Assembly (NCBI GenBank): GCA_964019695.1
Contig: OZ026530.1
Span: 36,256,835-36,320,834, forward strand
DNA from: Loripinus fragilis
Taxonomy: Eukaryota; Mollusca; Bivalvia; Lucinida; Lucinidae
DNA length: 64,000 nucleotides
Reading direction: 5' to 3'
Position numbers and translations under genes: made by a program. The notes below the pieces were generated by a model that saw only the letters and a list, made by a program, of their open reading frames with translations, had not been told where the DNA came from and did no database searches. Shown here piece after piece: positions 1-64,000 of the stretch (positions are counted from its first letter, which is position 1; every line of letters begins with the position of its first letter).

Positions 1-799
1 GCAGACCTAGATGTTATAGTCTTTCGAAAAGTGTCCTTTTTCTAAAATGGGGCCGAACTAGCCCCGGTCTCCCCTACCCAACAGGCAAAGAGTGAACTGG
101 AGACCAGACCATATTCTTGAAGAATAATGTTGCTTCTTGGAAGAAACAAGTGTTTGAATTTAGAAAGACAGCTTGTTTTTCTAAAATTTAATTTTGATGT
201 CAAGTAAAATATATTTTATTATCAGCCAACGGTTTTATGGTAAATAAAATACATGTAGTGTGCAGACGTTTGGCGAATTTAGAGCACTGTATGTATGCGG
301 TTACTACAACATTGGTTGAATATTTCCTTACAGGAGGTTTTTACACAAATTAGATAATTATGGGATTAGGGTCAATTCATAATAAATGGGCCAACTCATG
401 CCTTTATGTGCGCATTCAGTAAGTAGTCTCAAATTACCAAACCGCCGACCCATTACTAGTGTAATCCGGTGTGCGGCACCAGGGGTCGGTATTAGGTCCG
501 ATTTATTCTTCATTAAGTGATTTACTATACAACATCTGGTCTTCTGTTCGCATGTACGTAGAGGACTGTGTCATGTATATGAACATACTTCATAACTTTC
601 TTTTTCTACAAGAACACCTCATCCCAGGACCTCATTAGCTTAGAACAGCGGGAAGCCGATTGGCAAATGAAATTCAATGTGGCCAAATGTCACTCCACGA
701 AGGTGCCTCTGCATTAACATCACAAGCAAATTAATGAATACACAAGCTCGTCTGAGACTAAGCTGGTCGCACGTGCGCGACAGGTAACAAAATCTCTCA
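1..799. other. Unassigned left flank
   Basis: I see no gene that can be supported here. The stretch lies downstream of the last visible ZP gene 2 exon on the minus strand, so it is probably intron of that gene. The bases just left of the N gap (about 720-780) resemble a short piece of the palindromic MITE family found elsewhere in the window (GCGACCAGC, CAGACGAGC). Confidence 0.4.
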
Positions 800-822
800 N
801 NNNNNNNNNNNNNNNNNNNNNN
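800..822. other. Assembly gap (23 N)
   Basis: A run of 23 N interrupts the first ZP-N exon of ZP gene 2. By comparison with the 164-bp homologous exon of gene 1, the missing sequence probably includes the rest of the exon and its splice donor. The true gap may be longer than 23 bases. Confidence 0.95.
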
Positions 823-939
823 CCGAGGTCGTTGTCTGTTTACAGGCGACCCCTTGTCCCTGGATATAGACGATACCGCCATCCACGGCGTCAATGACAC
901 TGACAACTAGCTCGTTCTTGGTGCAACTATCTACCAATA
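823..939 (-). CDS. ZP gene 2, ZP-N exon (partial, runs into gap)
   Basis: This is the second coding exon of a second ZP-domain gene on the minus strand. It follows a polypyrimidine acceptor (TTTTAACTTTCAG) ending at 940. It opens with two bases that complete the phase-1 codon of the signal-peptide exon at 3585-3656. The reading then gives LVDSCTKNELVVSV, followed by DAVDGGIVYIQGQG and a second cysteine. It matches exon 2 of ZP gene 1 position for position: first ZP-N cysteine, the DGG-IYIQG strand, second cysteine, then a Thr/Ser run. ZP-N domains polymerise secreted or membrane proteins into extracellular coats. The exon is cut by the N gap, so its end and donor are not seen. The homology is clear by eye; the specific function is unknown. 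Confidence 0.8.
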
Positions 940-1005
940 CTGAAAGTTAAAATCCATTTTAACTTATCTAAGCTGAGTCGTATTTCCATCAGTATTAATA
1001 GGCTC

Positions 1006-1195
1006 AGCAGTGGCCCAGTGTTAGAGTGTTTGACTCGAGACTGAGGGGTTGCGGGTTCGAGCCTCACCGGCATCACTGTGTTGTGTCCTTGAGGAAGACA
1101 CATAATTAATCCTTGTTTAGTATTGGTTCAACCCAGAAAGACCTGTCACGATATAACTGAAAAATTGTTGACTAGCTGGAAATTACGGCGATATA
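1006..1195 (+). repeat. tRNA-derived SINE, copy 1
   Basis: A tRNA-like head carries an A-box-like segment (CAGTGTTAGAGTG) and a B box GGGTTCGAGCC at 1053-1063. The body follows with TGTGTCCTTGAGGAAGACAC, then TTGGTTCAACCCAGAAAGAC and ATAACTGAAAA. The same body is found in five other copies in the window. It lies in the first intron of ZP gene 2. Confidence 0.85.
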
Positions 1196-1233
1196 GTTTT
1201 TCATTTATATTATATTCAAATTTTAATAGAATA

Positions 1234-1308
1234 TTCTGTAAGCAATCATTGGAGTCCCTGATCAGACGCCGCGTTTAGCGACGTCTGATTTTGGTCTACA
1301 TTGCTTGC
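1234..1308. repeat. Constant-arm mini-hairpin, core class GACGCC
   Basis: A stem-loop of about 70 bp with outer arms related to GCAAACAGTGCAGACCC and its complement, and an inner palindrome CAGACGCCGCG...CGACGTCTG. It is one of about ten copies that share outer arms but differ in the inner stem. Confidence 0.6.
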
Positions 1309-1309
1309 C

Positions 1310-2815
1310 TAGGTCCTAGAACAGGCTTATATGGTTTAATTCAAAGTTCAGCATTTAAATGGCTTCATATAAAGACATTTAGACTTGATAGCTACCCAAA
1401 ATGCTAAAAATGATGTAAACTACTCTAACTTATTCACTGACAGTGCTGTGAGTCAGATGATGCTTTTGGCACTGACATTTATCATTGGTTTACAATAGAT
1501 AGTCAGGAAAAAAATCAGAAAAGTTAACAAGTACAGGCATTTTGTGAAAAATGGTTTGACATCTTAATAAGGGGTAATTTAGTGTGCTGAATCCAAAAAT
1601 CAATGTTGGCAAGCTGAGAAATGACGTCTTAATAACCTGATTTGCATATTTTAAGATGGTCGCCAAAATCATGGAATTTGACATATTAATGGTATATTTT
1701 ATTTTTTGACAATGCTTTTATTCAATATCATTAATATTATGTGCTAAGATGGTTGTCCCTTAGAGAACATGGATCCTATATATTCTAAAACAAAGTTCTA
1801 ATTTTCAAACTCATTATTTCTGACTAAACGCTATTAAAATTGAAATGATTTTTGCTATATATGTGCATTTAAATGGGCAAACGTTTAGCAGTGCTTTTGA
1901 ACAGTTTTCTTTTACTTCAAAGTTTTTTGGATAAAAAATGCAAAAAAAACGTCTTTTCTTAAGAAAAAATGGTTTTGAGAGAAGTTTTTTTTTTATAAAA
2001 TTGACGTTTAGGTGATTACAAACTGGTCTGTCCGACTTGAAAAACATCAAACAATGGAAATTTTGCTTATAGTGGATTTTTACGCATTTTTTTAAATGTT
2101 TCATTTTTTTTAATTTTTCGAGATTTTTGAAATTCACCAGTATTTCCTGGTAAAATTGTTAAATGCACTTAATTTTATTTGAACACTGTAAGCCAAACAC
2201 AGTAGAACTTGATTAGTCCATTTTTGGCGATTATTGTTCTACGACCACTGTACACTTCCGGTTTCAATGTGAGAGTTTAAAAAGCGATTTGGTAGCATTA
2301 TATATTTTTTTTTTTCAATTCTGAAAGAAGGACGGTGACGTCTGGTGATAATAGATAATTGCTGAAAATGTCATTGCCGTGTCGCTGATAATAAAGCGTA
2401 CAGAGCAGTGCAAAATCTCTATGTAAATTGCAAGCTTAAAGCTGAATTTCAATGATTAACCTGCTAAAAGTGTATGTCTTATAGACGACGAGTCCAATAA
2501 AATCAAAATTTTTGATTTTTTTTCTTCTTATATCACGCTAGCCAGTAACATCTCCAAACAAACAAAAACGATAATTTGTGTTATGGTTTATATGGTAGAA
2601 AATGCGTGACTTTTTAAAATGAGGGTACCTTTTCTCTAACTTTGTCCGTGCAAGAAGTACACGTCATTTTTAAATTAAATAACTTGCAGAATCTCAGCAA
2701 AGTATTGCTTCACTAAAAAAATATGAATTTTGCATACCCTATGTTTCACTTTCTGAACTAGCGTAAAAATGTGAGGTGACCAAATAGCAGTTGGTTTTAG
2801 TAATGGTCAAGATAA
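1310..2815. other. AT-rich intronic sequence of ZP gene 2
   Basis: No exon, RNA gene or clear transposon is recognised. It lies between the two visible exons of ZP gene 2 and is therefore intron. Confidence 0.5.
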
Positions 2816-2816
2816 T

Positions 2817-3063
2817 TGAGCCGCGACATGAGATTTCCAATAATGTGGTATGTACGACCAACAAATCCTCAGATCAGCCTGCGCATACGCGCAGTCTGAT
2901 CAGAGCCTTTTGCTAGTCGCTTGAATATTTTATGAGTGTTAAGCTACGGACTGAACGTCATATTGGAGTTTCTAAGCTTAGACGGAGGCTGCACATGCTC
3001 GTCTGAGTCTACACCTGTCAAAATGTCACATTGTTGGAAATCACATGTCCCGGCTCAATCATT
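2817..3063 (+). repeat. Palindrome-core MITE (family P1), full copy
   Basis: The termini are GAGCCGCGACATGAGATTTCC and, at the other end, GGAAATCACATGTCCCGGCTC, which are inverted repeats. Inside is a TGCGCATACGCGCA palindrome flanked by GATCAG/CTGATC. Seven more copies are in the window, in both orientations. The open frame through it is a by-product. Confidence 0.85.
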
Positions 3064-3270
3064 ATGGTTTGTCTTGATATACAACCGCGCAACTAGCAAT
3101 TTAGCAATATACTCCCATGAAACATCTCAAGACAAGTGGTCAGAAGCATAAATTGTCATTCAGGTGCATGACAAACTACATGAAAAATTGTTCATTTCTA
3201 CGTGCTCATTTCTTTGAATAAATGAATTTGGTTGAGAATTTGCTTATGGTGAAAAACTCATTTGGTGAAA

Positions 3271-3342
3271 AGACATATGTTGTAGGTACACATTGGAATT
3301 GCCTCATAGAGGCAATTCCAACGTGTATCTACAACATATGTT
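3271..3342. repeat. Short perfect-arm hairpin
   Basis: Arms CATATGTTGTAGGTACAC and its near complement flank the inner palindrome TTGGAATTGCCTCATAGAGGCAATTCCAA (given here as arms GGAATTGCCT and AGGCAATTCC). It is related to the ACATATGTTGT short repeats elsewhere. Confidence 0.6.
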
Positions 3343-3584
3343 ACTGAAAATAAGGAAGAAAACTATTTAGAAACTTACATATTCCAAGTATCATGTTCAT
3401 TGTCTTTACCTCTTTTAAACATCCCATCTGCCAATCAGTATTAAAACACCTGTTACTCTATGGCAAATTGTTTATATTTGTATAACATCTATATCTCATA
3501 TTTCGAGTTCATGAACTACCTCATTGCTGACCTGCTAGTTGCGTGGTTGTAAAAATGACGATGAAGAGTTTGTAATATACTTAC

Positions 3585-3656
3585 TTGATGGGTTGAACTG
3601 AGCATAGCTGCCAGCTATAAACAAGGATAAAACTAGGGCCAGACCTCTCGTCATCT
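3585..3656 (-). CDS. ZP gene 2, signal-peptide exon
   Basis: This is the first coding exon of the second ZP gene. A strong acceptor (TTTTTTGTTCTTTCCAG) ends at 3657. The exon gives AG, then ATG at 3654, 23 codons and one further base, and ends at a consensus donor GTAAGTAT (first intron base 3584). The reading is MTRGLALVLSLFIAGSYA followed by QFNPS: a classic signal peptide with a basic start, a hydrophobic core and small residues before the expected cut. The phase-1 end fits the two-base start of the ZP-N exon at 939. Signal exon length, phase and the Phe-x-Pro mature start parallel exon 1 of ZP gene 1, which supports tandem duplication. An upstream 5'UTR exon is implied by the acceptor but not located. 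Confidence 0.78.
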
Positions 3657-3704
3657 CTGGAAAGAACAAAAAACCTTTTCAATATTTGTCGCTACGGTTA
3701 CTCT

Positions 3705-3960
3705 TCCTGAGTTCGAACCATGTAAGACTCAAACGAAATTCACATGATCAGCTACAGAGACATACCGTTGACTATTGAATTTTTTCATGGAACACGACTG
3801 ACTAAAGTGAATAACAAAGGCGCTGATCAGACTGCGCATATGCGCTGACTGGTCTGTTTCTGTCTTTTTCGCATGCAACCAAGTCAGGTGATCTCTACAA
3901 ACATCGATTAATAACCAAAAACTAAAATCGATCATCGTCACCCGCGAGGTCTTGCAAGTG
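3705..3960. repeat. Dispersed repeat with ACAAAGGCGCTGATCAG motif
   Basis: The segment contains GAATAACAAAGGCGCTGATC, then GACTGCGCATATGCGC and a GCATGCA tract. A related copy is at about 24020-24200 and a weaker one at 30045-30115. The palindromic middle resembles family P1, so the families may be related. Confidence 0.5.
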
Positions 3961-4187
3961 TAAAATACAATGTGGGCAAACAAAATAATAATAATAAAAG
4001 CACGTGCGATCGTTATTCGTGCATTTTATATCTTGCGAATTGAACCTTCATTAAAATTACCAAAATCTCAAATGATGTCTCTAATAATAATAATAATTAT
4101 CGCACCTTTGAGTGATATTCTAATGTTTTACGCCAATTATCTCACAATGCACAAAGTGCACATGCATGCTGGTGCAATATATTAGAC

Positions 4188-4289
4188 AGTTGTTGTATGG
4201 TTGTGCGTATGTACGGGAGATAATCCACTCGCTAAAGCTCGTGGATTACCCTCCCGTATATGTACATACGCACAAACCATACAATAACT
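4188..4289. repeat. Long hairpin repeat (family with 60048-60128)
   Basis: Inverted arms read TTGTTGTATGGTTGTGCGTA and its complement, with an inner stem GATAATCCACTCGC/GCTCGTGGATTA. A second copy is at 60048-60128 and a partial one at about 60303-60365. Flanking GCACAAAGTGCACATGCATG also recurs near 60145, in inverted order, so the repeat extends beyond the stem. Confidence 0.7.
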
Positions 4290-4294
4290 TACAC

Positions 4295-4365
<71 letters not shown>

Positions 4366-4389
4366 TTAATAATAATAATAATAATAATC
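4295..4389. repeat. (TAA)n microsatellite
   Basis: An almost pure TAA tract of about 95 bp with one interruption (TAAAATTAAT). The poly-isoleucine frames across it are not genes. Confidence 0.95.
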
Positions 4390-4743
4390 AAATGATGATA
4401 AATACCTCTAACTCTGGATTGAGTACAGTAAGCTAACGACGTCTTTGCCAAGCTGAGCAGGGATTCTGATGCCGTGGAATGGGTTCAACTTTATATAGCT
4501 GATTGCTTATTGCGTCAATAGTCACCTCAAAGACCCAACCCCAACCGTATCACGGCAATTAGAGAAAACGGACCATATGGGACCTAATCATTGATCCAGA
4601 TGTGCATTTTTTGAGAATGAAATAGATTTTTTATCCGTTAGTTTTAATTTAAGTTATTTTGATTTACGCACTCATACTAGTATTAAGAGGCACGGTTAGC
4701 AAATTGAATATGCTGCTATGAATGCCTTAATTGTCACAACAAA

Positions 4744-4849
4744 CCAGCAGGCACACAACGTTGACTCAACATTGATTCAACGTAGATTCAACGTCATGAC
4801 GTTGAATCAACATTGAAATAATGTTGAGACAACGTTGTGTGCCTGCTGG
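4744..4849. repeat. Palindromic MITE with AACGTTG subrepeats
   Basis: The terminal inverted repeat is CCAGCAGGCACACAACGTTG and its complement. Between the termini, variants of ATTCAACGT recur in both orientations. The length is about 106 bp. Short elements with this end sequence are, to my recollection, widespread in animal genomes. Confidence 0.75.
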
Positions 4850-4859
4850 GAATCGACTC

Positions 4860-5100
4860 CCGTTAACTGGAAGTATTCACATATGAAATATTTAATAAGG
4901 ACTTTGTGCCGTCACAAAAGCATATGCACTATTCAAAATGGCGGCGGTCAGTGACAGTGAATTTTCAAAAAGGAAGTGAGTATTGCAGGAAATGCCACAA
5001 TCAAAGACCGCAGTACAACCCACTCATCACGGTACCACAAGGAAGAGGCACAACAAACAGACAGCCACAAGAAAACCAAATTAATTTAACCCTTTAGCCT
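4860..5100. repeat. Diverged dispersed repeat
   Basis: The segment GGAAATGCCACAATCAAAGACC, with ACCACAAGGAAGAGGCACA, is echoed at about 14890-15080, and more weakly at 11140-11330. It is an old interspersed repeat of unknown class. Confidence 0.35.
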
Positions 5101-5123
5101 AGCGTCCTTTTTATAAGACATAG

Positions 5124-5190
5124 GCAAACAGTGCATACCCAGATCAGACGCCACAAATCGCGGCGTCTGAGCAGGGTCTCCACCGTTTGC
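5124..5190. repeat. Constant-arm mini-hairpin, core class GACGCC
   Basis: The arms are GCAAACAGTGCATACCC and GGGTCTCCACCGTTTGC, around an inner stem CAGACGCC/GGCGTCTG. Confidence 0.7.
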
Positions 5191-5533
5191 TTACAGAATA
5201 GTCTATTAGAAATTGAATAAAATGAAAATTACCACACAACAACCCTACAATTGGAAATGAATTCGCCCAATTGGTAACGATGGGAAAACCCATTATGCAT
5301 AAATGGGTTAAGTGAAGCAGCCACCTCTCTTTTCCTCAACAAGATGATTACCAAAAATAAAAACCTAACACAAAAACCCCGACACACAATGTGAGCATCA
5401 ACAAACAATGCACAAGCAACAACAGAATCATCGCCTTAGAACGGACAGCAGCCGCGGATATATGGGGGGGGGGGGGTACATTTGTAAATATATTTTAATG
5501 GCCAAATATTCGGCCTAGATTATATAGAGTTTA

Positions 5534-5682
5534 TTGATCGTTTCATTTGAAATATGGGATTTATAAACCGAGAAAGTGGTAAATCCGATAAAGAAACGAG
5601 TGCACTTGCGCACGAGTTTCTTTATCGGATTTACCACCTCCCGAGGTTTATAAATCCCATACTTTAAATGGAACGATTTAAA
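5534..5682. repeat. Long palindromic MITE-like hairpin
   Basis: The arms read CGTTTCATTTGAAATATGGG, then ATTTATAAACC and GGTAAATCCGATAAAGAAAC, and are matched in inverse order on the right. The short loop is AGTGCACTTGCGCAC. Total span is about 149 bp. Confidence 0.8.
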
Positions 5683-6310
5683 AAACTGTATATTACATGT
5701 ATTCTGCTTGAACTGCTTGCTCTGATCAAGGAAATACTACGGTATGCGATGCGGGATCATAGCCATGTCTAATTCTAACACGAGTATTAATACATCCGTT
5801 TGCTGTTCCCTGGAAGTCCGCCATTTTGGAAATCTTCTTCATCGTGTCCACATGAGAATTTCAAATGTCTGTAACTTTTTTATTAGTGAACGAAAACATA
5901 AAGTGTGGGTAGTCATTTTCTTAGTTAGATCGTAGCAAACATTTTGGTACTAAATTTATTGTGATTTTCTAGAATTTTTCGTTTTTGTTCCTGGATACTC
6001 CAGTTTCAGTGTTGGAAGACAGAAACGTTATGCAACGTCATCGCATGTGCAAATGGCGTCATGTGTTAGTGTTTGTGACGTCAAAAGTGCAGAGGGTTAT
6101 GCTTGTTTAAAAATTGTAAATAATAAAACGAAAATGAATATGACGTGCGTTTCATCTCATCGATGCCTTGGGATACCTGTGGTCTGGAAAAAGGAGTTCC
6201 GGCTAAAGGGATTTATTTCCCTAGAGGAAATAAATCTTTGTTGGCAAAAACAAAATTACCGAATTTATTTGCTTGATAAATCATGGTATTTACCCGCCAA
6301 ACATGTAATA

Positions 6311-6452
6311 TAAGAATTTATCATGAGTGTGAGATATGAAAATTCGTCCCGAGGATCCCCGATTGGCATCACGAGGCTTGCCGAGTGATAACAAACGGTG
6401 ATCATGAGGGACGCATTTTTCGTTCCCATCCTTTCACGTATATAATAGATTC
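6311..6452. repeat. Diverged hairpin related to 45275-45422
   Basis: The arms include GAATTTATCATGAGTGTGAG, AAAATTCGTCCC and GGATC, and a right arm GGGACGCATTTTTC. The loop CATCACGAGGCTTGCCGAGTGAT matches the loop of the better-preserved copy at 45275-45422. Confidence 0.6.
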
Positions 6453-6507
6453 TTTTTTCCATTAAATACAGCATTTTATGTTTTAAAAAAGACTCCCACA
6501 GAAATAT

Positions 6508-6668
6508 CTGATCAGAGCCTTTATTAGTCGCTTAAATATTCTATGAGTTTTAAGTTACTGACTGAACACCATTTCGAGTTTCTAAGATTAAAAGGGTGCT
6601 GCACAGGCTCGTCAGAGTCTACACTTGTCAAAATACCGTAATGTTGGAAGATCACAAGTCGCGGTTCA
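6508..6668 (+). repeat. Family P1 MITE, 5'-truncated
   Basis: It starts inside the element at CTGATCAGAGCC and continues to the right terminus (AGATCACAAGTCGCGGTTC). The left arm is missing. Confidence 0.75.
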
Positions 6669-7039
6669 TATATCCCCAAGAGAATACAAGACATGTACAA
6701 TCTGATCTGGGTGCGTTTTTTCTCCAAATATATGTGTTTCAGCTTTATCGGAACTGGTGATAGTCTAAGGTGTAATAAGTCTGAAAATTACCTCAGAATG
6801 TCCTATAAAGGTGAAAAATGAATTTTCATGTTATATGAAAACGTAAAGAAGCCAATTATCGAATTAATAAACAATATTAAGTTTGATTAATAATTCATTA
6901 ACCAAGGTTACTAAAAGTTCAAATTTTGCAAAACTGTATACCACGTTTTCAAAGCAACTATATGTAATAGACATGATAGAGAACAATACAAAACAGAACC
7001 GAACGGTAAGCAGGGGCGTAGTTTTTTGTTTGTTTGTGT

Positions 7040-7230
7040 TGATGCTTTACGTCCCACTTTTTCCGTTATGTTAGGACGATTTACTGTCTTCCTGGGTTGA
7101 ACCAGTACTATGCTACGGATACAGTGTTTTGGTCAATGCCACAAAGCAAAACGTGACTCTGGTGAGTCTCGAACTAGTAACCCTTCGATCCCCAGCTTAA
7201 CGCTCTACCAACTGAGCCACTGCGCTATGC
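7040..7230 (-). repeat. tRNA-derived SINE, copy 2
   Basis: The reverse complement shows the tRNA-like head (CAGTGGCTCAGTTGGTAGAG), a B box remnant near GGTTACTAGTTCGAGACTC and the body AACCCAGGAAGACAG. The tail is CGTAAAGCATCAACACAAAC. Confidence 0.8.
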
Positions 7231-7386
7231 AGTAGAGGCGTGGCTACCGTATGCTCAAAAATGACGCGCATGTAGCTATTTTTTGCGCAAAACGCACGTG
7301 GGATGCTTCTTGACGAGTAAACGTGTAAACGAATCCATGGACTCAATGTTAACATAGGTCCAGATAAGGATAGTTTGTGCATCAGA

Positions 7387-7512
7387 AATTGCATTTATTT
7401 CCTTACCCATCAATTTAAACATGCGTTTTGGTGTTCAAAAGGAACCGTCTCATTTAGATGGTTCTTTTGAGTTCCCACAACATATGTTTAAGTTGAGAAA
7501 TAAGAAAATAGT
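7387..7512. repeat. Short repeat with AACATATGTT end
   Basis: It contains AAAAGGAACCGTCTCATTTAG, then GGTTCTTTTGAG and CACAACATATGTTT, next to a TTGAGAAATAAG tail. Related copies are at about 33449-33556, 45470-45540, 51357-51470 and 52290-52392. Confidence 0.55.
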
Positions 7513-8129
7513 TTTTCCAGTACGCACTCTTATCTTGGGGCCTGGTTAATTTCTCTTTGTCCAATATTGACGACCACTTTTAGCCTACCAGCAATCGCCA
7601 TTAGAATGGCGTTGCAACGCCCGGTCAACCAATAGTGGCCCGAGATTGTATCCTGACTGAGATTATCAAGTGATAACGTTACGTGTGTAGTTATGGTTTG
7701 AATGCTACCAATAATATTTTAGTCTGTAAGTTACCCATAAGCCCTATCCCCATCTGTAAGACACTTCTGCAAAATGATTTTCTTAAAGCTATCAACCACT
7801 TGAAATTGGACGCGTTTTTTTATGTTACGCAGTTTAAATATTATTACCCTCAGAATCCCTTGATTTATATCTATCGTGGGGATAAAGGTTATACATTAAG
7901 ACCGCTCATGTCCATGCATGTTTTTTAAGAACAACCTGCGCATATGAGATAACATACTAAACCCTCATGTGCTGGCCCATATAGCTGAAAGGTGCAACTT
8001 TTCAATGATAACATGACAGCTTTGTAAAAAATGGGACGGCTCATAAGGCTAGTACATATTGTACAATCACTAAGACGCCAATGCTTAGATGCAGCTACGC
8101 ATGCAGACAATCTCACCAGAGCCTTCACT

Positions 8130-8154
8130 GCCCCCCCCCCCCCACACACACACA
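8130..8154. repeat. Poly-C / (CA)n simple repeat
   Basis: A C run followed by a CA run. Confidence 0.9.
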
Positions 8155-8822
8155 CAAGTGTAGATAAAGGTGCATGCCAAAGTTAAGACAGATGTATCGT
8201 ACGTTAACATAATATTATTTGTGTATCATTAGTGCGTAGACTATCTGAGGTTTGGTTTGTTTCGATAACTGGGTAAATTAGATCGGCAACTGCCATAAAT
8301 GACTCAAATACATGATTCACAACTGCCATACATGATCCCACATATGCATTGAGCCTTATTATAATTGACAAAAACCTACGCCGCCCTTTACTTAAAACAT
8401 GACTTGTTTAGAATGACAAGTATATGCCTAGAGTAGACATGGCTTTTTGTTGTGAAAGCTTTTACTTGTAGTAATTCAAAATCTGATTCAACGGCATTTG
8501 CCAAGAAGATCCAAATGCTACATATGACACCCTGTTTTCGTATTTATCTTCATCTTGTAGAAACAACTATACACGTATTTTAGTTAACAGTTGTTCGGAT
8601 ATCATATATTTATTGGCCAAATAATACATACAAGAATATCTAAAAACATTGTCCACTCCCAAATTCGAAACTCTAGCCCTGATGGATAACATGCAGGCTC
8701 ACTGATATGAGCCAGCAGATGAATTTTGATGCCTGTCGCAGGTTCCAGCAATGAAGGCTCATGCGAGTCTATGCACATACGCAGAATCTCCAGAGCATTC
8801 ACTTCTCTTATACACAATAGAT

Positions 8823-9063
8823 GTGAGCCGTGACATGTGATTTCCAACAACGTGGCATTTTGACAGGTGTAGACTCGGACGAGCCTATGCAGCTTCCTTT
8901 TAAGCTTAGACACTCCAAACGATGTTCGGTCAGTAGCTCACTACTCATATATTATTCAAGCGACTTGCAAAGGTTCTGATCAGACTGCGCGTATGCGCAG
9001 GCTGATCTGAGGCTTTGCTAGTGGCACATGCCACATTGTTGGAAATCGCATGCGCTGGCTCAA
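8823..9063 (-). repeat. Family P1 MITE, full copy, reversed
   Basis: The order of internal motifs is the inverse of the copy at 2817-3063. The core is GACTGCGCGTATGCGCAGGC. Confidence 0.85.
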
Positions 9064-9065
9064 AT

Positions 9066-10055
9066 GTGTGTATATGAACGCTTGTGTGAAAGTAGAGGAC
9101 CCTAGCTCCATTGGTATCTGTCCATGCATATCAAAAGAACACCATCACGCATATACAATACATACCTAAATCTCATGTGCTGGCTCAAATATTGTATAAG
9201 GTCTTTAAAAATTTAACAGCAACGTTGAATCTACGTTGTTTCGACAATGATTTCTATTTTCTCGAATGTGAAACCAAAGCCAAAGGTCCATACACCACTC
9301 ATTAGGTAAGTGGGCTTTTTGGCCATGTATTTAGAACGCATGGTACAATGACATGGCATTGTTTCAACATTGGGGTTAGAAGGAACATTCAGTTTGTCAT
9401 TTTAGAATGCATAACGAACAGTAACAAATCTAATAACTGTTAAACTGTGATAGTGCTTACTTTACGCAGAAGTATAGAATCATTTTTCTTCAATTAAATA
9501 ACCTATAACAGACTACACCTCTTCCCTGTGTTATTATTGTGACCCTCCAAAATGTCCATGTACCACCAAGAAGAGGACAATGGGATAAAAAAGAAAAAGG
9601 TCAGAAAAGAAAAATATAAATAAAGTGGAAGGGACTTTCCTTACGAATCCTCCTTCGGAGGAATTCGTTTCAACGAACCCTCTCTCGGCGGAATTCGTTT
9701 AATGACAAGCCTTTGTATTAGGACTCGTCAAGAACTGTCCAAAATAAGTTTGGGCAGAGTGGGTACAACACTCATAAATTCAGTAAGTGTTAATTCACTT
9801 GGCTTAAATGTAAAGAAACTATTAATTTAGTATGGTAAAAAGAAAGGTGATTTGGATAATTCTGATTTCAGCTTAATAATTTTGGCGTATTCTTTAACAG
9901 AAAAATAAGACAACGTGCAAATTTTAAAATCCCTTCTTTTTATGATGATATCTCTGTTTTTGACTGTTCGGTTTATTTATCGCCCACGAGTAATCTTCCT
10001 TTACATTAAAAGTTGATGTATTTTGATGAACTGTATACCTGTTGATTAATGGGCC
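9066..10055. other. Non-coding stretch with a small tandem duplication
   Basis: No gene is seen. At about 9643-9703 a unit of roughly 30 bp (ACGAATCCTCCTTCGGAGG, then AATTCGTTT) occurs twice with changes; each copy can form a short stem. Confidence 0.4.
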
Positions 10056-10059
10056 AAAA

Positions 10060-10140
10060 TAGCTGAGGTGTCTAGTAAGTTAGTCTCAAAGTACAGAGCT
10101 CAATAAAATCACTGATGGCACAGGTTCGAACCCTGTCAAA
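10060..10140 (+). repeat. tRNA-like relic
   Basis: A perfect T-arm (ACAGG, loop TTCGAAC, CCTGT) and an A-box-like TAGCTGAGGTGTCTAGTAAG are visible. No acceptor stem closes them. It is more likely the head of a decayed SINE than a working tRNA. Confidence 0.4.
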
Positions 10141-10438
10141 TAAAAAAATACAAATGAGCCAAGATCTGACAGAAGGGACCTTCTGACATCAAAAGTCAAT
10201 AGTAAGATATTTACAGAGAAAGAAAGACTTAGCTATTGTGAACAATTACAGAAAATGTGAAGAGATTATCTTTTCAAATAACAAAGATATGAGCGTTTGA
10301 ACTCGTATAGATGATGCGTTTTACACATGACGTCACTTAACGTTGTTAATGACGTTCTGACGTCAACACCATTGTGTCAACATATGACTCTCAAACAAAG
10401 ACGCTTGGAGCAATATTTCAAGAATGCTCCATGTTTCT

Positions 10439-10930
10439 ATATTTACATTTCCATTACGAGTCTTTAAATGAACCTCTACATTTGAGATGTGGTTCATACC
10501 TTCATGAACAAATCGATTTAAGCCATACCCACATACGCGCCATTTGCAAGAGACCCGAAGTATTAATGATTCCATGACAATTCCAAAATTGAATTTATTA
10601 CTTATATTTACATTTTATATTATCTGTCAAGTATCAATTTTCAATTTTCACCTAACTTGGCTGGTTTTCCAGATATTTTGAATTAAATCAGACATAACGG
10701 AGGGTTTGGAGCAGCCAAAACGCCATTTTCCTGCGTTTAACGTCATGGTGATACGCGTTAAATGTCACGCAAACGTCAGTAAACATGCAACGTTATTGGA
10801 TGGCGTTGACGTTGGCCCGGCCAAATGGCGCGTATGTGGGTGTGGCTTAAATCAATTTGTTCATGAAGGTATGAACGACATCTCAAATGTAAAGGTTCAT
10901 TTAAAGACTCGCAATGGAAATGTAAATATA
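10439..10930. mobile_element. Foldback element, arms about 108 bp
   Basis: The left arm (10439-10546) and right arm (10822-10930) are inverted copies. Both contain the sequence reading GTATGTGGGTGTGGCTTAAAT on one strand, together with TTCATGAAGGTATGAAC and AGACTCGCAATGG. The roughly 275-bp spacer is rich in ACGT motifs. No transposase is present, so it is a non-autonomous foldback or MITE. Confidence 0.75.
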
Positions 10931-11110
10931 TAACAGTGATCTTGTTGCTCTAAAGTATTTTACCATTATTTAGTGTATACATACTATACTATTAAATTCA
11001 TATTTTTGTGTGCAAGACGCGATGACTCTGGTGAAACTGACGATTCAGACGCGAAAGCTCATCAAGACTTCCACTGTTTATCTATATGTGAACATGGCCA
11101 ACATGCAGGC

Positions 11111-11238
11111 TTTCTAGTTTTGTAATCACCTTGGCGAGGAAGTGCCACAGAACACTAACAGAAACAAGACATTAGGAAGAAAATTAAAGCAAAGAAACCA
11201 GCTTTATCTTCCTCGTCAATGTGATTGCAAAACTAGAA
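11111..11238. repeat. Inverted repeat
   Basis: The arms TTCTAGTTTTGTAATCACCT (11111 onward) and CTTCCTCGTCAATGTGATTG, followed by CAAAACTAGAA, are complementary with a few mismatches. The spacer is about 65 bp. Confidence 0.6.
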
Positions 11239-11429
11239 GGGGCACAAAGTTTTGCATACAAAAACAAAGACCAAACACAGACCACAAACTCCTAAAAACA
11301 AAACAAATGGGGGTCCATAAAACAATGATTCAACAACAACACATCAGATTTGTTCAAACAGTTTTCCAGTGTAGAAATGTTTCCAATATTAAAACAATAA
11401 GATTTTGTCACTTAGAAGGGATAAGTTAG

Positions 11430-14400
11430 TAATGTGGAAAAAGGGTATGCAGTCACATTAATAAGTTAAGGTACATGTAATTCAGTACTGTCAATGCGTA
11501 CAGCAATAGAGAAAATGATGACAATTTCCCCGCTGGCTGTCGGTTTCTGATGTCGTTATTTGATTGTTTGCGTTTAATTTCCATTTTGTGTAGAGGTGTT
11601 GGAATTTGAAATGTTTTTGAAACTTAGAACTTGGTGTCTCTTAGGACTTTTCACTAACCTCGCATAGGAGGTGTGTCCTAATACACTGAAACGATGTTAT
11701 AAGTGGCCACCTTACATTTTTTGCGCCTGCTCAGAGAATTAAAATCGCTCCTACAAAATTCTAATTCTGTGAAAAAATCCAAGGCTTTGTCGAGACTCTG
11801 CAAATTATCACATCTCAAAATAGTAGGGCATCCAGAGATTCAAAAATTGGAAAAAAGTGGCCGGAAAGTAGCAGAATTTTAGACTATATCCTCAGTTAGT
11901 ATGGTGTTTCAGAAGCGTGAAAACAGATATTGCACAAATTTTAAGTATTGCAAAAGATGTTTATTTATGGGGTAACCATAGCTACCCTCATGCAGGCTTC
12001 ATAGTAGGCTATTAGCTACCTAACTGAAAAGAAAAGTAATTTAGAACAGAGAGTCACATTTCCTACTATCTTCTTATTGCCTTACATTAAATTAATTCAG
12101 TGAAACAAACTGACAATAAGATTAAATGACTTACGCCTACGTAATTGTTATATACGTTACTTACATTCAAATATATTACTATTGTTTACTTGGCCATGGG
12201 CTGCCAAAAGACTTGAGAGAGATTTTTGTACATTAAGATTTTCTTAGCTACTTCATTTATTATAAAATTTGATGTCTTTTAGCTTTTGATGAACATGTGC
12301 ATTTACCATGCTACAGCGAAGTCTAATGCGTTACCATTAGATAATAGGGAAACTCCTAGTATAGTGTTATTATCATTTGCATTGTCTTCTTACATATCAT
12401 CATGATTGATCTTTTAATTACATGCAGCTTAATAGCAGATTCAATATATTAGTTTAGGCACCTGGAAGTTCTGTTATATACGTTACTTTCTTTTAAAACA
12501 ATATTTTTGTGCAATAATATGTGTTTATGCGTTCAAACAGCTAGAGAGTGAAAATGAAATTGACTACCATCTAAGTGCTCAAAATTAGATTGAAAATATC
12601 ATCTTCTTAAACGTTTAATATGAATGAGATACAACATCAACAAAATCATATTTGGTTTAAAGGGTAAAACTTGAAAATAAAGCACATAAATGCCATTTAA
12701 TTTATGGTTTAGAATCAAGTAAATAGGATAATTGATACCTATTTATTATTCAAAATTAAATTATGTTTAAAAAAGCTTGAATGATTTTTTAATCTCTGTG
12801 CCTATACCATGTATTTACTTCTTATTATTCAATAAATGGCGTTGAATGACATATACAAGACATTTTCTGTCACCGTCAACAGCTCAATGAAATAATAAAA
12901 AGCACGCAGTAACATAGTCAGATCCATCACACATTGTAAAAGCCATCAAATATATGCATTTATAAACAGCTATTCATTACAGCAGCTATATTTAAAACAA
13001 TAAGGCACACAATATAACTTAAAACTCTAAAAACTGTAAGATATTCCAAGCAGAAGTCCAAATCAAGAGGTGAAACATTAAAGATACCTTCATCGTTGTT
13101 ATATGAAACAAAACTGAAGTTTATGGAAATCGTGATGATTTCTGTCTCTGATTTAGCACCAGCTTTAGTTATCCTTGGGGTTATAATATTTAGTATATAC
13201 AGCGTATCCGCTTGTGTGAAAAAAGAGTATTATTTATGTTTGTAACGTACATATCAAAAATATAAAGATAATTACTTCAATTATTGTGTTACCTGAGTCT
13301 ACACGTTTGTGAAGCAATGAAACAGGACAACATTAAATCTAAATTACAATTTTAATACTTTAGAAACAGACACATGTCTGTTAATAAGCTGGAAAAGCTC
13401 CCCTGCATCGTTAGTATTGTAAACATTTCTTCATGATTACATTTCAATACTCAGGACCTTGAGCAAACACTTTTCTAGAATATGACTTGATTGATCATAT
13501 ATTCCAGAATGTTTGCAGACGTTTGCTTTTTAGCTATAGAGCTTATAAGCATACGTGATAGAATCTGCTTTAATGTTTGTTATATTCAGCAGGACACTTT
13601 TACGCTCACAATAAGTAATCATAACAACCCTCATTCAGCCCTTAAAACTAACTAATTAATACCCATAAACATGTACCAACTTGTTAAACGATGCAATATT
13701 CATGGTATATTGATAGTTCGTGTAATAGAAACAAAATCCATACTTATGGTACTGTAAAAGAATACTTTCAGATAGTATACTCAACAGATGCTATGCTGTA
13801 TCATTCTTATATATATTGCAATTGGCAAAAGAGACAATGTTATCACTAACTGAGATGTATCATGATACCTTTACAAATAGAACGAAATACAATTTCTTAT
13901 GCAGAGGATTGATAAAAAAGAGTGGCAGATAAATTAAACATGCATACATACTATTTGTTAAATGTATGCATACTTTCTTAGCATATCATGTAAATCTATT
14001 ATTTAAGTAAGTAATGATACTAACTATGGTACCTTCTCTATTGTCCATATAATTATTATTTTATTAGCACAGTAGATAATTAAATGTATGCCTTTTGTCT
14101 CTATACCCTGATGTGTTTACAACTCATCTTTTATTTAACGCACATAAAAGGAATCAACTGACATGATTCTTGAATCAGTTTGTTTAAAATGGGGTCGAAT
14201 GAATGCTATGGTATTATGATAGAACTTAACATCAGCTTTATTAGCACTAATTGCTAACACTAAGTTTTATCTTATGACTGCTATTTTTACTCTAAGATAT
14301 TACATTCTGATTCAACTTGTAAACTCTTTTAAACGTTAATTTTAATGCGTCCTAGTTAAATTTGGCTTTCACATGTTCCCTCTGTTGAAATTTTATAAAG

Positions 14401-16490
14401 AAAAAAAAAGGTATCGTAAATTACAGCTGAAGAAATCTAAATTTCTTGGATATGATCACTTTGTTGCCATGTTTAACCCATCATCATGAATGATTACCCC
14501 AATTTCAATGGCAATAATTAATTTTGAATAACCCATTCAGTTTTAAAGTTTGCATTGCTTTGACAAATGATTAGTAGTATTAAGTAAAAAGAACTATCAG
14601 TTTCATAAATCGAACAATGAAAGCCATGTTAAAAATGTGCTCAAAATAAATTTCATAGCTAGAATGAATTTAAAAGTCACCTTCTGAGTTTTGATAGATG
14701 CATAAATAGATGTGGCTTAAACAATTTGCATAAAAAAGTCACTCTCTTAAAGAATAAATGATTACAAACACTTATTCCTTAAATTTAATGTAACGTTAAC
14801 AACATTTTATTATACGTATATATTCATAAAGGAATGATGTTATCTAGATTGCCAGCAAACATCTTATTTCTATAAGTAAACATGACTAGGAAATGCCATA
14901 ATCACAGACTTCTGACTGACCCATTGCACCTTAAGGAAGGGACACGGAACACAGATATCTATAATATAATTAAAGTGGAGCAACGAGCTCTCATCTTGTC
15001 AAGAAATTAGAAACAAAGGCCCAATACAAAACTCCCACAACCCATAGGAACAATAACAAACAAAAGTTTCCAACATCCACACATCATTCCAGAAATTCTT
15101 AGATGTTTTATCATAATTGAATCTGATTTGATAGAACAGATGTGTTATTTACTATTTTATATATTGTGATGAGTGTGAGCAGGTTCGACACAAAGCTTTG
15201 GTTGCTTTTAAATAACTTATTAGATTTTTGTTCATTTAAAGAAAAAAATGTGCAAATATCAATTTTTTTTAGGTTTTTAGACTCAGTTGTATATGAAAAA
15301 CAGTTGAGACAAATATATAACCATGATATATAGTTCGTTATATATAGTTATATATGTTACTTAGCAAATTTGACTGAACAAGCTTAAGGGAATGTATCCT
15401 AGTTGAGATGTTGCATCAGACTTATCATTTTATAAGTTTATAAATTGTATAACATAACATAGAAAAGTAAGCAAACAATGTGTTTTTGTTTTTAAGTCAA
15501 GAAGTATACCATTTATTAAAAGAAAAGAATACACTCATGTACACAGTCTCCTAATTAGTACTGATACCTTTTTCTTCTGGAACAAATGCTCTTTTTATGC
15601 CTATCAAACACAGCCTCCTTCTTTTAATTAAATAAACTTTCCAGTGATTTATAATTTAAGATAGTAAGTAATATCTGTTTGTCTTCAACTCTGTTATATA
15701 CGTTACATATTGAAAATCGAACAACAAAATGATATTTTACACCAGAAATGTTGTTTAGTATTACTCTTAAGTCGGTGATATCAAAACAATTACCATAAGG
15801 TGTTTAAAAGCTAACAGAAAAAATTGCATGCTTATTTTCAAACTTTAGAGGTTCTAAAAGTATATAAAGTTGTATCTATGGTCATCTTATTAAACAGCTT
15901 ATAACTGGCAAAGTATTTATGTAACAACATAATTGTTTGCAGTTTTGAAATGATCAGTTAACGGTTTTTAACAAAAAATGTTATCCTGAAGTAAAACACC
16001 TATTGAAAATTTTGTCAGGTGAAACTTTTTAACAAAATATCAATAATTTTTGAGGGTATAGTTGAAATTTAACGTAAATGACACTATAATGGACCCAAAC
16101 AACTTTTAAAAACATCAATATGTGTAGAAAACAGCATGTTCTTACAGATTGCATAAATGTTTTGTTCGTTTAACTATTTTAACTTCTACCTATATAGACT
16201 TAATTACATATCTTTGTTTTTAAGAAAATGAGGGGTACGTATTATTACTGTTACAGGTATGTTTGCAAGACTTAAATTTAGTGCAATGTCTGGTTTCATA
16301 CTGCCTATACTATGTACTAAAGGCGAAAACAAGAGAAAATTCTGCTAAAATGGGGGCATACCTAAATGCATATTTTTGACATTTTTGAACCCTGGGCCCT
16401 CTACAAAAAGGACAGGTAGATCTTGCACAGACAAAGTCCAGGAAAAGCTACTCTCATTTCAAAAAGTCGCATTTTTAGTGTGATTTAAAA
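11430..16490. other. 5-kb AT-rich intergenic stretch, no gene seen
   Basis: No convincing exon, RNA gene or terminal-repeat element is visible. The sequence is strongly AT-rich with short poly-A and poly-T runs. One exact 15-mer (TGTTATATACGTTAC) occurs three times, at 12146, 12472 and 15692. A diverged interspersed repeat is likely at about 14890-15080. It lies between ZP gene 2 and ZP gene 1. Confidence 0.5.
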
Positions 16491-16518
16491 TATTGCTCAG
16501 ACACGTTATCGATTCATA

Positions 16519-16661
<143 letters not shown>

Positions 16662-16810
16662 TCTTTTCTACGTTAACGTAAAGAGAGCGACTATCACAGC
16701 TTAGTCAAAGAGTTTTAGCTTTAACCATGCAATTTGCATACAAACTTTGCATTGCACTGTACGCTTTATTATCTGCGTCATCGCATTGAAATTCTCAGCG
16801 AATATGTATA

Positions 16811-17946
16811 CTTAAGGAATAAAGAAACGCAACAAACACTTAGAGTCATTGTTAGCATACAATATGTTGCAAGTTTTTAGAGCAAAGGATATTTATCCAT
16901 AGGGGCAGTATGTGTCCATCAAATTACAGCAGGTTCAACGTAATTATCGATTACGTAATCATTTGGTATGCGCGTAACCAGCCTGACCCCCGTAGTAAAC
17001 TGCTGAAACAGGGTCAATAAAAGCAAAGTTTGAATCCGCCATCGGTTTATTGTTTTAAAAGTCTTGGCATAGATTGTGGATCAAGGAAATGTTCAAATGG
17101 CGACGTTTCTGTAGGATTCTGAAACGGCTTAACGTCATTAACGTCAAATCTAAATACTGCGTGAAACACGTAAACTTTCTTTTCTGCTTGCGATTTATTC
17201 ATTACAAGGTCGTTTTATTCGGGAATTATGACTTGAGATCTTCAGACGTCAAAAAAAATCAATTCTGACGTCAAAATTCGATATCCTACGTTTTAATGGC
17301 TTCCATGATGTTTATGTGTTTTTCTAATGATAAAATGGTCCAGTGACAAAGTTTAGGTTACATTTAACAAGTTTGGTGTTCACTCTCGGCATGTAATCAG
17401 ATGTTTTCTCTTGCATTATGCTGTGTTTTGTTTGGCTAACGTCAATATAAACACCTTACCAGCGTATTTCTACGGTATCTGAAAAGTCAGTTTTTTCAAA
17501 GAAAGCATGTTCTGATGTCTCTACGTTTATCTTATCCCGTACATTCACCAGCGACCCAAACCCGGCGGCTCTTAGTGACGTTTATCATTTATTCACTACC
17601 ATTGTGTATCTTGCCATTCAAGTAGCGTGTTTTGACGCAATATTTTACTGCATTACGGATATGATTGGACGTTTGTTTAATTTGCACATTGTCAAATCGA
17701 CGCCAATTAACCCAACAACGAAAAGACGGGGTTTCTTGATCATTATTCTGACGTTAACGTCACATTTTTCGTGTTCATATGTTTTCATCTTGTAGCGTAA
17801 AATGTAGCGTTAAAATGACGACGTTTTGGTATTTCATCACATGCTATAAATACTCAATAAGAAATTTTCAAAAGATATTTCATCAAACTGTCATTTAATC
17901 ACGCAAAAATTAAAATTTTGTCTGTTGCGTTTCTTTATTCCTTAAG
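16811..17946 (+). mobile_element. 1.14-kb non-autonomous TIR element, copy 1
   Basis: The termini are CTTAAGGAATAAAGAAACGC (left) and its complement (right), with the inverted match extending a few bases further (AACA/TGTT). Both ends abut TATA, which could be a TATA or TA target duplication; TATA is its own complement, so the exact edge is ambiguous. No transposase frame is seen. ACGT occurs 16 times by my count. An inverted copy is at 35105-36144. Confidence 0.85.
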
Positions 17947-18709
17947 TATATTATGAATAGGCGTCACTGTTCCGCTTAAACAATAAAACATTCGTTTAAC
18001 ATATGCCATTTTAATTACCTTTAAAGTTTTTGAAAGTGGACTCCAGTCTTGAAAAATTATCGTTAGAAAATGAGTTGATCAATCTGTATTGTGTTTGGTC
18101 TAACATGGTCACATTGAATAAAGCACATGCAACGATTTTAGTATGTGCAGCTGATGATTTTAAAAAATATCAGAAAATGCAGAAATTGAGGTTTTTTGAA
18201 AAAATCATTAAAAATCGATCATAAGTAAAAAATCAAATGTTTGGTGTTTTCAAGTCGGCTAGACGGGTTTGTAAGCACATAAACTTCAATTCGATAAAAA
18301 CTCTTCTCAAAACGCTTAATTTCTTCAAACATGTGATTTTTGCATTTTTGAACCAAACAATTGTGAAGTAATAGAAAACTCTTCTAAAGCACCGCTTAAT
18401 TTTTGTCCATTGGAATGCACATATTTGGGCAAAAAATCATTTCATTATCATTAGCGCTTAGTCAGAAAAAAGAAATTGAAAAGTTGCCACTTAGAACTTC
18501 GGTTCAGTGTACATCCGCCAACTCTCGTACAAACATTTGCCATCGCATGCCCGTATCCCAGCTTTTACATCTAAATTGTGAAATATCAGTCTCGGATGAT
18601 TCATTATGTACATATCAAGGGATCACATGTTAAAATTTGTATCTTAACAAACAGTGCAGGTTCTACTGAAATGCAGTGCTCTTCGGCAATTCATCTGGGT
18701 CTTCTCTGT

Positions 18710-18826
18710 TTTGTCAAGATATAAAGTTTACCAGTCAAGGCTTTGAGAACGCTTGTTGACATTGCGAAGCTTGCTGAGCGATTCAACATGCGTTCTCAAA
18801 GCCGAGCCTGGTAAACTTGATATCAA
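18710..18826. repeat. Long hairpin repeat
   Basis: Arms ATATAAAGTTTACCAGTCAA, GGCTTTGAGAACGC and their inverse on the right surround a loop CATTGCGAAGCTTGCTGAGCG. Confidence 0.75.
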
Positions 18827-20152
18827 AAGACACTCACCTGGTATTCTTGTTATCAGTTTACACATTGTTTCACTCTTCAAACTAGCGGTGATGACGTATT
18901 TATAAATTTTAGTGTCGATTCAGCGTCATGGACGACGTCATTGAAAAAGTGCAACGTCATCATGACCTGATAAAGGCATATACTGTGTTTATCAGGTCAA
19001 CGTGCAACAATGCAGTTAATAGGATAGGTAGTTGATAATTTCCAATATTACTGTCGACAGTGATTCCATAAAGTGTAAACCCTAGAGCAAGGTACTCATA
19101 CGAGGGCTGTTCAAATATGAATGCAAGTAGTTTCATAACTTTCTTTACATATATGCTACGTCAAAATGTAATGCCTTTCTGGAAAGAACTATTTGTCGCC
19201 TTTAAAATGACACCAAACATAAAGAAACACTCACTGTATTTCTCGAGTTACAGACCCTTATATAAAGGCCATTCCTATATATACTGAAGTTTTTCTGAAG
19301 CAAATTGCAATGCATGTTTTGGTACATGTGAGGATATAGTGTCATATCTTTGTAAGTTTTAGACAAAATGGCACCAAATTTTAGATGCAAGTTTAAGCAA
19401 CAATCAAAAAGTTGCTTGCAGTAAAAAGTTTATATAATCCTGTTTCATTCTCGAGTAAACAGGCACGTCTGTGACGTCATTAATTTTATGATGAATGGCA
19501 CTCTGAGTTATCTACTAGTGATGTAATAATGAACATCGCTGTGTCATTTTCGTTGCGTTTTGCTGAAAACATGCTAAATATGTCATAAGGGAGTTTTCAA
19601 AGGGCGCCGTCCTCTATTAGCAGAGTAATCACATTTTATATCATTTTTTCAAGCATTTGTCTGCTTCTTAATGACTTGTTTACATTAATTAAAATATGTT
19701 CAATCGGTCTAGTCCTCAAGACCAGGACTCCGCGTCCGCACAAGAACAGACATGTGCGAATCAATGCTGGGTTTACATCCACTGTCAAGCGAAATAACCA
19801 TCAGAAAACTCTTATTTCTGCATAAAATTATCTCCTTACCAGGTGACTCTATCTGTCAAATGATGTTTCTCAGGAAACTGTATCGATATATGCCAACTTT
19901 TATGTGAGTATAACCTGCAATATATCCTGAGCGGCTCCTGGGACATAGCTAGTCTGCCGAGCAAATTCACAGTATCGATTCACTGTGCGCCTGAAATCGA
20001 GTGAAATCGACTGTATCGGTAGAATCGAGAGTTTTTGGCCTAAATTTGTGAGGGGGGTGGTAAGTATTTTGACATGTTTTCTTATAGTTAGATTTGTCCT
20101 TCCGCCGTGGATCTCATTATATTTCTTTGATATATGCATACATGTCATAATA

Positions 20153-21481
20153 CGAGGGGTGTTCATTATTTATTGCAACATGGGTTCTAAAACATAAAGG
20201 ATTAGTCCTTTACCTCAAAACTCTAGTGCATCCCTTCAAAATACTCATCCTTTGAACAAATACAAAGTTTAAGTCATTTACTTCATATCTGGAAAGCTTC
20301 GGCATAGTCTTTCTTAGGTACACCCTTAAGACACTGAAACAATGCTGCCTCAACAGCCTGTTTTGAGTGATATCTCCGACCCTCGAGAGTTATTTCAGAC
20401 ATGGAAGCAAGAAAAATCACATGGGGCTAAATCTTGTGCTTAAGGTGGGTGCGGGAGGATTGTCAAGCCTTTCTTCTCCACGAACGCGAGCGTTTCTTTT
20501 GAGGTGTGTGCTGGCAAAATGTCCTGTAAAAGGGTAGGGCTTTGTAGACAGAGCCTAGGGCGAGACTTCTTCAAGTAGTTTTCGAACTTTTTCATAGCTA
20601 ATCGTCGAAAGAGTTTCCCAGTAACCGTTTTACCACGGGGAATAGGTACTTGAACTGTCTCACCGGGACTGTTAAAGAAGATAGCATACATGACCTTCTT
20701 CATACTTGTAGTACGTTTTGCAATGGAATGTCTTCTTACATTTTTGGTTGCCCATATTTTGTTGCTACATTTTCTTGTGGACTGGTAGAAGTTTCTAGAT
20801 GTTTCATCGACTGTCCAGTTATTAGAAAATGTCCTCTGATTAAATTGAGGATATTTTTTAAGTATTTTTTACGGGCAATCAAAACACGACCTCTCTATTG
20901 GCCTTCCAGCAGTGAATTGGGAATCCAACTAGCAGCAATACAGCTAACTCGTATTTTTTCTTCGAAATCTTATATCTTGATCCCGTCGATCTGCACAAGC
21001 ATCTAGCTACTTGATGAGTTGTCATTCTTGCATCAATCTTCAACAGAACAATTACCTTGTCAGTTATTTGAGAGGTGACAACACTTGCAGGCCTGCCTCT
21101 GCCAGGCGCACTGTCAACCGTCTCTATTCCAGACTTAAAGCGTTTAATCCACCTGGTAACAGTTGAATACGATGAAGTAGATGCCCATAAGCGGAACAAT
21201 TTCGTTTAATATAGCTCTAGCACTAATTGCAAGTTAATATCAAGTTTTTTATATATCCTCTAATTTCAGCACTGATCTCTTAAGCCATGATTTTATACAG
21301 TCTATATGAATGACCTCACTTCCAAAGCGTGTAGCACAAAAACTAATGCACCGATTGAGACAATACTGGTATCCAAGGATAGATAAAAGATTGAAGAATT
21401 ACCTGTGTTAGACTTCATGGGAATTTCGTGCATAGCGTGGGAATTACGGTGGCAGTTGCAATAAATAATGAACGCCCCTCG
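20153..21481 (-). mobile_element. Decayed mariner-like element
   Basis: A DNA transposon of 1329 bp has 27-bp terminal inverted repeats (CGAGGGGTGTTCATTATTTA...; one mismatch between ends) and is flanked by TA on both sides. Transposase pieces are read on the minus strand in several frames. The helix-turn-helix part (about 21199-20940) shows SYSTVTRWIKRFKSG and a PGRGRP hinge. The catalytic part (about 20703-20440) shows LLQDILPAHTS, the usual second Asp block with its Asn changed to Ile, and ILPHPP. A shifted frame farther on keeps LAPCDF, the third Asp block of the DD34D family. Frameshifts and stops make it inactive. TA target, length and motifs fit mariner well. Confidence 0.92.
20340..21200 (-). 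pseudogene. Mariner transposase pseudogene
   Basis: In working mariners the transposase is about 345 aa, binds the terminal repeats through two helix-turn-helix motifs and cuts with a DD34D active site. Here the reading frame is broken at least between the DNA-binding and catalytic segments, and again before the third Asp. The region between (about 20880-20705) is badly decayed. The terminal repeats remain recognisable, so it might still be mobilised in trans, but nothing shows that it is. Confidence 0.85.
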
Positions 21482-21904
21482 TATCGTGCAAAAACAACGA
21501 CAGTGTATCGTGGGAGCGCAAGAAACGCATTCTTTTAGAGGGATAGTTGTCAAAAAAGCGAAAATCCACAGCTTTTTATCTTCCCGTTTCGAATTTAAAC
21601 AACTTAGCTAAAAATGATTTTCACCAGAAGTTCGAGAGGCTTATGATCCTACAATACCAGAAATCTCAGACTGATCCGTTTTTTCGATTTTGAGATATTC
21701 AGCTATATATGACTGAACCCCCTAATAGCGGTGAATTAGAAACTGTATTGATAGAATCGACTGCTATTTATTTAATGTACGAGGTAAAAACTACCGACTG
21801 CACGAAGTGAAAGCAAATGTTGGTCATAAATCTTCGAATTTAGAGCAGAAAGTATGCTATTTATTTACCCTGTGTATACCATTGGCTTCTAAATGTGTAC
21901 TTTG

Positions 21905-21970
21905 GCAGACAGTGAAGACCCAAATATAATGCCGCATCATACGGCATTTCATCTGGGTCTTCACTGTTTA
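21905..21970. repeat. Constant-arm mini-hairpin, core class GCCGCATC
   Basis: The outer arms are ACAGTGAAGACCC and GGGTCTTCACTGT. The inner stem is ATGCCGCATCATACGGCAT. Confidence 0.8.
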
Positions 21971-22033
21971 TTTATACAAAAATGATGTTCAGAGAAAGAA
22001 ATGCAACTTTTTTTAATAAAAACCTGTGACCAG

Positions 22034-22204
<171 letters not shown>

Positions 22205-22209
22205 ACCAC

Positions 22210-22845
22210 CCCAGGTTTATTGTATATAACCAGTAGGCAGAATTCAATTAGTTCATAAAGGTTTAAAAATACGTCAATCTGCATCACTTTTTTCAGTCTG
22301 TTAGAGACTCCCACATCTGCTGTCTGTGTGTAGGTTTGTAGGCTTACATTTCAATAATTTCATCCTGCTTTAAACAGCTGTATGGTAAGATGAAATGGCA
22401 GTGGAAAGTACATTTCTTAAGACCCACTGTGGCAAACCCTTTAATAGGGCTTTTTGCGCCCAGCGAGCAATCAGATTACATTGAGTGCCAAAGACACGAG
22501 AGGGAGATTCCTCTCAACAGAGGGGTTTAGGGGGTCTCCCCCAAGTTTTTTTTTTTTAATTTTGGGCGCTTCTATGTGCGTTTTAATGGGGTTTTTATGC
22601 ATTTGGGACCAGATTTCAGTCCTTTTGGTCACAATCTTTTGCTAGAAAAGATATTTCTTGTCACGCGAGAAACGGAATGCTGGACAAAATTGTTTTCAGA
22701 CAGTCACGTCTTTTTTTTTTACTTTTTTTCTACAGCATGTTTCTTTGACATTATTTTACCTATGTCCCCGCAGGTTTTTGAAAGTACTTTTAGCACTGAT
22801 CTTTGGTGGTCCTTCAAAGGGTTGTGTTTTCGAAAAGATATACAC
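22210..22845. other. Non-coding stretch
   Basis: No gene or clear repeat boundary. There are short poly-T runs at 22547 and 22711. Confidence 0.4.
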
Positions 22846-22848
22846 TTA

Positions 22849-23616
22849 AACTCCAGCTGTTAAGTTTTTAGGCTTAATTTTTCGCAATAACTTTTTTATC
22901 TTCAATTTTAGCAAAATGTGTTTGCGATGAAAAGTATTCAGGAACATGTCCGCCAACTTCTCCAAATGGTCTCAACATCCTAGATGCTGCAGTTTAATCT
23001 GTGCTTAGATGCACTCTTTGAACATTTTAAGCAAAGCGAAAATAAACAGAGTCCAAGATGTCAGTCAAAAAGTTACATTGCACCGCCCTAATTCAAATAC
23101 TAGAGCGATGGATGGCTTGTTCAAATATAATAGAAATTGCGCCTGATTCGCTCGTAGGGTCATCTCAAAACCGTTCATTTCATAGCACGTGCGCAAAAGA
23201 AAAATTGCACGTCATGCGATAACCAAGCCTTTGTTCCTACACATGAGCCTGCTTTAGTTGATTCTGCATAATGCAAGGTAAATTATGAGTATTTTAACGA
23301 CAGTTTTATGTTTTGAACAGCCTTTGAAAAGCTAGATATGCACCGATTCCGAATATTTTTTGAAACTACCCCTTTCTGTCACGCCTATACGAATTTTACC
23401 TGTCAATAAAATACTTAGAATTTTAGGACGAATTCAATTTATTGCAAAATCTTCATCTATATACACAAAAACCTGATTGCGTCACAAGCACAAGACCGTT
23501 TGGAGAAGTTGGCGGAAAGTCTCCTCTACAACTTTCATCGCGAACACATTTTGCTAAAATTGAAGATAAAAAAGTTATTGCAAAAAATTAAATCTAAAAA
23601 CTTAACAGCTGGAGTT
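22849..23616. mobile_element. 768-bp element with about 120-bp inverted ends
   Basis: The left arm (22849-22968) and right arm (about 23499-23616) are inverted copies. They start AACTCCAGCTGTTAAGTTTT and contain CCGCCAACTTCTCCAAA at their inner edges. No transposase is present. The target duplication is unclear. Confidence 0.8.
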
Positions 23617-24870
23617 TAGTCTTTTCAATTACATGTAGAACACCCGTTAAGGATGCAGGCTTCATCTAGATTTTGGCTTCGGTAGGCATAAGATGAGACC
23701 TTTGGCTTCATCGTAATGGAGCCAGGGCCTACTGTCGAACCACAACGGCTAAACACTTCTCTGCTCAGGCTTCTTAAAGTCGAATGAACGTTGGTGGAAC
23801 TGAAAAGTCTTGGGCTGAATTGGAACAGGAGGGACCTGTATATCTGTAACAGAATGCATTGTAACAACACAGGCTCACTATGCTCATATATGTAAAGTCA
23901 ACATGTTTTAAACATACTTTATCGCTCGACATGTTAATTAGAAGAAGAAAAAACAAATTGTCAATTTAAGGGATCATAGAATTATCTGGACATCAACAAG
24001 TAGACCTGTCTTCAGGGTTTCTGACCATGCAAGACTCAAACCAACCTACTCTGTTACAGAGATTAGCTAGAATGCTGGAATTTTGAGTGCAGCAAGTTTA
24101 CAATCATACTTTTCTAGGAGCGAATAACAAAGGCGCTGATCAGACTGCGTGGATGTGCAGGCTGGTCTGCGCCTTTGACGTTTGCATGCAGCTACGTCGG
24201 GTTTTCTCTTGACACGTTCCATAAGTATGATATAACGTCCATTAAGACCATCTGATTATGAAATTAATTAAGCAGGTGTCATTATAATTTTTCAATGTAT
24301 AATTGCATCAATAAATGGAAAGCACAGAGTAAAGTGAGCCAAAACCAGGAAAAAGGGACATGGCGGAGAGCACACTCGGCCAAAAAAGTGGTCGGGCGCT
24401 CGACGGACCTGCCGGACCGGCGATGACGGCCTTGTGTACAGGTAGCATGCTGCTGAAAACATAGCATTTGTAATCCACCATTTACTAATTGCATGGTGTT
24501 ATGCTCCACTGAATGGGTAGTATAATATACAGGTAAGTTCACGTGGTGCTATACTTCGACAAAACGCTTTAAGGCGTGACTGTAACAGTAAATGCTTTGA
24601 ATGAATTGAGGGTCATTACTTAGAGGCCGTGGTAGAAGTATACATGTATCGCTTTGTTACATGAATATTTATGAAGGTTTTGGATGTTTACAAAAATAGG
24701 TTTGTGAATTTTCGTTACAGCATCTTGACAATAACACACACACACAAACGCACGCACACTCTTACGCACGCACACATGCGCGCGACACCACACGCACGTG
24801 ACCGTGCCACCATCGCAAAAAATCAACTGACAAACCTATCAACAAACTAGCGAACAAAACATTATCTCTA
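23617..24870. other. Non-coding stretch with repeat fragments
   Basis: It includes the dispersed CAAAGGCGCTGATCAG repeat at about 24020-24200 and a CA/GCAC-rich tract at 24735-24800. A splice-acceptor-like site at about 23844 precedes a short minus-strand frame, but no partner exon was found. Confidence 0.4.
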
Positions 24871-24879
24871 TTGTTTTGG

Positions 24880-26140
24880 GTTTGTCCGTCAGTTAGTCTG
24901 TCTGTCCGTTGCCGTGGTCACTCTAACTTAGTTATTTTTAATCGCATTTTTTCCAAATTTCATATCATCATCAAACTCTCGTTCAAGTTTGAATAGTTTT
25001 TTTTTCTGTCAAACGATAAGCAAGAAGGCTGCAAAAATGGCCGCCACGACAGGTCTCTCTAACTTAGTCATTATAATTGGTTTTCTTCCAAATTTTATAT
25101 ATGGATTGCTTCCATCAAACTCTCGTTCAATATGTTCTTAAAAGTGTTTTCCTTTGAAAGCAAATAATGCACCAAAGAACTGAAACTAGAGTGTGCAAAT
25201 TTTCTGGGCCAGACTAGCTAGTTTCGGCCATTTAGGCCACATCAGTGACCCTCTAATAGTTTCAAAAATCCACAATGAAACACATGATCCCACCGCCACA
25301 AAGTCCCAATCACCAGCTGTAGTAAAGTCAAATATGTTCTTAAAAAGTTATCCTTTGGAAGCAAAGAATGCATTAAAGAACTGAAATTAGAGTGTGCAAA
25401 TTATCTTGGCCGGACTAGCTAGTTTCTGCCATTTAGGCCTCATCAGTGACCCTCTAATAGTTTTTAAGTTCCACAATGAAACCCATGATCCCAAAGGATA
25501 AGAAAATAAAATCTACACTATATTGAAGGGCAGGGAGACGTTCTATCACCTCCACATAGTCCCAATCACCAGCTGTAGTGAAGTCAAATGTGTTCTTAAA
25601 AAGGTTATCCTTAAGAAGCAAAGAATGCACCAAAGAACTGAAACAAGAGTGTGCAAATTTTCTGGGCCTCATCAGTTACCATCTAATAGTTTCAAAGTTC
25701 CACAGTAAAACCCATTATCCCAAAGGACAAGAAAATAAAAGTTTTTTTTATCTGTTGAACGATTAGCAAGATGACCAAAAAATGGCCAACGCCTATCAGT
25801 GTCCACTACTTCATTTTTTTTATTAGAGTTTTTGCTTCCATAAAACTCTCGTTAAAGTTTGAATACGAGTTTTGTCCGCCGAAGTTAACCAAGATGGCCA
25901 ACGAAATGGCCGCCACCTATTAGTTTGCACTTATAGACACTCTACCTTAGTCATTTATTACCCGATTGCTGCCAAATTTCACATATATATTACTTTTATC
26001 AATCTCTCGCCTAAGTTTGAATATGGGCTTTGTCCGGTAACCAAGATGGCCGCCAAATGGCCGCCACCTGTCAGTTTACACTTGTGGTCACTACATAGAT
26101 GTATGAGTGGTCTTCGATATTTTAAAGTGTTTCCTGAATG
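24880..26140. repeat. Degenerate tandem-like repeat region
   Basis: Blocks with GAGTGTGCAAATT recur at 25190, 25391 and 25647, each followed by a CTAGTTTC..GCCATTTAGGCC or CATCAGT..CCATCTAATAG segment. Blocks of AAGATGGCC..GGCCGCC with CTCTCGTTCAAGTTTGAATA recur between 24960 and 26070. The unit sizes vary (about 150-256 bp). No protein is encoded. Confidence 0.7.
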
Positions 26141-26379
26141 AGTGACAATGGAGTGCTTTATGACTGTATCAAATTCAGAATAGAGAGGGCAGTTGTAGCA
26201 TTTGTATCCTGGATTTTCTATTGTGCTATAGAAACTCACGAGTGTTGCTTTACTGAAACGAAAATGTTTCAGAAGTGAGACTATATTTAACAAACAATGA
26301 TGACATGTGGCTTAGGCTGCTGTACATTCTAAGGCAGAGATTCTGTTGTTGATTCGTTGTTGACTGGTGCTCCTGATGT

Positions 26380-26770
26380 GGGTTCTGTGTTTGTTCTATG
26401 GTTTGCTATGCATTGCTTTGTGTCTTTTCTAGGTTTGCATTAATCTTGATGTTGGCGAGTGCTACGAGTATGTGGGAAAGGAGACTTGACTTAAAAGTAT
26501 ATGTATTTTTACTGACCATTCCATGGCGGTGCTTCTTTTGTGGATCTTTTTTCTTACTTATGTTTCGTGTTTGTCATGCTATCTTGTCGTCTATTTATTG
26601 CAGTCTTGTGGTCACCTGCTTGGAGAGGGCTGACCTCTTGGCTCTCTTGTATGTGGTGATTTATTGTGTTTTATCACTTCCTGATGGGGTGTCCTGGGTC
26701 AAATTTTGGTACTTGAGTGTATTGGTTGCTGATCTTTGCATCCTTTCTTACTTTAAGGAATGAAAGTAAA
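26380..26770 (+). repeat. SINE-like conserved repeat, copy 1
   Basis: It shares CTGACCATTCCATGGCGGT, CTTTTGTGGATC, GGTCACCTGC and GGGCTGACCTCTTGGCTCT with 50500-50790 and, reversed, with 51575-51770. The long open frame (about 120 codons) is in a different frame state in the other copies, so it is not a gene. Confidence 0.65.
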
Positions 26771-26839
26771 ATAATTTTGTGTCTCAAACGGTGACCCAAG
26801 AAATGCTGCTTGGCTCATATGCGTAGGAAGCTTTTCAAT

Positions 26840-26862
26840 ATTGGGGGGGGGGGGGGGGGGGC
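26840..26862. repeat. Poly-G run
   Basis: An uninterrupted G tract, next to a CATG/CA-rich simple repeat region (26900-27030) containing CATGCATGCATGCATGC. Confidence 0.9.
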
Positions 26863-27399
26863 AGCGATGCCAACTTCAATACTTGTGGAGGGATATTGCA
26901 AAAATGTACATACAAGCATGCATGCGCACACACATCAATGTACATATGAAAACACATGTACATGCTCCTAAATTTTCATACTCCCATGCATGCATGCATG
27001 CATGCACAAACATATGTTTCATGCATGCACATGCAGATACATCAAAACATTTATATATTTACATTCTTACATGAAAATCAAGCTAGCGCTCTTTATGATA
27101 TAGAATTCCGAGAATCGGATGTGTTGCCTGGCAGAACAGAAGTCAAACAAGGGAAATTTGTCGAATATATTTTCTTGGCGAAGGGTTATTTTAGAGAAAC
27201 TAATAAATCACAAAACATAAATCCCATTTCTCCAACCGCTAAGTTCACCTTTGGTATCATACAGATCAAGGTTTAAAGCCTATCAACTAGTTTTCAGTGG
27301 TTAGTTCAATACAAAATAAACTTATCTGTCTGACTTCGACCTGACCTAGAGGTCAGGGGTGTGTGTAAGGTCAAAGTGTTTGCTTCTATGTAAGTCTAT

Positions 27400-29270
27400 A
27401 CTTCTTTCCCCTTAATTTTATATACAACACGATCACATTCAGAATTTATTTTATGTTACAATCCAACCTACAGTTGAATGTGAGTGTAAGGAGAGAATAT
27501 GTGTTTGCATGGTGCCCTATGCCCCATTCCCTTTAATTGGATATGCAACATGACCATGGGGGTGGGGTCTGCGGGTAAAATATTTGCTACAACGCTGCTG
27601 CATTTGTGATTCCCTTTAATTTGATATGCAATACGACCATGTTCTGAACAAGTTGACTTTTGACCACAGGGTCAGAGGGGTGGGGAGAGGGGATTTGCGG
27701 CCAAAATATGTGGATGTTGCTTGTTTCTTGATTCTATTTAATTTCATATGCAACATAACCATGTTCTCAATAAGTTGAATTTTGACCTTTAAACCCACAC
27801 CCAAGGTCGAGTGGGGTAGGGAGAAGGTATGTAGGCAGAATATTTGCTGCCATGTTTCTGAATTCGAGAATCTATTTAATTTGATGTGATAATATTCTGT
27901 AAAAATTTAATTTTGACCTTTTGACCCCCAGGGTTAGAGGGGGTGGGAGGGGGTTCCCGGCCAAAATATTGTCTACCATGTTGCTTCATCCGTGATTCCC
28001 TTTAATTTGATATGCAACATGACCATGTTCTAAAAAAATTGAATTTTGTCATTTTGATCCCATCACCTAAGTCCACCCAGGGGGTACGGCACTGGTCTTA
28101 GATCCAAAATCACGATTGATATGTTTCATATTTATTGTACCTCTGTCTGCAGTTGCTACCATGTTTCCTTGATGTGCAGCATCATGTTCTGAAAAAGTTG
28201 AATTTTGACCTTCTGAGGGGAGAGGGGGCTGCAGGCAAAATATTTGCTACCATGTTGCTGCATTCGCGATTCCCTTTAATTTGATATGCAACATGATCAT
28301 GTTCTGCAAAATTTAAATTTGACCTTTTGACCCTAGGGTCGGGGGAGGGGGAGGGAGGGCTGCGAGCAAAATATTTTCTACCATGTTACTGCATTTATGA
28401 TTGCCTTTAATTTTATATGCAATATGACCATGTTCTGAAAAAGTTGAATTTTAACATTTTGACCCCAAGGGTCTGGGGGGGCGGGGTCTGTGGGCATAAT
28501 ATTTGCTACCATGTTGCATGTTGCTGCGCCTGTGATTCGCTTTATTTTGATATGCAACATGGCAATTTTCTGAAATGTTTTATTTTACCTTTGACGCCAC
28601 CCCCTTAGTCCACCCAGGGGTCTGACACAGGCCTTCGATCAAAAGTCAGGTTGGATATGTTTCTTATTTATTGTACCTCTGTCTGCATTTGCTACCATGT
28701 TGCTGCATTCGCGATTCCCTTTGATATGCAACATGACAATGTTCTGAAAAAGTTTAATTTTAACCTTTTGACCCCCAGGGCCCTGGGGGTGTCTGGGGGG
28801 AAATATTTGCTACCATGTGGCTGCATTTGTGATTCCATTTAAGTTGATATGCAACATGACCATGTTTTGAAAAAGTTAATTTTGACATTTTCACCCCCCC
28901 CCCAGGTTCGGGTGGGGGTAGGAGGGGGTCTGCAGGCAAAATATATGCTACCACGTTTCCGCATTCATGATTCTATTTAATTTGGTATGCAATCTGACCA
29001 TGTTCTAGAAAAGTTGAATTTTGACCTTTTGACCCCAGGGTCAGGGGATGGGGGTGAGCAGGGCTCCGCGGGCAAAATATTTGCTACCGTGTTGCTGCAT
29101 TCATGTTTCCCTTTAATGTGATATGCAACACGATCATGTTCCGAAAAAGTTGAATTTTGACGTTTTGACCTCACCCACTAAGTCCACCCAGGGGGTCTGG
29201 CACAGGCCTTCGATCAAAACTGGCGTTTGATATGTTTCTTATTTATTGTAACTCTGTCTGCATGCGAAAT
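27400..29270. repeat. Tandem array of about 12 units with higher-order structure
   Basis: Units of roughly 110-135 bp each carry a TTTAATTTGATATGCAACATG block, then ACCATGTTCTGAAAA, GTTGAATTTTGACC, a G-rich tract of varying length, and AAAATATTTGCTACCATG. Every few units are followed by a distinct segment of about 105 bp (AAGTCCACCCAGGG ... TTATTGTACCTCTGTCTGCA). This segment starts at about 28066, 28608 and 29178, so a second period of about 540-570 bp is superimposed. Confidence 0.85.
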
Positions 29271-30400
29271 ATGTGTAAAAATAATGACAACTGACTGAGT
29301 TATTGCAAAATTTACATATTTGACCTTTGATCCCACTTATGGGAGGGGCGGTTAATTTTTAATCACAGTTATGCTTATCTAGAGGCACTGGGTAATCATT
29401 GCCTTTAGTGAGAAGTTGTAAGATATAATAGTTTTGGAGAAATGTGATGTTTATTCTACGAAAAGTCAATGTAGCTTTTGCATTAGCCTTAACCTAAGTC
29501 AAAAAAGGGCCAAAACTCAGTCAAAAATTTGGCGAATTACCTCCAAATTCGAACTTGGCGTGTATTTTATAATGCTTTATCAGTGTTAAATTTAAATGAC
29601 AGTGTTGCATCCCTCCAAAAGTAATTGATCGTAAACCACACTTTAGCCAAAATAATAAGTTTGTGGATAACCGCCACTTTCGAACTTAACCTGTATAATT
29701 GATGCTTTACCCTTCTGCAACGTTTGATGGATGATTAAATTGATGAATCCCTTCAAAGGTTATAGATGATCGCAAACAAAAAGTGTGACAAGGCAGAATA
29801 CGACGTCGACGCCGCCGAAGACGCCGATGGACACATGATTCTTATGTGTTGATTATGCAACTCAAAAAGCGGGTACGTTTATTTGAGGAAGGGGCAACAA
29901 TGCAACGAATATATATACATGGGGTCTTCGCCACTATAAAGAATAATCTATTGTCATTATACCGTGCTATGGTTTTAAAGCCCTTCTGTATATCTCACAT
30001 CAAACTTGGGCCTCTGTCGTGAAAGAACCTGACTCTGTCGCATGTGAACAACAAAGGTGCAGTCCAGTCTGGGCATCCGGCCAGTCTGATGCGTGCCTTT
30101 GTAACTTGCTCCCTTTAAAGTATATAGCTAAGCAGCTGAACTTTGCCCACTAAAACCTTTAAGCTTCTATCTAGTCTCTGTTAATAACAAGGCTGATTTT
30201 AGCAAGATCTGGTTGCAAACCCTGAAGAAAAGAGACGCAGCACATATTGAGCCCGCTCATTATCCTTACCAAACTGTTACTATTCAAGGTGATCGAAGGC
30301 ACTTTCATGCTACATGTACATAATTGTTAATATTTTGTCAGTTACTGACAGCCAACCTTTTTAAATCAACTACAGGAGAAGAACGGCCAAAAGCATTTCA
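29270..30400. other. Non-coding stretch
   Basis: No gene seen. A weak copy of the CAAAGG..CAG dispersed repeat is at about 30045-30115. Confidence 0.4.
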
Positions 30401-30402
30401 TT

Positions 30403-30597
30403 GAGGGTGCACAGTGGCTTTGTCTTACAATGCTTGACTCAATACCAAGGAGCTCCCTGGTATACCCCCATCTGCGTCACTGCGTTATGTGTTTGACCAA
30501 GACACATTAATACTTTCTTACTACTGGCTCAACCCAGGAAGAACCATCCCGACATAACTGAAAACGTGTCGACTTGGACGTAAAGAATCAAGCAAAC
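30403..30597 (+). repeat. tRNA-derived SINE, copy 3 (degenerate)
   Basis: The head is badly decayed (CACAGTGGCTTTGTCTTAC). The body is clear: GACACATTAATACTTTC, then GGCTCAACCCAGGAAGAAC, ATAACTGAAAA and GACGTAAAGAATCAA. Confidence 0.75.
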
Positions 30598-30849
30598 AAA
30601 CAAGTATTTTCATCCAAAAAAATTTAAGAATGTTCCAAGCGTGTATTTGTTTACAAACTGAAGTTTTTGACAAGCTTTTATTATATTTTTTATCGCACAA
30701 AGGTTGTGGGTTTGATGCGCAAAGTTTACGTATATTTTAGTCCTACTTGCACTTGAAATTGGCCCAGAATAGACGAAATTGTCTTCATTGTTCCCTTTCA
30801 CTGGGCACAGTACCTCTTATGAGTATCGGTATTACTTCGTTCAGTGCGT

Positions 30850-31313
30850 TGATTCTACCGATACAGTTTCTAACTCACCGCTATTAGGGGATGCAGTCAT
30901 ATATAGCTGAATATCTCAAAATCGAAAAAAAACGGATCAGTCTGAGATTTCCGGTATTGTAGGATCATAAGCCTCTCGAACTTCTGGTGAAAATCATTTT
31001 TAGCTAAGTTGTTTAAATTCGAAACGGGAAGATAAAAAGCTGTGGATTTTCGCTTTTTTGACAACTATCCCTCTAAAAGAATGCGTGTCTTGCGCTCCCA
31101 CGATACACTGTCGTTGTTTTTGCACGATATTATGACATGTATGCATATATCAAAGAAATAAAATGAGATCCACGGCGGAAGCACAAATCTAACTATAAGA
31201 AAACATGTCAAAATACTTACCACCCCCCTCACAAATTTAGGCCAGAAACTCTCGATTCTACCGATACAGTCGATTTCACTCATTTCAGGCGCACAATGAA
31301 TCGATACTGTGAA
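30850..31313 (-). repeat. 464-bp repeat, uninterrupted (copy B)
   Basis: This is the inverted copy of 19966-21760 without the mariner. The reverse complement across 31128-31129 reads GTCATAATATCGTGC, the unoccupied TA site of the mariner. Confidence 0.9.
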
Positions 31314-31354
31314 ATTGCAATGGGCAAAGCATGTCAAAACGGCCGTCCATTCTA

Positions 31355-32367
31355 GGTATACTTCACTATGGAGACAGGGGCTTTATTGCAACAGCGATTA
31401 TGCACGATTCCGAAAACTACACATCTCCGTTGCCCCAGCTGTTGTCTGAAAAATGTCATATTCGAGCTGTGACTTGAAGCTATGTAATTTTATTGCTAGG
31501 CTGTGGTCATCTTTACCAGAGCAAAGCAATTATTTATGCTTGCATTGTAAGTCTTATTACAGTGATTCTCTTTCCCACCTAGTCGCAGAGTGTAAGTGTT
31601 CTCAACCCCTTAAGGAAAGATTCCTTCATGATTGTAGAGGCATTTTACCACCAGAGCTAGTAGACACTCTTATTTCAGCTGACGCAGACACGTTTTAACG
31701 ATAATTCAGAGCGCCTCTTGCTGGTCTAACTTAGACAGAGACATGATAGACAGTTTCTTGTTAAAGTCGTTCTCGTTCGTCAGGAGCTACTGTCGCAACC
31801 CCTGCAAACACTCTTAACCCTTCACATTCCGGATACCGATTCGTAGGTTATTCTGCAAACAGTGAAAACCTCGACGATATGCCGCATAAAACGAGTTTCG
31901 ACAGGGTCTGCACTGGTTGCTATCATCAAAACGATTTTCAGAAAAGAGGTGCATGGACCATTCCATACTAATTGCGTCAATATGCATAGAATAGTCCATC
32001 AGAATGAAAAGGGTTGATATCTACATAAACATGTACATGCAAGATTTGACTTCATGTGACGCCAGCTATAACTGGCTATGTACTACAAAATGAACTGATA
32101 AAATTACTTCTAACGGAATAACGTCCTACACTTATATGCATGAACTGTTTTATGTGTATATGAAAGGCGTTCATTTGATTATTCACATTCCTTGTAAATA
32201 ATAATCTTTCAATGTTTTTTTCTTCTTTTTTTTCATACCAATCTTGCATGTAAAGTGATATATTACTTTTGTATGCATTTATAAATAGTCTTGTTTTCTG
32301 ATACCTTATATATTATTTGAATGAACTTTTGTAAATCTCTATATGGAGGAAATAAAGATAAAAAAAA
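31355..32367 (+). pseudogene. LINE 3' fragment
   Basis: The frame from 31453 has a C-terminal retrotransposon signature: a Cys-x2-Cys ... His-x5-Cys cluster (CLHC, then HLVAEC). A related frame just upstream (about 31370-31449) ends in a stop. The fragment finishes with AGGAAATAAAGATAAAAAAA, a polyadenylation signal and A-rich tail as expected for a LINE. The 5' part including reverse transcriptase is missing. A constant-arm mini-hairpin is embedded at 31854-31920. Confidence 0.6.
31854..31920. repeat. Constant-arm mini-hairpin, diverged core
   Basis: The outer arms are GCAAACAGTGAAAACC and GGGTCTGCACTGGTTGC. The inner stem is imperfect (CGACGATATGCC...). Confidence 0.6.
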
Positions 32368-32369
32368 CC

Positions 32370-33755
32370 CAAACAAACACTATCCATCAATAATTTGTAT
32401 CAACAACTCAGTATGGGCGATCAACATATTGGCTTTGAGTTAAAACTAGTTTAAATATTGCTTCGGGCATTTTGTTACAGATAAGTTTAACTGAAAACTG
32501 AAAGGTGGTGTTTTGTTTACCATTTTTTGCAAACATAAGGAGACTTTAGTGAAAACGATTCGTTGTAATTTAACAAAAGCATGTCAGATGTTCGCAACTT
32601 TCACAGATTCATTATATAAGAATGTGGGGATACTTTCTTAAAAATCTCAAGAAATTTCACCTGTTTATCGAAGAATTATACGCTCATCTATATCACTGGT
32701 ATATGTCCGAAGCATTGAGTTTGTTAGTATACTAACGTGACCCTTATTCAAAGGACTATAACTCGATAAGTATACTGTATTTTTCTTTAGGGTTGGTGCC
32801 AGTTTAAAGGTGACATGAAGTCCTTTGTAGAAACGTTTACCATTTTGTCGTATCAAATATGTGAAGAAACTTATGAAGCTACTTGCATTCATATTTGAAC
32901 AGCCCTCGTATTCTTATTTAAGGATGTTTGTTAGTATGTTTTGTTGCTTTACGTCCCAAGTCAACAGCTATGATCATGTGGGATGGTCAGTTCACCTAAC
33001 CACACTTTTGTCCTGGGCAAGCTTGAACAAGCAGTTAACCAGTACTTTGTGCACATACTTTCGCTTGTAACTGACAACAATCCTTCTTGAATGATTCAGC
33101 GGAATTGAGAGTTAAGGATGTGTTGAGTCACAAATCGAGCAACATAGTGATAACATCTGTTTTATTTACTAGTTAGACACATTAAAATATAATAATAAAA
33201 CACAGTCTTAATGATACCAGACACCCCCCGAATCATTAGCATTTTTGTCAAAAAACTTTGTCCGGTAAGAATATTTCCATTTACGCTTATAGTTGAGCGA
33301 AGGCTGCATTAGATACAATCAATATCCCATTGATATATTTATTGTATCTTAGTACCTTAAATGTATTGCATGAAAATAATAGACAGCAAGTGCAAAATAT
33401 TAAGAGTAAAATAAGCAAAATATTTAACAAAATTTAAGTGTGAATTTGTGAATACTTTCTTATCCATCGGTTGGACCATTTGTTTTGGTTGCTCAAAAGA
33501 ATCGTCTGATTGAGACAGTTCTTTTGGGTACCCACAGCTTTCGTTTTGGCTGAGAAATAAGAAGTTCGTGTTATTTTATGTGTTAAAGCTCGGACCCAGT
33601 ATACAGGAATTGGTAACTGACATACAGGTAAATGTATACATGTATTGGAAATACGTTGTCGAGGTTGCGCTTTCAAAACTGACATATGTTGTAGATTAAA
33701 TAATCATATCTCCATTATTTCTCTGCATATCTGTGATTTTTCTTCAAAACGCAAT
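32370..33755. other. Non-coding stretch with short repeat
   Basis: No gene is seen. A copy of the AAAAGAA..TGAGAC / ATTTCTCAGCC short repeat lies at about 33449-33556. Confidence 0.4.
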
Positions 33756-33760
33756 GGTTC

Positions 33761-35106
33761 AATATAGTATATTTAAGACTGAACTGTTATATTTATTGAA
33801 AATTTATCGGTCTTTATGTACATCAGCAAGAAACCAATGTACCCTTTTTAGCTGTTTTCGGCACTTTTAGTCTAACTTAATCAGAAATCAACCTTGAAAG
33901 ATGATAAAACGTTAATTATATTTACTGTAACTTGTAATATTGCAACTTTGCATACAGGGAATATCTTCGTATAATCTTAGGTATGTTCAGAACCATTTTT
34001 ATAGGCTGTAGTACTTTGAAATAGCGCTAAAAAAGCCTCGACAACATAACTTTGTATTTCCGTTAGTGACCAGTCTGTTTATACTGGGTCAGAGGTTAAA
34101 GGCAGGAGTGGGGTATAATTGGAAGTATAGACCTCTGTTTTAACACTTTCTTCGTTACAGATAAGCTGTGAACACAGCTCATCTCTAATTTGATTAGCTT
34201 CTGGGAAATACCTGGATTATAGTTGATAGGTCTTATGAGCTCAGTGGCCATGCTGTTTATCAGCGTTGCAAGCCATTGGTCAAATTTAATCAGACAGTAG
34301 TTAAACTCTGCCTACTAATTTTATCATATTGAAGCCATTCCCCTGTCGTGGGGGGGGGGGGGGGTACAGGATTCCTGCCTTTAATTTATACTTAAAACAT
34401 ACATGAACCCGCGCTATTTAGTAGCATCAGATGCCTATAATCTGGCCTGAGCCATGATCTAGGTACCTTTATATTATGTGTCTGCGAGCAGTGAAGGCTC
34501 TGGCAATAGTATGCGGATATGCAGGCACGCCTGTGCATTAGCTGCTTGCAATACACTTAGTACAAAGATCTTACGAACTGTCTTTTCTGATCTTTCATAC
34601 TCCAGCTTCATGTCTTAAAAAGCATAGCGGTAAACTACGATTTTACCTCAACAATTATTTTCGTTAAACAAGTTATTATGTTTTAACAACAACAAAGTAT
34701 ATGTATATGGGTAAGGCTTGGTCAGAAAACATGGTGGCAAATGAGGTTCCACAGATTAGCTGGCTTCCAACTCAGACCCAGTATAAATGGATGGTCACTG
34801 ACGGAAATACAAAGTTATGTTGTCGAGGCTTTATTTTAACGCTATCTCAAAGTACTACATCCAATAAAACTGATTCTGAACATACACGAGATTATAAGAG
34901 GTTACTTTGGTATGCAAAGCTGAAATATTACGAGTTACAGTAAAAAAAAAATTGACGTTTTCTTATCTTTTTATGTTGGTTTCTGACGATATTTGGCTAA
35001 AAGTGCTGAAAATAGTTAAAAAGGGTACCTAGGTTTCTTGATGAAGTTCATAAAGACGGATAAACTTTCAATAAATATAACAATGCAGTCTTAAAGATAG
35101 TATACT
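33761..35106. mobile_element. 1.35-kb element with about 340-bp inverted arms
   Basis: The left arm (33761-34100) and right arm (34769-35106) are diverged inverted copies over their whole length. Shared landmarks include GCCTCGACAACATAACTTTG and GTAGTACTTTGA. The outer ends carry a TAGTATA..TTAAGACTG sequence. The spacer has a poly-G run at 34350. No transposase is seen. The right edge touches the TIR element at 35105. Confidence 0.8.
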
Positions 35107-36144
35107 AAAAGAATAAAGAAACGCAACAGACAAAAATTATTTTTTTGCGAGCTTAAGTGACGGTTTGGTGAAATCTCTTTTGAAAATTACTAATTGAGTA
35201 TTTATAGCATGTGATGAAATACCAAAACGCCATTTTAACGCTACATTTTACGCTACAAGATGAAAACATATGACAACGTAAAATGTGACGTTATCGTCAA
35301 TATAAAGATCAAGAATTGCCGTCTTTTCCATGCTTGGTTATTTGGTGTCGACTTGACAATGTGTAAATATTACAAACGTCCAATCATATTCGTAATGCAG
35401 TCAAATATTGCGTCAAAACAGGCCACTTGAACGACAAGATACACAATTGTATTGAATAAGCGATAAATGTCACTTTGAGCCGTCAGGTTTGTGTCGCTGG
35501 TGAATAAACGGGATAAGATATACCTAGAGACACCAGAACATGCTTTCTTGGGAAAAAATGACTTTTTAGATTCCGTAGAAATACGCTGGTAGGGTGTTTA
35601 TATTGACGTTAGCCAAATAAAACACAGCATGACGCAAGTGAAAACACCTGCTTACATGCCAAGAGTGAACACAAAACTTGTTATCTGTAACCTAAATTTT
35701 TTGAGGTCTGAAGATCTCAAGTCATAATTCTTGAACAAAATGTCCTTGTAATGAATAAATTTCAATCAGAAAAGAAAGTTAACACGTTTCACGCAGTATT
35801 CAGAGTTGACGTTAATGACGTTAAGCCGTTTCAGAATCCTACAGGAAGGTCGCCATTTGATCATTTCCTTGATCCGCAATCTATGCCAAGACTTTTTAAA
35901 ACATTAAATCGATGGTTGATTCAAACTTTGCTTTTATTGACCCTGTTTCAGCTGTTTACTACGGGGGTCAGGCTGATTACGCGCATACCAAAATGATTAC
36001 GTAATCTACAATTACGTTGAACCTGCTGTAATTTGATGGACACATACTGCTCCCATGAACAAAAATCATTTGCACTTAAAACTTGCATCATATTGCATGC
36101 TTACAGTGACTCGAAGTGTTTGTTGCAATTCTTTATTCCTTAAG
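35105..36144 (-). mobile_element. 1.04-kb non-autonomous TIR element, copy 2
   Basis: The inverted partner of 16811-17946. Both ends again abut TATA. It is about 96 bp shorter and has scattered substitutions, so the two copies are not a recent duplication. Confidence 0.85.
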
Positions 36145-36149
36145 TATAT

Positions 36150-37255
36150 ATTGCTTTTTGAAGAAAATTCAAAGATATGCAGAGAAATAACGGCGATATG
36201 ATTATTTAATCTTCAACATACGTCAGTTTTGAAAGCTCAGCCACCATTGAGCCACGACAACGCGATATCTTGGCTCAAAGAAACCGTTTGGAGGATTTTA
36301 CCATTACATCAATATAGGTAGCTTCTTCTTAATGTTCCTAGATAAATATGGTTTTAAGCTTTATATACGTGATGTATTTTCCTATCAATCTGTGTGGTGT
36401 AGAGGATAGCGTAGAGAACTATCAAGCATATTTGATTTCATGTTGTCCGGTTGTGGTGTTCGAGTCCTATTACATTCTTTTTTTTTTTTCATTTTGTTAT
36501 TCATATCTCGATCTCTCTTATGATTTTTATGCTCTATTATGCTTTCACTTACAATGTTTTTCTCTGTGCATACTTCTCTTGGCTGTAGAAATGTCTGATA
36601 TGCAGGCTTTTTGATCGCAAGCCAGACAAATTGCTGCCATGGGCCCTATATGGGATCGGTGTTACCGCACATGTTATTTTAAAAGTAAGCGAAGAGGATG
36701 CCATGAATGATGCACTATTTGCACCATTATCAAATTAAAGAGAGGGAGCCAGCAAGCTGACTGGCATGTCGCGCATCAAAGCTGATTCGGAGAAGGCGGT
36801 CCTTGGGCCTTGGAAGCCATGAAGCGACAGGATGGAGCTTAGCGACTTTGACAAGTGTGAAATATGTATAAATTGTAAACTCACACACAGCAAACAAGAC
36901 AACAAACTATATATAATAAAAAAAATGATTTTGGATTTCGAACCACTATCTTATACCTTCATTACTTTTCAAAAAGATGTAACCAACGTGTATGTGCGCC
37001 CTACGACTGAACCACGAAGCCGTTTAAAATTTCAATGTGATATAAACTACATGTACTTTGTCATAATTATACCGTTAATATACATCAAACACCATGTTCC
37101 CTTATTTTCAATAGTTCAGTCCACCGTTAACGGTATTATTGAGCCAAGACATCGTGAATGAACAGTATCTGTATGTAAGTGACCAGTCCGTGTTTATAGG
37201 GTCCGGGCTTCCAATTAGGGTCAGGATCAACAGTAAATTTCACAGATACAGTCAC
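36150..37255. other. Non-coding stretch
   Basis: No supported gene. A T-rich tract is at 36479-36490. Confidence 0.4.
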
Positions 37256-37259
37256 AGGA

Positions 37260-37745
37260 CATAATTATTCGCCACTTTGTGGCATCACCGTTTAAAACAG
37301 TGCATTTCCAGATTTTTTTTTATCAAAATTACCATAACAAAGTGAATTTGTGCAAATTTACAAAACTTACATGGATGTAAAGCAAATAGAAAGTAGCAAT
37401 ATACAACAAAATACTAAAATAATTAATATGCATTTGGTTCACAAGTATAAAGTGTTTAAAGTGAACGTAAATCTTTATTTTAAAATATCAAGATTCCGAT
37501 TGACGCTAACGTTAACCTCATTGGAAAAAATACATTTTAATTAGTCTTTGTGGTTAAATAATTACCATACAAAAACAACAGACACCAGGAAGCTATAATA
37601 AAAATGGTTATTGTGTAATCGATTTGCCTAACATTTGGTACTTTTTTATGATTGTAGCCTCCATAAATTTGCGTCAATAACTATTGCAAAAATCTGGAAA
37701 TACATTGATTTAAACGGCGACGTCATAAGGTGGCGAATAATTATG
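37260..37745. mobile_element. 486-bp element with about 57-bp TIRs
   Basis: The left end CATAATTATTCGCCACTTTG, continuing to CATTTCCAGA, is matched by an inverted right end (37690-37745). No coding capacity. Confidence 0.75.
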
Positions 37746-37771
37746 TTTTGAAAATCAGCCCAAAAGTACCT

Positions 37772-38003
37772 AATGAGCCACGACATGAGATTTCCAACAA
37801 TGTGGTATGTGCGACCAGCAAATACTCTGATCAGCCTGCGCATATGCGTAGTCTAGTCAGAGCGTTTGCTAATCGCTTGAATATTCTTTGATTGTTAAGC
37901 TACCGACTGGAGTTTCTTAGTTTAAAAGGAGGTTGCACAGGCTCGTCTGAGTCTACACATGTCAAAATGCCACATTGTTGGAAATCACATGTCGTGGCTC
38001 AAA
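37772..38003 (+). repeat. Family P1 MITE, full copy, next to ZP gene 1 3' end
   Basis: The ends are GAGCCACGACATGAGATTTCC and GGAAATCACATGTCGTGGCTC. It lies about 60 bp beyond the candidate polyadenylation signal of ZP gene 1. Confidence 0.88.
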
Positions 38004-38065
38004 TGTGCCTTTATAGGAGCATGTGAGCTTATAATGTAAATTACAGTTTTTCATCTTTAGAATGG

Positions 38066-38071
38066 TTTAAT
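38066..38071 (-). terminator. Candidate polyadenylation signal of ZP gene 1
   Basis: On the minus strand this reads ATTAAA, 74 bases after the stop codon at 38145. A U-rich tract was not defined, so the cleavage site is unplaced. Confidence 0.45.
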
Positions 38072-38144
38072 AAATATCCAGGATGTATTTATCAGTTCAT
38101 ATATGGGATTCCTGGTTTCTCTCAAGTAATTATGTCCACATTCT

Positions 38145-38174
38145 TTACTGATCCAAGAAATCCACTCGTGTCAC
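38145..38174 (-). CDS. ZP gene 1 exon 10 (stop)
   Basis: The acceptor TTCATTTCAG is followed by nine codons (VTRVDFLDQ) and TAA at 38145-38147. The exon starts in phase 0, as required by exon 9. Confidence 0.8.
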   Translation of the reverse strand: MTRVDFLDQ

Positions 38175-41100
38175 CTGAAATGAAGTAAAAAATGTTTGAT
38201 TTGATTCTTTACGTCTCATCTACAATCTTTCAGTTATATAGGGACGGGTCTACCTGGGTTGAACCAGTACTAAGCTAGGATAAATGTGTCTTGCTCAAGG
38301 ACCACAACGCAGTGACGACGGTGAGTCTCGAACCCGCGGCCCTTCAGTCTTGAGTCAAGCACTCTACCACTGAGCCACTGTGCTCCCTGGATCTGGATGA
38401 GGGGATCTGGTATTCACTATTCATTAAAAATTTAGCCCATTATTCATCTCATTAAAACTTTGGGTTATTCATTGAAATAAGACCAAGTATTACTTAAAAT
38501 CTGATTATTCACAATTCATTAATCTTTTCCTCGTATTTATGAAAAAATAGGATTATTCTTTTTTAGGTCCTCATTATTCACTATTCATTATTTATTTTGG
38601 CTCATTATTCACTATTCATTATTTTTTTGCTCATTATTCACTATTCATTATAAAAAAGGTCATTATTCACTTATCATTATACCCATCCAGACCCTCATGA
38701 CAGATTTTGGTACTTATTGCAAATAAACAAATGTCTTTTGTGAAACATCCAAGTAGGGCTTGAGGCCTTAATGTTGGTCTGAGTTTAAACCCATTAAATT
38801 CTGGAAACACCTTAACGGGTGATAGGGCAAATAGTGGCAACCCAGATGAAATGCAGCATGATGCTGCATTTCATCAGGGTCTGCACTGTTTGCACGGATT
38901 ATGACATCATCTAGTGACAGATGCACATCATAAGAAAACTCCACATGTTTAATTACATTTTTTAATTAGTCACTGTTCCTCCATTTTGAACTTGTTTAAT
39001 GTAGGTGATATCAAAATGCATGTTTTCTTTTTTCATGATAAAAACCTTCGTCCAAAATTTGAGTTAAGAGTAAATTTAACACATGTCTGAAACTATTAAT
39101 TTCACAATCTTAAAAAGCATGTGTGCAGAAACATGGATTGTTATATCTAAACTTATTTCGTAATAGCTGATTTCATAGGCCTTTCTTACTTTTCCGGATT
39201 TCCATGGGGACTCAAGTCACATGTACTTATATCATATGCCTTTCTCAGCCAATCGAAATTTGTTCCATTACCACGAGACCAAGCAGCCATGTGCTCGAGG
39301 CAAGCGTCAAAACACCAAAAGAAATTCTGTTTTGTAAGCAAACAGGCTGGTATATATTGCACGCGAAGTGAAGATTAGTGGTAAGAGGCCACTTAGAGCC
39401 GCTTTGTATGTTTATTTTTACCTCGAAAACCAATTTTATGTTTTTCAAACAGCACCCGTGGTTGTTTACAGGCTGATGACGTCAGTATCTAGTACGTCAC
39501 AGCACCCGTGTTACTGTGTTACTGACTGAGTCGGTGTTTATGTAAACATTTCACCATTTGAAGAATGACTCAAAATATCGCCAAAAACATCATTGGTAAT
39601 ATGGCATTGAGCTATCAAGTCAATCTAGCGATAGGAATTCCTAATATAACCGAAAACTACATAAATTCACACGTTTTCACTTGTCGACATTGGGTATCTG
39701 CAATGCTTATTTAAATATGCGTTACGTTGTTGGGAAGATTTTTTGATTGGCCAGATATTTTTCTAATCGGGAGTGCTCGGAGCTAATCGGAACATGTCGG
39801 GAAAACTCGGTATGAAATTAGCTATAGAAAACACGTTTGTTTGCCCTTATCCTACCAATGAACTTTTGTCCTGAAAGTATTGTCTGCTTTTTAGGGTTGT
39901 TGCATACTTTCAAAGGCACTCTTACTATAGTAGCAAGCACTATGAACCCTGATCAAACTGCTCCTAAAGGAGCAGTCTGAGCCGGATCCATATTGTTTGC
40001 AATATAGGCTATCAATTACATAAGCAGATTATATAGCAGATGGCATTTGAGCTCAACTAAACACGCACGCACGCACGCACTCATATGAGCCATGACATGA
40101 GATTTCCAACAATATGGCATGTGCGACCAGCAAAGGCTCAGACCAGCCTGTGCATACGCACAGTCTGGTCAGAGTCTTTGCTTGTCTCTTGAATATTATA
40201 TGAGTGTTAAGCTACTGACCGAACATCATTTGGAGTTTTCTAAGCTTAACAGGAGTCTGTACAGGCTCGTCTGAGTCTACACCTTTCAAATCCCACATTG
40301 TTGTAAATCATATGTGAATGGCAGCATACGTGTTACTATTTCAATAATAAGGCTTACTGTGACAGACTCTCGCCGTTTCTGTGGTGGCGTTGGTTCCATG
40401 TCAGGGATAGTTTCCATCTTAAGTCCTTTAAGGTCGTATCCAACAGGTATCTGAAGCATGCTGGAAAGTCGTCTGCCCACTGCACGTGCCATACTAATGC
40501 CTCGATCTGACAATCTCCTTCCTGTGTATACGTCATCAGGAGGTGAGCTCTGCAAGAGAAATATGAAAGACGGCGTGACTGAAAGTTTAGTTTCATCTTT
40601 TCACTCTTTCACGACAATTATCATCTGCTTCTCATCTGCTTAAGTACTTTGATAGACTTTTCGCTTACTGTTAAGGCGGCAACTTTAATATTCATATCTG
40701 GGCGTGATTCGGCTATTTCATCTGCTAAGGAAGGGAAATCAAGTTTTATTTATAATTTGGTGCAGAGTTAATAAACTTTTTGGGCTGCGCAAACGTGCGT
40801 GCGTTTCATGAAAGCCCTGACCGTATATACACTGAACTCACATGTATTTATCCTTAAAGCCCATATCACAAAAAGTTGTATGTTTTTGTTGTCTGCTGAA
40901 ACATTTTGAAGCCTCTTTAACAAACAGTGTAGGATCAGACTGCTCCTATATAGGAGCAGTCTAATCTGGGTCTACACTTATGTTTAAAAGACACTTAAGA
41001 ATGTAGTTATTTTGCTGGCGTTTTAAAGTTTAAAAATATTACTGGTGTTATGGTACAATGATACAGTTACCTTCGAATAAAATCACACCTCATTTTCAGC

Positions 41101-42140
41101 TTTATCCTATGTCTAAAGTAGACCAGACCTAATAACGCATTCATGAGGTGCCGCCTTTGCAGTAACCAAAAAGTTCAATAATACTTTGATAGCCGTTATA
41201 ATGCAAACAATATAAATTGTCTGATGATGATTCAAAGTGGTAAAAGTGTCCTGGAGTGCCTTTGAAACTACCCAGCAGTATTTGTGATTTATTTTGCAAT
41301 AATGATAAGCTATTACATTTGTAACATGTGCAGTGCAGGTAAATCAACAAGGCCTAGAATTCTCCCTTTTGTGTTATATCAATTTGTATGCTGAATGAAT
41401 CAACAATGGGGCGACACCTATTAATAAGTATTTGTCTATAAATTCAAAAATGTTTGAATTATGACAGAAAAATTGTTTACAGCTGTTTTATTTTTCATAG
41501 AAACACTCTCTACCCCCCCCCCCCCCAAAAAAAAAAAAAAAAAAAAAAAAAACACGAGCCGCAACATGAGGTTTCCAACATTGTGGTATGTGCGACCAGC
41601 AAAGCCTCAGATCAGCCTGCGCATATGCGCAGTCTGATCAGAGCATTTGCTAGTCGCTTGAATGTTCTATGAGGGCTAAGCTACAGACTGAACATCTTTT
41701 GGAGTTTATAAGCTAAAAAGGAGGCTGCACTGGCTCGTCCGAGTCTACACTTGTCAAAATGCCACATTGTTGGAAATCAAATGTCATGGCTCACATAATG
41801 ATCAGGTTATGTATGGAAAACACTAGCGGTACACCTGTACCAATAGCGAAGTTACAAAATCCCCACCACTACACTCCAGATTAGATGTAGGCCAACTATG
41901 TCAACTGGCAATAATCATATTCCAATCTTATAGGTATCTATTATATGAGCCGCGACATGAGATTTCTAACGATGTGGCATTTCGACATGAATAGACTATT
42001 ATTATGTTCAATCAGTAGCTTAATATTCACAGGATATTCAAACGACTAGCAAATGCTCTGATCAGATTGCGCGTATGCGCAGGCTGGTCTGAGCATTTGC
42101 TGGTCGCACATACCAAATTGCAGGAAAACTCATGTGAGCT

Positions 42141-42231
<91 letters not shown>

Positions 42232-45200
42232 AGTTATGGAAACTCTAATATTTGATATTAATTGGATGATTTTACCTAAGAATTGTTCTTCTATTTTATT
42301 AGTAGTCAAAACATCAAAAATATTTTTGTCAAAACCTTGTTTGCCAATTTATAAGCACACAATTCTTTGGCAAACCCAACCAAGATTGTTAAAATAATTT
42401 TGATTTTTTGAAAAATTAGCGACTTTAAGGTGGTGCCGTTTGTATTTCTGTTCCAGAAGAGGCGAATATTTAGCTAGATAACAGTGCATACCCTGATAGA
42501 ATGCTATATCTGTGTCTTCACTGTTTGTCAAATAACCATTTTAGGGAGAGCAGTGGCTCAGTGGTATAGTGTTTGACTTGAGACCGAAGGGATGCGGGTT
42601 CGAGCCTCACCGGCGTCGCTGCGTTGTGTCCTTGAGCATAACACATTAATCCTAGCTTTGTACTGGTTCAACCCAGGAAGACCCGTCCCTACATAACTGA
42701 AAGATTGATGACGGGGCGTTAAGAATCAAATCATCAAACAAAAAATCAAATAACCGTTTTACAGGGCTTCAGAATACAAAGGGTCAATTAGAAACATACA
42801 TTTAAGTTTCATGGCAAGCAAAAGCTCTCCTATACTAACTCATTCCACATCACCTTCCATTTACCTTTTATATAATTATGAATATAAAGTACAGTAAGTA
42901 AGGGGATAACTGTATTCAAATTTTCTCATTTGGGGAGGTATATTGTCGTATATATGTTCGGAAATTTAGTTTTACGGTGACGCACAAGCAGAGCCGTAAA
43001 ACGTGATATCTGAACATATATCCGACAATAAACCTCACCAAATGAAATTTTTGAATAGGGTTAACCCATTTCTAATGCACTTCTGCAGTTTGTCTCAAAT
43101 TTGAGCGTTACAAGCCACATTAAAGCCGCATGTTATCAAACGATATGACACGTGAATAATGACGTCAAACTATTTCCGACAGTACATTTGTATATCATAG
43201 GATTCTGTCGCAAATTTTTGCCATTATCTAATCAGACGTCGTGTTAGAAAATCAAGTGCATTAGAATGTAGAAGTATGTACTCTTTTGATATTTATAGAT
43301 TGACATACCTTTCCTAGCTGCTTCAACTTAGACATGACACATCCACAGACAATCCAGGAGAATAACAGGGTAACTGTTGTTATTGCAATAACACTGCCAG
43401 CTATGTACTTATCCATGCAATACTCAGACTCTACAGCTGAAATACAGCAAAAATTTATAACAGTTAACCATTTAATGTTTTGGCGATTCTAAAAGACTGA
43501 CATATTGATGTTGGTGATTTCTTTATCTAAGGCCCATCTAAGGCCCTTAATAGTAATTTTCTATTATCATATAGGCTTCTCTTAAAGGAAAATACCTTTA
43601 AGCAAAATGTTGACATTTTCTTACCAAACATGTGTTTTCAAATAAAATCTAACATTTTTATTCAATTATTATTGAATTTAGTAATTCGTCCAGAAAGTTG
43701 AGAAATTAACTATCTATTCATTGTGTACCAACTCGTTTTATAAAATAAATTATAGCTAACCCTTAAGTTACATCCTATGTTTAGCCACTACATTAACATA
43801 TACGGAACAGAGCCCAGTGGCTCAGTGGTAGAGTGCATGACTCGAGATGGAAGGGTTGTGGGTTTTAGCCATACAGGCATCACTGTGTTGTGTCCTTGAG
43901 CAATTGTGTCCTTGAGCAAGACAGATTAATCCCTGCTTAGTATTGGCTCAACCCAGGGAGACCCATCCCGACATGACTGAAAAATGTTGACTGGGACGTA
44001 AAGAATCAAATAAAACAAACATATAAGAAATGTTGGCCACAACTCAGCTATACACCACTACTTTCATTAAAAAACAATTTAATCAGAATGCCTTTCGTAA
44101 CATACGATGATAAGATATATTTTATAGTACCTGCATACAATTTAAAAAGAAATGAGAAAAAAAACGTTTAAAAAGCCCACTTAAATCCGAATGTGTTGTA
44201 GGGTTGACTTAATTAGGCAAATGATTCTAGGTGATAACAGGTGATGTTTAAAAAGCATTATATTTGGATAAGCTTAAATTTTGAACAGATATCAAATTAA
44301 ACTTATATACTCTATCATTACTGTCCCTCACAGTGATTTGATATTTGAGAAGTACCAAATATAAACCAAGGATTTTACTGTACATTTTTGTGCATCCACC
44401 ATTGGTGTTTTAACCTTCAACGTTGTTCCACATGTTATACTATCAATGACGTCATCATCATTTGTGTCTCGTTTCTTCCTTCCCCATCCAATTATTTCGC
44501 CACAAATTGCCTGTAGTAATACAAACAAAAATATTTTGGTTCATTTTTCACCTGGGTTAATTAGACATGCTGATAGTTTCTTTATACATGACGGTGCTAG
44601 GGGCGTGAGAATTGTTGCACTTCCCATTAGGTCTCATGAACGGACTCAATAAAACTGAGCCTGCTGTTTTCTTATTTTGTAGGTTCTGTTTATTTCTGAA
44701 GGATCCGTTTTTTCCAGATTATTTAGAGGCAACAACAGCTGCCGTTGTGCCACGTGGAGTTGGTAAAACTTCTCCCTGACATCGATATAGTGTTGATATT
44801 TTTTCATATTCTGGCCCTTCAGGAATAATGGGTTCTGACGCAAAGCACAATACCGTGCAGTTCTCTTGAACAGACTCAATAAAACCGAGTCTGCTGTTTT
44901 CTCATACTGTGGTTCTCTCTATTTCTGAAGGGTCCGTTTTTCCAGAATATTTTAGAAAATATAAGAGGCGATCATATAGTCTGATTTTCCTCCTCATATG
45001 TATTGCATGAAGCGGTAGAGCTTGGCTAAAATATATAATTGATCATCGGCATATACAATTGACCAATAATAGATTACACATTGATCGAAATGAACTTTTA
45101 CGGTGATAGTTCTACAAAATCGCAAGTGTTATAGGTTTTTTTGTAGCATTATGTTTTGCTATGCAAAGGCGTATAAGCATATAAGTATATGAGTGTTTCT

Positions 45201-48200
45201 TGCACACCGGATAAGCATAACTGAAATTTTACCCTGGGAGAGAAAATCTTATCTTACCCAGTAGTGAGCAAGAAAAAGAATCCATTAATCGTGTGAGGGT
45301 AGGGTAGAAAAATCCGTCCCTCGGGATCACCATTTGTCATCACTCGGCAAGCCTGGTGATGCCAAACTGTGATCCTCGGGATGGATTTTTCTATCCTACC
45401 CTCACACTCATGATAGATTCTTAATATTATAAATATTTTCTCCCGCATCATTTTTAATATATGTGTCAGGCGCACAAAAAACATTTCATTTATATGGTTC
45501 TTTTGAGTACCAGCAACATATGTTGGTTGAGAAATAAGGAAAAACTGCTTTGTTACACACTCTTAACCCTTAAAGCGTCAATTAAGACTGCAGCAGACGA
45601 CAAATTTTGCACCATCTTTCCTAATTTTGACAAAAATAAGATATGATATTTCATGAGAATCGTCTGCCAGCAGACGATTCTCATGCAAATATCATGCCTT
45701 ATTTGTTATTTAGAAAAAAAACACAGCAAAATTTGATATTGTCGTCTGCTGCAAATTATAGGTGGCGCTTTTAGGGGTAAAAACTAAAGGCCTGTATATG
45801 TATTAGTGTTTACCTTTTGACATTCTCCCATGCAGACTTCAACTGTACAAGAGAAGGACACATCAACTTCTGGATCGCCTTGCAAGTTTGTTGGTTGGAA
45901 GGCGCGAAATGTCGAGGATATATCACCTGCAGACATATGCTCAAAATTCGGGAACAGTTCTTCATCTGTTGAGCATCTGTCAGTTGTGAAAATACCTTGT
46001 AAGCAACAGTACTATAGAATACATTTTTTGTCAACAATGATGAAATTGTTTTGTCGACAACTAAAATACCTGACATGGCAAACTGATGATATCAAACCAA
46101 GGCCTACAAAATGGTTACCATAATCAATTAGAACACATATTTATAAAATAGAATGGATTTTCATTGATGTTTATAATCACATTTATGCTTTGACAAAATT
46201 AGTATAATATATAAGATAAATACAAACAGTCTCATTACATATTATACCAGTATACACCTCTAAAAAGCAATATAATTTGGTTCTAGGAAATATAACAGCT
46301 AAAATGTCATTTATGGACAATATTTGAGACAGCTCTTGAAATATTTGCAAATTATTACAATACAAATGTAGTATAACTGTATCTGGGTTGACTGTATCAT
46401 TTCTGTGGATGAGTTCATATCATAGAATCTCACCAAACGGTGAGCACCCAGCATGTACCGAAGATACTGAGAATATCCACGAGATGTGTTCAAACACCAG
46501 ATCACGTTCTTTTATAATAATATTTCAGTGAATTTTGTATTTAAAATAAGGAATGCACACTAAAATTTAACGTAAATTTTCCTATTATGACGTAGTAATA
46601 CACCTGAGTCCATTTTACAAATGACTCATAAGACCTTCGTAACACAGAGACATAGGGTGAGCCTTGTTTAAGAAGTCATATGTTTGGTATTGAAGTCTGT
46701 ATTTGGTACCCGGAGAACAATGAGTTCCAGAGTAGTTTTATAATAATGCATTATTCCAATGGCCTAGTACAAATAATGAGTAAACGTTAGAATCATCTGA
46801 AACAACATACGTACTCTTCCCTAACCAAAGAAATCAAAGACGCTGTGCATTCTTTAGCTTTGATGTCAAAGTCCCCTGCAAAGATAACAACATCACTTGA
46901 AAGTAAATGCCATGCGCGGATCCAGAAATTCCGCCGGGGAGGGGGGGGGGGAGGTCCTGAAAACGTTTTCTTCTTCTTTTTAGTCAACAACCTATTTCAC
47001 AGAGGGACTTAAGGACCTGCCACTAGTGGGGGGTCTGTACCAGCATTTCTAGGAAACCTATAACCGCATGTTCTATTTGGAAATTATTTAAGCAATTTGG
47101 AATGCACAATAAAGGATCTTCAAAAGTTAATAATTTTGAAATAAAGACGGATAATGATATCATCTCAGATGACCTAGACACAGCTAATGTATTTAGTGAG
47201 TATTTTGTAAACATTCCATCTAAGCTTAAAGAGCCAATACAACCATCCAATTTTGAACTTCTTCATAATTTTGTTGATTCTAAATTTAATGATAACACAA
47301 ACTTTACTATTCCTTTTGTAAACAGATCGTTTGTGAGTAATCATTTATCTGGTATGGATGCCACTAAGGCAACAGGGTTAGATTGCATAGGACCAAGATT
47401 ATTAAAGATTGCTTCGAATGTTTTAACACCTTCAATTACATATACAATATATAAAAGCATAGAGTCTGGAGTTTTTCCATGTACATGGAAAAATGCAAAA
47501 GTTAACCCAATCTTTAAAACTGGAGTCAAAGATAGCGTAAATAACTACAGGCCTATTTCAATACTGCCAACTCTTTCTAAGATAATTGAAAAAATGGATT
47601 GCAACAAAACTTATTTAAATAAGTACCAACTTCTTCATAAAAACCAAAGTGGTTTTCGTAAAAATCACTCAACTGAATCAGCTCTTATACTCATGACAGA
47701 TACTTGGTTAAAAGCTATCAATGGGGGTTAATTGGTTGGGTGTGCCATGATTGATTTCAGAAAAGCGTTCGATTTGGTTGATCATAAATAACTTCTTAAC
47801 AAATTGGATATTTATAGGTTCAGTGCTTTGAGTTGTCATGGTTTAAGTCGTAGCTAAGTTACAGAACTCAACAAGTTGTAATAAATAATTCAAGTTCCGA
47901 TATTGGTGATGTTATTTGCGGTGTCCAACAGGGATCTATTTTAGGTCCTCTTTTATTTCTGCTGTTTATAAATGATCTACCCCTTTCATTGAAGAACTCA
48001 CCAATATCAGTCGACTTATATTCAGATGATTCAACTTTATATAGTACTTCTTTAGATAAGTGTTCCTTAGAAACAACTCTTCAAAAGGCGTTGGATTCAG
48101 TTTACACCTGGTGCTTAGAAAACGGTATGCTCATCAATACTGAGAAGACGAATTTGATGTTAATTGCCAGTCGACAAAAAAGAAACTCTTTAATTGATAG

Positions 48201-49229
48201 CGACCTAAAAATTACATTCAATGATATAGATTTAAAAATTTCTAGTGATGAGAAAATTTTAGGCGTTCATGTAGATCAAAATGTCTGGAATAATCATTTC
48301 GGCACATATCTAAAAAGATATCATCGCACCTTTGATTATTATCGCAGATTAGAACATATCTTAATGTTCAACATAGGCTTTTAAACTACAATGCATATAT
48401 TTAATCACATATTGAATATTGTTGTGTAGTATGGGGAAATTCGTGCAATTTAAATGCATTTAAAATTGAAAAGTTGCAAAGAAGGGCGTACAAGCTTATT
48501 CTAGGAACTGATTATACAACTCTAGACGCTGCGCGCAAACAATTACGTATTTTATCATTTGAAGAAACTGTTTTTATACACAAAGCAAAAGTTATGTGTA
48601 AAATAGCTAATAATACCGCACCAATTTACTTAACAGATTTATTTCAAATGAGAGGTAATGACAGTTATTTGAATAATTCACATTTAAATTTATGGTCAAC
48701 GTCAAATAAGAATTTTCTTATACCAAAGCCTAAAATAAGATTATTCAAAAACAGTTTGTCTTATTCTGGTGCATTAGTGTGGAATAGCGTTCCTTTATGG
48801 ATAAAAAAATTCTAGTACAATTGAGTCATTTACAATAAACTGCTTGCAGTGGATGAAATTAGACTGTGTATCTTAAACAAGTCGCAATATGAGAAAACCA
48901 GATGTTTCTTAGATGAAAATTAAATGCGCAGATGGGCTGTGCTGTCGCGCAGGATGATCGGCGCATATTATTTTCATTCCTTAGCTAGTATAACTTCTTT
49001 CTCTATTTTCGAAAATGCTTATGTGTCCGCCTGACTTACTTGGCTGAGTAGACAAGCATGAGTCTGCCTGGTCAGAAAACCTAAACACTGGTTCTCTCAA
49101 GCTGTGAAATACCTATTTTATTTGTTTTGTTCTTTTTATTGTTGTATAATGACTTGTTTTCATGCAAATTTTGAGGGCCTCGGGGAAGATTGGCCTAGCC
49201 AACGGAGCTACCCTCGTTAAATGAAGAAA

Positions 49230-49274
<45 letters not shown>

Positions 49275-52200
49275 CCAGGGGAGGGTGGGGGGGGGGTTTC
49301 AGGGCCCCACTGGCTTGCCCATCTGAATCTGCCCGGGCCATGGTAAGCAAGGATGATGGATGATATGAACAATGTTTTATTGTATGAGTCTTTATGGGCC
49401 AGATTATGAGATTATGGTACGTATTGCATCGGCGAGTAGCTAAGGCCAAGGTAAGCTTGTGGAAATGTGCAGACTTGCCAGCCAGTGTTCGTTGCTAGTA
49501 CATACAAAATATTGAGTGAGGTAAATGAGGGTGCAGGCCAAATGATTGACCTCTAGTCCTGCTTGATACATCAGCATGAGGCAATATAGTTGTGTTTTGC
49601 CAAATACTCGTACAACCCAGGAAACATGATTGAAATATTGTTGGCATGGACGTTAATGATAAACTAATAAAATGTATGCTAAAGAGACAGAACTGAAGTC
49701 AGTATCAGTGCACACCTTGCTCTCCCATGAATAGACATGCTAATCGAGTCTCAAGTATCATATTACCTAACTTCAGGGCTTCTCCTGAATTTCAAAAGAT
49801 CTTATTTCTTTTTATTCTATTTTTGTCCGATCTTATGCTTAATTTAGTCAAAATAAATTAGAAAAATGACTGGGACCATAGCAATTCTATTACAGACAAT
49901 ATTTTGCTAAGTTGATAAATGATTAGGTCATGCATGTCCCTGCAAAATTGTTGGTAAATCTTCACTGGTAATGGTATGGTATCGAAAATGACTTGGAATG
50001 AAATAAAATAAAACAGAAACCAATACTGCCAGAAATCTACCTTTGTATTGGTCTTCTAGGGTTAGAGACATCTTAACATTGTCATCTAGAGTAATCTCCC
50101 CTCCTGTGACGTCTTCCGAGTCAGTAAGCATGCGCATTCGAACTATTGGCCTCGTTGTGATATTCATAGACTCCGCGAGGACTTCCCTGTACGAAAGAAG
50201 CAATATACGTAGGACTTCAGACTCTATGATGGTTCTGACTTAAAGACTTATCTATTGATGAGATGGTAGGGGCCTGATGCTTTGGCTGTTGTCAGGCCCA
50301 CCGGGGTTTACCTGTTGGATTTCTTTTGCTACGGTATTCCGTTTTATGTACTCTCGAGTCCTTAACTTTGCTTTATCTCATTTTTATATCTTGATTTATA
50401 TGTTCTAGGAGATGATGCATGGATAAACTAGGGTCTTTCATGCAAACCAAACATCTATGTGTCTTGATCCACATCTGAACTAGGGTGAGGTTGGCGCCGT
50501 GAAACCGGTTTAAGCCCTCCAGTCAAATATATTCACTGACCGTTCCAAGGCGGTACTTCTTTTGTGGATCATTTGTGTTATCTATGTCTTGTGTTTGTCA
50601 TGCTTTCGCGTCTGTTCATTGCTGCCTTGTGGTCACCTGCGGGGAAAGGGCTGACCTCTTGGCTCTTCTTTGTGATGTTTAATTGTACTTTTGTCACTTT
50701 CCCATGTGGTATCCTGGGTCAGGTGTGGTGCTTCATTGTATCGATTCCTGATCTTTGACCTCTTTCTTACTTTAAACAGTGCAGAGCTGCATGGCTGATA
50801 ATGACCAGGCTAGACCTAGACCTAGATTGTATTGATTCCTGATCTTTGCCCCCTTTCTTACTATATACGCTTATTTGATTTGTTCTATACTTTTATACAG
50901 CACAAAACACACAGACCCAATGTGAACCAACATAATAACAAGTGTTTGCTGCTATCCTCGTGTGAGTGTGTCTTGTGTCTAGTTCTTGTTTAGCGGTGCA
51001 CGTGTACATGTAATCATTCGTGTCTTGTCTTGAGGTATGTAAACAGTGTCGCGCGCTGACCGCAACATATTGCATAAAAAGCAAATGTTATTTAAAAGTG
51101 ATAACGTCATACATAAACTTTGGAACTTTTCTTTTCTTATGCGCAAAAGCCTCCTTTAAATGTCCATACGTTGTTAATACAAACAGAGAAGGGGTTTGGT
51201 GAGTCTGCGCATGATCATTAGTTGCTCACAATGCTATAATAACCAAAAGCTTATATGCTATCTCCTTGATTCATGATTACTGTTGACTTTTTCATGGTAG
51301 TAGGCGTCATATGACGACAAACCACTGGGTTTATATCAGAGAGCGTAACTAAAAATTAGTTTTCTTATTTCTCAACCAAAACATACGTTGTGGGCACTCA
51401 AAGGAACTGTCTCGGTTCTTTCAAGCATCCAAAAACAAATATTAAAACTGATGGATAAGAAAAAAAAACATTTTATTCTCAAAATTGCGTTTATCTCTTC
51501 CTATTACCAGATTGTCCAATCATGGACATCATCTACACAGTAAAGATTTATGTAAAGTAAGTAAGGGTGCAAAGATCAGGAATCGATACAATCAAGTACC
51601 ACACTTGACACAGGATACCAATGGGAAAGTGACAAACTCATAGTAAGACACCACAAACGAGAGCCAAGAGGTCAGCCCTTTCCCAGCAGGTGACCACAAA
51701 GCACATATAAACAGACGCTCACAAAGACATAGCAAACACAAGACAGAACAAAAACATAAAAGATCCAAAGCCAACTTACTCAGGATATATTTGGCTAGAC
51801 ACCCTGAGATCTGAAGTATCAACCAAACACATCACAGGAATAACTTTGTCGTGGCCTGTCTGGTAATACGCATTCCGCTGAACAATCACTCGGAACTTGG
51901 AATCCTGGCAAAACAATACAAATGTCTTATAACATTTTATTTTGTACTATTAACCCTTCAAGCGCCACCTATAATTTGCAGCAGACGACAATTTCAATTT
52001 TTGCCGCTTTTTTCAAAAATAACAAATAAGGCATGATATTTCATGAGAATCGTCTGCTGGCAGACGATTCTCATGAAATATCTTACCTTATTTTTTTCGA
52101 AAATCGGGAAAGATGTCGCAAAATTTGTCGTCTGCTGCAGTTGTGATTGGCGCTTTAAAGGTTAAGAGTGAATCTGCATGAGTGATACTGACCAGGCTTG

Positions 52201-55200
52201 ATGGTTTCCTCCCCTAGACCTATCATTTTGAGATGATAAAACTGCAACAGTTGATGACCAAGCAGGCCCCCAGATGTAAGTGTGTGATTTTCTCATTCCA
52301 AACATATGTTGTAGGTACACAGCAGAACTTTCTCAATGAGACGATTCTTTTCAGCACCATGAACAAATGTTAAAACTGATGGATAAGAAATTTACAATTT
52401 TACGCTGAACATATCTATCTTGACCTGTGGCCTATGGCACCATAAGAAAGAGGCATGGAACACTAATAGTCATATGACAGACAGAAAGTAGCTGTAACAT
52501 AATACCCTGTCTGTTGGGGTATGTACCCAGGTACCTGACCCTGGGAATGCTTTAACATTGGAGGTTGTATGGTCAAGCATTGGGTGTGATTAAGTCTCTC
52601 TTTTACTATAATTGCAGTATCAACTAGGATAAAACTGACTCCACAAGACCTACGATTGGAAGCCTCCATTTCTTTTCTTAATTCCGTTAGATAGAAAAGC
52701 AATATTTTGGATAATGATTACAATCTGATATTGATAATAATTTATGGGTTACCCCACCTTCCTCTTGTATTCCTACGCGGTATCTTTCTCTGTAATTGGG
52801 TAATTACTAGCTTATGATGGAATATGTAAGGAGGGAGGCGGGATAAGCATGGAAAAAGAAACTAATATATATTGTCTAAAAGATTGAGTGGGGGTTGTCG
52901 CTTGAATCTTGAGATGTAAACACGTATTTTAAAGAGATAAGAAATAAATTGTGGCACGATCATGTGTTGTTACTAATCACGGCCTTGGGCTGGAATCCTA
53001 GATTCATGGCCCTGTAGATATTCTCCGGGACCTAGCCATAGCCAGAGTCCACTTGCTGGCTATGGTACAACCGTTGAACTGGTGCCGTTGACTAACGGAT
53101 GTTTAATGAATCTTGGGTGGAACCATGTTCAAGTGGATAGTACATTCCTTCAAAAACAAGGGAATATGTTTTTTAAAAATTCCATTATGTACCATGGTGA
53201 ACGTTCTTTGCACCACATGGAATATACAAACCTTTTTGGATAAAAGAAGAGTTGCTACGGATATTAAAGTCAGGAAACATATACATTCTGACTTGTGATT
53301 TTGTGGCTTATGAAATTTTTGTCACATTCCAACCATCATTACGGGGATTAGTTAGAACGTGCTGACATTGTTCCTGGTGTTGCTGTCGTGCTGACATTGT
53401 TCCTGGTGTTGCTGCCGTGCTGACATTGTTCCTGGTGTTGCTGTCGTGCTGACATTTCGTTTTACTGTTAATCTTGTCCCTGGTGAGTACCGTTTATTCT
53501 TCCTTCAAGCAATATGGCTGATGTTGTCGAACAGCTGACCAGTTTTTTTCATGCCATTTCTGTGCAGTTAGGGTCACTCACCACGGCTGTCAACAGCCAA
53601 AGTGTTGTGAATATTGTGCCGACATTTGCGGGAAACCCATCCCATTTTAAAAATTGGATAAAAGCAATCCAACGCTACGAGATCCTAACTGGGGTAGACG
53701 ATGAAAAATTGAAAGGTATCACATTACAAAGCGCGCAGGGGCCCGTTGCTGATTTCATAGCCCGATGGATGCGAGACCATCAAAACCAGACGTGGGCCCA
53801 CTTAAAAACAGAACTTCAATCACGCTTTGGTGAGATAACCGATAGGAGTATCGCGTTTAGTATGTTAAGGCGTGTCCGCCAAGAAAGAAATGAGAGCGTC
53901 CAAATTTATGCGGAACGGCTGCTGGCGATAGCAGAAGATGCATTTACTGGTCAGGACCAAGCTGACCTGCCCACTATTGAGCGTCAGCTTGTTGGCTTTT
54001 TCATAGACGGGCTGGCATACGACTATCTTAAGCTAAAAGTCATGCGGGAAAACCCGGACCGATTACAGGCTGCTGTTCATATTGCGATGACAGAACAAAA
54101 TCTACAACGCAAATTTAACTTACGTACAGGTCGCGAAGATCGTACAGTAGAGCCCATGGAAGTAGATCATGCACGGCCTGCCCGATGTCAACTGTGCAAA
54201 CGCAACGGCCATGAGGCGCGTGAATGTAGAACCTTTAGACGCGAACGCGCAGAAGCAGTTAACATGACTAGACAGTTTTCTGGAAGTCGTGGTCGCGACC
54301 AAAGACAAATGCCGCGGCAATCTTCTTTGATCTGCTGGTTCTGTTATGAACCAGGACACAAAAAAGTAGACTGCGAAAAGTTTAAAAGATTAAGGGCACG
54401 TGGCACGCAGGAGGCTCCTGCAAGGCTGACAAAACCCTCGGAAAACATGTAGACCCTCTTGTCAAAAATGGGACAAGTGAACAGGGGGGTCCAAAGCAAA
54501 CATTTAGAGCATGCAACATTAATCCCAGAAACAATGCAAGCAGTATCTTAATGAAAATTGGCAATCAGAAATATCGATGTTTGGTTGATACTGGAGCTGA
54601 AAGGACTTTGCTAAGTCGGCGAATTTATAATTCTCTTCCTTAACCACCTCAATGGCTTTTAAAGAGAAAAAAGAAAATTGCAAATGGCTCTTCTGAGACT
54701 GTACCGCCCATGGAAATGACACAGAGAATGAATTTGCATAAGCTACCCAAACCTGAACCATCCAGTAGTAGCACTCAGTCTTACTCCTTTGAGGGGATCA
54801 AACATTTGGATCCTAATGGCCCTTTAAGCATGGAGACCTCCAGTGATAGTGACACAATTAGCTATGACTATGAAATTTCCCCACAGCCTAGTCCAGACCA
54901 GCCAGGCATGGTTTCTTCAGTAGGCATTGACGAGCAATACAATGATAGCCCTGTTTTCGTAGAGACTCTTTCCTCTGTAAAGCACTCACCTACGTCTGAA
55001 AAGTGTGACAGACGTGAAAATATGAAAAAGTTGCTTGAGGCTATATCCGCCATTCTCTAAATGTTTTGTCCCAATATTGTTTTTCCTATAATATAATAAA
55101 TGCAGCATTTGAATTAAGTTCCTTTATTAATAAATAGCTGTTGTTGATCAATGGATCTAATGGCTGATGGAACGATGATCCTTTCATTGACTGTGCTCTT

Positions 55201-58200
55201 TGATTTGCATAATTATACAAATTGTTTTGCTAGATGTATAAGCAAATCTGACGGAACTACTTTTATGTCGTTATGAATTAATCTTATTGTAATGAAAATG
55301 CTGTTTTTGTTATGGCCACTAGTTGAGCTTAAATGCTAAGGGATAGAAAATCACTTTCTAGGCTTTGTGGTAATAAATCCTCTTAAATTAATTTGGCGTA
55401 TGGTTAATGCCACCAATGTTTTAATATTAGATGTTGTAAATAATAATAGGGTCGTGCCATATAATATTCATATATCCATGAATTGGTGCTTATGTTTCAA
55501 TTGAATGGGAATTAAGGGATTTGCCTCAGAAATGATGGTATTTTCCTTATTTTTCAGGCAAAATGATGAGGTTCCTGATTAGAATCGTCAGTCTACTCTT
55601 GTTAGGTTTCCATTTGAAAGATCAAAATATCTATGAAAACGTAGTGTTTCAAGAAATCAATCAAGTAAGATTGACCAGATCAGAATGGAAGATTGCCTGC
55701 GTTTTCGAAATACAAACGATTTTAGATTATGTGAAATCAATTGCAAACGACATAGGTCGGGTGCACAAGGTCATTGCAAATGTTCAGAGAGACTATGCAC
55801 AAAGTGCCAAAGCAACAACAATATTTGAAAATGAAGATTTATTGTTGGGTATGCGTGATCATTCCGGGTTTTCACAAACTTTTGATCAAATGTTAAAAGA
55901 AATTGCAGTACTTACATCTGCGTATAAGGGATTGCAAAATGAATTGAAAAGTTATGCGTTTCTCAGTGCATCTTCACGTGAACGCCGTAGCCTCATTCCG
56001 ATCGTCGGGCGTGTCCTTTCTGGGGCCTTTGGCTTGGCGACGACAGGTCAGGTTCGAGCCCTGCGTACAGGCATTCAAACCCTCTCTGATAACCAAGAAA
56101 AGATTTACCATCTTGTAGAAAACCAGATATCTATGATCAATGTCTCCCGGAAATATATTAAAGAAAACCGACAAACAATTAATAAGTTAATTATAGGAGT
56201 ACACCAAATCGATATGAAAGTCAATAATATCAGCCAAATATTAATTACCGATTTGAATACAATAGGTCGTTTTGTCCAGATTTATTCTCAGCTTAATTTG
56301 GCCTTGCAATCAATAAAGCGAATGATAGATAGCGCACAGAGATATGTCGATCATTTAAGATTAGAGCTTTCGTTCCTCGCAATAGGTCATATTTCACCAA
56401 ATTTACTTTCGCCAGAAGAACTTAGTAAAATACTTCACCAGGTTAGAAGCAAACTCCCGGCGGCTTTTAGACTTCCTACACATCCTAGTCGTAAGTTATG
56501 GTCCTATTTTCGCACCCTGAATTGTGCAGCAATTATTGATAATAAAAAGTTAATTATCATTGTAACCATACCCTTGCTAGACAATGATGAAAGTTACCAG
56601 TTGTATGAGATACACAATTTGGCTTTCCCTGATCCTTTCACACCCTCTCCAAATTATGAGTCTAGCATGATGGCTCTCTATCGACTTGAGACTGAAGCCC
56701 TTATGGTGAATACGCACCGTACCGAATATATATTCATTACTAGAGAGGAATTGTATTCCTGCTCTCATTCAGAAGGACATTACTGCAATGCCCAACATGC
56801 AAGATTACCAATTTCAAAGTCAAGAACATGCGTAATAAGCTTATTCATGAAAAACTCTGATAAGATCAAACGATATTGCGTGCCAGAAATATACACTAAT
56901 GTACATTTACCTCGTGCTGTGAATTTGAAAGATGGAATTTATGCTGTGTCAACCAAAAATCCCTTTTCTTTACACTTAACGTGTCAAGCTCCGCCCAGTA
57001 GCTCAGAGATACAAGTTAAACCTCCATTAACGGTTGTTAACCTTGAAATGGCTTGCTCTGCGCACAGTCAAGAAATTACGTTAATGCCCTATTTTGCTGC
57101 TCAAACAACAGTTCCCACACAAAAGGAGCCATTCTTTGTGCTTCTTCAAGAGACAAATTTCTCGGAAGTAAAAATATGGCAACCCCTTGTTAGTTCGTTG
57201 AAAAACTTCTCTTCGGTTAATCTTCCTGAAACCTTAAAGAACGTAGATAAAATTTCAATGACTGAATTTCTAGACCGGTTAGGATCTCTTCAGCAAGTTG
57301 AAATTGAAACAAAATGGCATTTTCCATTCTGGGCAAAAATTGCAGCTGGTATAGCTGGCATAATCTGTTTAGTAATAATAATTAAATATCGACAACAAAT
57401 TGCCCTTTGCTTGCGGCGAATTGTTAAACGGGAAACCTTACGGGTACAAGAGCCAAATGAGACGATTCACAACAATGTGGAAGCTACCAAATCTGAGGAC
57501 TTGGGTAGCCAAAAGACGTTACAAACCCAGACGAGAAAGTTAGAATCCATTTATCCAAGGCTGGATTTAGCTTCAATGCCCGGAACTGGACCTGAAGCTA
57601 CGACCTCATCGACATAATAAAGACTTGTGTGTTAACAGTCTTCATGAATATCTATTGTTTTAGTGCAATGTCGTGTCTGATATATTGTGCTGTTGGAATA
57701 ATTATTATTCACTTTCTGAATGACTGGATTTATGGAATCAGTATTGATCATATCGTGGTCAGTGACGGACAAGAAAGAATAATAACAGTGTATCCTATAG
57801 TGATGTTTTATTGATTCCAATAAATGCCTTGAGACAATGAACTACATTGATATTACAGAGGCTAAAAGTTGCATAAACTTATGATTATATTGTTCATGTT
57901 CATGTTGATTATGTTATATGTTGTACTTACATGTATCCGCTTCAATTCATGGATAATGAAATTTCTTTAAGTCTATAAGGGATGCTACAGTTTGATTAGA
58001 GCCATGTCATTTAAAAATGGCATGCCTCTTTTAACACAGGGGGGTGATGTAACATAATACCCTGTCTGTTGGGGTATGTACCCAGGTACCTGACCCTGGG
58101 AATGCTTTAACATTGGAGGTTGTATGGTCAAGCATTGGGTGTGATTAAGTCTCTCTTTTACTATAATTGCAGTATCAACTAGGATAAAACTGACTCCACA

Positions 58201-60787
58201 AGACCTACGATTGGAAGCCTCCATTTCTTTTCTTAATTCCGTTAGATAGAAAAGCAATATTTTGGATAATGATTACAATCTGATATTGATAATAATTTAT
58301 GGGTTACCCCACCTTCCTCTTGTATTCCTACGCGGTATCTTTCTCTGTAATTGGGTAATTACTAGCTTATGATGGAATATGTAAGGAGGGAGGCGGGATA
58401 AGCATGGAAAAAGAAACTAATATATATTGTCTAAAAGATTGAGTGGGGGTCGTCGCTTGAATCTTGAGATGTAAACACGTATTTTAAAGAGATAAGAAAT
58501 AAATTGTGGCACGATCATGTGTTGTTACTAATCACGGCCTTGGGCTGGAATCCTAGATTCATGGCCCTGTAGATATTCTCCGGGACCTAGCCATAGCCAG
58601 AGTCCACTTGCTGGCTATGGTACAGTAGCCAGCTCTCTCTTTCTCAGCGAGATGATTGCAAAATTAACGTCAATTACAACAACGTCTTTGATTTTTACAC
58701 CATACTTATATACTGTAAATCCGGAAATTTTCGTGAGGGTTTTATTTTCGCGAAATTGCGAAGTTTCGTGAAAATAAAATCCTCGCGAAATGGAGAAATC
58801 ATTCTATTGGTAAATCATGCCCTAGTCGCGAATTTTAAACGTCGCAAATATGTCTTTTAACGCCATTTGCGAAAATAAAATTCTCGCGAAAATTTCTCAG
58901 CGAGATGATTGCAAAATCAAAAAGAACGCCAATAACAACGTCTTTGATTTTTACACCATACTCACTCCGGATAGGCGGCAATCAAAAACGCCCTTACCAA
59001 TCGACGAACGCGGAACAAAAACCGCTAGAAACAGTGTTTTCGATTGCCATTTGTCGCCAGTCGGGCGACAAATGACAATCAAAAACTCTGTTTCTAACGA
59101 TTTTTGATCTACGTTCGTCGATATTGTTAACGTTTTCGATTGCCGCCTATCCGGTGTGATACTTACATATTCAATGCTACACAGATCAAAATCAAACTGT
59201 ATGTTCATCTGTGTTGAAGAAGTAGTTCTCCGGCATGACGAGCTCCGACCTTGGATATATATCAATCCGCCATCAGCAGCATTGTCCAACAGTATCACAA
59301 CCATCCGCGAATTACAACTCTTCACTGTTACTGAAAATGTAGAATTGCATTGCTAATCACTGAGTAGTGGATAGCTTAGCTTTTGTATGTCCCCAGGGTA
59401 TTTCTATACAGAGGGTTAGGAATCTTTACCATGAGATTTCCAACAATGTGGCATTTTGACATGTGTAGACTCAGACGAGCCTCTGCAGCCTCTTTTTAAG
59501 CTAAGAAACTCCAAATGGTGCTCAGCCAGTAGCTTAACAATCATAATCAAACGACTAGCAAAGGCTCTGATCAGTCTGCGTGTATGCGCAGGCTGGTCTG
59601 AGGCTTTGCTGGTCGCACATACCAAATTGTTGAAAATCTCATGCACTGGCTCGTATGTTCAAAACTCCTGTATGCCAGAGTCTATTTACTCACTCTCCAA
59701 ATGTAAGTTTAAAATTTACCATTAATGTCAAATTCTACTTAAATATGGTTGAATAACCATTTCTTTACCATATCAAACATGCTGAATAACACAGTCTAAT
59801 CTTTCAACATCATTGTCATTTGTTGAAACGGGTTCTGTAGGTCAGAGTCCATTTACTCACACTCAAAATGTACATTCAAAATTCAACATTAATGTCAAGT
59901 TCTACTTAAATACGGTTGAATAACCATTTCTTTACCATATCAAACATGCTGAATAACACAGTCTAATCTTTCAACATCATTGTCATTTGTTGAAATGGGT
60001 TCTGTTTATTGTATACCAGTAGGTCCCTTGCATAAATGTACGTTATTGCATGGTTTGTGCGTATGTAGATAATCCACGAACTTTAGCGAGTGGATTATCT
60101 CCCGTGCATACGCACAGCCATACAATAACGTTCTTATTGCAACAGCATGCACGTGCACTTTGTAAATTGCGAGATATTTGATGTAAAAAATTTATGATAT
60201 CGCTCAAAAGTGCAATAAATATAACTTATTGCGCCCAATGTCTAACACAAATACCTCGAAATGTACAAAGTGCAAATGCATGATAGTGTAACAAGCAAGT
60301 TATTGTATGGTTTGCGAAAGATCGTGGATTAATTCCCCGTACAGACGCACAACCCGTACAGTTACTTATAAATATCCCTTGTACAAATATACACTAAACA
60401 GTAGTCCTGTTGCTGATTTGTATATAAATGTACTTGTGGAAATACAGTAAAACCTGTGTAAAATGGCCACTCAAAAATGGACAAAACAAAGGTCTTTATG
60501 ACAAATGATAGCTTACCGAAGGTTAAAAGTATTACAGAATGATCTCCATGGAGCATTGTGCAATACTTTTGACCTGCATTAAGCGATAATTGGTCTTGAA
60601 TACCAATATTTGGATTTTTTGAGAGTGGCCGTTTTACACATGTTTTACTGTACAACAGTATGAAAACTAATTCATTGATATGTATATACTAAAACAACAT
60701 ACCATTTGGCGAAAACATTCCATTCAGATGATGAATCTGGGACAGCAGTATACAGCTCAAAAGTATTAATCCTTTGCCATCCATCAT
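38145..60787 (-). CDS. ZP gene 1: membrane ZP-domain protein, 10 coding exons, 406 aa
   Basis: Coding exons in order are 60787-60703, 59330-59167, 51904-51780, 50186-50041, 46875-46815, 45976-45814, 44510-44384, 43436-43309, 40549-40358 and 38174-38145. Lengths sum to 1221 nt, all introns are GT-AG and phases agree throughout. The product has a signal peptide (about 1-23). ZP-N (about 30-125) has Cys34, 61, 79 and 109. ZP-C (about 135-255) has Cys183, 195, 237, 242, 246 and 251. A basic cleavage site RKKR lies at 259-262, a membrane helix at about 302-325 and an 80-residue cytoplasmic tail follows. ZP proteins are cut by furin-like proteases and polymerise outside the cell, for example in egg coats, cuticles or apical matrices. 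Which of these applies here cannot be told. Intron 2 holds an LTR retroelement and intron 4 a LINE, both antisense to the gene. A 5'UTR exon is implied because an acceptor precedes the ATG. Confidence 0.9.
38188..38392 (-). repeat. tRNA-derived SINE, copy 4
   Basis: The reverse complement has CAGTGGCTCAGTGGTAGAGT, a B box (GGGTTCGAGAC), and the CCTTGAGCAAGACACATTTA and AACCCAGGTAGACCCGTCCC body. It lies in intron 9 of ZP gene 1, 14 bp upstream of exon 10. Confidence 0.88.
38398..38690. repeat. ATTATTCACTATTCATT-type simple tandem repeat
   Basis: Irregular iterations of CATTATTCACTATTCATTA fill nearly 300 bp of intron 9, with linkers such as TTTTGGCT and AAAAAGGT. Confidence 0.8.
38827..38893. 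repeat. Constant-arm mini-hairpin, core class GCAGCATGATGCTGC
   Basis: The arms GCAAATAGTGGCAACCC and GGGTCTGCACTGTTTGC enclose a perfect inner palindrome, GATGAAATGCAGCAT and its complement. Confidence 0.85.
39932..40000. repeat. Constant-arm mini-hairpin, core class CTGCTCCTAAAGGAGCAG
   Basis: The outer arms are diverged (GCAAGCACTATGAACCC, CCATATTGTTTGC). The inner palindrome is exact. Confidence 0.75.
40086..40315 (+). repeat. Family P1 MITE, full copy
   Basis: It begins GAGCCATGACATGAGATTTCC, has the core GTGCATACGCACAGTCTGGTC and ends GTAAATCATATGTGA. It ends about 43 bp beyond the donor of exon 9, inside intron 9. Confidence 0.85.
40358..40549 (-). CDS. ZP gene 1 exon 9 (cytoplasmic tail)
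   Basis: The acceptor ATTTCTCTTGCAG precedes 64 codons in phase 0; the donor is GTAAGC. It encodes a hydrophilic tail (SSPPDDVYTGRRLSDRG..., PTPPQKRRESV) with many Ser, Arg and Pro residues and no recognised domain. Confidence 0.85.
40921..40984. repeat. Constant-arm mini-hairpin, core class CTGCTCCTATATAGGAGCAG
   Basis: The outer arms are CAAACAGTGTAG and GGGTCTACACTTATG. The inner palindrome is perfect (20 bases plus GA/TC). It lies in intron 8. Confidence 0.85.
41555..41796 (+). repeat. Family P1 MITE, full copy with poly-C/poly-A leader
   Basis: Preceded by a C run and an A run (41513-41551). The core is CTGCGCATATGCGCAGTCTG. Confidence 0.88.
41946..42139 (-). repeat. Family P1 MITE, shortened, reversed
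   Basis: The order of motifs is inverted, and a segment around TCTGAGTCTACAC is reduced. It is followed directly by an AT microsatellite. Confidence 0.8.
42143..42229. repeat. (AT)n microsatellite
   Basis: A pure AT tract of about 87 bp. Confidence 0.98.
42481..42530. repeat. Constant-arm mini-hairpin, short form
   Basis: The outer arms are ACAGTGCATACCCTGAT and GTGTCTTCACTGTTTG. The inner part is reduced (AGAATGCTATAT). Confidence 0.6.
42548..42750 (+). repeat. tRNA-derived SINE, copy 5 (best preserved)
   Basis: The A box CAGTGGCTCAGTGGTATAGT and B box GCGGGTTCGAGCCTCACC are intact. The body and tail (GGCGTTAAGAATCAAATCAT) follow. Antisense to ZP gene 1, in intron 8. Confidence 0.92.
42910..43060. 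repeat. Long hairpin repeat
   Basis: Arms TTTTCTCATTTGGGGAGGT, ATATTGTCG and GTTTTACGG are matched in inverse order on the right. Confidence 0.7.
43309..43436 (-). CDS. ZP gene 1 exon 8 (membrane helix)
   Basis: The acceptor TGTATTTCAG precedes two bases completing Ser291 and 42 codons; the donor is GTATGT. It encodes an acidic stretch with Cys297, then IAGSVIAITTVTLLFSWIVC as the membrane helix and a basic stop-transfer end (MSKLKQLGK). Confidence 0.88.
43807..44022 (+). repeat. tRNA-derived SINE, copy 6
   Basis: Same structure as copy 5, but the B box is mutated (GGGTTTTAGCC) and the segment TGTGTCCTTGAGCAA is duplicated in tandem. It lies in intron 7. Confidence 0.9.
44384..44510 (-). 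CDS. ZP gene 1 exon 7 (end of ZP-C, cleavage site)
   Basis: The acceptor is TTGTATTACTACAG. The exon begins AICGEIIGWG, then RKKRD, the expected basic cleavage site after ZP-C, and an acidic linker. The frame requires a phase-1 end. The only site giving this and a clean join to exon 8 is AAAAAT|GTACAG, a weak donor. The exon body is secure; its exact 3' edge is less so. Confidence 0.8.
44643..44960. repeat. Direct repeat pair, about 229 bp apart
   Basis: A block of about 87 bp (ACTCAATAAAACTGAGCCTG..., ATTTCTGAAGGATCCG) at 44643-44730 is repeated at 44872-44960 with substitutions. It is in intron 6. Confidence 0.7.
45275..45422. repeat. Long palindromic MITE-like hairpin
   Basis: Arms AATCCATTAATCGTGTGAGGG, TAGGGTAGAAAAATCC and CTCGGGATCAC pair with the right side. 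The loop carries CATCACTCGGCAAGCCTGGTGATG. A diverged relative is at 6311-6452. Confidence 0.8.
45564..45780. mobile_element. TTAA palindromic MITE, copy 1
   Basis: About 213 bp. Ends are TTAACCCTTAAAGCGTC and GGCGCTTTTAGGGGTAA. The inner arms include GCAGCAGACGACAA, and the centre is TGAGAATCGTCTGC and its complement. Flanking TTAA is intact on the left and changed to GTAA on the right. Confidence 0.85.
45814..45976 (-). CDS. ZP gene 1 exon 6 (ZP-C core)
   Basis: The acceptor TTCACAACTGACAG precedes one base plus 54 codons; the donor is GTAAAC. It carries CSTDEELFPNF, STFRAFQPTN, and FSCTVEVCMGECQ. The Cys-x4-Cys-x3-Cys group and the Phe-x-Ala-Phe strand are hallmarks of the ZP-C subdomain. 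Confidence 0.92.
46140..46760. other. Intron 5 sequence, no exon supported
   Basis: A minus-strand open frame at 46311-46505 has no matching acceptor, and skipping it keeps the ZP frame intact. It looks like a dispersed repeat. Confidence 0.5.
46815..46875 (-). CDS. ZP gene 1 exon 5 (ZP-C)
   Basis: A 61-nt exon between acceptor GTTATCTTTGCAG and donor GTACGTAT. It encodes GDFDIKAKECTASLISLVRE, giving the first ZP-C cysteine in its usual Cys-x-Ala-Ser context. Both phases fit its neighbours. Confidence 0.88.
46905..47035. repeat. GCGGATCCAG-end fragment with poly-G
   Basis: The sequence GCGCGGATCCAGAAATTC followed by a G run resembles both ends of the element at 63707-63928. Confidence 0.4.
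47040..49274 (+). mobile_element. Decayed CR1/Jockey-type LINE, 5'-truncated
   Basis: The element begins inside ORF2 (about 47063, SIWKLFKQFG) and lacks the endonuclease. It ends in a TTAC tandem tail at 49230-49274, as in CR1-like LINEs. It lies in intron 4 of ZP gene 1, antisense to the gene. Confidence 0.9.
47063..48815 (+). pseudogene. LINE reverse transcriptase pseudogene
   Basis: Reverse transcriptase blocks are in order: NNYRPISILPTLSKIIEK and QSGFRKNHSTESAL (frame of 47102), DFRKAFDLVDH (motif A, 47753 onward, same frame after a TAA at 47729), then in a shifted frame GVQQGSILGPLLF (motif B), LYSDDSTLYS (motif C, with YSDD in place of the usual Y/F-A-DD). A second shift leads to the C-terminal region at 48474-48815 (RRAYKLILG, ALVWNSVP). 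There are at least two stops and two frameshifts, so it is inactive. The family is assigned from motif order and tail, not from a search. Confidence 0.88.
49280..49920. other. Intron 4 sequence with decayed SINE tail
   Basis: About 49560-49680 resembles a degraded SINE body (CAACCCAGGAAACATGATTG, GGACGTTAATGATAAACTAA). No exon seen. Confidence 0.4.
50041..50186 (-). CDS. ZP gene 1 exon 4 (ZP-N/ZP-C linker and first ZP-C strands)
   Basis: The acceptor TTCTTTCGTACAG precedes one base, 48 codons and one further base; the donor is GTAGAT. It encodes RPIVRMRMLTD, then GGEITLDDNVKMSLTLED, the hydrophobic-alternating start of ZP-C with the usual Asp-Asn-Val turn. There is an N-glycosylation sequon at Asn133. 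Confidence 0.88.
50290..50870 (+). repeat. SINE-like conserved repeat, copy 2
   Basis: It contains CTGACCGTTCCAAGGCGGTA, TGTGGTCACCTGCGGGGAAA, GGGCTGACCTCTTGGCTCT and CATTGTATCGATTCCTGATC. In intron 3 of ZP gene 1. Confidence 0.7.
51565..51770 (-). repeat. SINE-like conserved repeat, copy 3
   Basis: The reverse complement carries GTGGTCACCTGCTGGGAAAG and GGCTGACCTCTTGGCTCTC. Homology to copy 2 reaches to within about 15 bp of the exon 3 donor. Confidence 0.7.
51780..51904 (-). CDS. ZP gene 1 exon 3 (second half of ZP-N)
   Basis: The acceptor GTATTGTTTTGCCAG precedes 41 codons plus two bases; the donor is GTAAGT. It encodes DSKFRVIVQRNAYYQTGHDK and VIPVMCLVD, the last ZP-N strands with the fourth ZP-N cysteine. 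Start phase 0 and end phase 2 fit exons 2 and 4 exactly. Confidence 0.88.
51950..52165. mobile_element. TTAA palindromic MITE, copy 2
   Basis: TTAA on both sides. The centre TCATGAGAATCGTCTGC/GCAGACGATTCTCATGA is a perfect palindrome. It lies 46 bp from exon 3, in intron 2. Confidence 0.9.
52290..52392. repeat. Short repeat with ACATATGTTGT motif
   Basis: The segment AACATATGTTGTAGGTACAC continues to AGACGATTCTTTTCA and AAAACTGATGGATAAGAAA. A related copy is at 51357-51470. Confidence 0.55.
52488..52492. repeat. Target site duplication, left (GTAGC)
   Basis: GTAGC directly precedes the 5' LTR and is repeated at 58625-58629. Confidence 0.93.
52493..53069 (+). repeat. 5' LTR
   Basis: 577 bp, 99.8% identical to the 3' LTR by base-by-base comparison. 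A TATA-like TATATATT lies at 52866-52873 and AATAAA at 52943-52948, a plausible U3-R layout. An open frame inside it is carried by both LTRs and is not credited. Confidence 0.95.
52866..52873 (+). promoter_or_regulatory. Candidate TATA box in 5' LTR
   Basis: TATATATT about 70 bp upstream of AATAAA. The transcription start is not known. Confidence 0.45.
53080..53097 (+). promoter_or_regulatory. Candidate primer binding site
   Basis: TGGTGCCGTTGACT starts ten bases after the LTR with the expected TGG (complement of tRNA CCA). An alternative is TGGTACAACC at 53063, overlapping the LTR end. The matching tRNA is not identified. Confidence 0.4.
53358..53459 (+). repeat. 29-bp tandem repeat in the leader, about 3.5 copies
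   Basis: Units starting CGTGCTGACATTGTTCCTGG begin at 53358, 53387, 53416 and 53445 (partial). It lies between the LTR and gag, where packaging signals usually sit. Confidence 0.92.
53478..53488 (+). promoter_or_regulatory. Splice donor upstream of gag
   Basis: CCCTG|GTGAGTA, with the intron starting at 53483, is a near-consensus donor 31 bases before the gag ATG. Pairing with the acceptor at 55557 would remove gag and the protease stub. Confidence 0.7.
53514..54452 (+). CDS. gag: Gag polyprotein (capsid and nucleocapsid), intact
   Basis: A 312-aa structural protein that forms the particle and binds the element RNA. A capsid-like region (about 35-200) has the retrotransposon gag pattern: PTFAGNPSHFKNWI, then W-x-x-L motifs and RVRQERNESVQIYAERL. 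Two CCHC zinc knuckles follow: Cys225-Cys228-His233-Cys238 and Cys274-Cys277-His282-Cys287, separated by an Arg-rich linker. The start is the first ATG after the leader. The frame is uninterrupted up to TAG at 54450, and the protease-like frame overlaps it at -1. Relatives are Ty3/Gypsy Gag proteins; two knuckles recall retroviral nucleocapsid. It shows no internal damage. Confidence 0.93.
   Translation: MADVVEQLTSFFHAISVQLGSLTTAVNSQSVVNIVPTFAGNPSHFKNWIKAIQRYEILTGVDDEKLKGITLQSAQGPVADFIARWMRDHQNQTWAHLKTELQSRFGEITDRSIAFSMLRRVRQERNESVQIYAERLLAIAEDAFTGQDQADLPTIERQLVGFFIDGLAYDYLKLKVMRENPDRLQAAVHIAMTEQNLQRKFNLRTGREDRTVEPMEVDHARPARCQLCKRNGHEARECRTFRRERAEAVNMTRQFSGSRGRDQRQMPRQSSLICWFCYEPGHKKVDCEKFKRLRARGTQEAPARLTKPSENM
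54386..55060 (+). pseudogene. Protease stub plus pol remnant (-1 frame, one stop)
   Basis: This open frame lies at -1 relative to gag and overlaps it by 67 bp. It contains the retropepsin active-site motif LVDTGAE (DTGA codons at 54587-54598), followed by TLLSRR. A TAA at 54641-54643 interrupts it. The same frame resumes with an ANGS block (54680), typical of the flap region, then runs into an unrelated Ser/Pro/Glu-rich tail ending at 55060. The tail might be the C-terminus of the lost integrase or a new sequence. The second conserved protease block, and all of reverse transcriptase, RNase H and integrase, are absent. I see no canonical slippery heptamer in the overlap. It is not expected to be a working enzyme. 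Confidence 0.82.
55061..55557 (+). other. Non-coding spacer before env
   Basis: About 500 bp, AT-rich, with no long frame. It ends in the env splice acceptor. It may be residual sequence from the deletion of pol, or an original spacer. Confidence 0.5.
55541..55560 (+). promoter_or_regulatory. Splice acceptor for env mRNA
   Basis: TTTTCCTTATTTTTCAG ends at 55557, five bases before the env ATG at 55563. A strong polypyrimidine tract and its placement support a spliced env transcript. Confidence 0.75.
55563..57617 (+). CDS. env: Envelope glycoprotein, F-like class I fusion type, intact
   Basis: A 684-aa membrane protein that would sit on particles and fuse membranes. A hydrophobic signal region (about 4-16) begins it. 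A furin-type site RERR (139-142) is followed by a hydrophobic, Gly/Ala-rich fusion peptide (SLIPIVGRVLSGAFG) and a long heptad-rich helix (about 165-265). A later block has SPEELSKIL and IIVTIPLL, as in envelopes of insect errantiviruses and baculovirus F proteins. Cysteines cluster at about 400-440 and 474-498. The membrane anchor is about 590-607, followed by a cytoplasmic tail of about 75 residues. There are N-glycosylation sequons, e.g. Asn193, Asn222 and Asn532. The frame has no stops or shifts. Homology is judged by motif layout, not by a search; infectivity cannot be inferred. Confidence 0.88.
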   Translation: MMRFLIRIVSLLLLGFHLKDQNIYENVVFQEINQVRLTRSEWKIACVFEIQTILDYVKSIANDIGRVHKVIANVQRDYAQSAKATTIFENEDLLLGMRDHSGFSQTFDQMLKEIAVLTSAYKGLQNELKSYAFLSASSRERRSLIPIVGRVLSGAFGLATTGQVRALRTGIQTLSDNQEKIYHLVENQISMINVSRKYIKENRQTINKLIIGVHQIDMKVNNISQILITDLNTIGRFVQIYSQLNLALQSIKRMIDSAQRYVDHLRLELSFLAIGHISPNLLSPEELSKILHQVRSKLPAAFRLPTHPSRKLWSYFRTLNCAAIIDNKKLIIIVTIPLLDNDESYQLYEIHNLAFPDPFTPSPNYESSMMALYRLETEALMVNTHRTEYIFITREELYSCSHSEGHYCNAQHARLPISKSRTCVISLFMKNSDKIKRYCVPEIYTNVHLPRAVNLKDGIYAVSTKNPFSLHLTCQAPPSSSEIQVKPPLTVVNLEMACSAHSQEITLMPYFAAQTTVPTQKEPFFVLLQETNFSEVKIWQPLVSSLKNFSSVNLPETLKNVDKISMTEFLDRLGSLQQVEIETKWHFPFWAKIAAGIAGIICLVIIIKYRQQIALCLRRIVKRETLRVQEPNETIHNNVEATKSEDLGSQKTLQTQTRKLESIYPRLDLASMPGTGPEATTSST
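57629..57814 (+). other. Small hydrophobic frame between env and 3' LTR
   Basis: A 61-codon frame starts 12 bases after the env stop and has a membrane-helix-like stretch (CLIYCAVGIIIIHFL). There is no independent support; it may be chance. Confidence 0.25.
58034..58047 (+). promoter_or_regulatory. Polypurine tract
   Basis: ACACAGGGGGGTGA directly precedes the 3' LTR, the expected plus-strand primer site. Confidence 0.8.
58048..58624 (+). repeat. 3' LTR
   Basis: 577 bp, one difference from the 5' LTR (C at 58451). AATAAA at 58498-58503 would direct polyadenylation. Confidence 0.95.
58625..58629. repeat. Target site duplication, right (GTAGC)
   Basis: Matches 52488-52492. Confidence 0.93.
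58643..58963. repeat. 67-bp direct repeats flanking a CGCGAAA-rich element
   Basis: The segment TCTCAGCGAGATGATTGCAA ... TTTGATTTTTACACCATACT occurs at 58643-58709 and 58895-58963. Between them is a palindromic, TTTTCGCGAA-rich element (CTGTAAATCCGGAAATTTTC ... ATTCTCGCGAAAATT). Confidence 0.75.
58969..59155. mobile_element. Palindromic MITE adjoining the exon 2 donor
   Basis: The ends are TCCGGATAGGCGGCAATC and its complement, with inner arms ATCGACGAACG/CGTTCGTCGAT and a centre CATTTGTCGCC/GGGCGACAAATG. It stops 11 bases from the splice donor of ZP gene 1 exon 2. Confidence 0.85.
59167..59330 (-). CDS. ZP gene 1 exon 2 (first half of ZP-N)
   Basis: The acceptor CTACATTTTCAG precedes two bases completing Val29 and 54 codons; the donor is GTAAGT. 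It encodes TVKSCNSRMVVILLD, GGLIYIQGRSSSC and FDFDLCSIEY with three ZP-N cysteines. Its paralogue is at 823-939. Confidence 0.9.
59429..59656 (-). repeat. Family P1 MITE, reversed
   Basis: Core CTGCGTGTATGCGCAGGCTGG; the ends are CATGAGATTTCCAACAATG and AAAATCTCATGCACTGGCTC. In intron 1 of ZP gene 1. Confidence 0.85.
59670..60006. repeat. 168-bp tandem duplication in intron 1
   Basis: Two adjacent copies (59670-59838, 59839-60006) share GAATAACCATTTCTTTACCA and ATCTTTCAACATCATTGTC with few changes. Confidence 0.88.
60048..60128. repeat. Long hairpin repeat (family with 4188-4289)
   Basis: The arms ATGGTTTGTGCGTATG and CATACGCACAGCCATAC enclose GATAATCCACGAACTTTAGCG and a matching inner arm. 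Confidence 0.7.
60370..60700. other. Intron 1 remainder, nothing recognised
   Basis: A short inverted pair (CAGTAAAACCTGTGTAAAATGG at about 60446 and its complement at about 60629) suggests a small element of about 205 bp, without further support. Confidence 0.4.
60703..60787 (-). CDS. ZP gene 1 exon 1 (signal peptide)
   Basis: ATG ATG directly follows an acceptor-like CTCTTTTTTGCAG; 28 codons plus one base; donor GTATGT. It encodes MMDGKGLILLSCILLSQIHH, a signal peptide with a good hydrophobic core. The phase-1 end matches exon 2 and the gene 2 signal exon. Confidence 0.85.
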
Positions 60788-60789
60788 CT

Positions 60790-61380
60790 GCAAAAAAGAG
60801 ATAATGCATAACTTATTGTTTTCAACGGGAAACAGAAATGGAGAACCGATGAGTAAGGTGGTGGTCAAAAAATAGGTTAAGAACGGAGCTGCTATTTCAT
60901 GTCCCTTTTACATCGGTGTGTCAGTTGTATAACATGCGTATATAGGCAAACCCCAACCCCCTGTCGTTGATGCTTTTAATACTAATGGAGTTCCGAAACA
61001 TTTTGGTGAAATAAGTATGGGATTGTCTATTTTCCGTTTTAATGGGCAATAGGTCGAAATTTCTAAATTATGATGTATTCATGTACCTAATGATTGTTTT
61101 ATCTTTGCAAACAGTACAGGCACTGATGAAATGCCGCTTCATCTGGGTCTTCCCTGTCAGCTAATCCACCTGTTTATGGCCATCCAGAATGAAAAGGGTC
61201 GAACCTGGAGAATAAAATAAAATTAAAACTTACTTTTCAATCACTTTGTACACTTCCTTCCAGCAAGATTTGAATTCAAGAATTCATTTCTTCCTCAGGA
61301 ACTATAGTTGGCCATGACTTCGGTGACCCGCAAGAACAATAAGTCTATACTCCTCGAAAAAAGGGACTATTGCCAAGCCT
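60790..61380. other. Upstream flank of ZP gene 1 start
   Basis: No promoter or 5'UTR exon could be placed. A diverged constant-arm mini-hairpin is at 61107-61160 (GCAAACAGTACAGGCACTGA). Confidence 0.4.
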
Positions 61381-61382
61381 CA

Positions 61383-61597
61383 TTAACCCTTAAAGCGCCA
61401 ATCACGACTGCAGCAGACGACAAATTTTGCGACATCTTTCCTAATTTTCCAAAAAAATAAGGTATGATATTTCATGAGAATCGTCTGCCAGCAGACGATT
61501 CTCATGAAATATCATGTCTTATTAGTTATTTTTGAAAAAGCAGCAAAATTTGAAATTGTCGTCTGCTGCAAATTATAGGTGGCGCTTTATGGGTTAA
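61383..61597. mobile_element. TTAA palindromic MITE, copy 3
   Basis: The best copy: TTAA on both sides, ends CCCTTAAAGCGCCA and GGCGCTTTATGGG, inner arms GCAGCAGACGACAA and TTGTCGTCTGCTGC, and a perfect centre. Confidence 0.92.
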
Positions 61598-61971
61598 CCA
61601 TAAATTGGTATTGAACTACGAAAGCCCATATACGACAGACACATGCACAGACTGGTCTATATCGTCTTTGTTCACTTCGTATTATATAGCCAAGAACACA
61701 GTCACGATTCAAGTTTAATTATACAACTTACTTTTCTAATGACAGCGGAATTATGTAGGTTTTGTTTTTCAATTTACCAGTATTTCCATCAACGTACCTA
61801 GATTTGATTCACTTTATTGCATTATTGAGAAAAATTATAGGTAATTTGTGCTTAATTAATTGGTGTTAATTTATGCATAATTAGGTGATAACTTGATTTA
61901 TACCTTCGTATACAGGTATAAGCGTTGAGAAAAAAATGCCTGTATCCGTACCTCAATGCATATATTATGTA

Positions 61972-62126
61972 CATACATCACAGGAGCTTGAAGTTCGATC
62001 CTTATATCACCTCTATAGCCTCAAAACCAAACGCTCACATTGGCATTACTAAATGGCATTATGAGATTTTCGGTTTTAGGGTTTAGAAGTGATATGAGGA
62101 TAGAACCTCAAGCCCCTGTGCATACA
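61972..62126. repeat. Inverted repeat
   Basis: The arms AGGAGCTTGAAGTTCGATCC and TTATATCAC, and their inverse on the right (AGTGATATGAGGATAGAACC), are about 95 bp apart. Confidence 0.65.
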
Positions 62127-62129
62127 TGT

Positions 62130-63420
62130 AGTGTAGTGCGTATTAGAAGCATACCTGCGTAATCATGTACTTGTAGTTAATAGACTTGTGCAGTATATTA
62201 GACTTTGTTAAGTCATTTTCATATTTTCATGTATAACTACTTTTTTCAAATACCCTATCTCACTGACTTTTTTTAAAGAATCTGGTGAGAAATGAATAAA
62301 CTAAACAGTATGGTAAAGGTTTTCTGCTATCTGATGGGGATATGAGCTGTCCTTTGGTAGCGGGGCTGCCTATATATTTGGATTAATTCCAGGGAGCGCT
62401 AAATTTGGAATGAATTTGTAAAAAAATCATTTAGCTGTGTGTTTTTTTACAAAACCGGAAGTGCCCTAAACTCCTCTATGGTCTCAGCAGTGACTGCATA
62501 ATAATATGAGAAAAAGACTTTTTTAAACGTGTAATAGTTCGGGGAAAAATAATTCTTAAGAGCATCGCTATAAGTCTATGTAATGACCTGGTAACCTTCG
62601 AACTGTGAGCAGGGGTCGAGTAGCTATCTTTTTCAACAGATACAGCAGCACTTTGTATCTTATGGAAGAGAAGCAAAGAGGAACGATACCTTCGGGCCTC
62701 AAAAGATGGCTACTCAAAATAATCAAGCCACTCGTGTTTCGCCATCTTCTATTATATACAAAGTAATGAAATACAGGGAAAAAAATTAAATAAACTGGCC
62801 AAAATAAGTTAAGCCTCATGTCACTTTTTCCATAGTCATAATGTTTCATTCTCAAAGCTTAATTGTGTATTTCAAAAATATCGAAGGTACAGTTAATGGC
62901 CAAGTTTCGAATCTTTCCCAGTTCCGAATCACGTCATAGTTTCGTTGCAAACTACACATCAGCGGTAAAATTTAAAATACATATTTTGGTTTTGTTTTGT
63001 TGTATAATTATCCCTCTGTATGTGAGTGAAAGCAATTTTTTTAAAAGTTATCTGCTTGGTGAAAATAATTACAATTTTCCCCCATGACCCATTTTATCAA
63101 GGTATATTTTCAAACGTGTCAGTATCTGTTCACTGCATATTTCCGAAAAATGCTTTCGTTTAAAATGCATTTTTATCAAACTTTCGGTTTCAGCATGTTT
63201 TCCAACAATTATTAAAACACATCCAAGAAAAAAACGGACTTTTTATCCTGTTTTTGGTTCCATGATAGCCGTGTAATCATTGTCACTCTTTTGTCCGGTT
63301 TCGAATCAGCTGTGTAAACACAAGTTTATTTCCCGTCACATAGCAATAACGTACACGCGCTCAGCTGTTTGTACAACATAGAAGTCAAAATTATGTGAAA
63401 AAGTATCACGGGCACCATAT
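62130..63420. other. Non-coding stretch
   Basis: No exon or element recognised. Confidence 0.4.
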
Positions 63421-63697
<277 letters not shown>

Positions 63698-63706
63698 GCA
63701 GAGGCG

Positions 63707-63928
63707 GATCCAGAAAGTTTTGACTCTGAAAACGTTTATTTTTGTATCTCATGCCGTTTTAGTTGATGAGGGGAGAGAGGATCCAAATACCACAAAAGCG
63801 AGCCGTCATCGGCCCGCCAGCGAAACTCCATTTGATGGCATTGGTAGCTCTAGAGAGCATTAGTGTGAAAATAGTCTGCACTATGGAGGGGGGGGGGGCT
63901 GTGATCCCAGTTTTCCCTGGATCCGCGT
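63707..63928. repeat. Small element with GCGGATCCAG ends
   Basis: GCGGATCCAGAAAG on the left and CTGGATCCGCG on the right form short inverted ends around a poly-G-containing body. A fragment with the same end is at about 46905. Confidence 0.45.
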
Positions 63929-64000
63929 ATGCATTAGATTTATGCCTTTGTGTGTCTGTTGAATTTCTCTGTCTGTCTGCGTGTCTATCAGTCTGTCTGT

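What the first reader, a model, noticed from the sequence alone, without database searches (positions are those of the whole stretch)
52493..58624. A young LTR retroelement that kept gag and env but lost pol
Seen: identical-length LTRs with one mismatch in 577 bp, a 5-bp target duplication, primer and purine tract candidates, an open 312-aa gag and an open 684-aa env, but no reverse transcriptase, RNase H or integrase and only a broken protease stub. Known: non-autonomous LTR elements usually lose all genes or keep gag; keeping env while losing pol is unusual. Inference: it moves with enzymes from a full-length relative, while supplying its own coat and envelope. It could be a helper-dependent or interfering lineage.
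Basis: partly seen in the sequence, partly recalled or inferred. Interest (0 to 1): 0.88.

Follow-up and report, generated by a model that had tools for sequence, protein, structure and literature searches.

The report
One pol-deleted copy of a retrotransposon
This is a young retrovirus-like jumping element that lost its enzyme genes in one clean deletion between two short repeats; the four close relatives found in the same genome still carry those genes, so it looks like a one-off defective copy and not a new helper-dependent lineage.

Summary
Window 52493-58624 is an LTR element with 577-bp LTRs (1 mismatch), a 5-bp TSD, open gag, open env and no RT, RNase H or integrase.

The element's own genome (1.99 Gb) holds four close relatives with 98-99% identical LTRs. 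All four carry the deleted pol segment, with no stop in it. Relative to copy C2 the window lacks 3603 bp, in frame, between two copies of a 10-bp direct repeat. Of five copies found with the junction region, only the window is continuous: 1 of 5. A test for decay of the pol remnants was inconclusive.

Env belongs with baculovirus-F/errantivirus-type envelopes through its relatives. Gag, pol and env of the family are under strong purifying selection. Verdict: an ordinary defective provirus of an env-carrying Ty3/gypsy-like family, probably in a mollusc. Genome searches with gag and env did not complete.

The parts
52488..52492 (+). left target-site duplication GTAGC
52493..53069 (+). 5' LTR, 577 bp
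53080..53098 (+). primer-binding-site candidate, starting 10 nt after the LTR; its first 9 bases look like the complement of a tRNA-His 3' end (tRNA recalled, not tested)
   Evidence: region identical in 4 of 4 copies with a 5' end
53358..53456 (+). 29-bp minisatellite in the leader; a 27-base core occurs 3, 3, 1 and 4 times in window, C2, C3 and C6
53480..53488 (+). candidate splice donor (GT at 53483) upstream of gag
   Evidence: GTGAGT kept in 4 of 4 copies
53514..54452 (+). gag, 312 aa, open
54386..54640 (+). protease stub with DTGA motif, in another frame than gag, ends at an in-frame stop
54641..54650 (+). deletion junction: the one remaining copy of a 10-bp direct repeat, holding the in-frame stop; 3603 bp of pol missing relative to copy C2
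54644..55060 (+). C-terminal tail of Pol (138 codons), open, in frame with the protease stub
55061..55562 (+). A+T-rich non-coding spacer with a candidate splice acceptor (AG ends at 55557) just before env
   Evidence: acceptor kept in 5 of 5 copies
55563..57617 (+). env, 684 aa, open; furin-like basic site followed by a stretch like a fusion peptide; YP.LDL motif near the C-terminus
58038..58047 (+). polypurine tract candidate
   Evidence: kept in 5 of 5 copies
58048..58624 (+). 3' LTR, 577 bp, one mismatch to the 5' LTR
58625..58629 (+). right target-site duplication GTAGC

Best explanation
A young, defective copy of a low-copy, envelope-carrying Ty3/gypsy-like retroelement, born of a one-off deletion. 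Shown: relative to copy C2 an in-frame 3603-bp stretch (most of protease, all of RT, RNase H and integrase) is missing between two copies of a 10-bp direct repeat, one of which remains; the junction was found in this copy only. Inferred: reverse transcriptase jumped from one repeat to the other while copying a full-length RNA, so the copy was born defective and was inserted by enzymes of its full-length relatives. It could still give Gag and, by splicing, Env, but could not mature, reverse-transcribe or integrate by itself.
For: The middle region 54453-55562 finds 5 copies in the genome, only the window continuous. The four others carry the pol segment with no stop in it; C3, C6 and C218 are 98.0-98.6% identical to C2 there, and in all four the pol frame runs open past the place of the junction. 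The C2 frame has RVP, RVT_1, RNase H and Integrase_H2C2 above cut-off and rve below it. Endpoints lie in a 10-bp direct repeat, 3603 bp apart, a multiple of 3; random breakpoint pairs at least 1 kb apart in the same stretch reach 10 bp of homology in 6 of 200,000 draws. No possible left breakpoint starts with GT, so it is not a copied GT-AG splice product (read). LTR pairs differ at 1/577 here, and 0/580, 0/579 and 1/577 in C3, C2 and C6. Informative sites change partners along gag and env, as in recombination between co-packaged RNAs.
Against: A later loss in chromosomal DNA would look the same. The 116-aa tail ORF cluster counts 2 member sequences, so a second copy or allele with the junction may exist elsewhere. 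In this copy the Pol tail has 4 nonsynonymous and 1 synonymous private changes, against 5 and 14 in gag plus env (one-sided Fisher 0.047), a weak hint that the tail was already useless for a while; but the tail changes in other copies look alike (8 to 4 pooled over C2, C3 and C218, p = 1.0), and the protease stub has 0 of 188. Genome counts are lower bounds by the tool's statement. Genome searches with gag and env did not complete (last tries).
Confidence: 0.6

Rival explanations
1. Post-integration deletion: a full-length provirus inserted here and later lost 3603 bp by slippage or annealing between the two repeats in host DNA. It is a one-off too.
For: The same junction is expected; the LTR mismatch shows that some time has passed since insertion.
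Against: Short time available, and a 10-bp repeat 3.6 kb apart is weak for host recombination (general knowledge). Template switching in reverse transcription as the commoner route is recalled; the one search for it found no held paper.
Confidence: 0.22
2. Helper-dependent lineage: the pol-less form replicates as a family on enzymes of full-length copies, supplying its own Gag and Env.
For: Relatives with near-identical LTRs and open pol segments exist. Gag and env are open and PBS, PPT and splice candidates are kept. Copies recombine. The Pol tail of this copy shows 4 nonsynonymous to 1 synonymous private changes. The tail ORF cluster has 2 members. In cattle, defective ERVK elements that keep parts of gag and env are inferred to be mobilised in trans (PMC10924933, abstract and passages).
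Against: Junction in 1 of 5 copies. Protease stub without private change in 188 columns, and the tail pattern is not special to this copy. The cattle defective form makes up 85% of its clade; here there is no sign of amplification.
Confidence: 0.13
3. Assembly artefact: the assembler skipped 3.6 kb between the repeats.
For: The junction lies exactly at a short repeat, and reads cannot be seen here.
Against: The repeat is only 10 bp, and the scaffold is 72 Mb long in a 685-contig assembly, so long reads are likely. The in-frame stop at the junction is in none of the four other copies.
Confidence: 0.04
4. A host-domesticated Gag or Env locus whose pol was lost because selection keeps only gag and env.
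For: Open gag and env; env dN/dS 0.04-0.08 in comparisons of this copy with three others.
Against: The same low ratio holds between the full-length copies, so it reflects the family's own replication. The LTRs are almost identical, so there was little time for selection on this locus.
Confidence: 0.01

Closest known systems
Env-carrying Ty3/gypsy elements (errantiviruses, insect ERVs)
   Same: gag-pol-env order in the full-length relatives, candidate sites for a spliced env, furin-like site and an envelope related to the F type; such elements are reported as widespread across animals (Chary and Hayashi 2025, not held, seen only as cited in passages of PMC13172572 and PMC12859917).
   Different: This copy lacks RT, RNase H and integrase; the clade was not tested by an RT tree.
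Bovine ERVK[2-1-LTR] D-type elements and koala RecKoRV
   Same: Central segment lost, flanks with parts of gag and env kept, competent relatives in the same genome (PMC10924933, passages).
   Different: There the centre is swapped for an old piece of retroelement; the cattle D-type has no intact genes and makes up 85% of its clade. This is a clean deletion in one of five copies.
IAP I-delta-1 elements of mouse
   Same: An LTR element named among trans-complemented pairs in PMC10924933 (passage).
   Different: I-delta-1 is multi-copy with another deletion; this detail is recalled, not checked.
Friend spleen focus-forming virus (recalled)
   Same: A replication-defective retrovirus that keeps gag and env while much of pol is lost.
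   Different: Its env is altered and pathogenic in mice; here env is the ordinary family env. From memory; one search gave listings only.

Membership tests
Ty3/gypsy (Metaviridae) LTR elements | LTRs with TG...CA ends, 4-6 bp target duplication, PBS and PPT | tested here: met
   own 5-bp duplication in window, C3, C2 and C6; PBS is a candidate only
Ty3/gypsy (Metaviridae) LTR elements | Gag of the Retrotrans_gag type with CCHC knuckle | tested here: met
   Retrotrans_gag E 6.9e-6, above cut-off; zf-CCHC below its cut-off, knuckles by eye
Ty3/gypsy (Metaviridae) LTR elements | Pol order PR-RT-RNase H-integrase | tested here: not met
   Not met in this copy; met in the C2 relative. The copy is therefore described as a defective derivative, not as a complete member.
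Ty3/gypsy (Metaviridae) LTR elements | RT placement in a tree | not tested
   no reference RT set was aligned
Errantivirus-like (env-carrying) elements | Envelope of the baculovirus F / gypsy env family | tested here: met
   Indirect only: Baculo_F matched by 3 of 9 members of alignment A2, PF07253 by 1 of 9, the window's own Env by neither at E 0.01; the window Env aligns to P0006 over 98% at 30% identity, and P0006-P0008 bear PF12259
Errantivirus-like (env-carrying) elements | Env made from a spliced RNA | tested here: inconclusive
   Candidate donor and acceptor conserved in 4 of 4 and 5 of 5 copies; no RNA data
Helper-dependent (non-autonomous) LTR lineage | Several copies share the defining deletion | tested here: not met
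   1 of 5 copies, a lower bound; a second member of the tail ORF cluster is unplaced
Helper-dependent (non-autonomous) LTR lineage | A partner with the same LTRs and pol | tested here: met
   activity of the partners not tested
Helper-dependent (non-autonomous) LTR lineage | Movement in trans seen | not testable with these tools
   no population or expression data

The most novel reading that the evidence does not exclude
The pol-less genome is a young satellite that has begun to move: it is packaged with full-length RNAs, adds Gag and Env to shared particles, and sits at other sites in other individuals (the unplaced second member of the tail ORF cluster would be such a copy, and the excess of nonsynonymous changes in its Pol tail the trace of cycles without pol).
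Probability: 0.1. Interest if true: 0.55.

Novelty: new member of a known kind. Interest (0 to 1): 0.25.

Why it matters
It shows a defective copy next to relatives that still have pol, with the breakpoints readable to within a 10-bp repeat, in a low-copy, recently active, env-carrying family whose gag, pol and env are all under strong purifying selection. That makes it a clean example of how non-autonomous retroelements can start, probably in a mollusc, but it is not itself a new kind of system.

Tried and rejected
Scans of IMG/VR and of prokaryote genome contigs gave no relative; the env alignment was too diverse to scan with. No PDB relative of Env at E 1; Gag gave four weak matches, three to nucleocapsids, best E 0.11. 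The AlphaFold model of Env was poor (mean pLDDT 44.7), so no fold search was made. My simple scan found no canonical frameshift heptamer in the gag/protease-frame overlap, so how Pol is reached is open. A copied splice product as cause of the deletion was rejected because no possible left breakpoint starts with GT. Troyka elements were considered and rejected: they have 3-bp duplications and CG ends (PMC12440569, abstract). Paper searches used: (listings); they are no basis for saying that this element is unpublished. In PMC6238403 (mollusc LTR elements) the words env and envelope do not occur in the main text.

Full report
What is there. The element at 52493-58624 has two 577-bp LTRs with one mismatch, TG...CA ends and a 5-bp duplication GTAGC. 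Between them lie a leader with a 29-bp minisatellite, gag (312 aa, Retrotrans_gag), a protease stub that stops at 54641-54643, an open 138-codon frame, an A+T-rich spacer and env (684 aa).

The missing part. The window is G000:C19:36256835-36320834 in a genome of 1,987,113,829 bases and 685 contigs. The LTR finds 21 matches. Nine, including the window's two, are reported at 98-100% identity; they belong to the window element, to LTR pairs on C3, C2 and C6, and to one 3' LTR on C218, whose 60-kb contig ends inside gag. The other 12 matches are at 76-91%. Five of these 12 lie in the fetched stretches L015-L018 on C5, C1, C6 and C527, which matched the LTR but no internal piece of the element (L015 spans 8.5 kb, the other three 1.1-1.9 kb). 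The three on C10, the three near C6:60.85 Mb and the one on C165 were not fetched. The four close relatives carry the deleted part of pol: no stop in any of the four, and C3, C6 and C218 are 98.0-98.6% identical to C2 there. The C2 frame is 1425 aa with protease, RT, RNase H and integrase domains, rve being below its Pfam cut-off. Its last part matches the window's 138-codon frame, so that frame is the Pol tail.

The junction. Relative to C2 the window lacks 3603 bp (1201 codons) between two copies of a 10-bp direct repeat. In the same C2 stretch there are 20 pairs of repeated ten-base words 1.0-4.5 kb apart, and randomly drawn breakpoints share 10 or more bases in 6 of 200,000 draws, so the repeat very probably guided the deletion. 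A search with the 1110-bp middle region gives 10 matches that make up 5 copies. Only the window is continuous; in the four others the left part ends at position 196-198 and the right part starts at 190, or at 231 in C6. The in-frame stop at the junction is not in the other four copies, whose pol frames run open past that place. Against the one-off reading: the protein cluster of the 116-aa tail ORF has 2 member sequences, while the closest gag and env clusters count 28 and 36. What these cluster counts stand for (alleles, other assemblies, other species) is not known.

Age. LTR pairs differ at 1/577 (window), 0/580 (C3), 0/579 (C2) and 1/577 (C6), each with its own 5-bp duplication. So the family was active recently; no absolute date is given because the host's rate is unknown.

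Decay of the pol remnants. A lineage long without pol should show decay in the protease stub and the Pol tail. Compared over window, C2, C3 and C218, the window's private changes (nonsynonymous:synonymous) are 3:8 in 573 columns of gag, 0 in 188 of the stub, 4:1 in 370 of the tail and 2:6 in 2052 of env. Tail against gag plus env gives a one-sided Fisher value of 0.047 (0.039 with three copies); but the tail changes of C2, C3 and C218 pool to 8:4, not different from the window's 4:1 (p = 1.0), so the tail may simply be lightly constrained. With C6 included, the tail shows only 1:1 for the window in 338 columns, because columns lost in C6 drop out. The C218 tail is 2 bases longer than the window's, so its counts may include misaligned bases. 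The test is inconclusive; it no longer counts for the one-off reading.

Selection and mixing. dN/dS (Nei-Gojobori) is 0.04-0.08 in 6 of 6 env pairs among window, C2, C3 and C218, with 0.04 and 0.15 for the two parts of C6 env against the window; 0.03-0.16 in 6 gag pairs among window, C2, C3 and C6; and 0.07-0.11 in 6 pairs of the deleted pol segment. So Gag, Pol and Env all matter for the family's spread; env is not a passenger. Informative sites group the window with C218+C6, then C2, then C2+C3 along the compared part of gag, and change again in env, as expected from recombination between RNAs packaged together.

Env. Eight proteins resemble the window's Env: five at 57-99% and three at 23-31% identity in the alignment. 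Baculo_F is matched by 3 of 9 members of the alignment and PF07253 by 1 of 9, but neither by the window's own Env. A basic cleavage-like site and the stretch after it are kept in all nine rows. The YP.LDL motif near the C-terminus is in the window and in P0001-P0004, with a related motif in P0006; P0005, P0007 and P0008 do not reach that part. Its likeness to late-domain motifs is recalled. Candidate splice donor and acceptor are kept in 4 of 4 and 5 of 5 copies, in line with the spliced env of insect ERVs (PMC12992720, passages).

How it works. Most likely reverse transcriptase jumped between the repeats while copying a full-length RNA, and family enzymes inserted the product (inference). After that the locus can at most make Gag and Env; with the protease cut, even Gag maturation would need a helper. 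Mobilisation in trans of such copies is inferred in cattle, where the defective form makes up 85% of its clade (PMC10924933, abstract and passages). Here there is no amplification in the searched genome.

Host. Of 49 Gag relatives, four carry a source name: one Shewanella and two Thiodiazotropha metagenome bins, probably contaminated with animal DNA (Thiodiazotropha as a clam symbiont is recalled), and one Lottia gigantea protein (P0038, 40%).

Judgement. A well-resolved but ordinary defective provirus of a recently active env-carrying Ty3/gypsy-like family.

Noticed in passing
window 47027-48815, + strand: Broken reverse transcriptase in separate open stretches (RVT_1 E 1.7e-5, below its cut-off, and 9.2e-14; third stretch no match), probably a decayed non-LTR retrotransposon.
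   Followed up: partly
window 20440-20868, - strand: Fragment resembling a Transposase_1 domain, E 1.4e-4, just below the Pfam cut-off.
   Followed up: partly
window, C-terminal part of env (ends 57617), and proteins P0001-P0004, P0006: A conserved YP.LDL-like motif near the Env C-terminus, resembling a late-domain or endocytosis motif (resemblance recalled).
   Followed up: no
window 53358-53456 and L004, L006, L007: The 29-bp leader minisatellite varies in copy number between element copies (core seen 1 to 4 times in four copies).
   Followed up: partly
window 58640-59160: Direct and inverted repeats right of the element, perhaps a small inverted-repeat transposon.
   Followed up: no
window 63422-63695; 16524-16657; 22036-22201: Long perfect dinucleotide arrays, (CT)137, (AT)67 and (AT)83.
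   Followed up: no
G000:C3:21509810-21511433 and G000:C6:72233100-72238659: Relatives C3 and C6 are interrupted by other inserts, about 1.6 kb in the Pol tail of C3 and about 5.6 kb in env of C6; the inserts were not identified.
   Followed up: no
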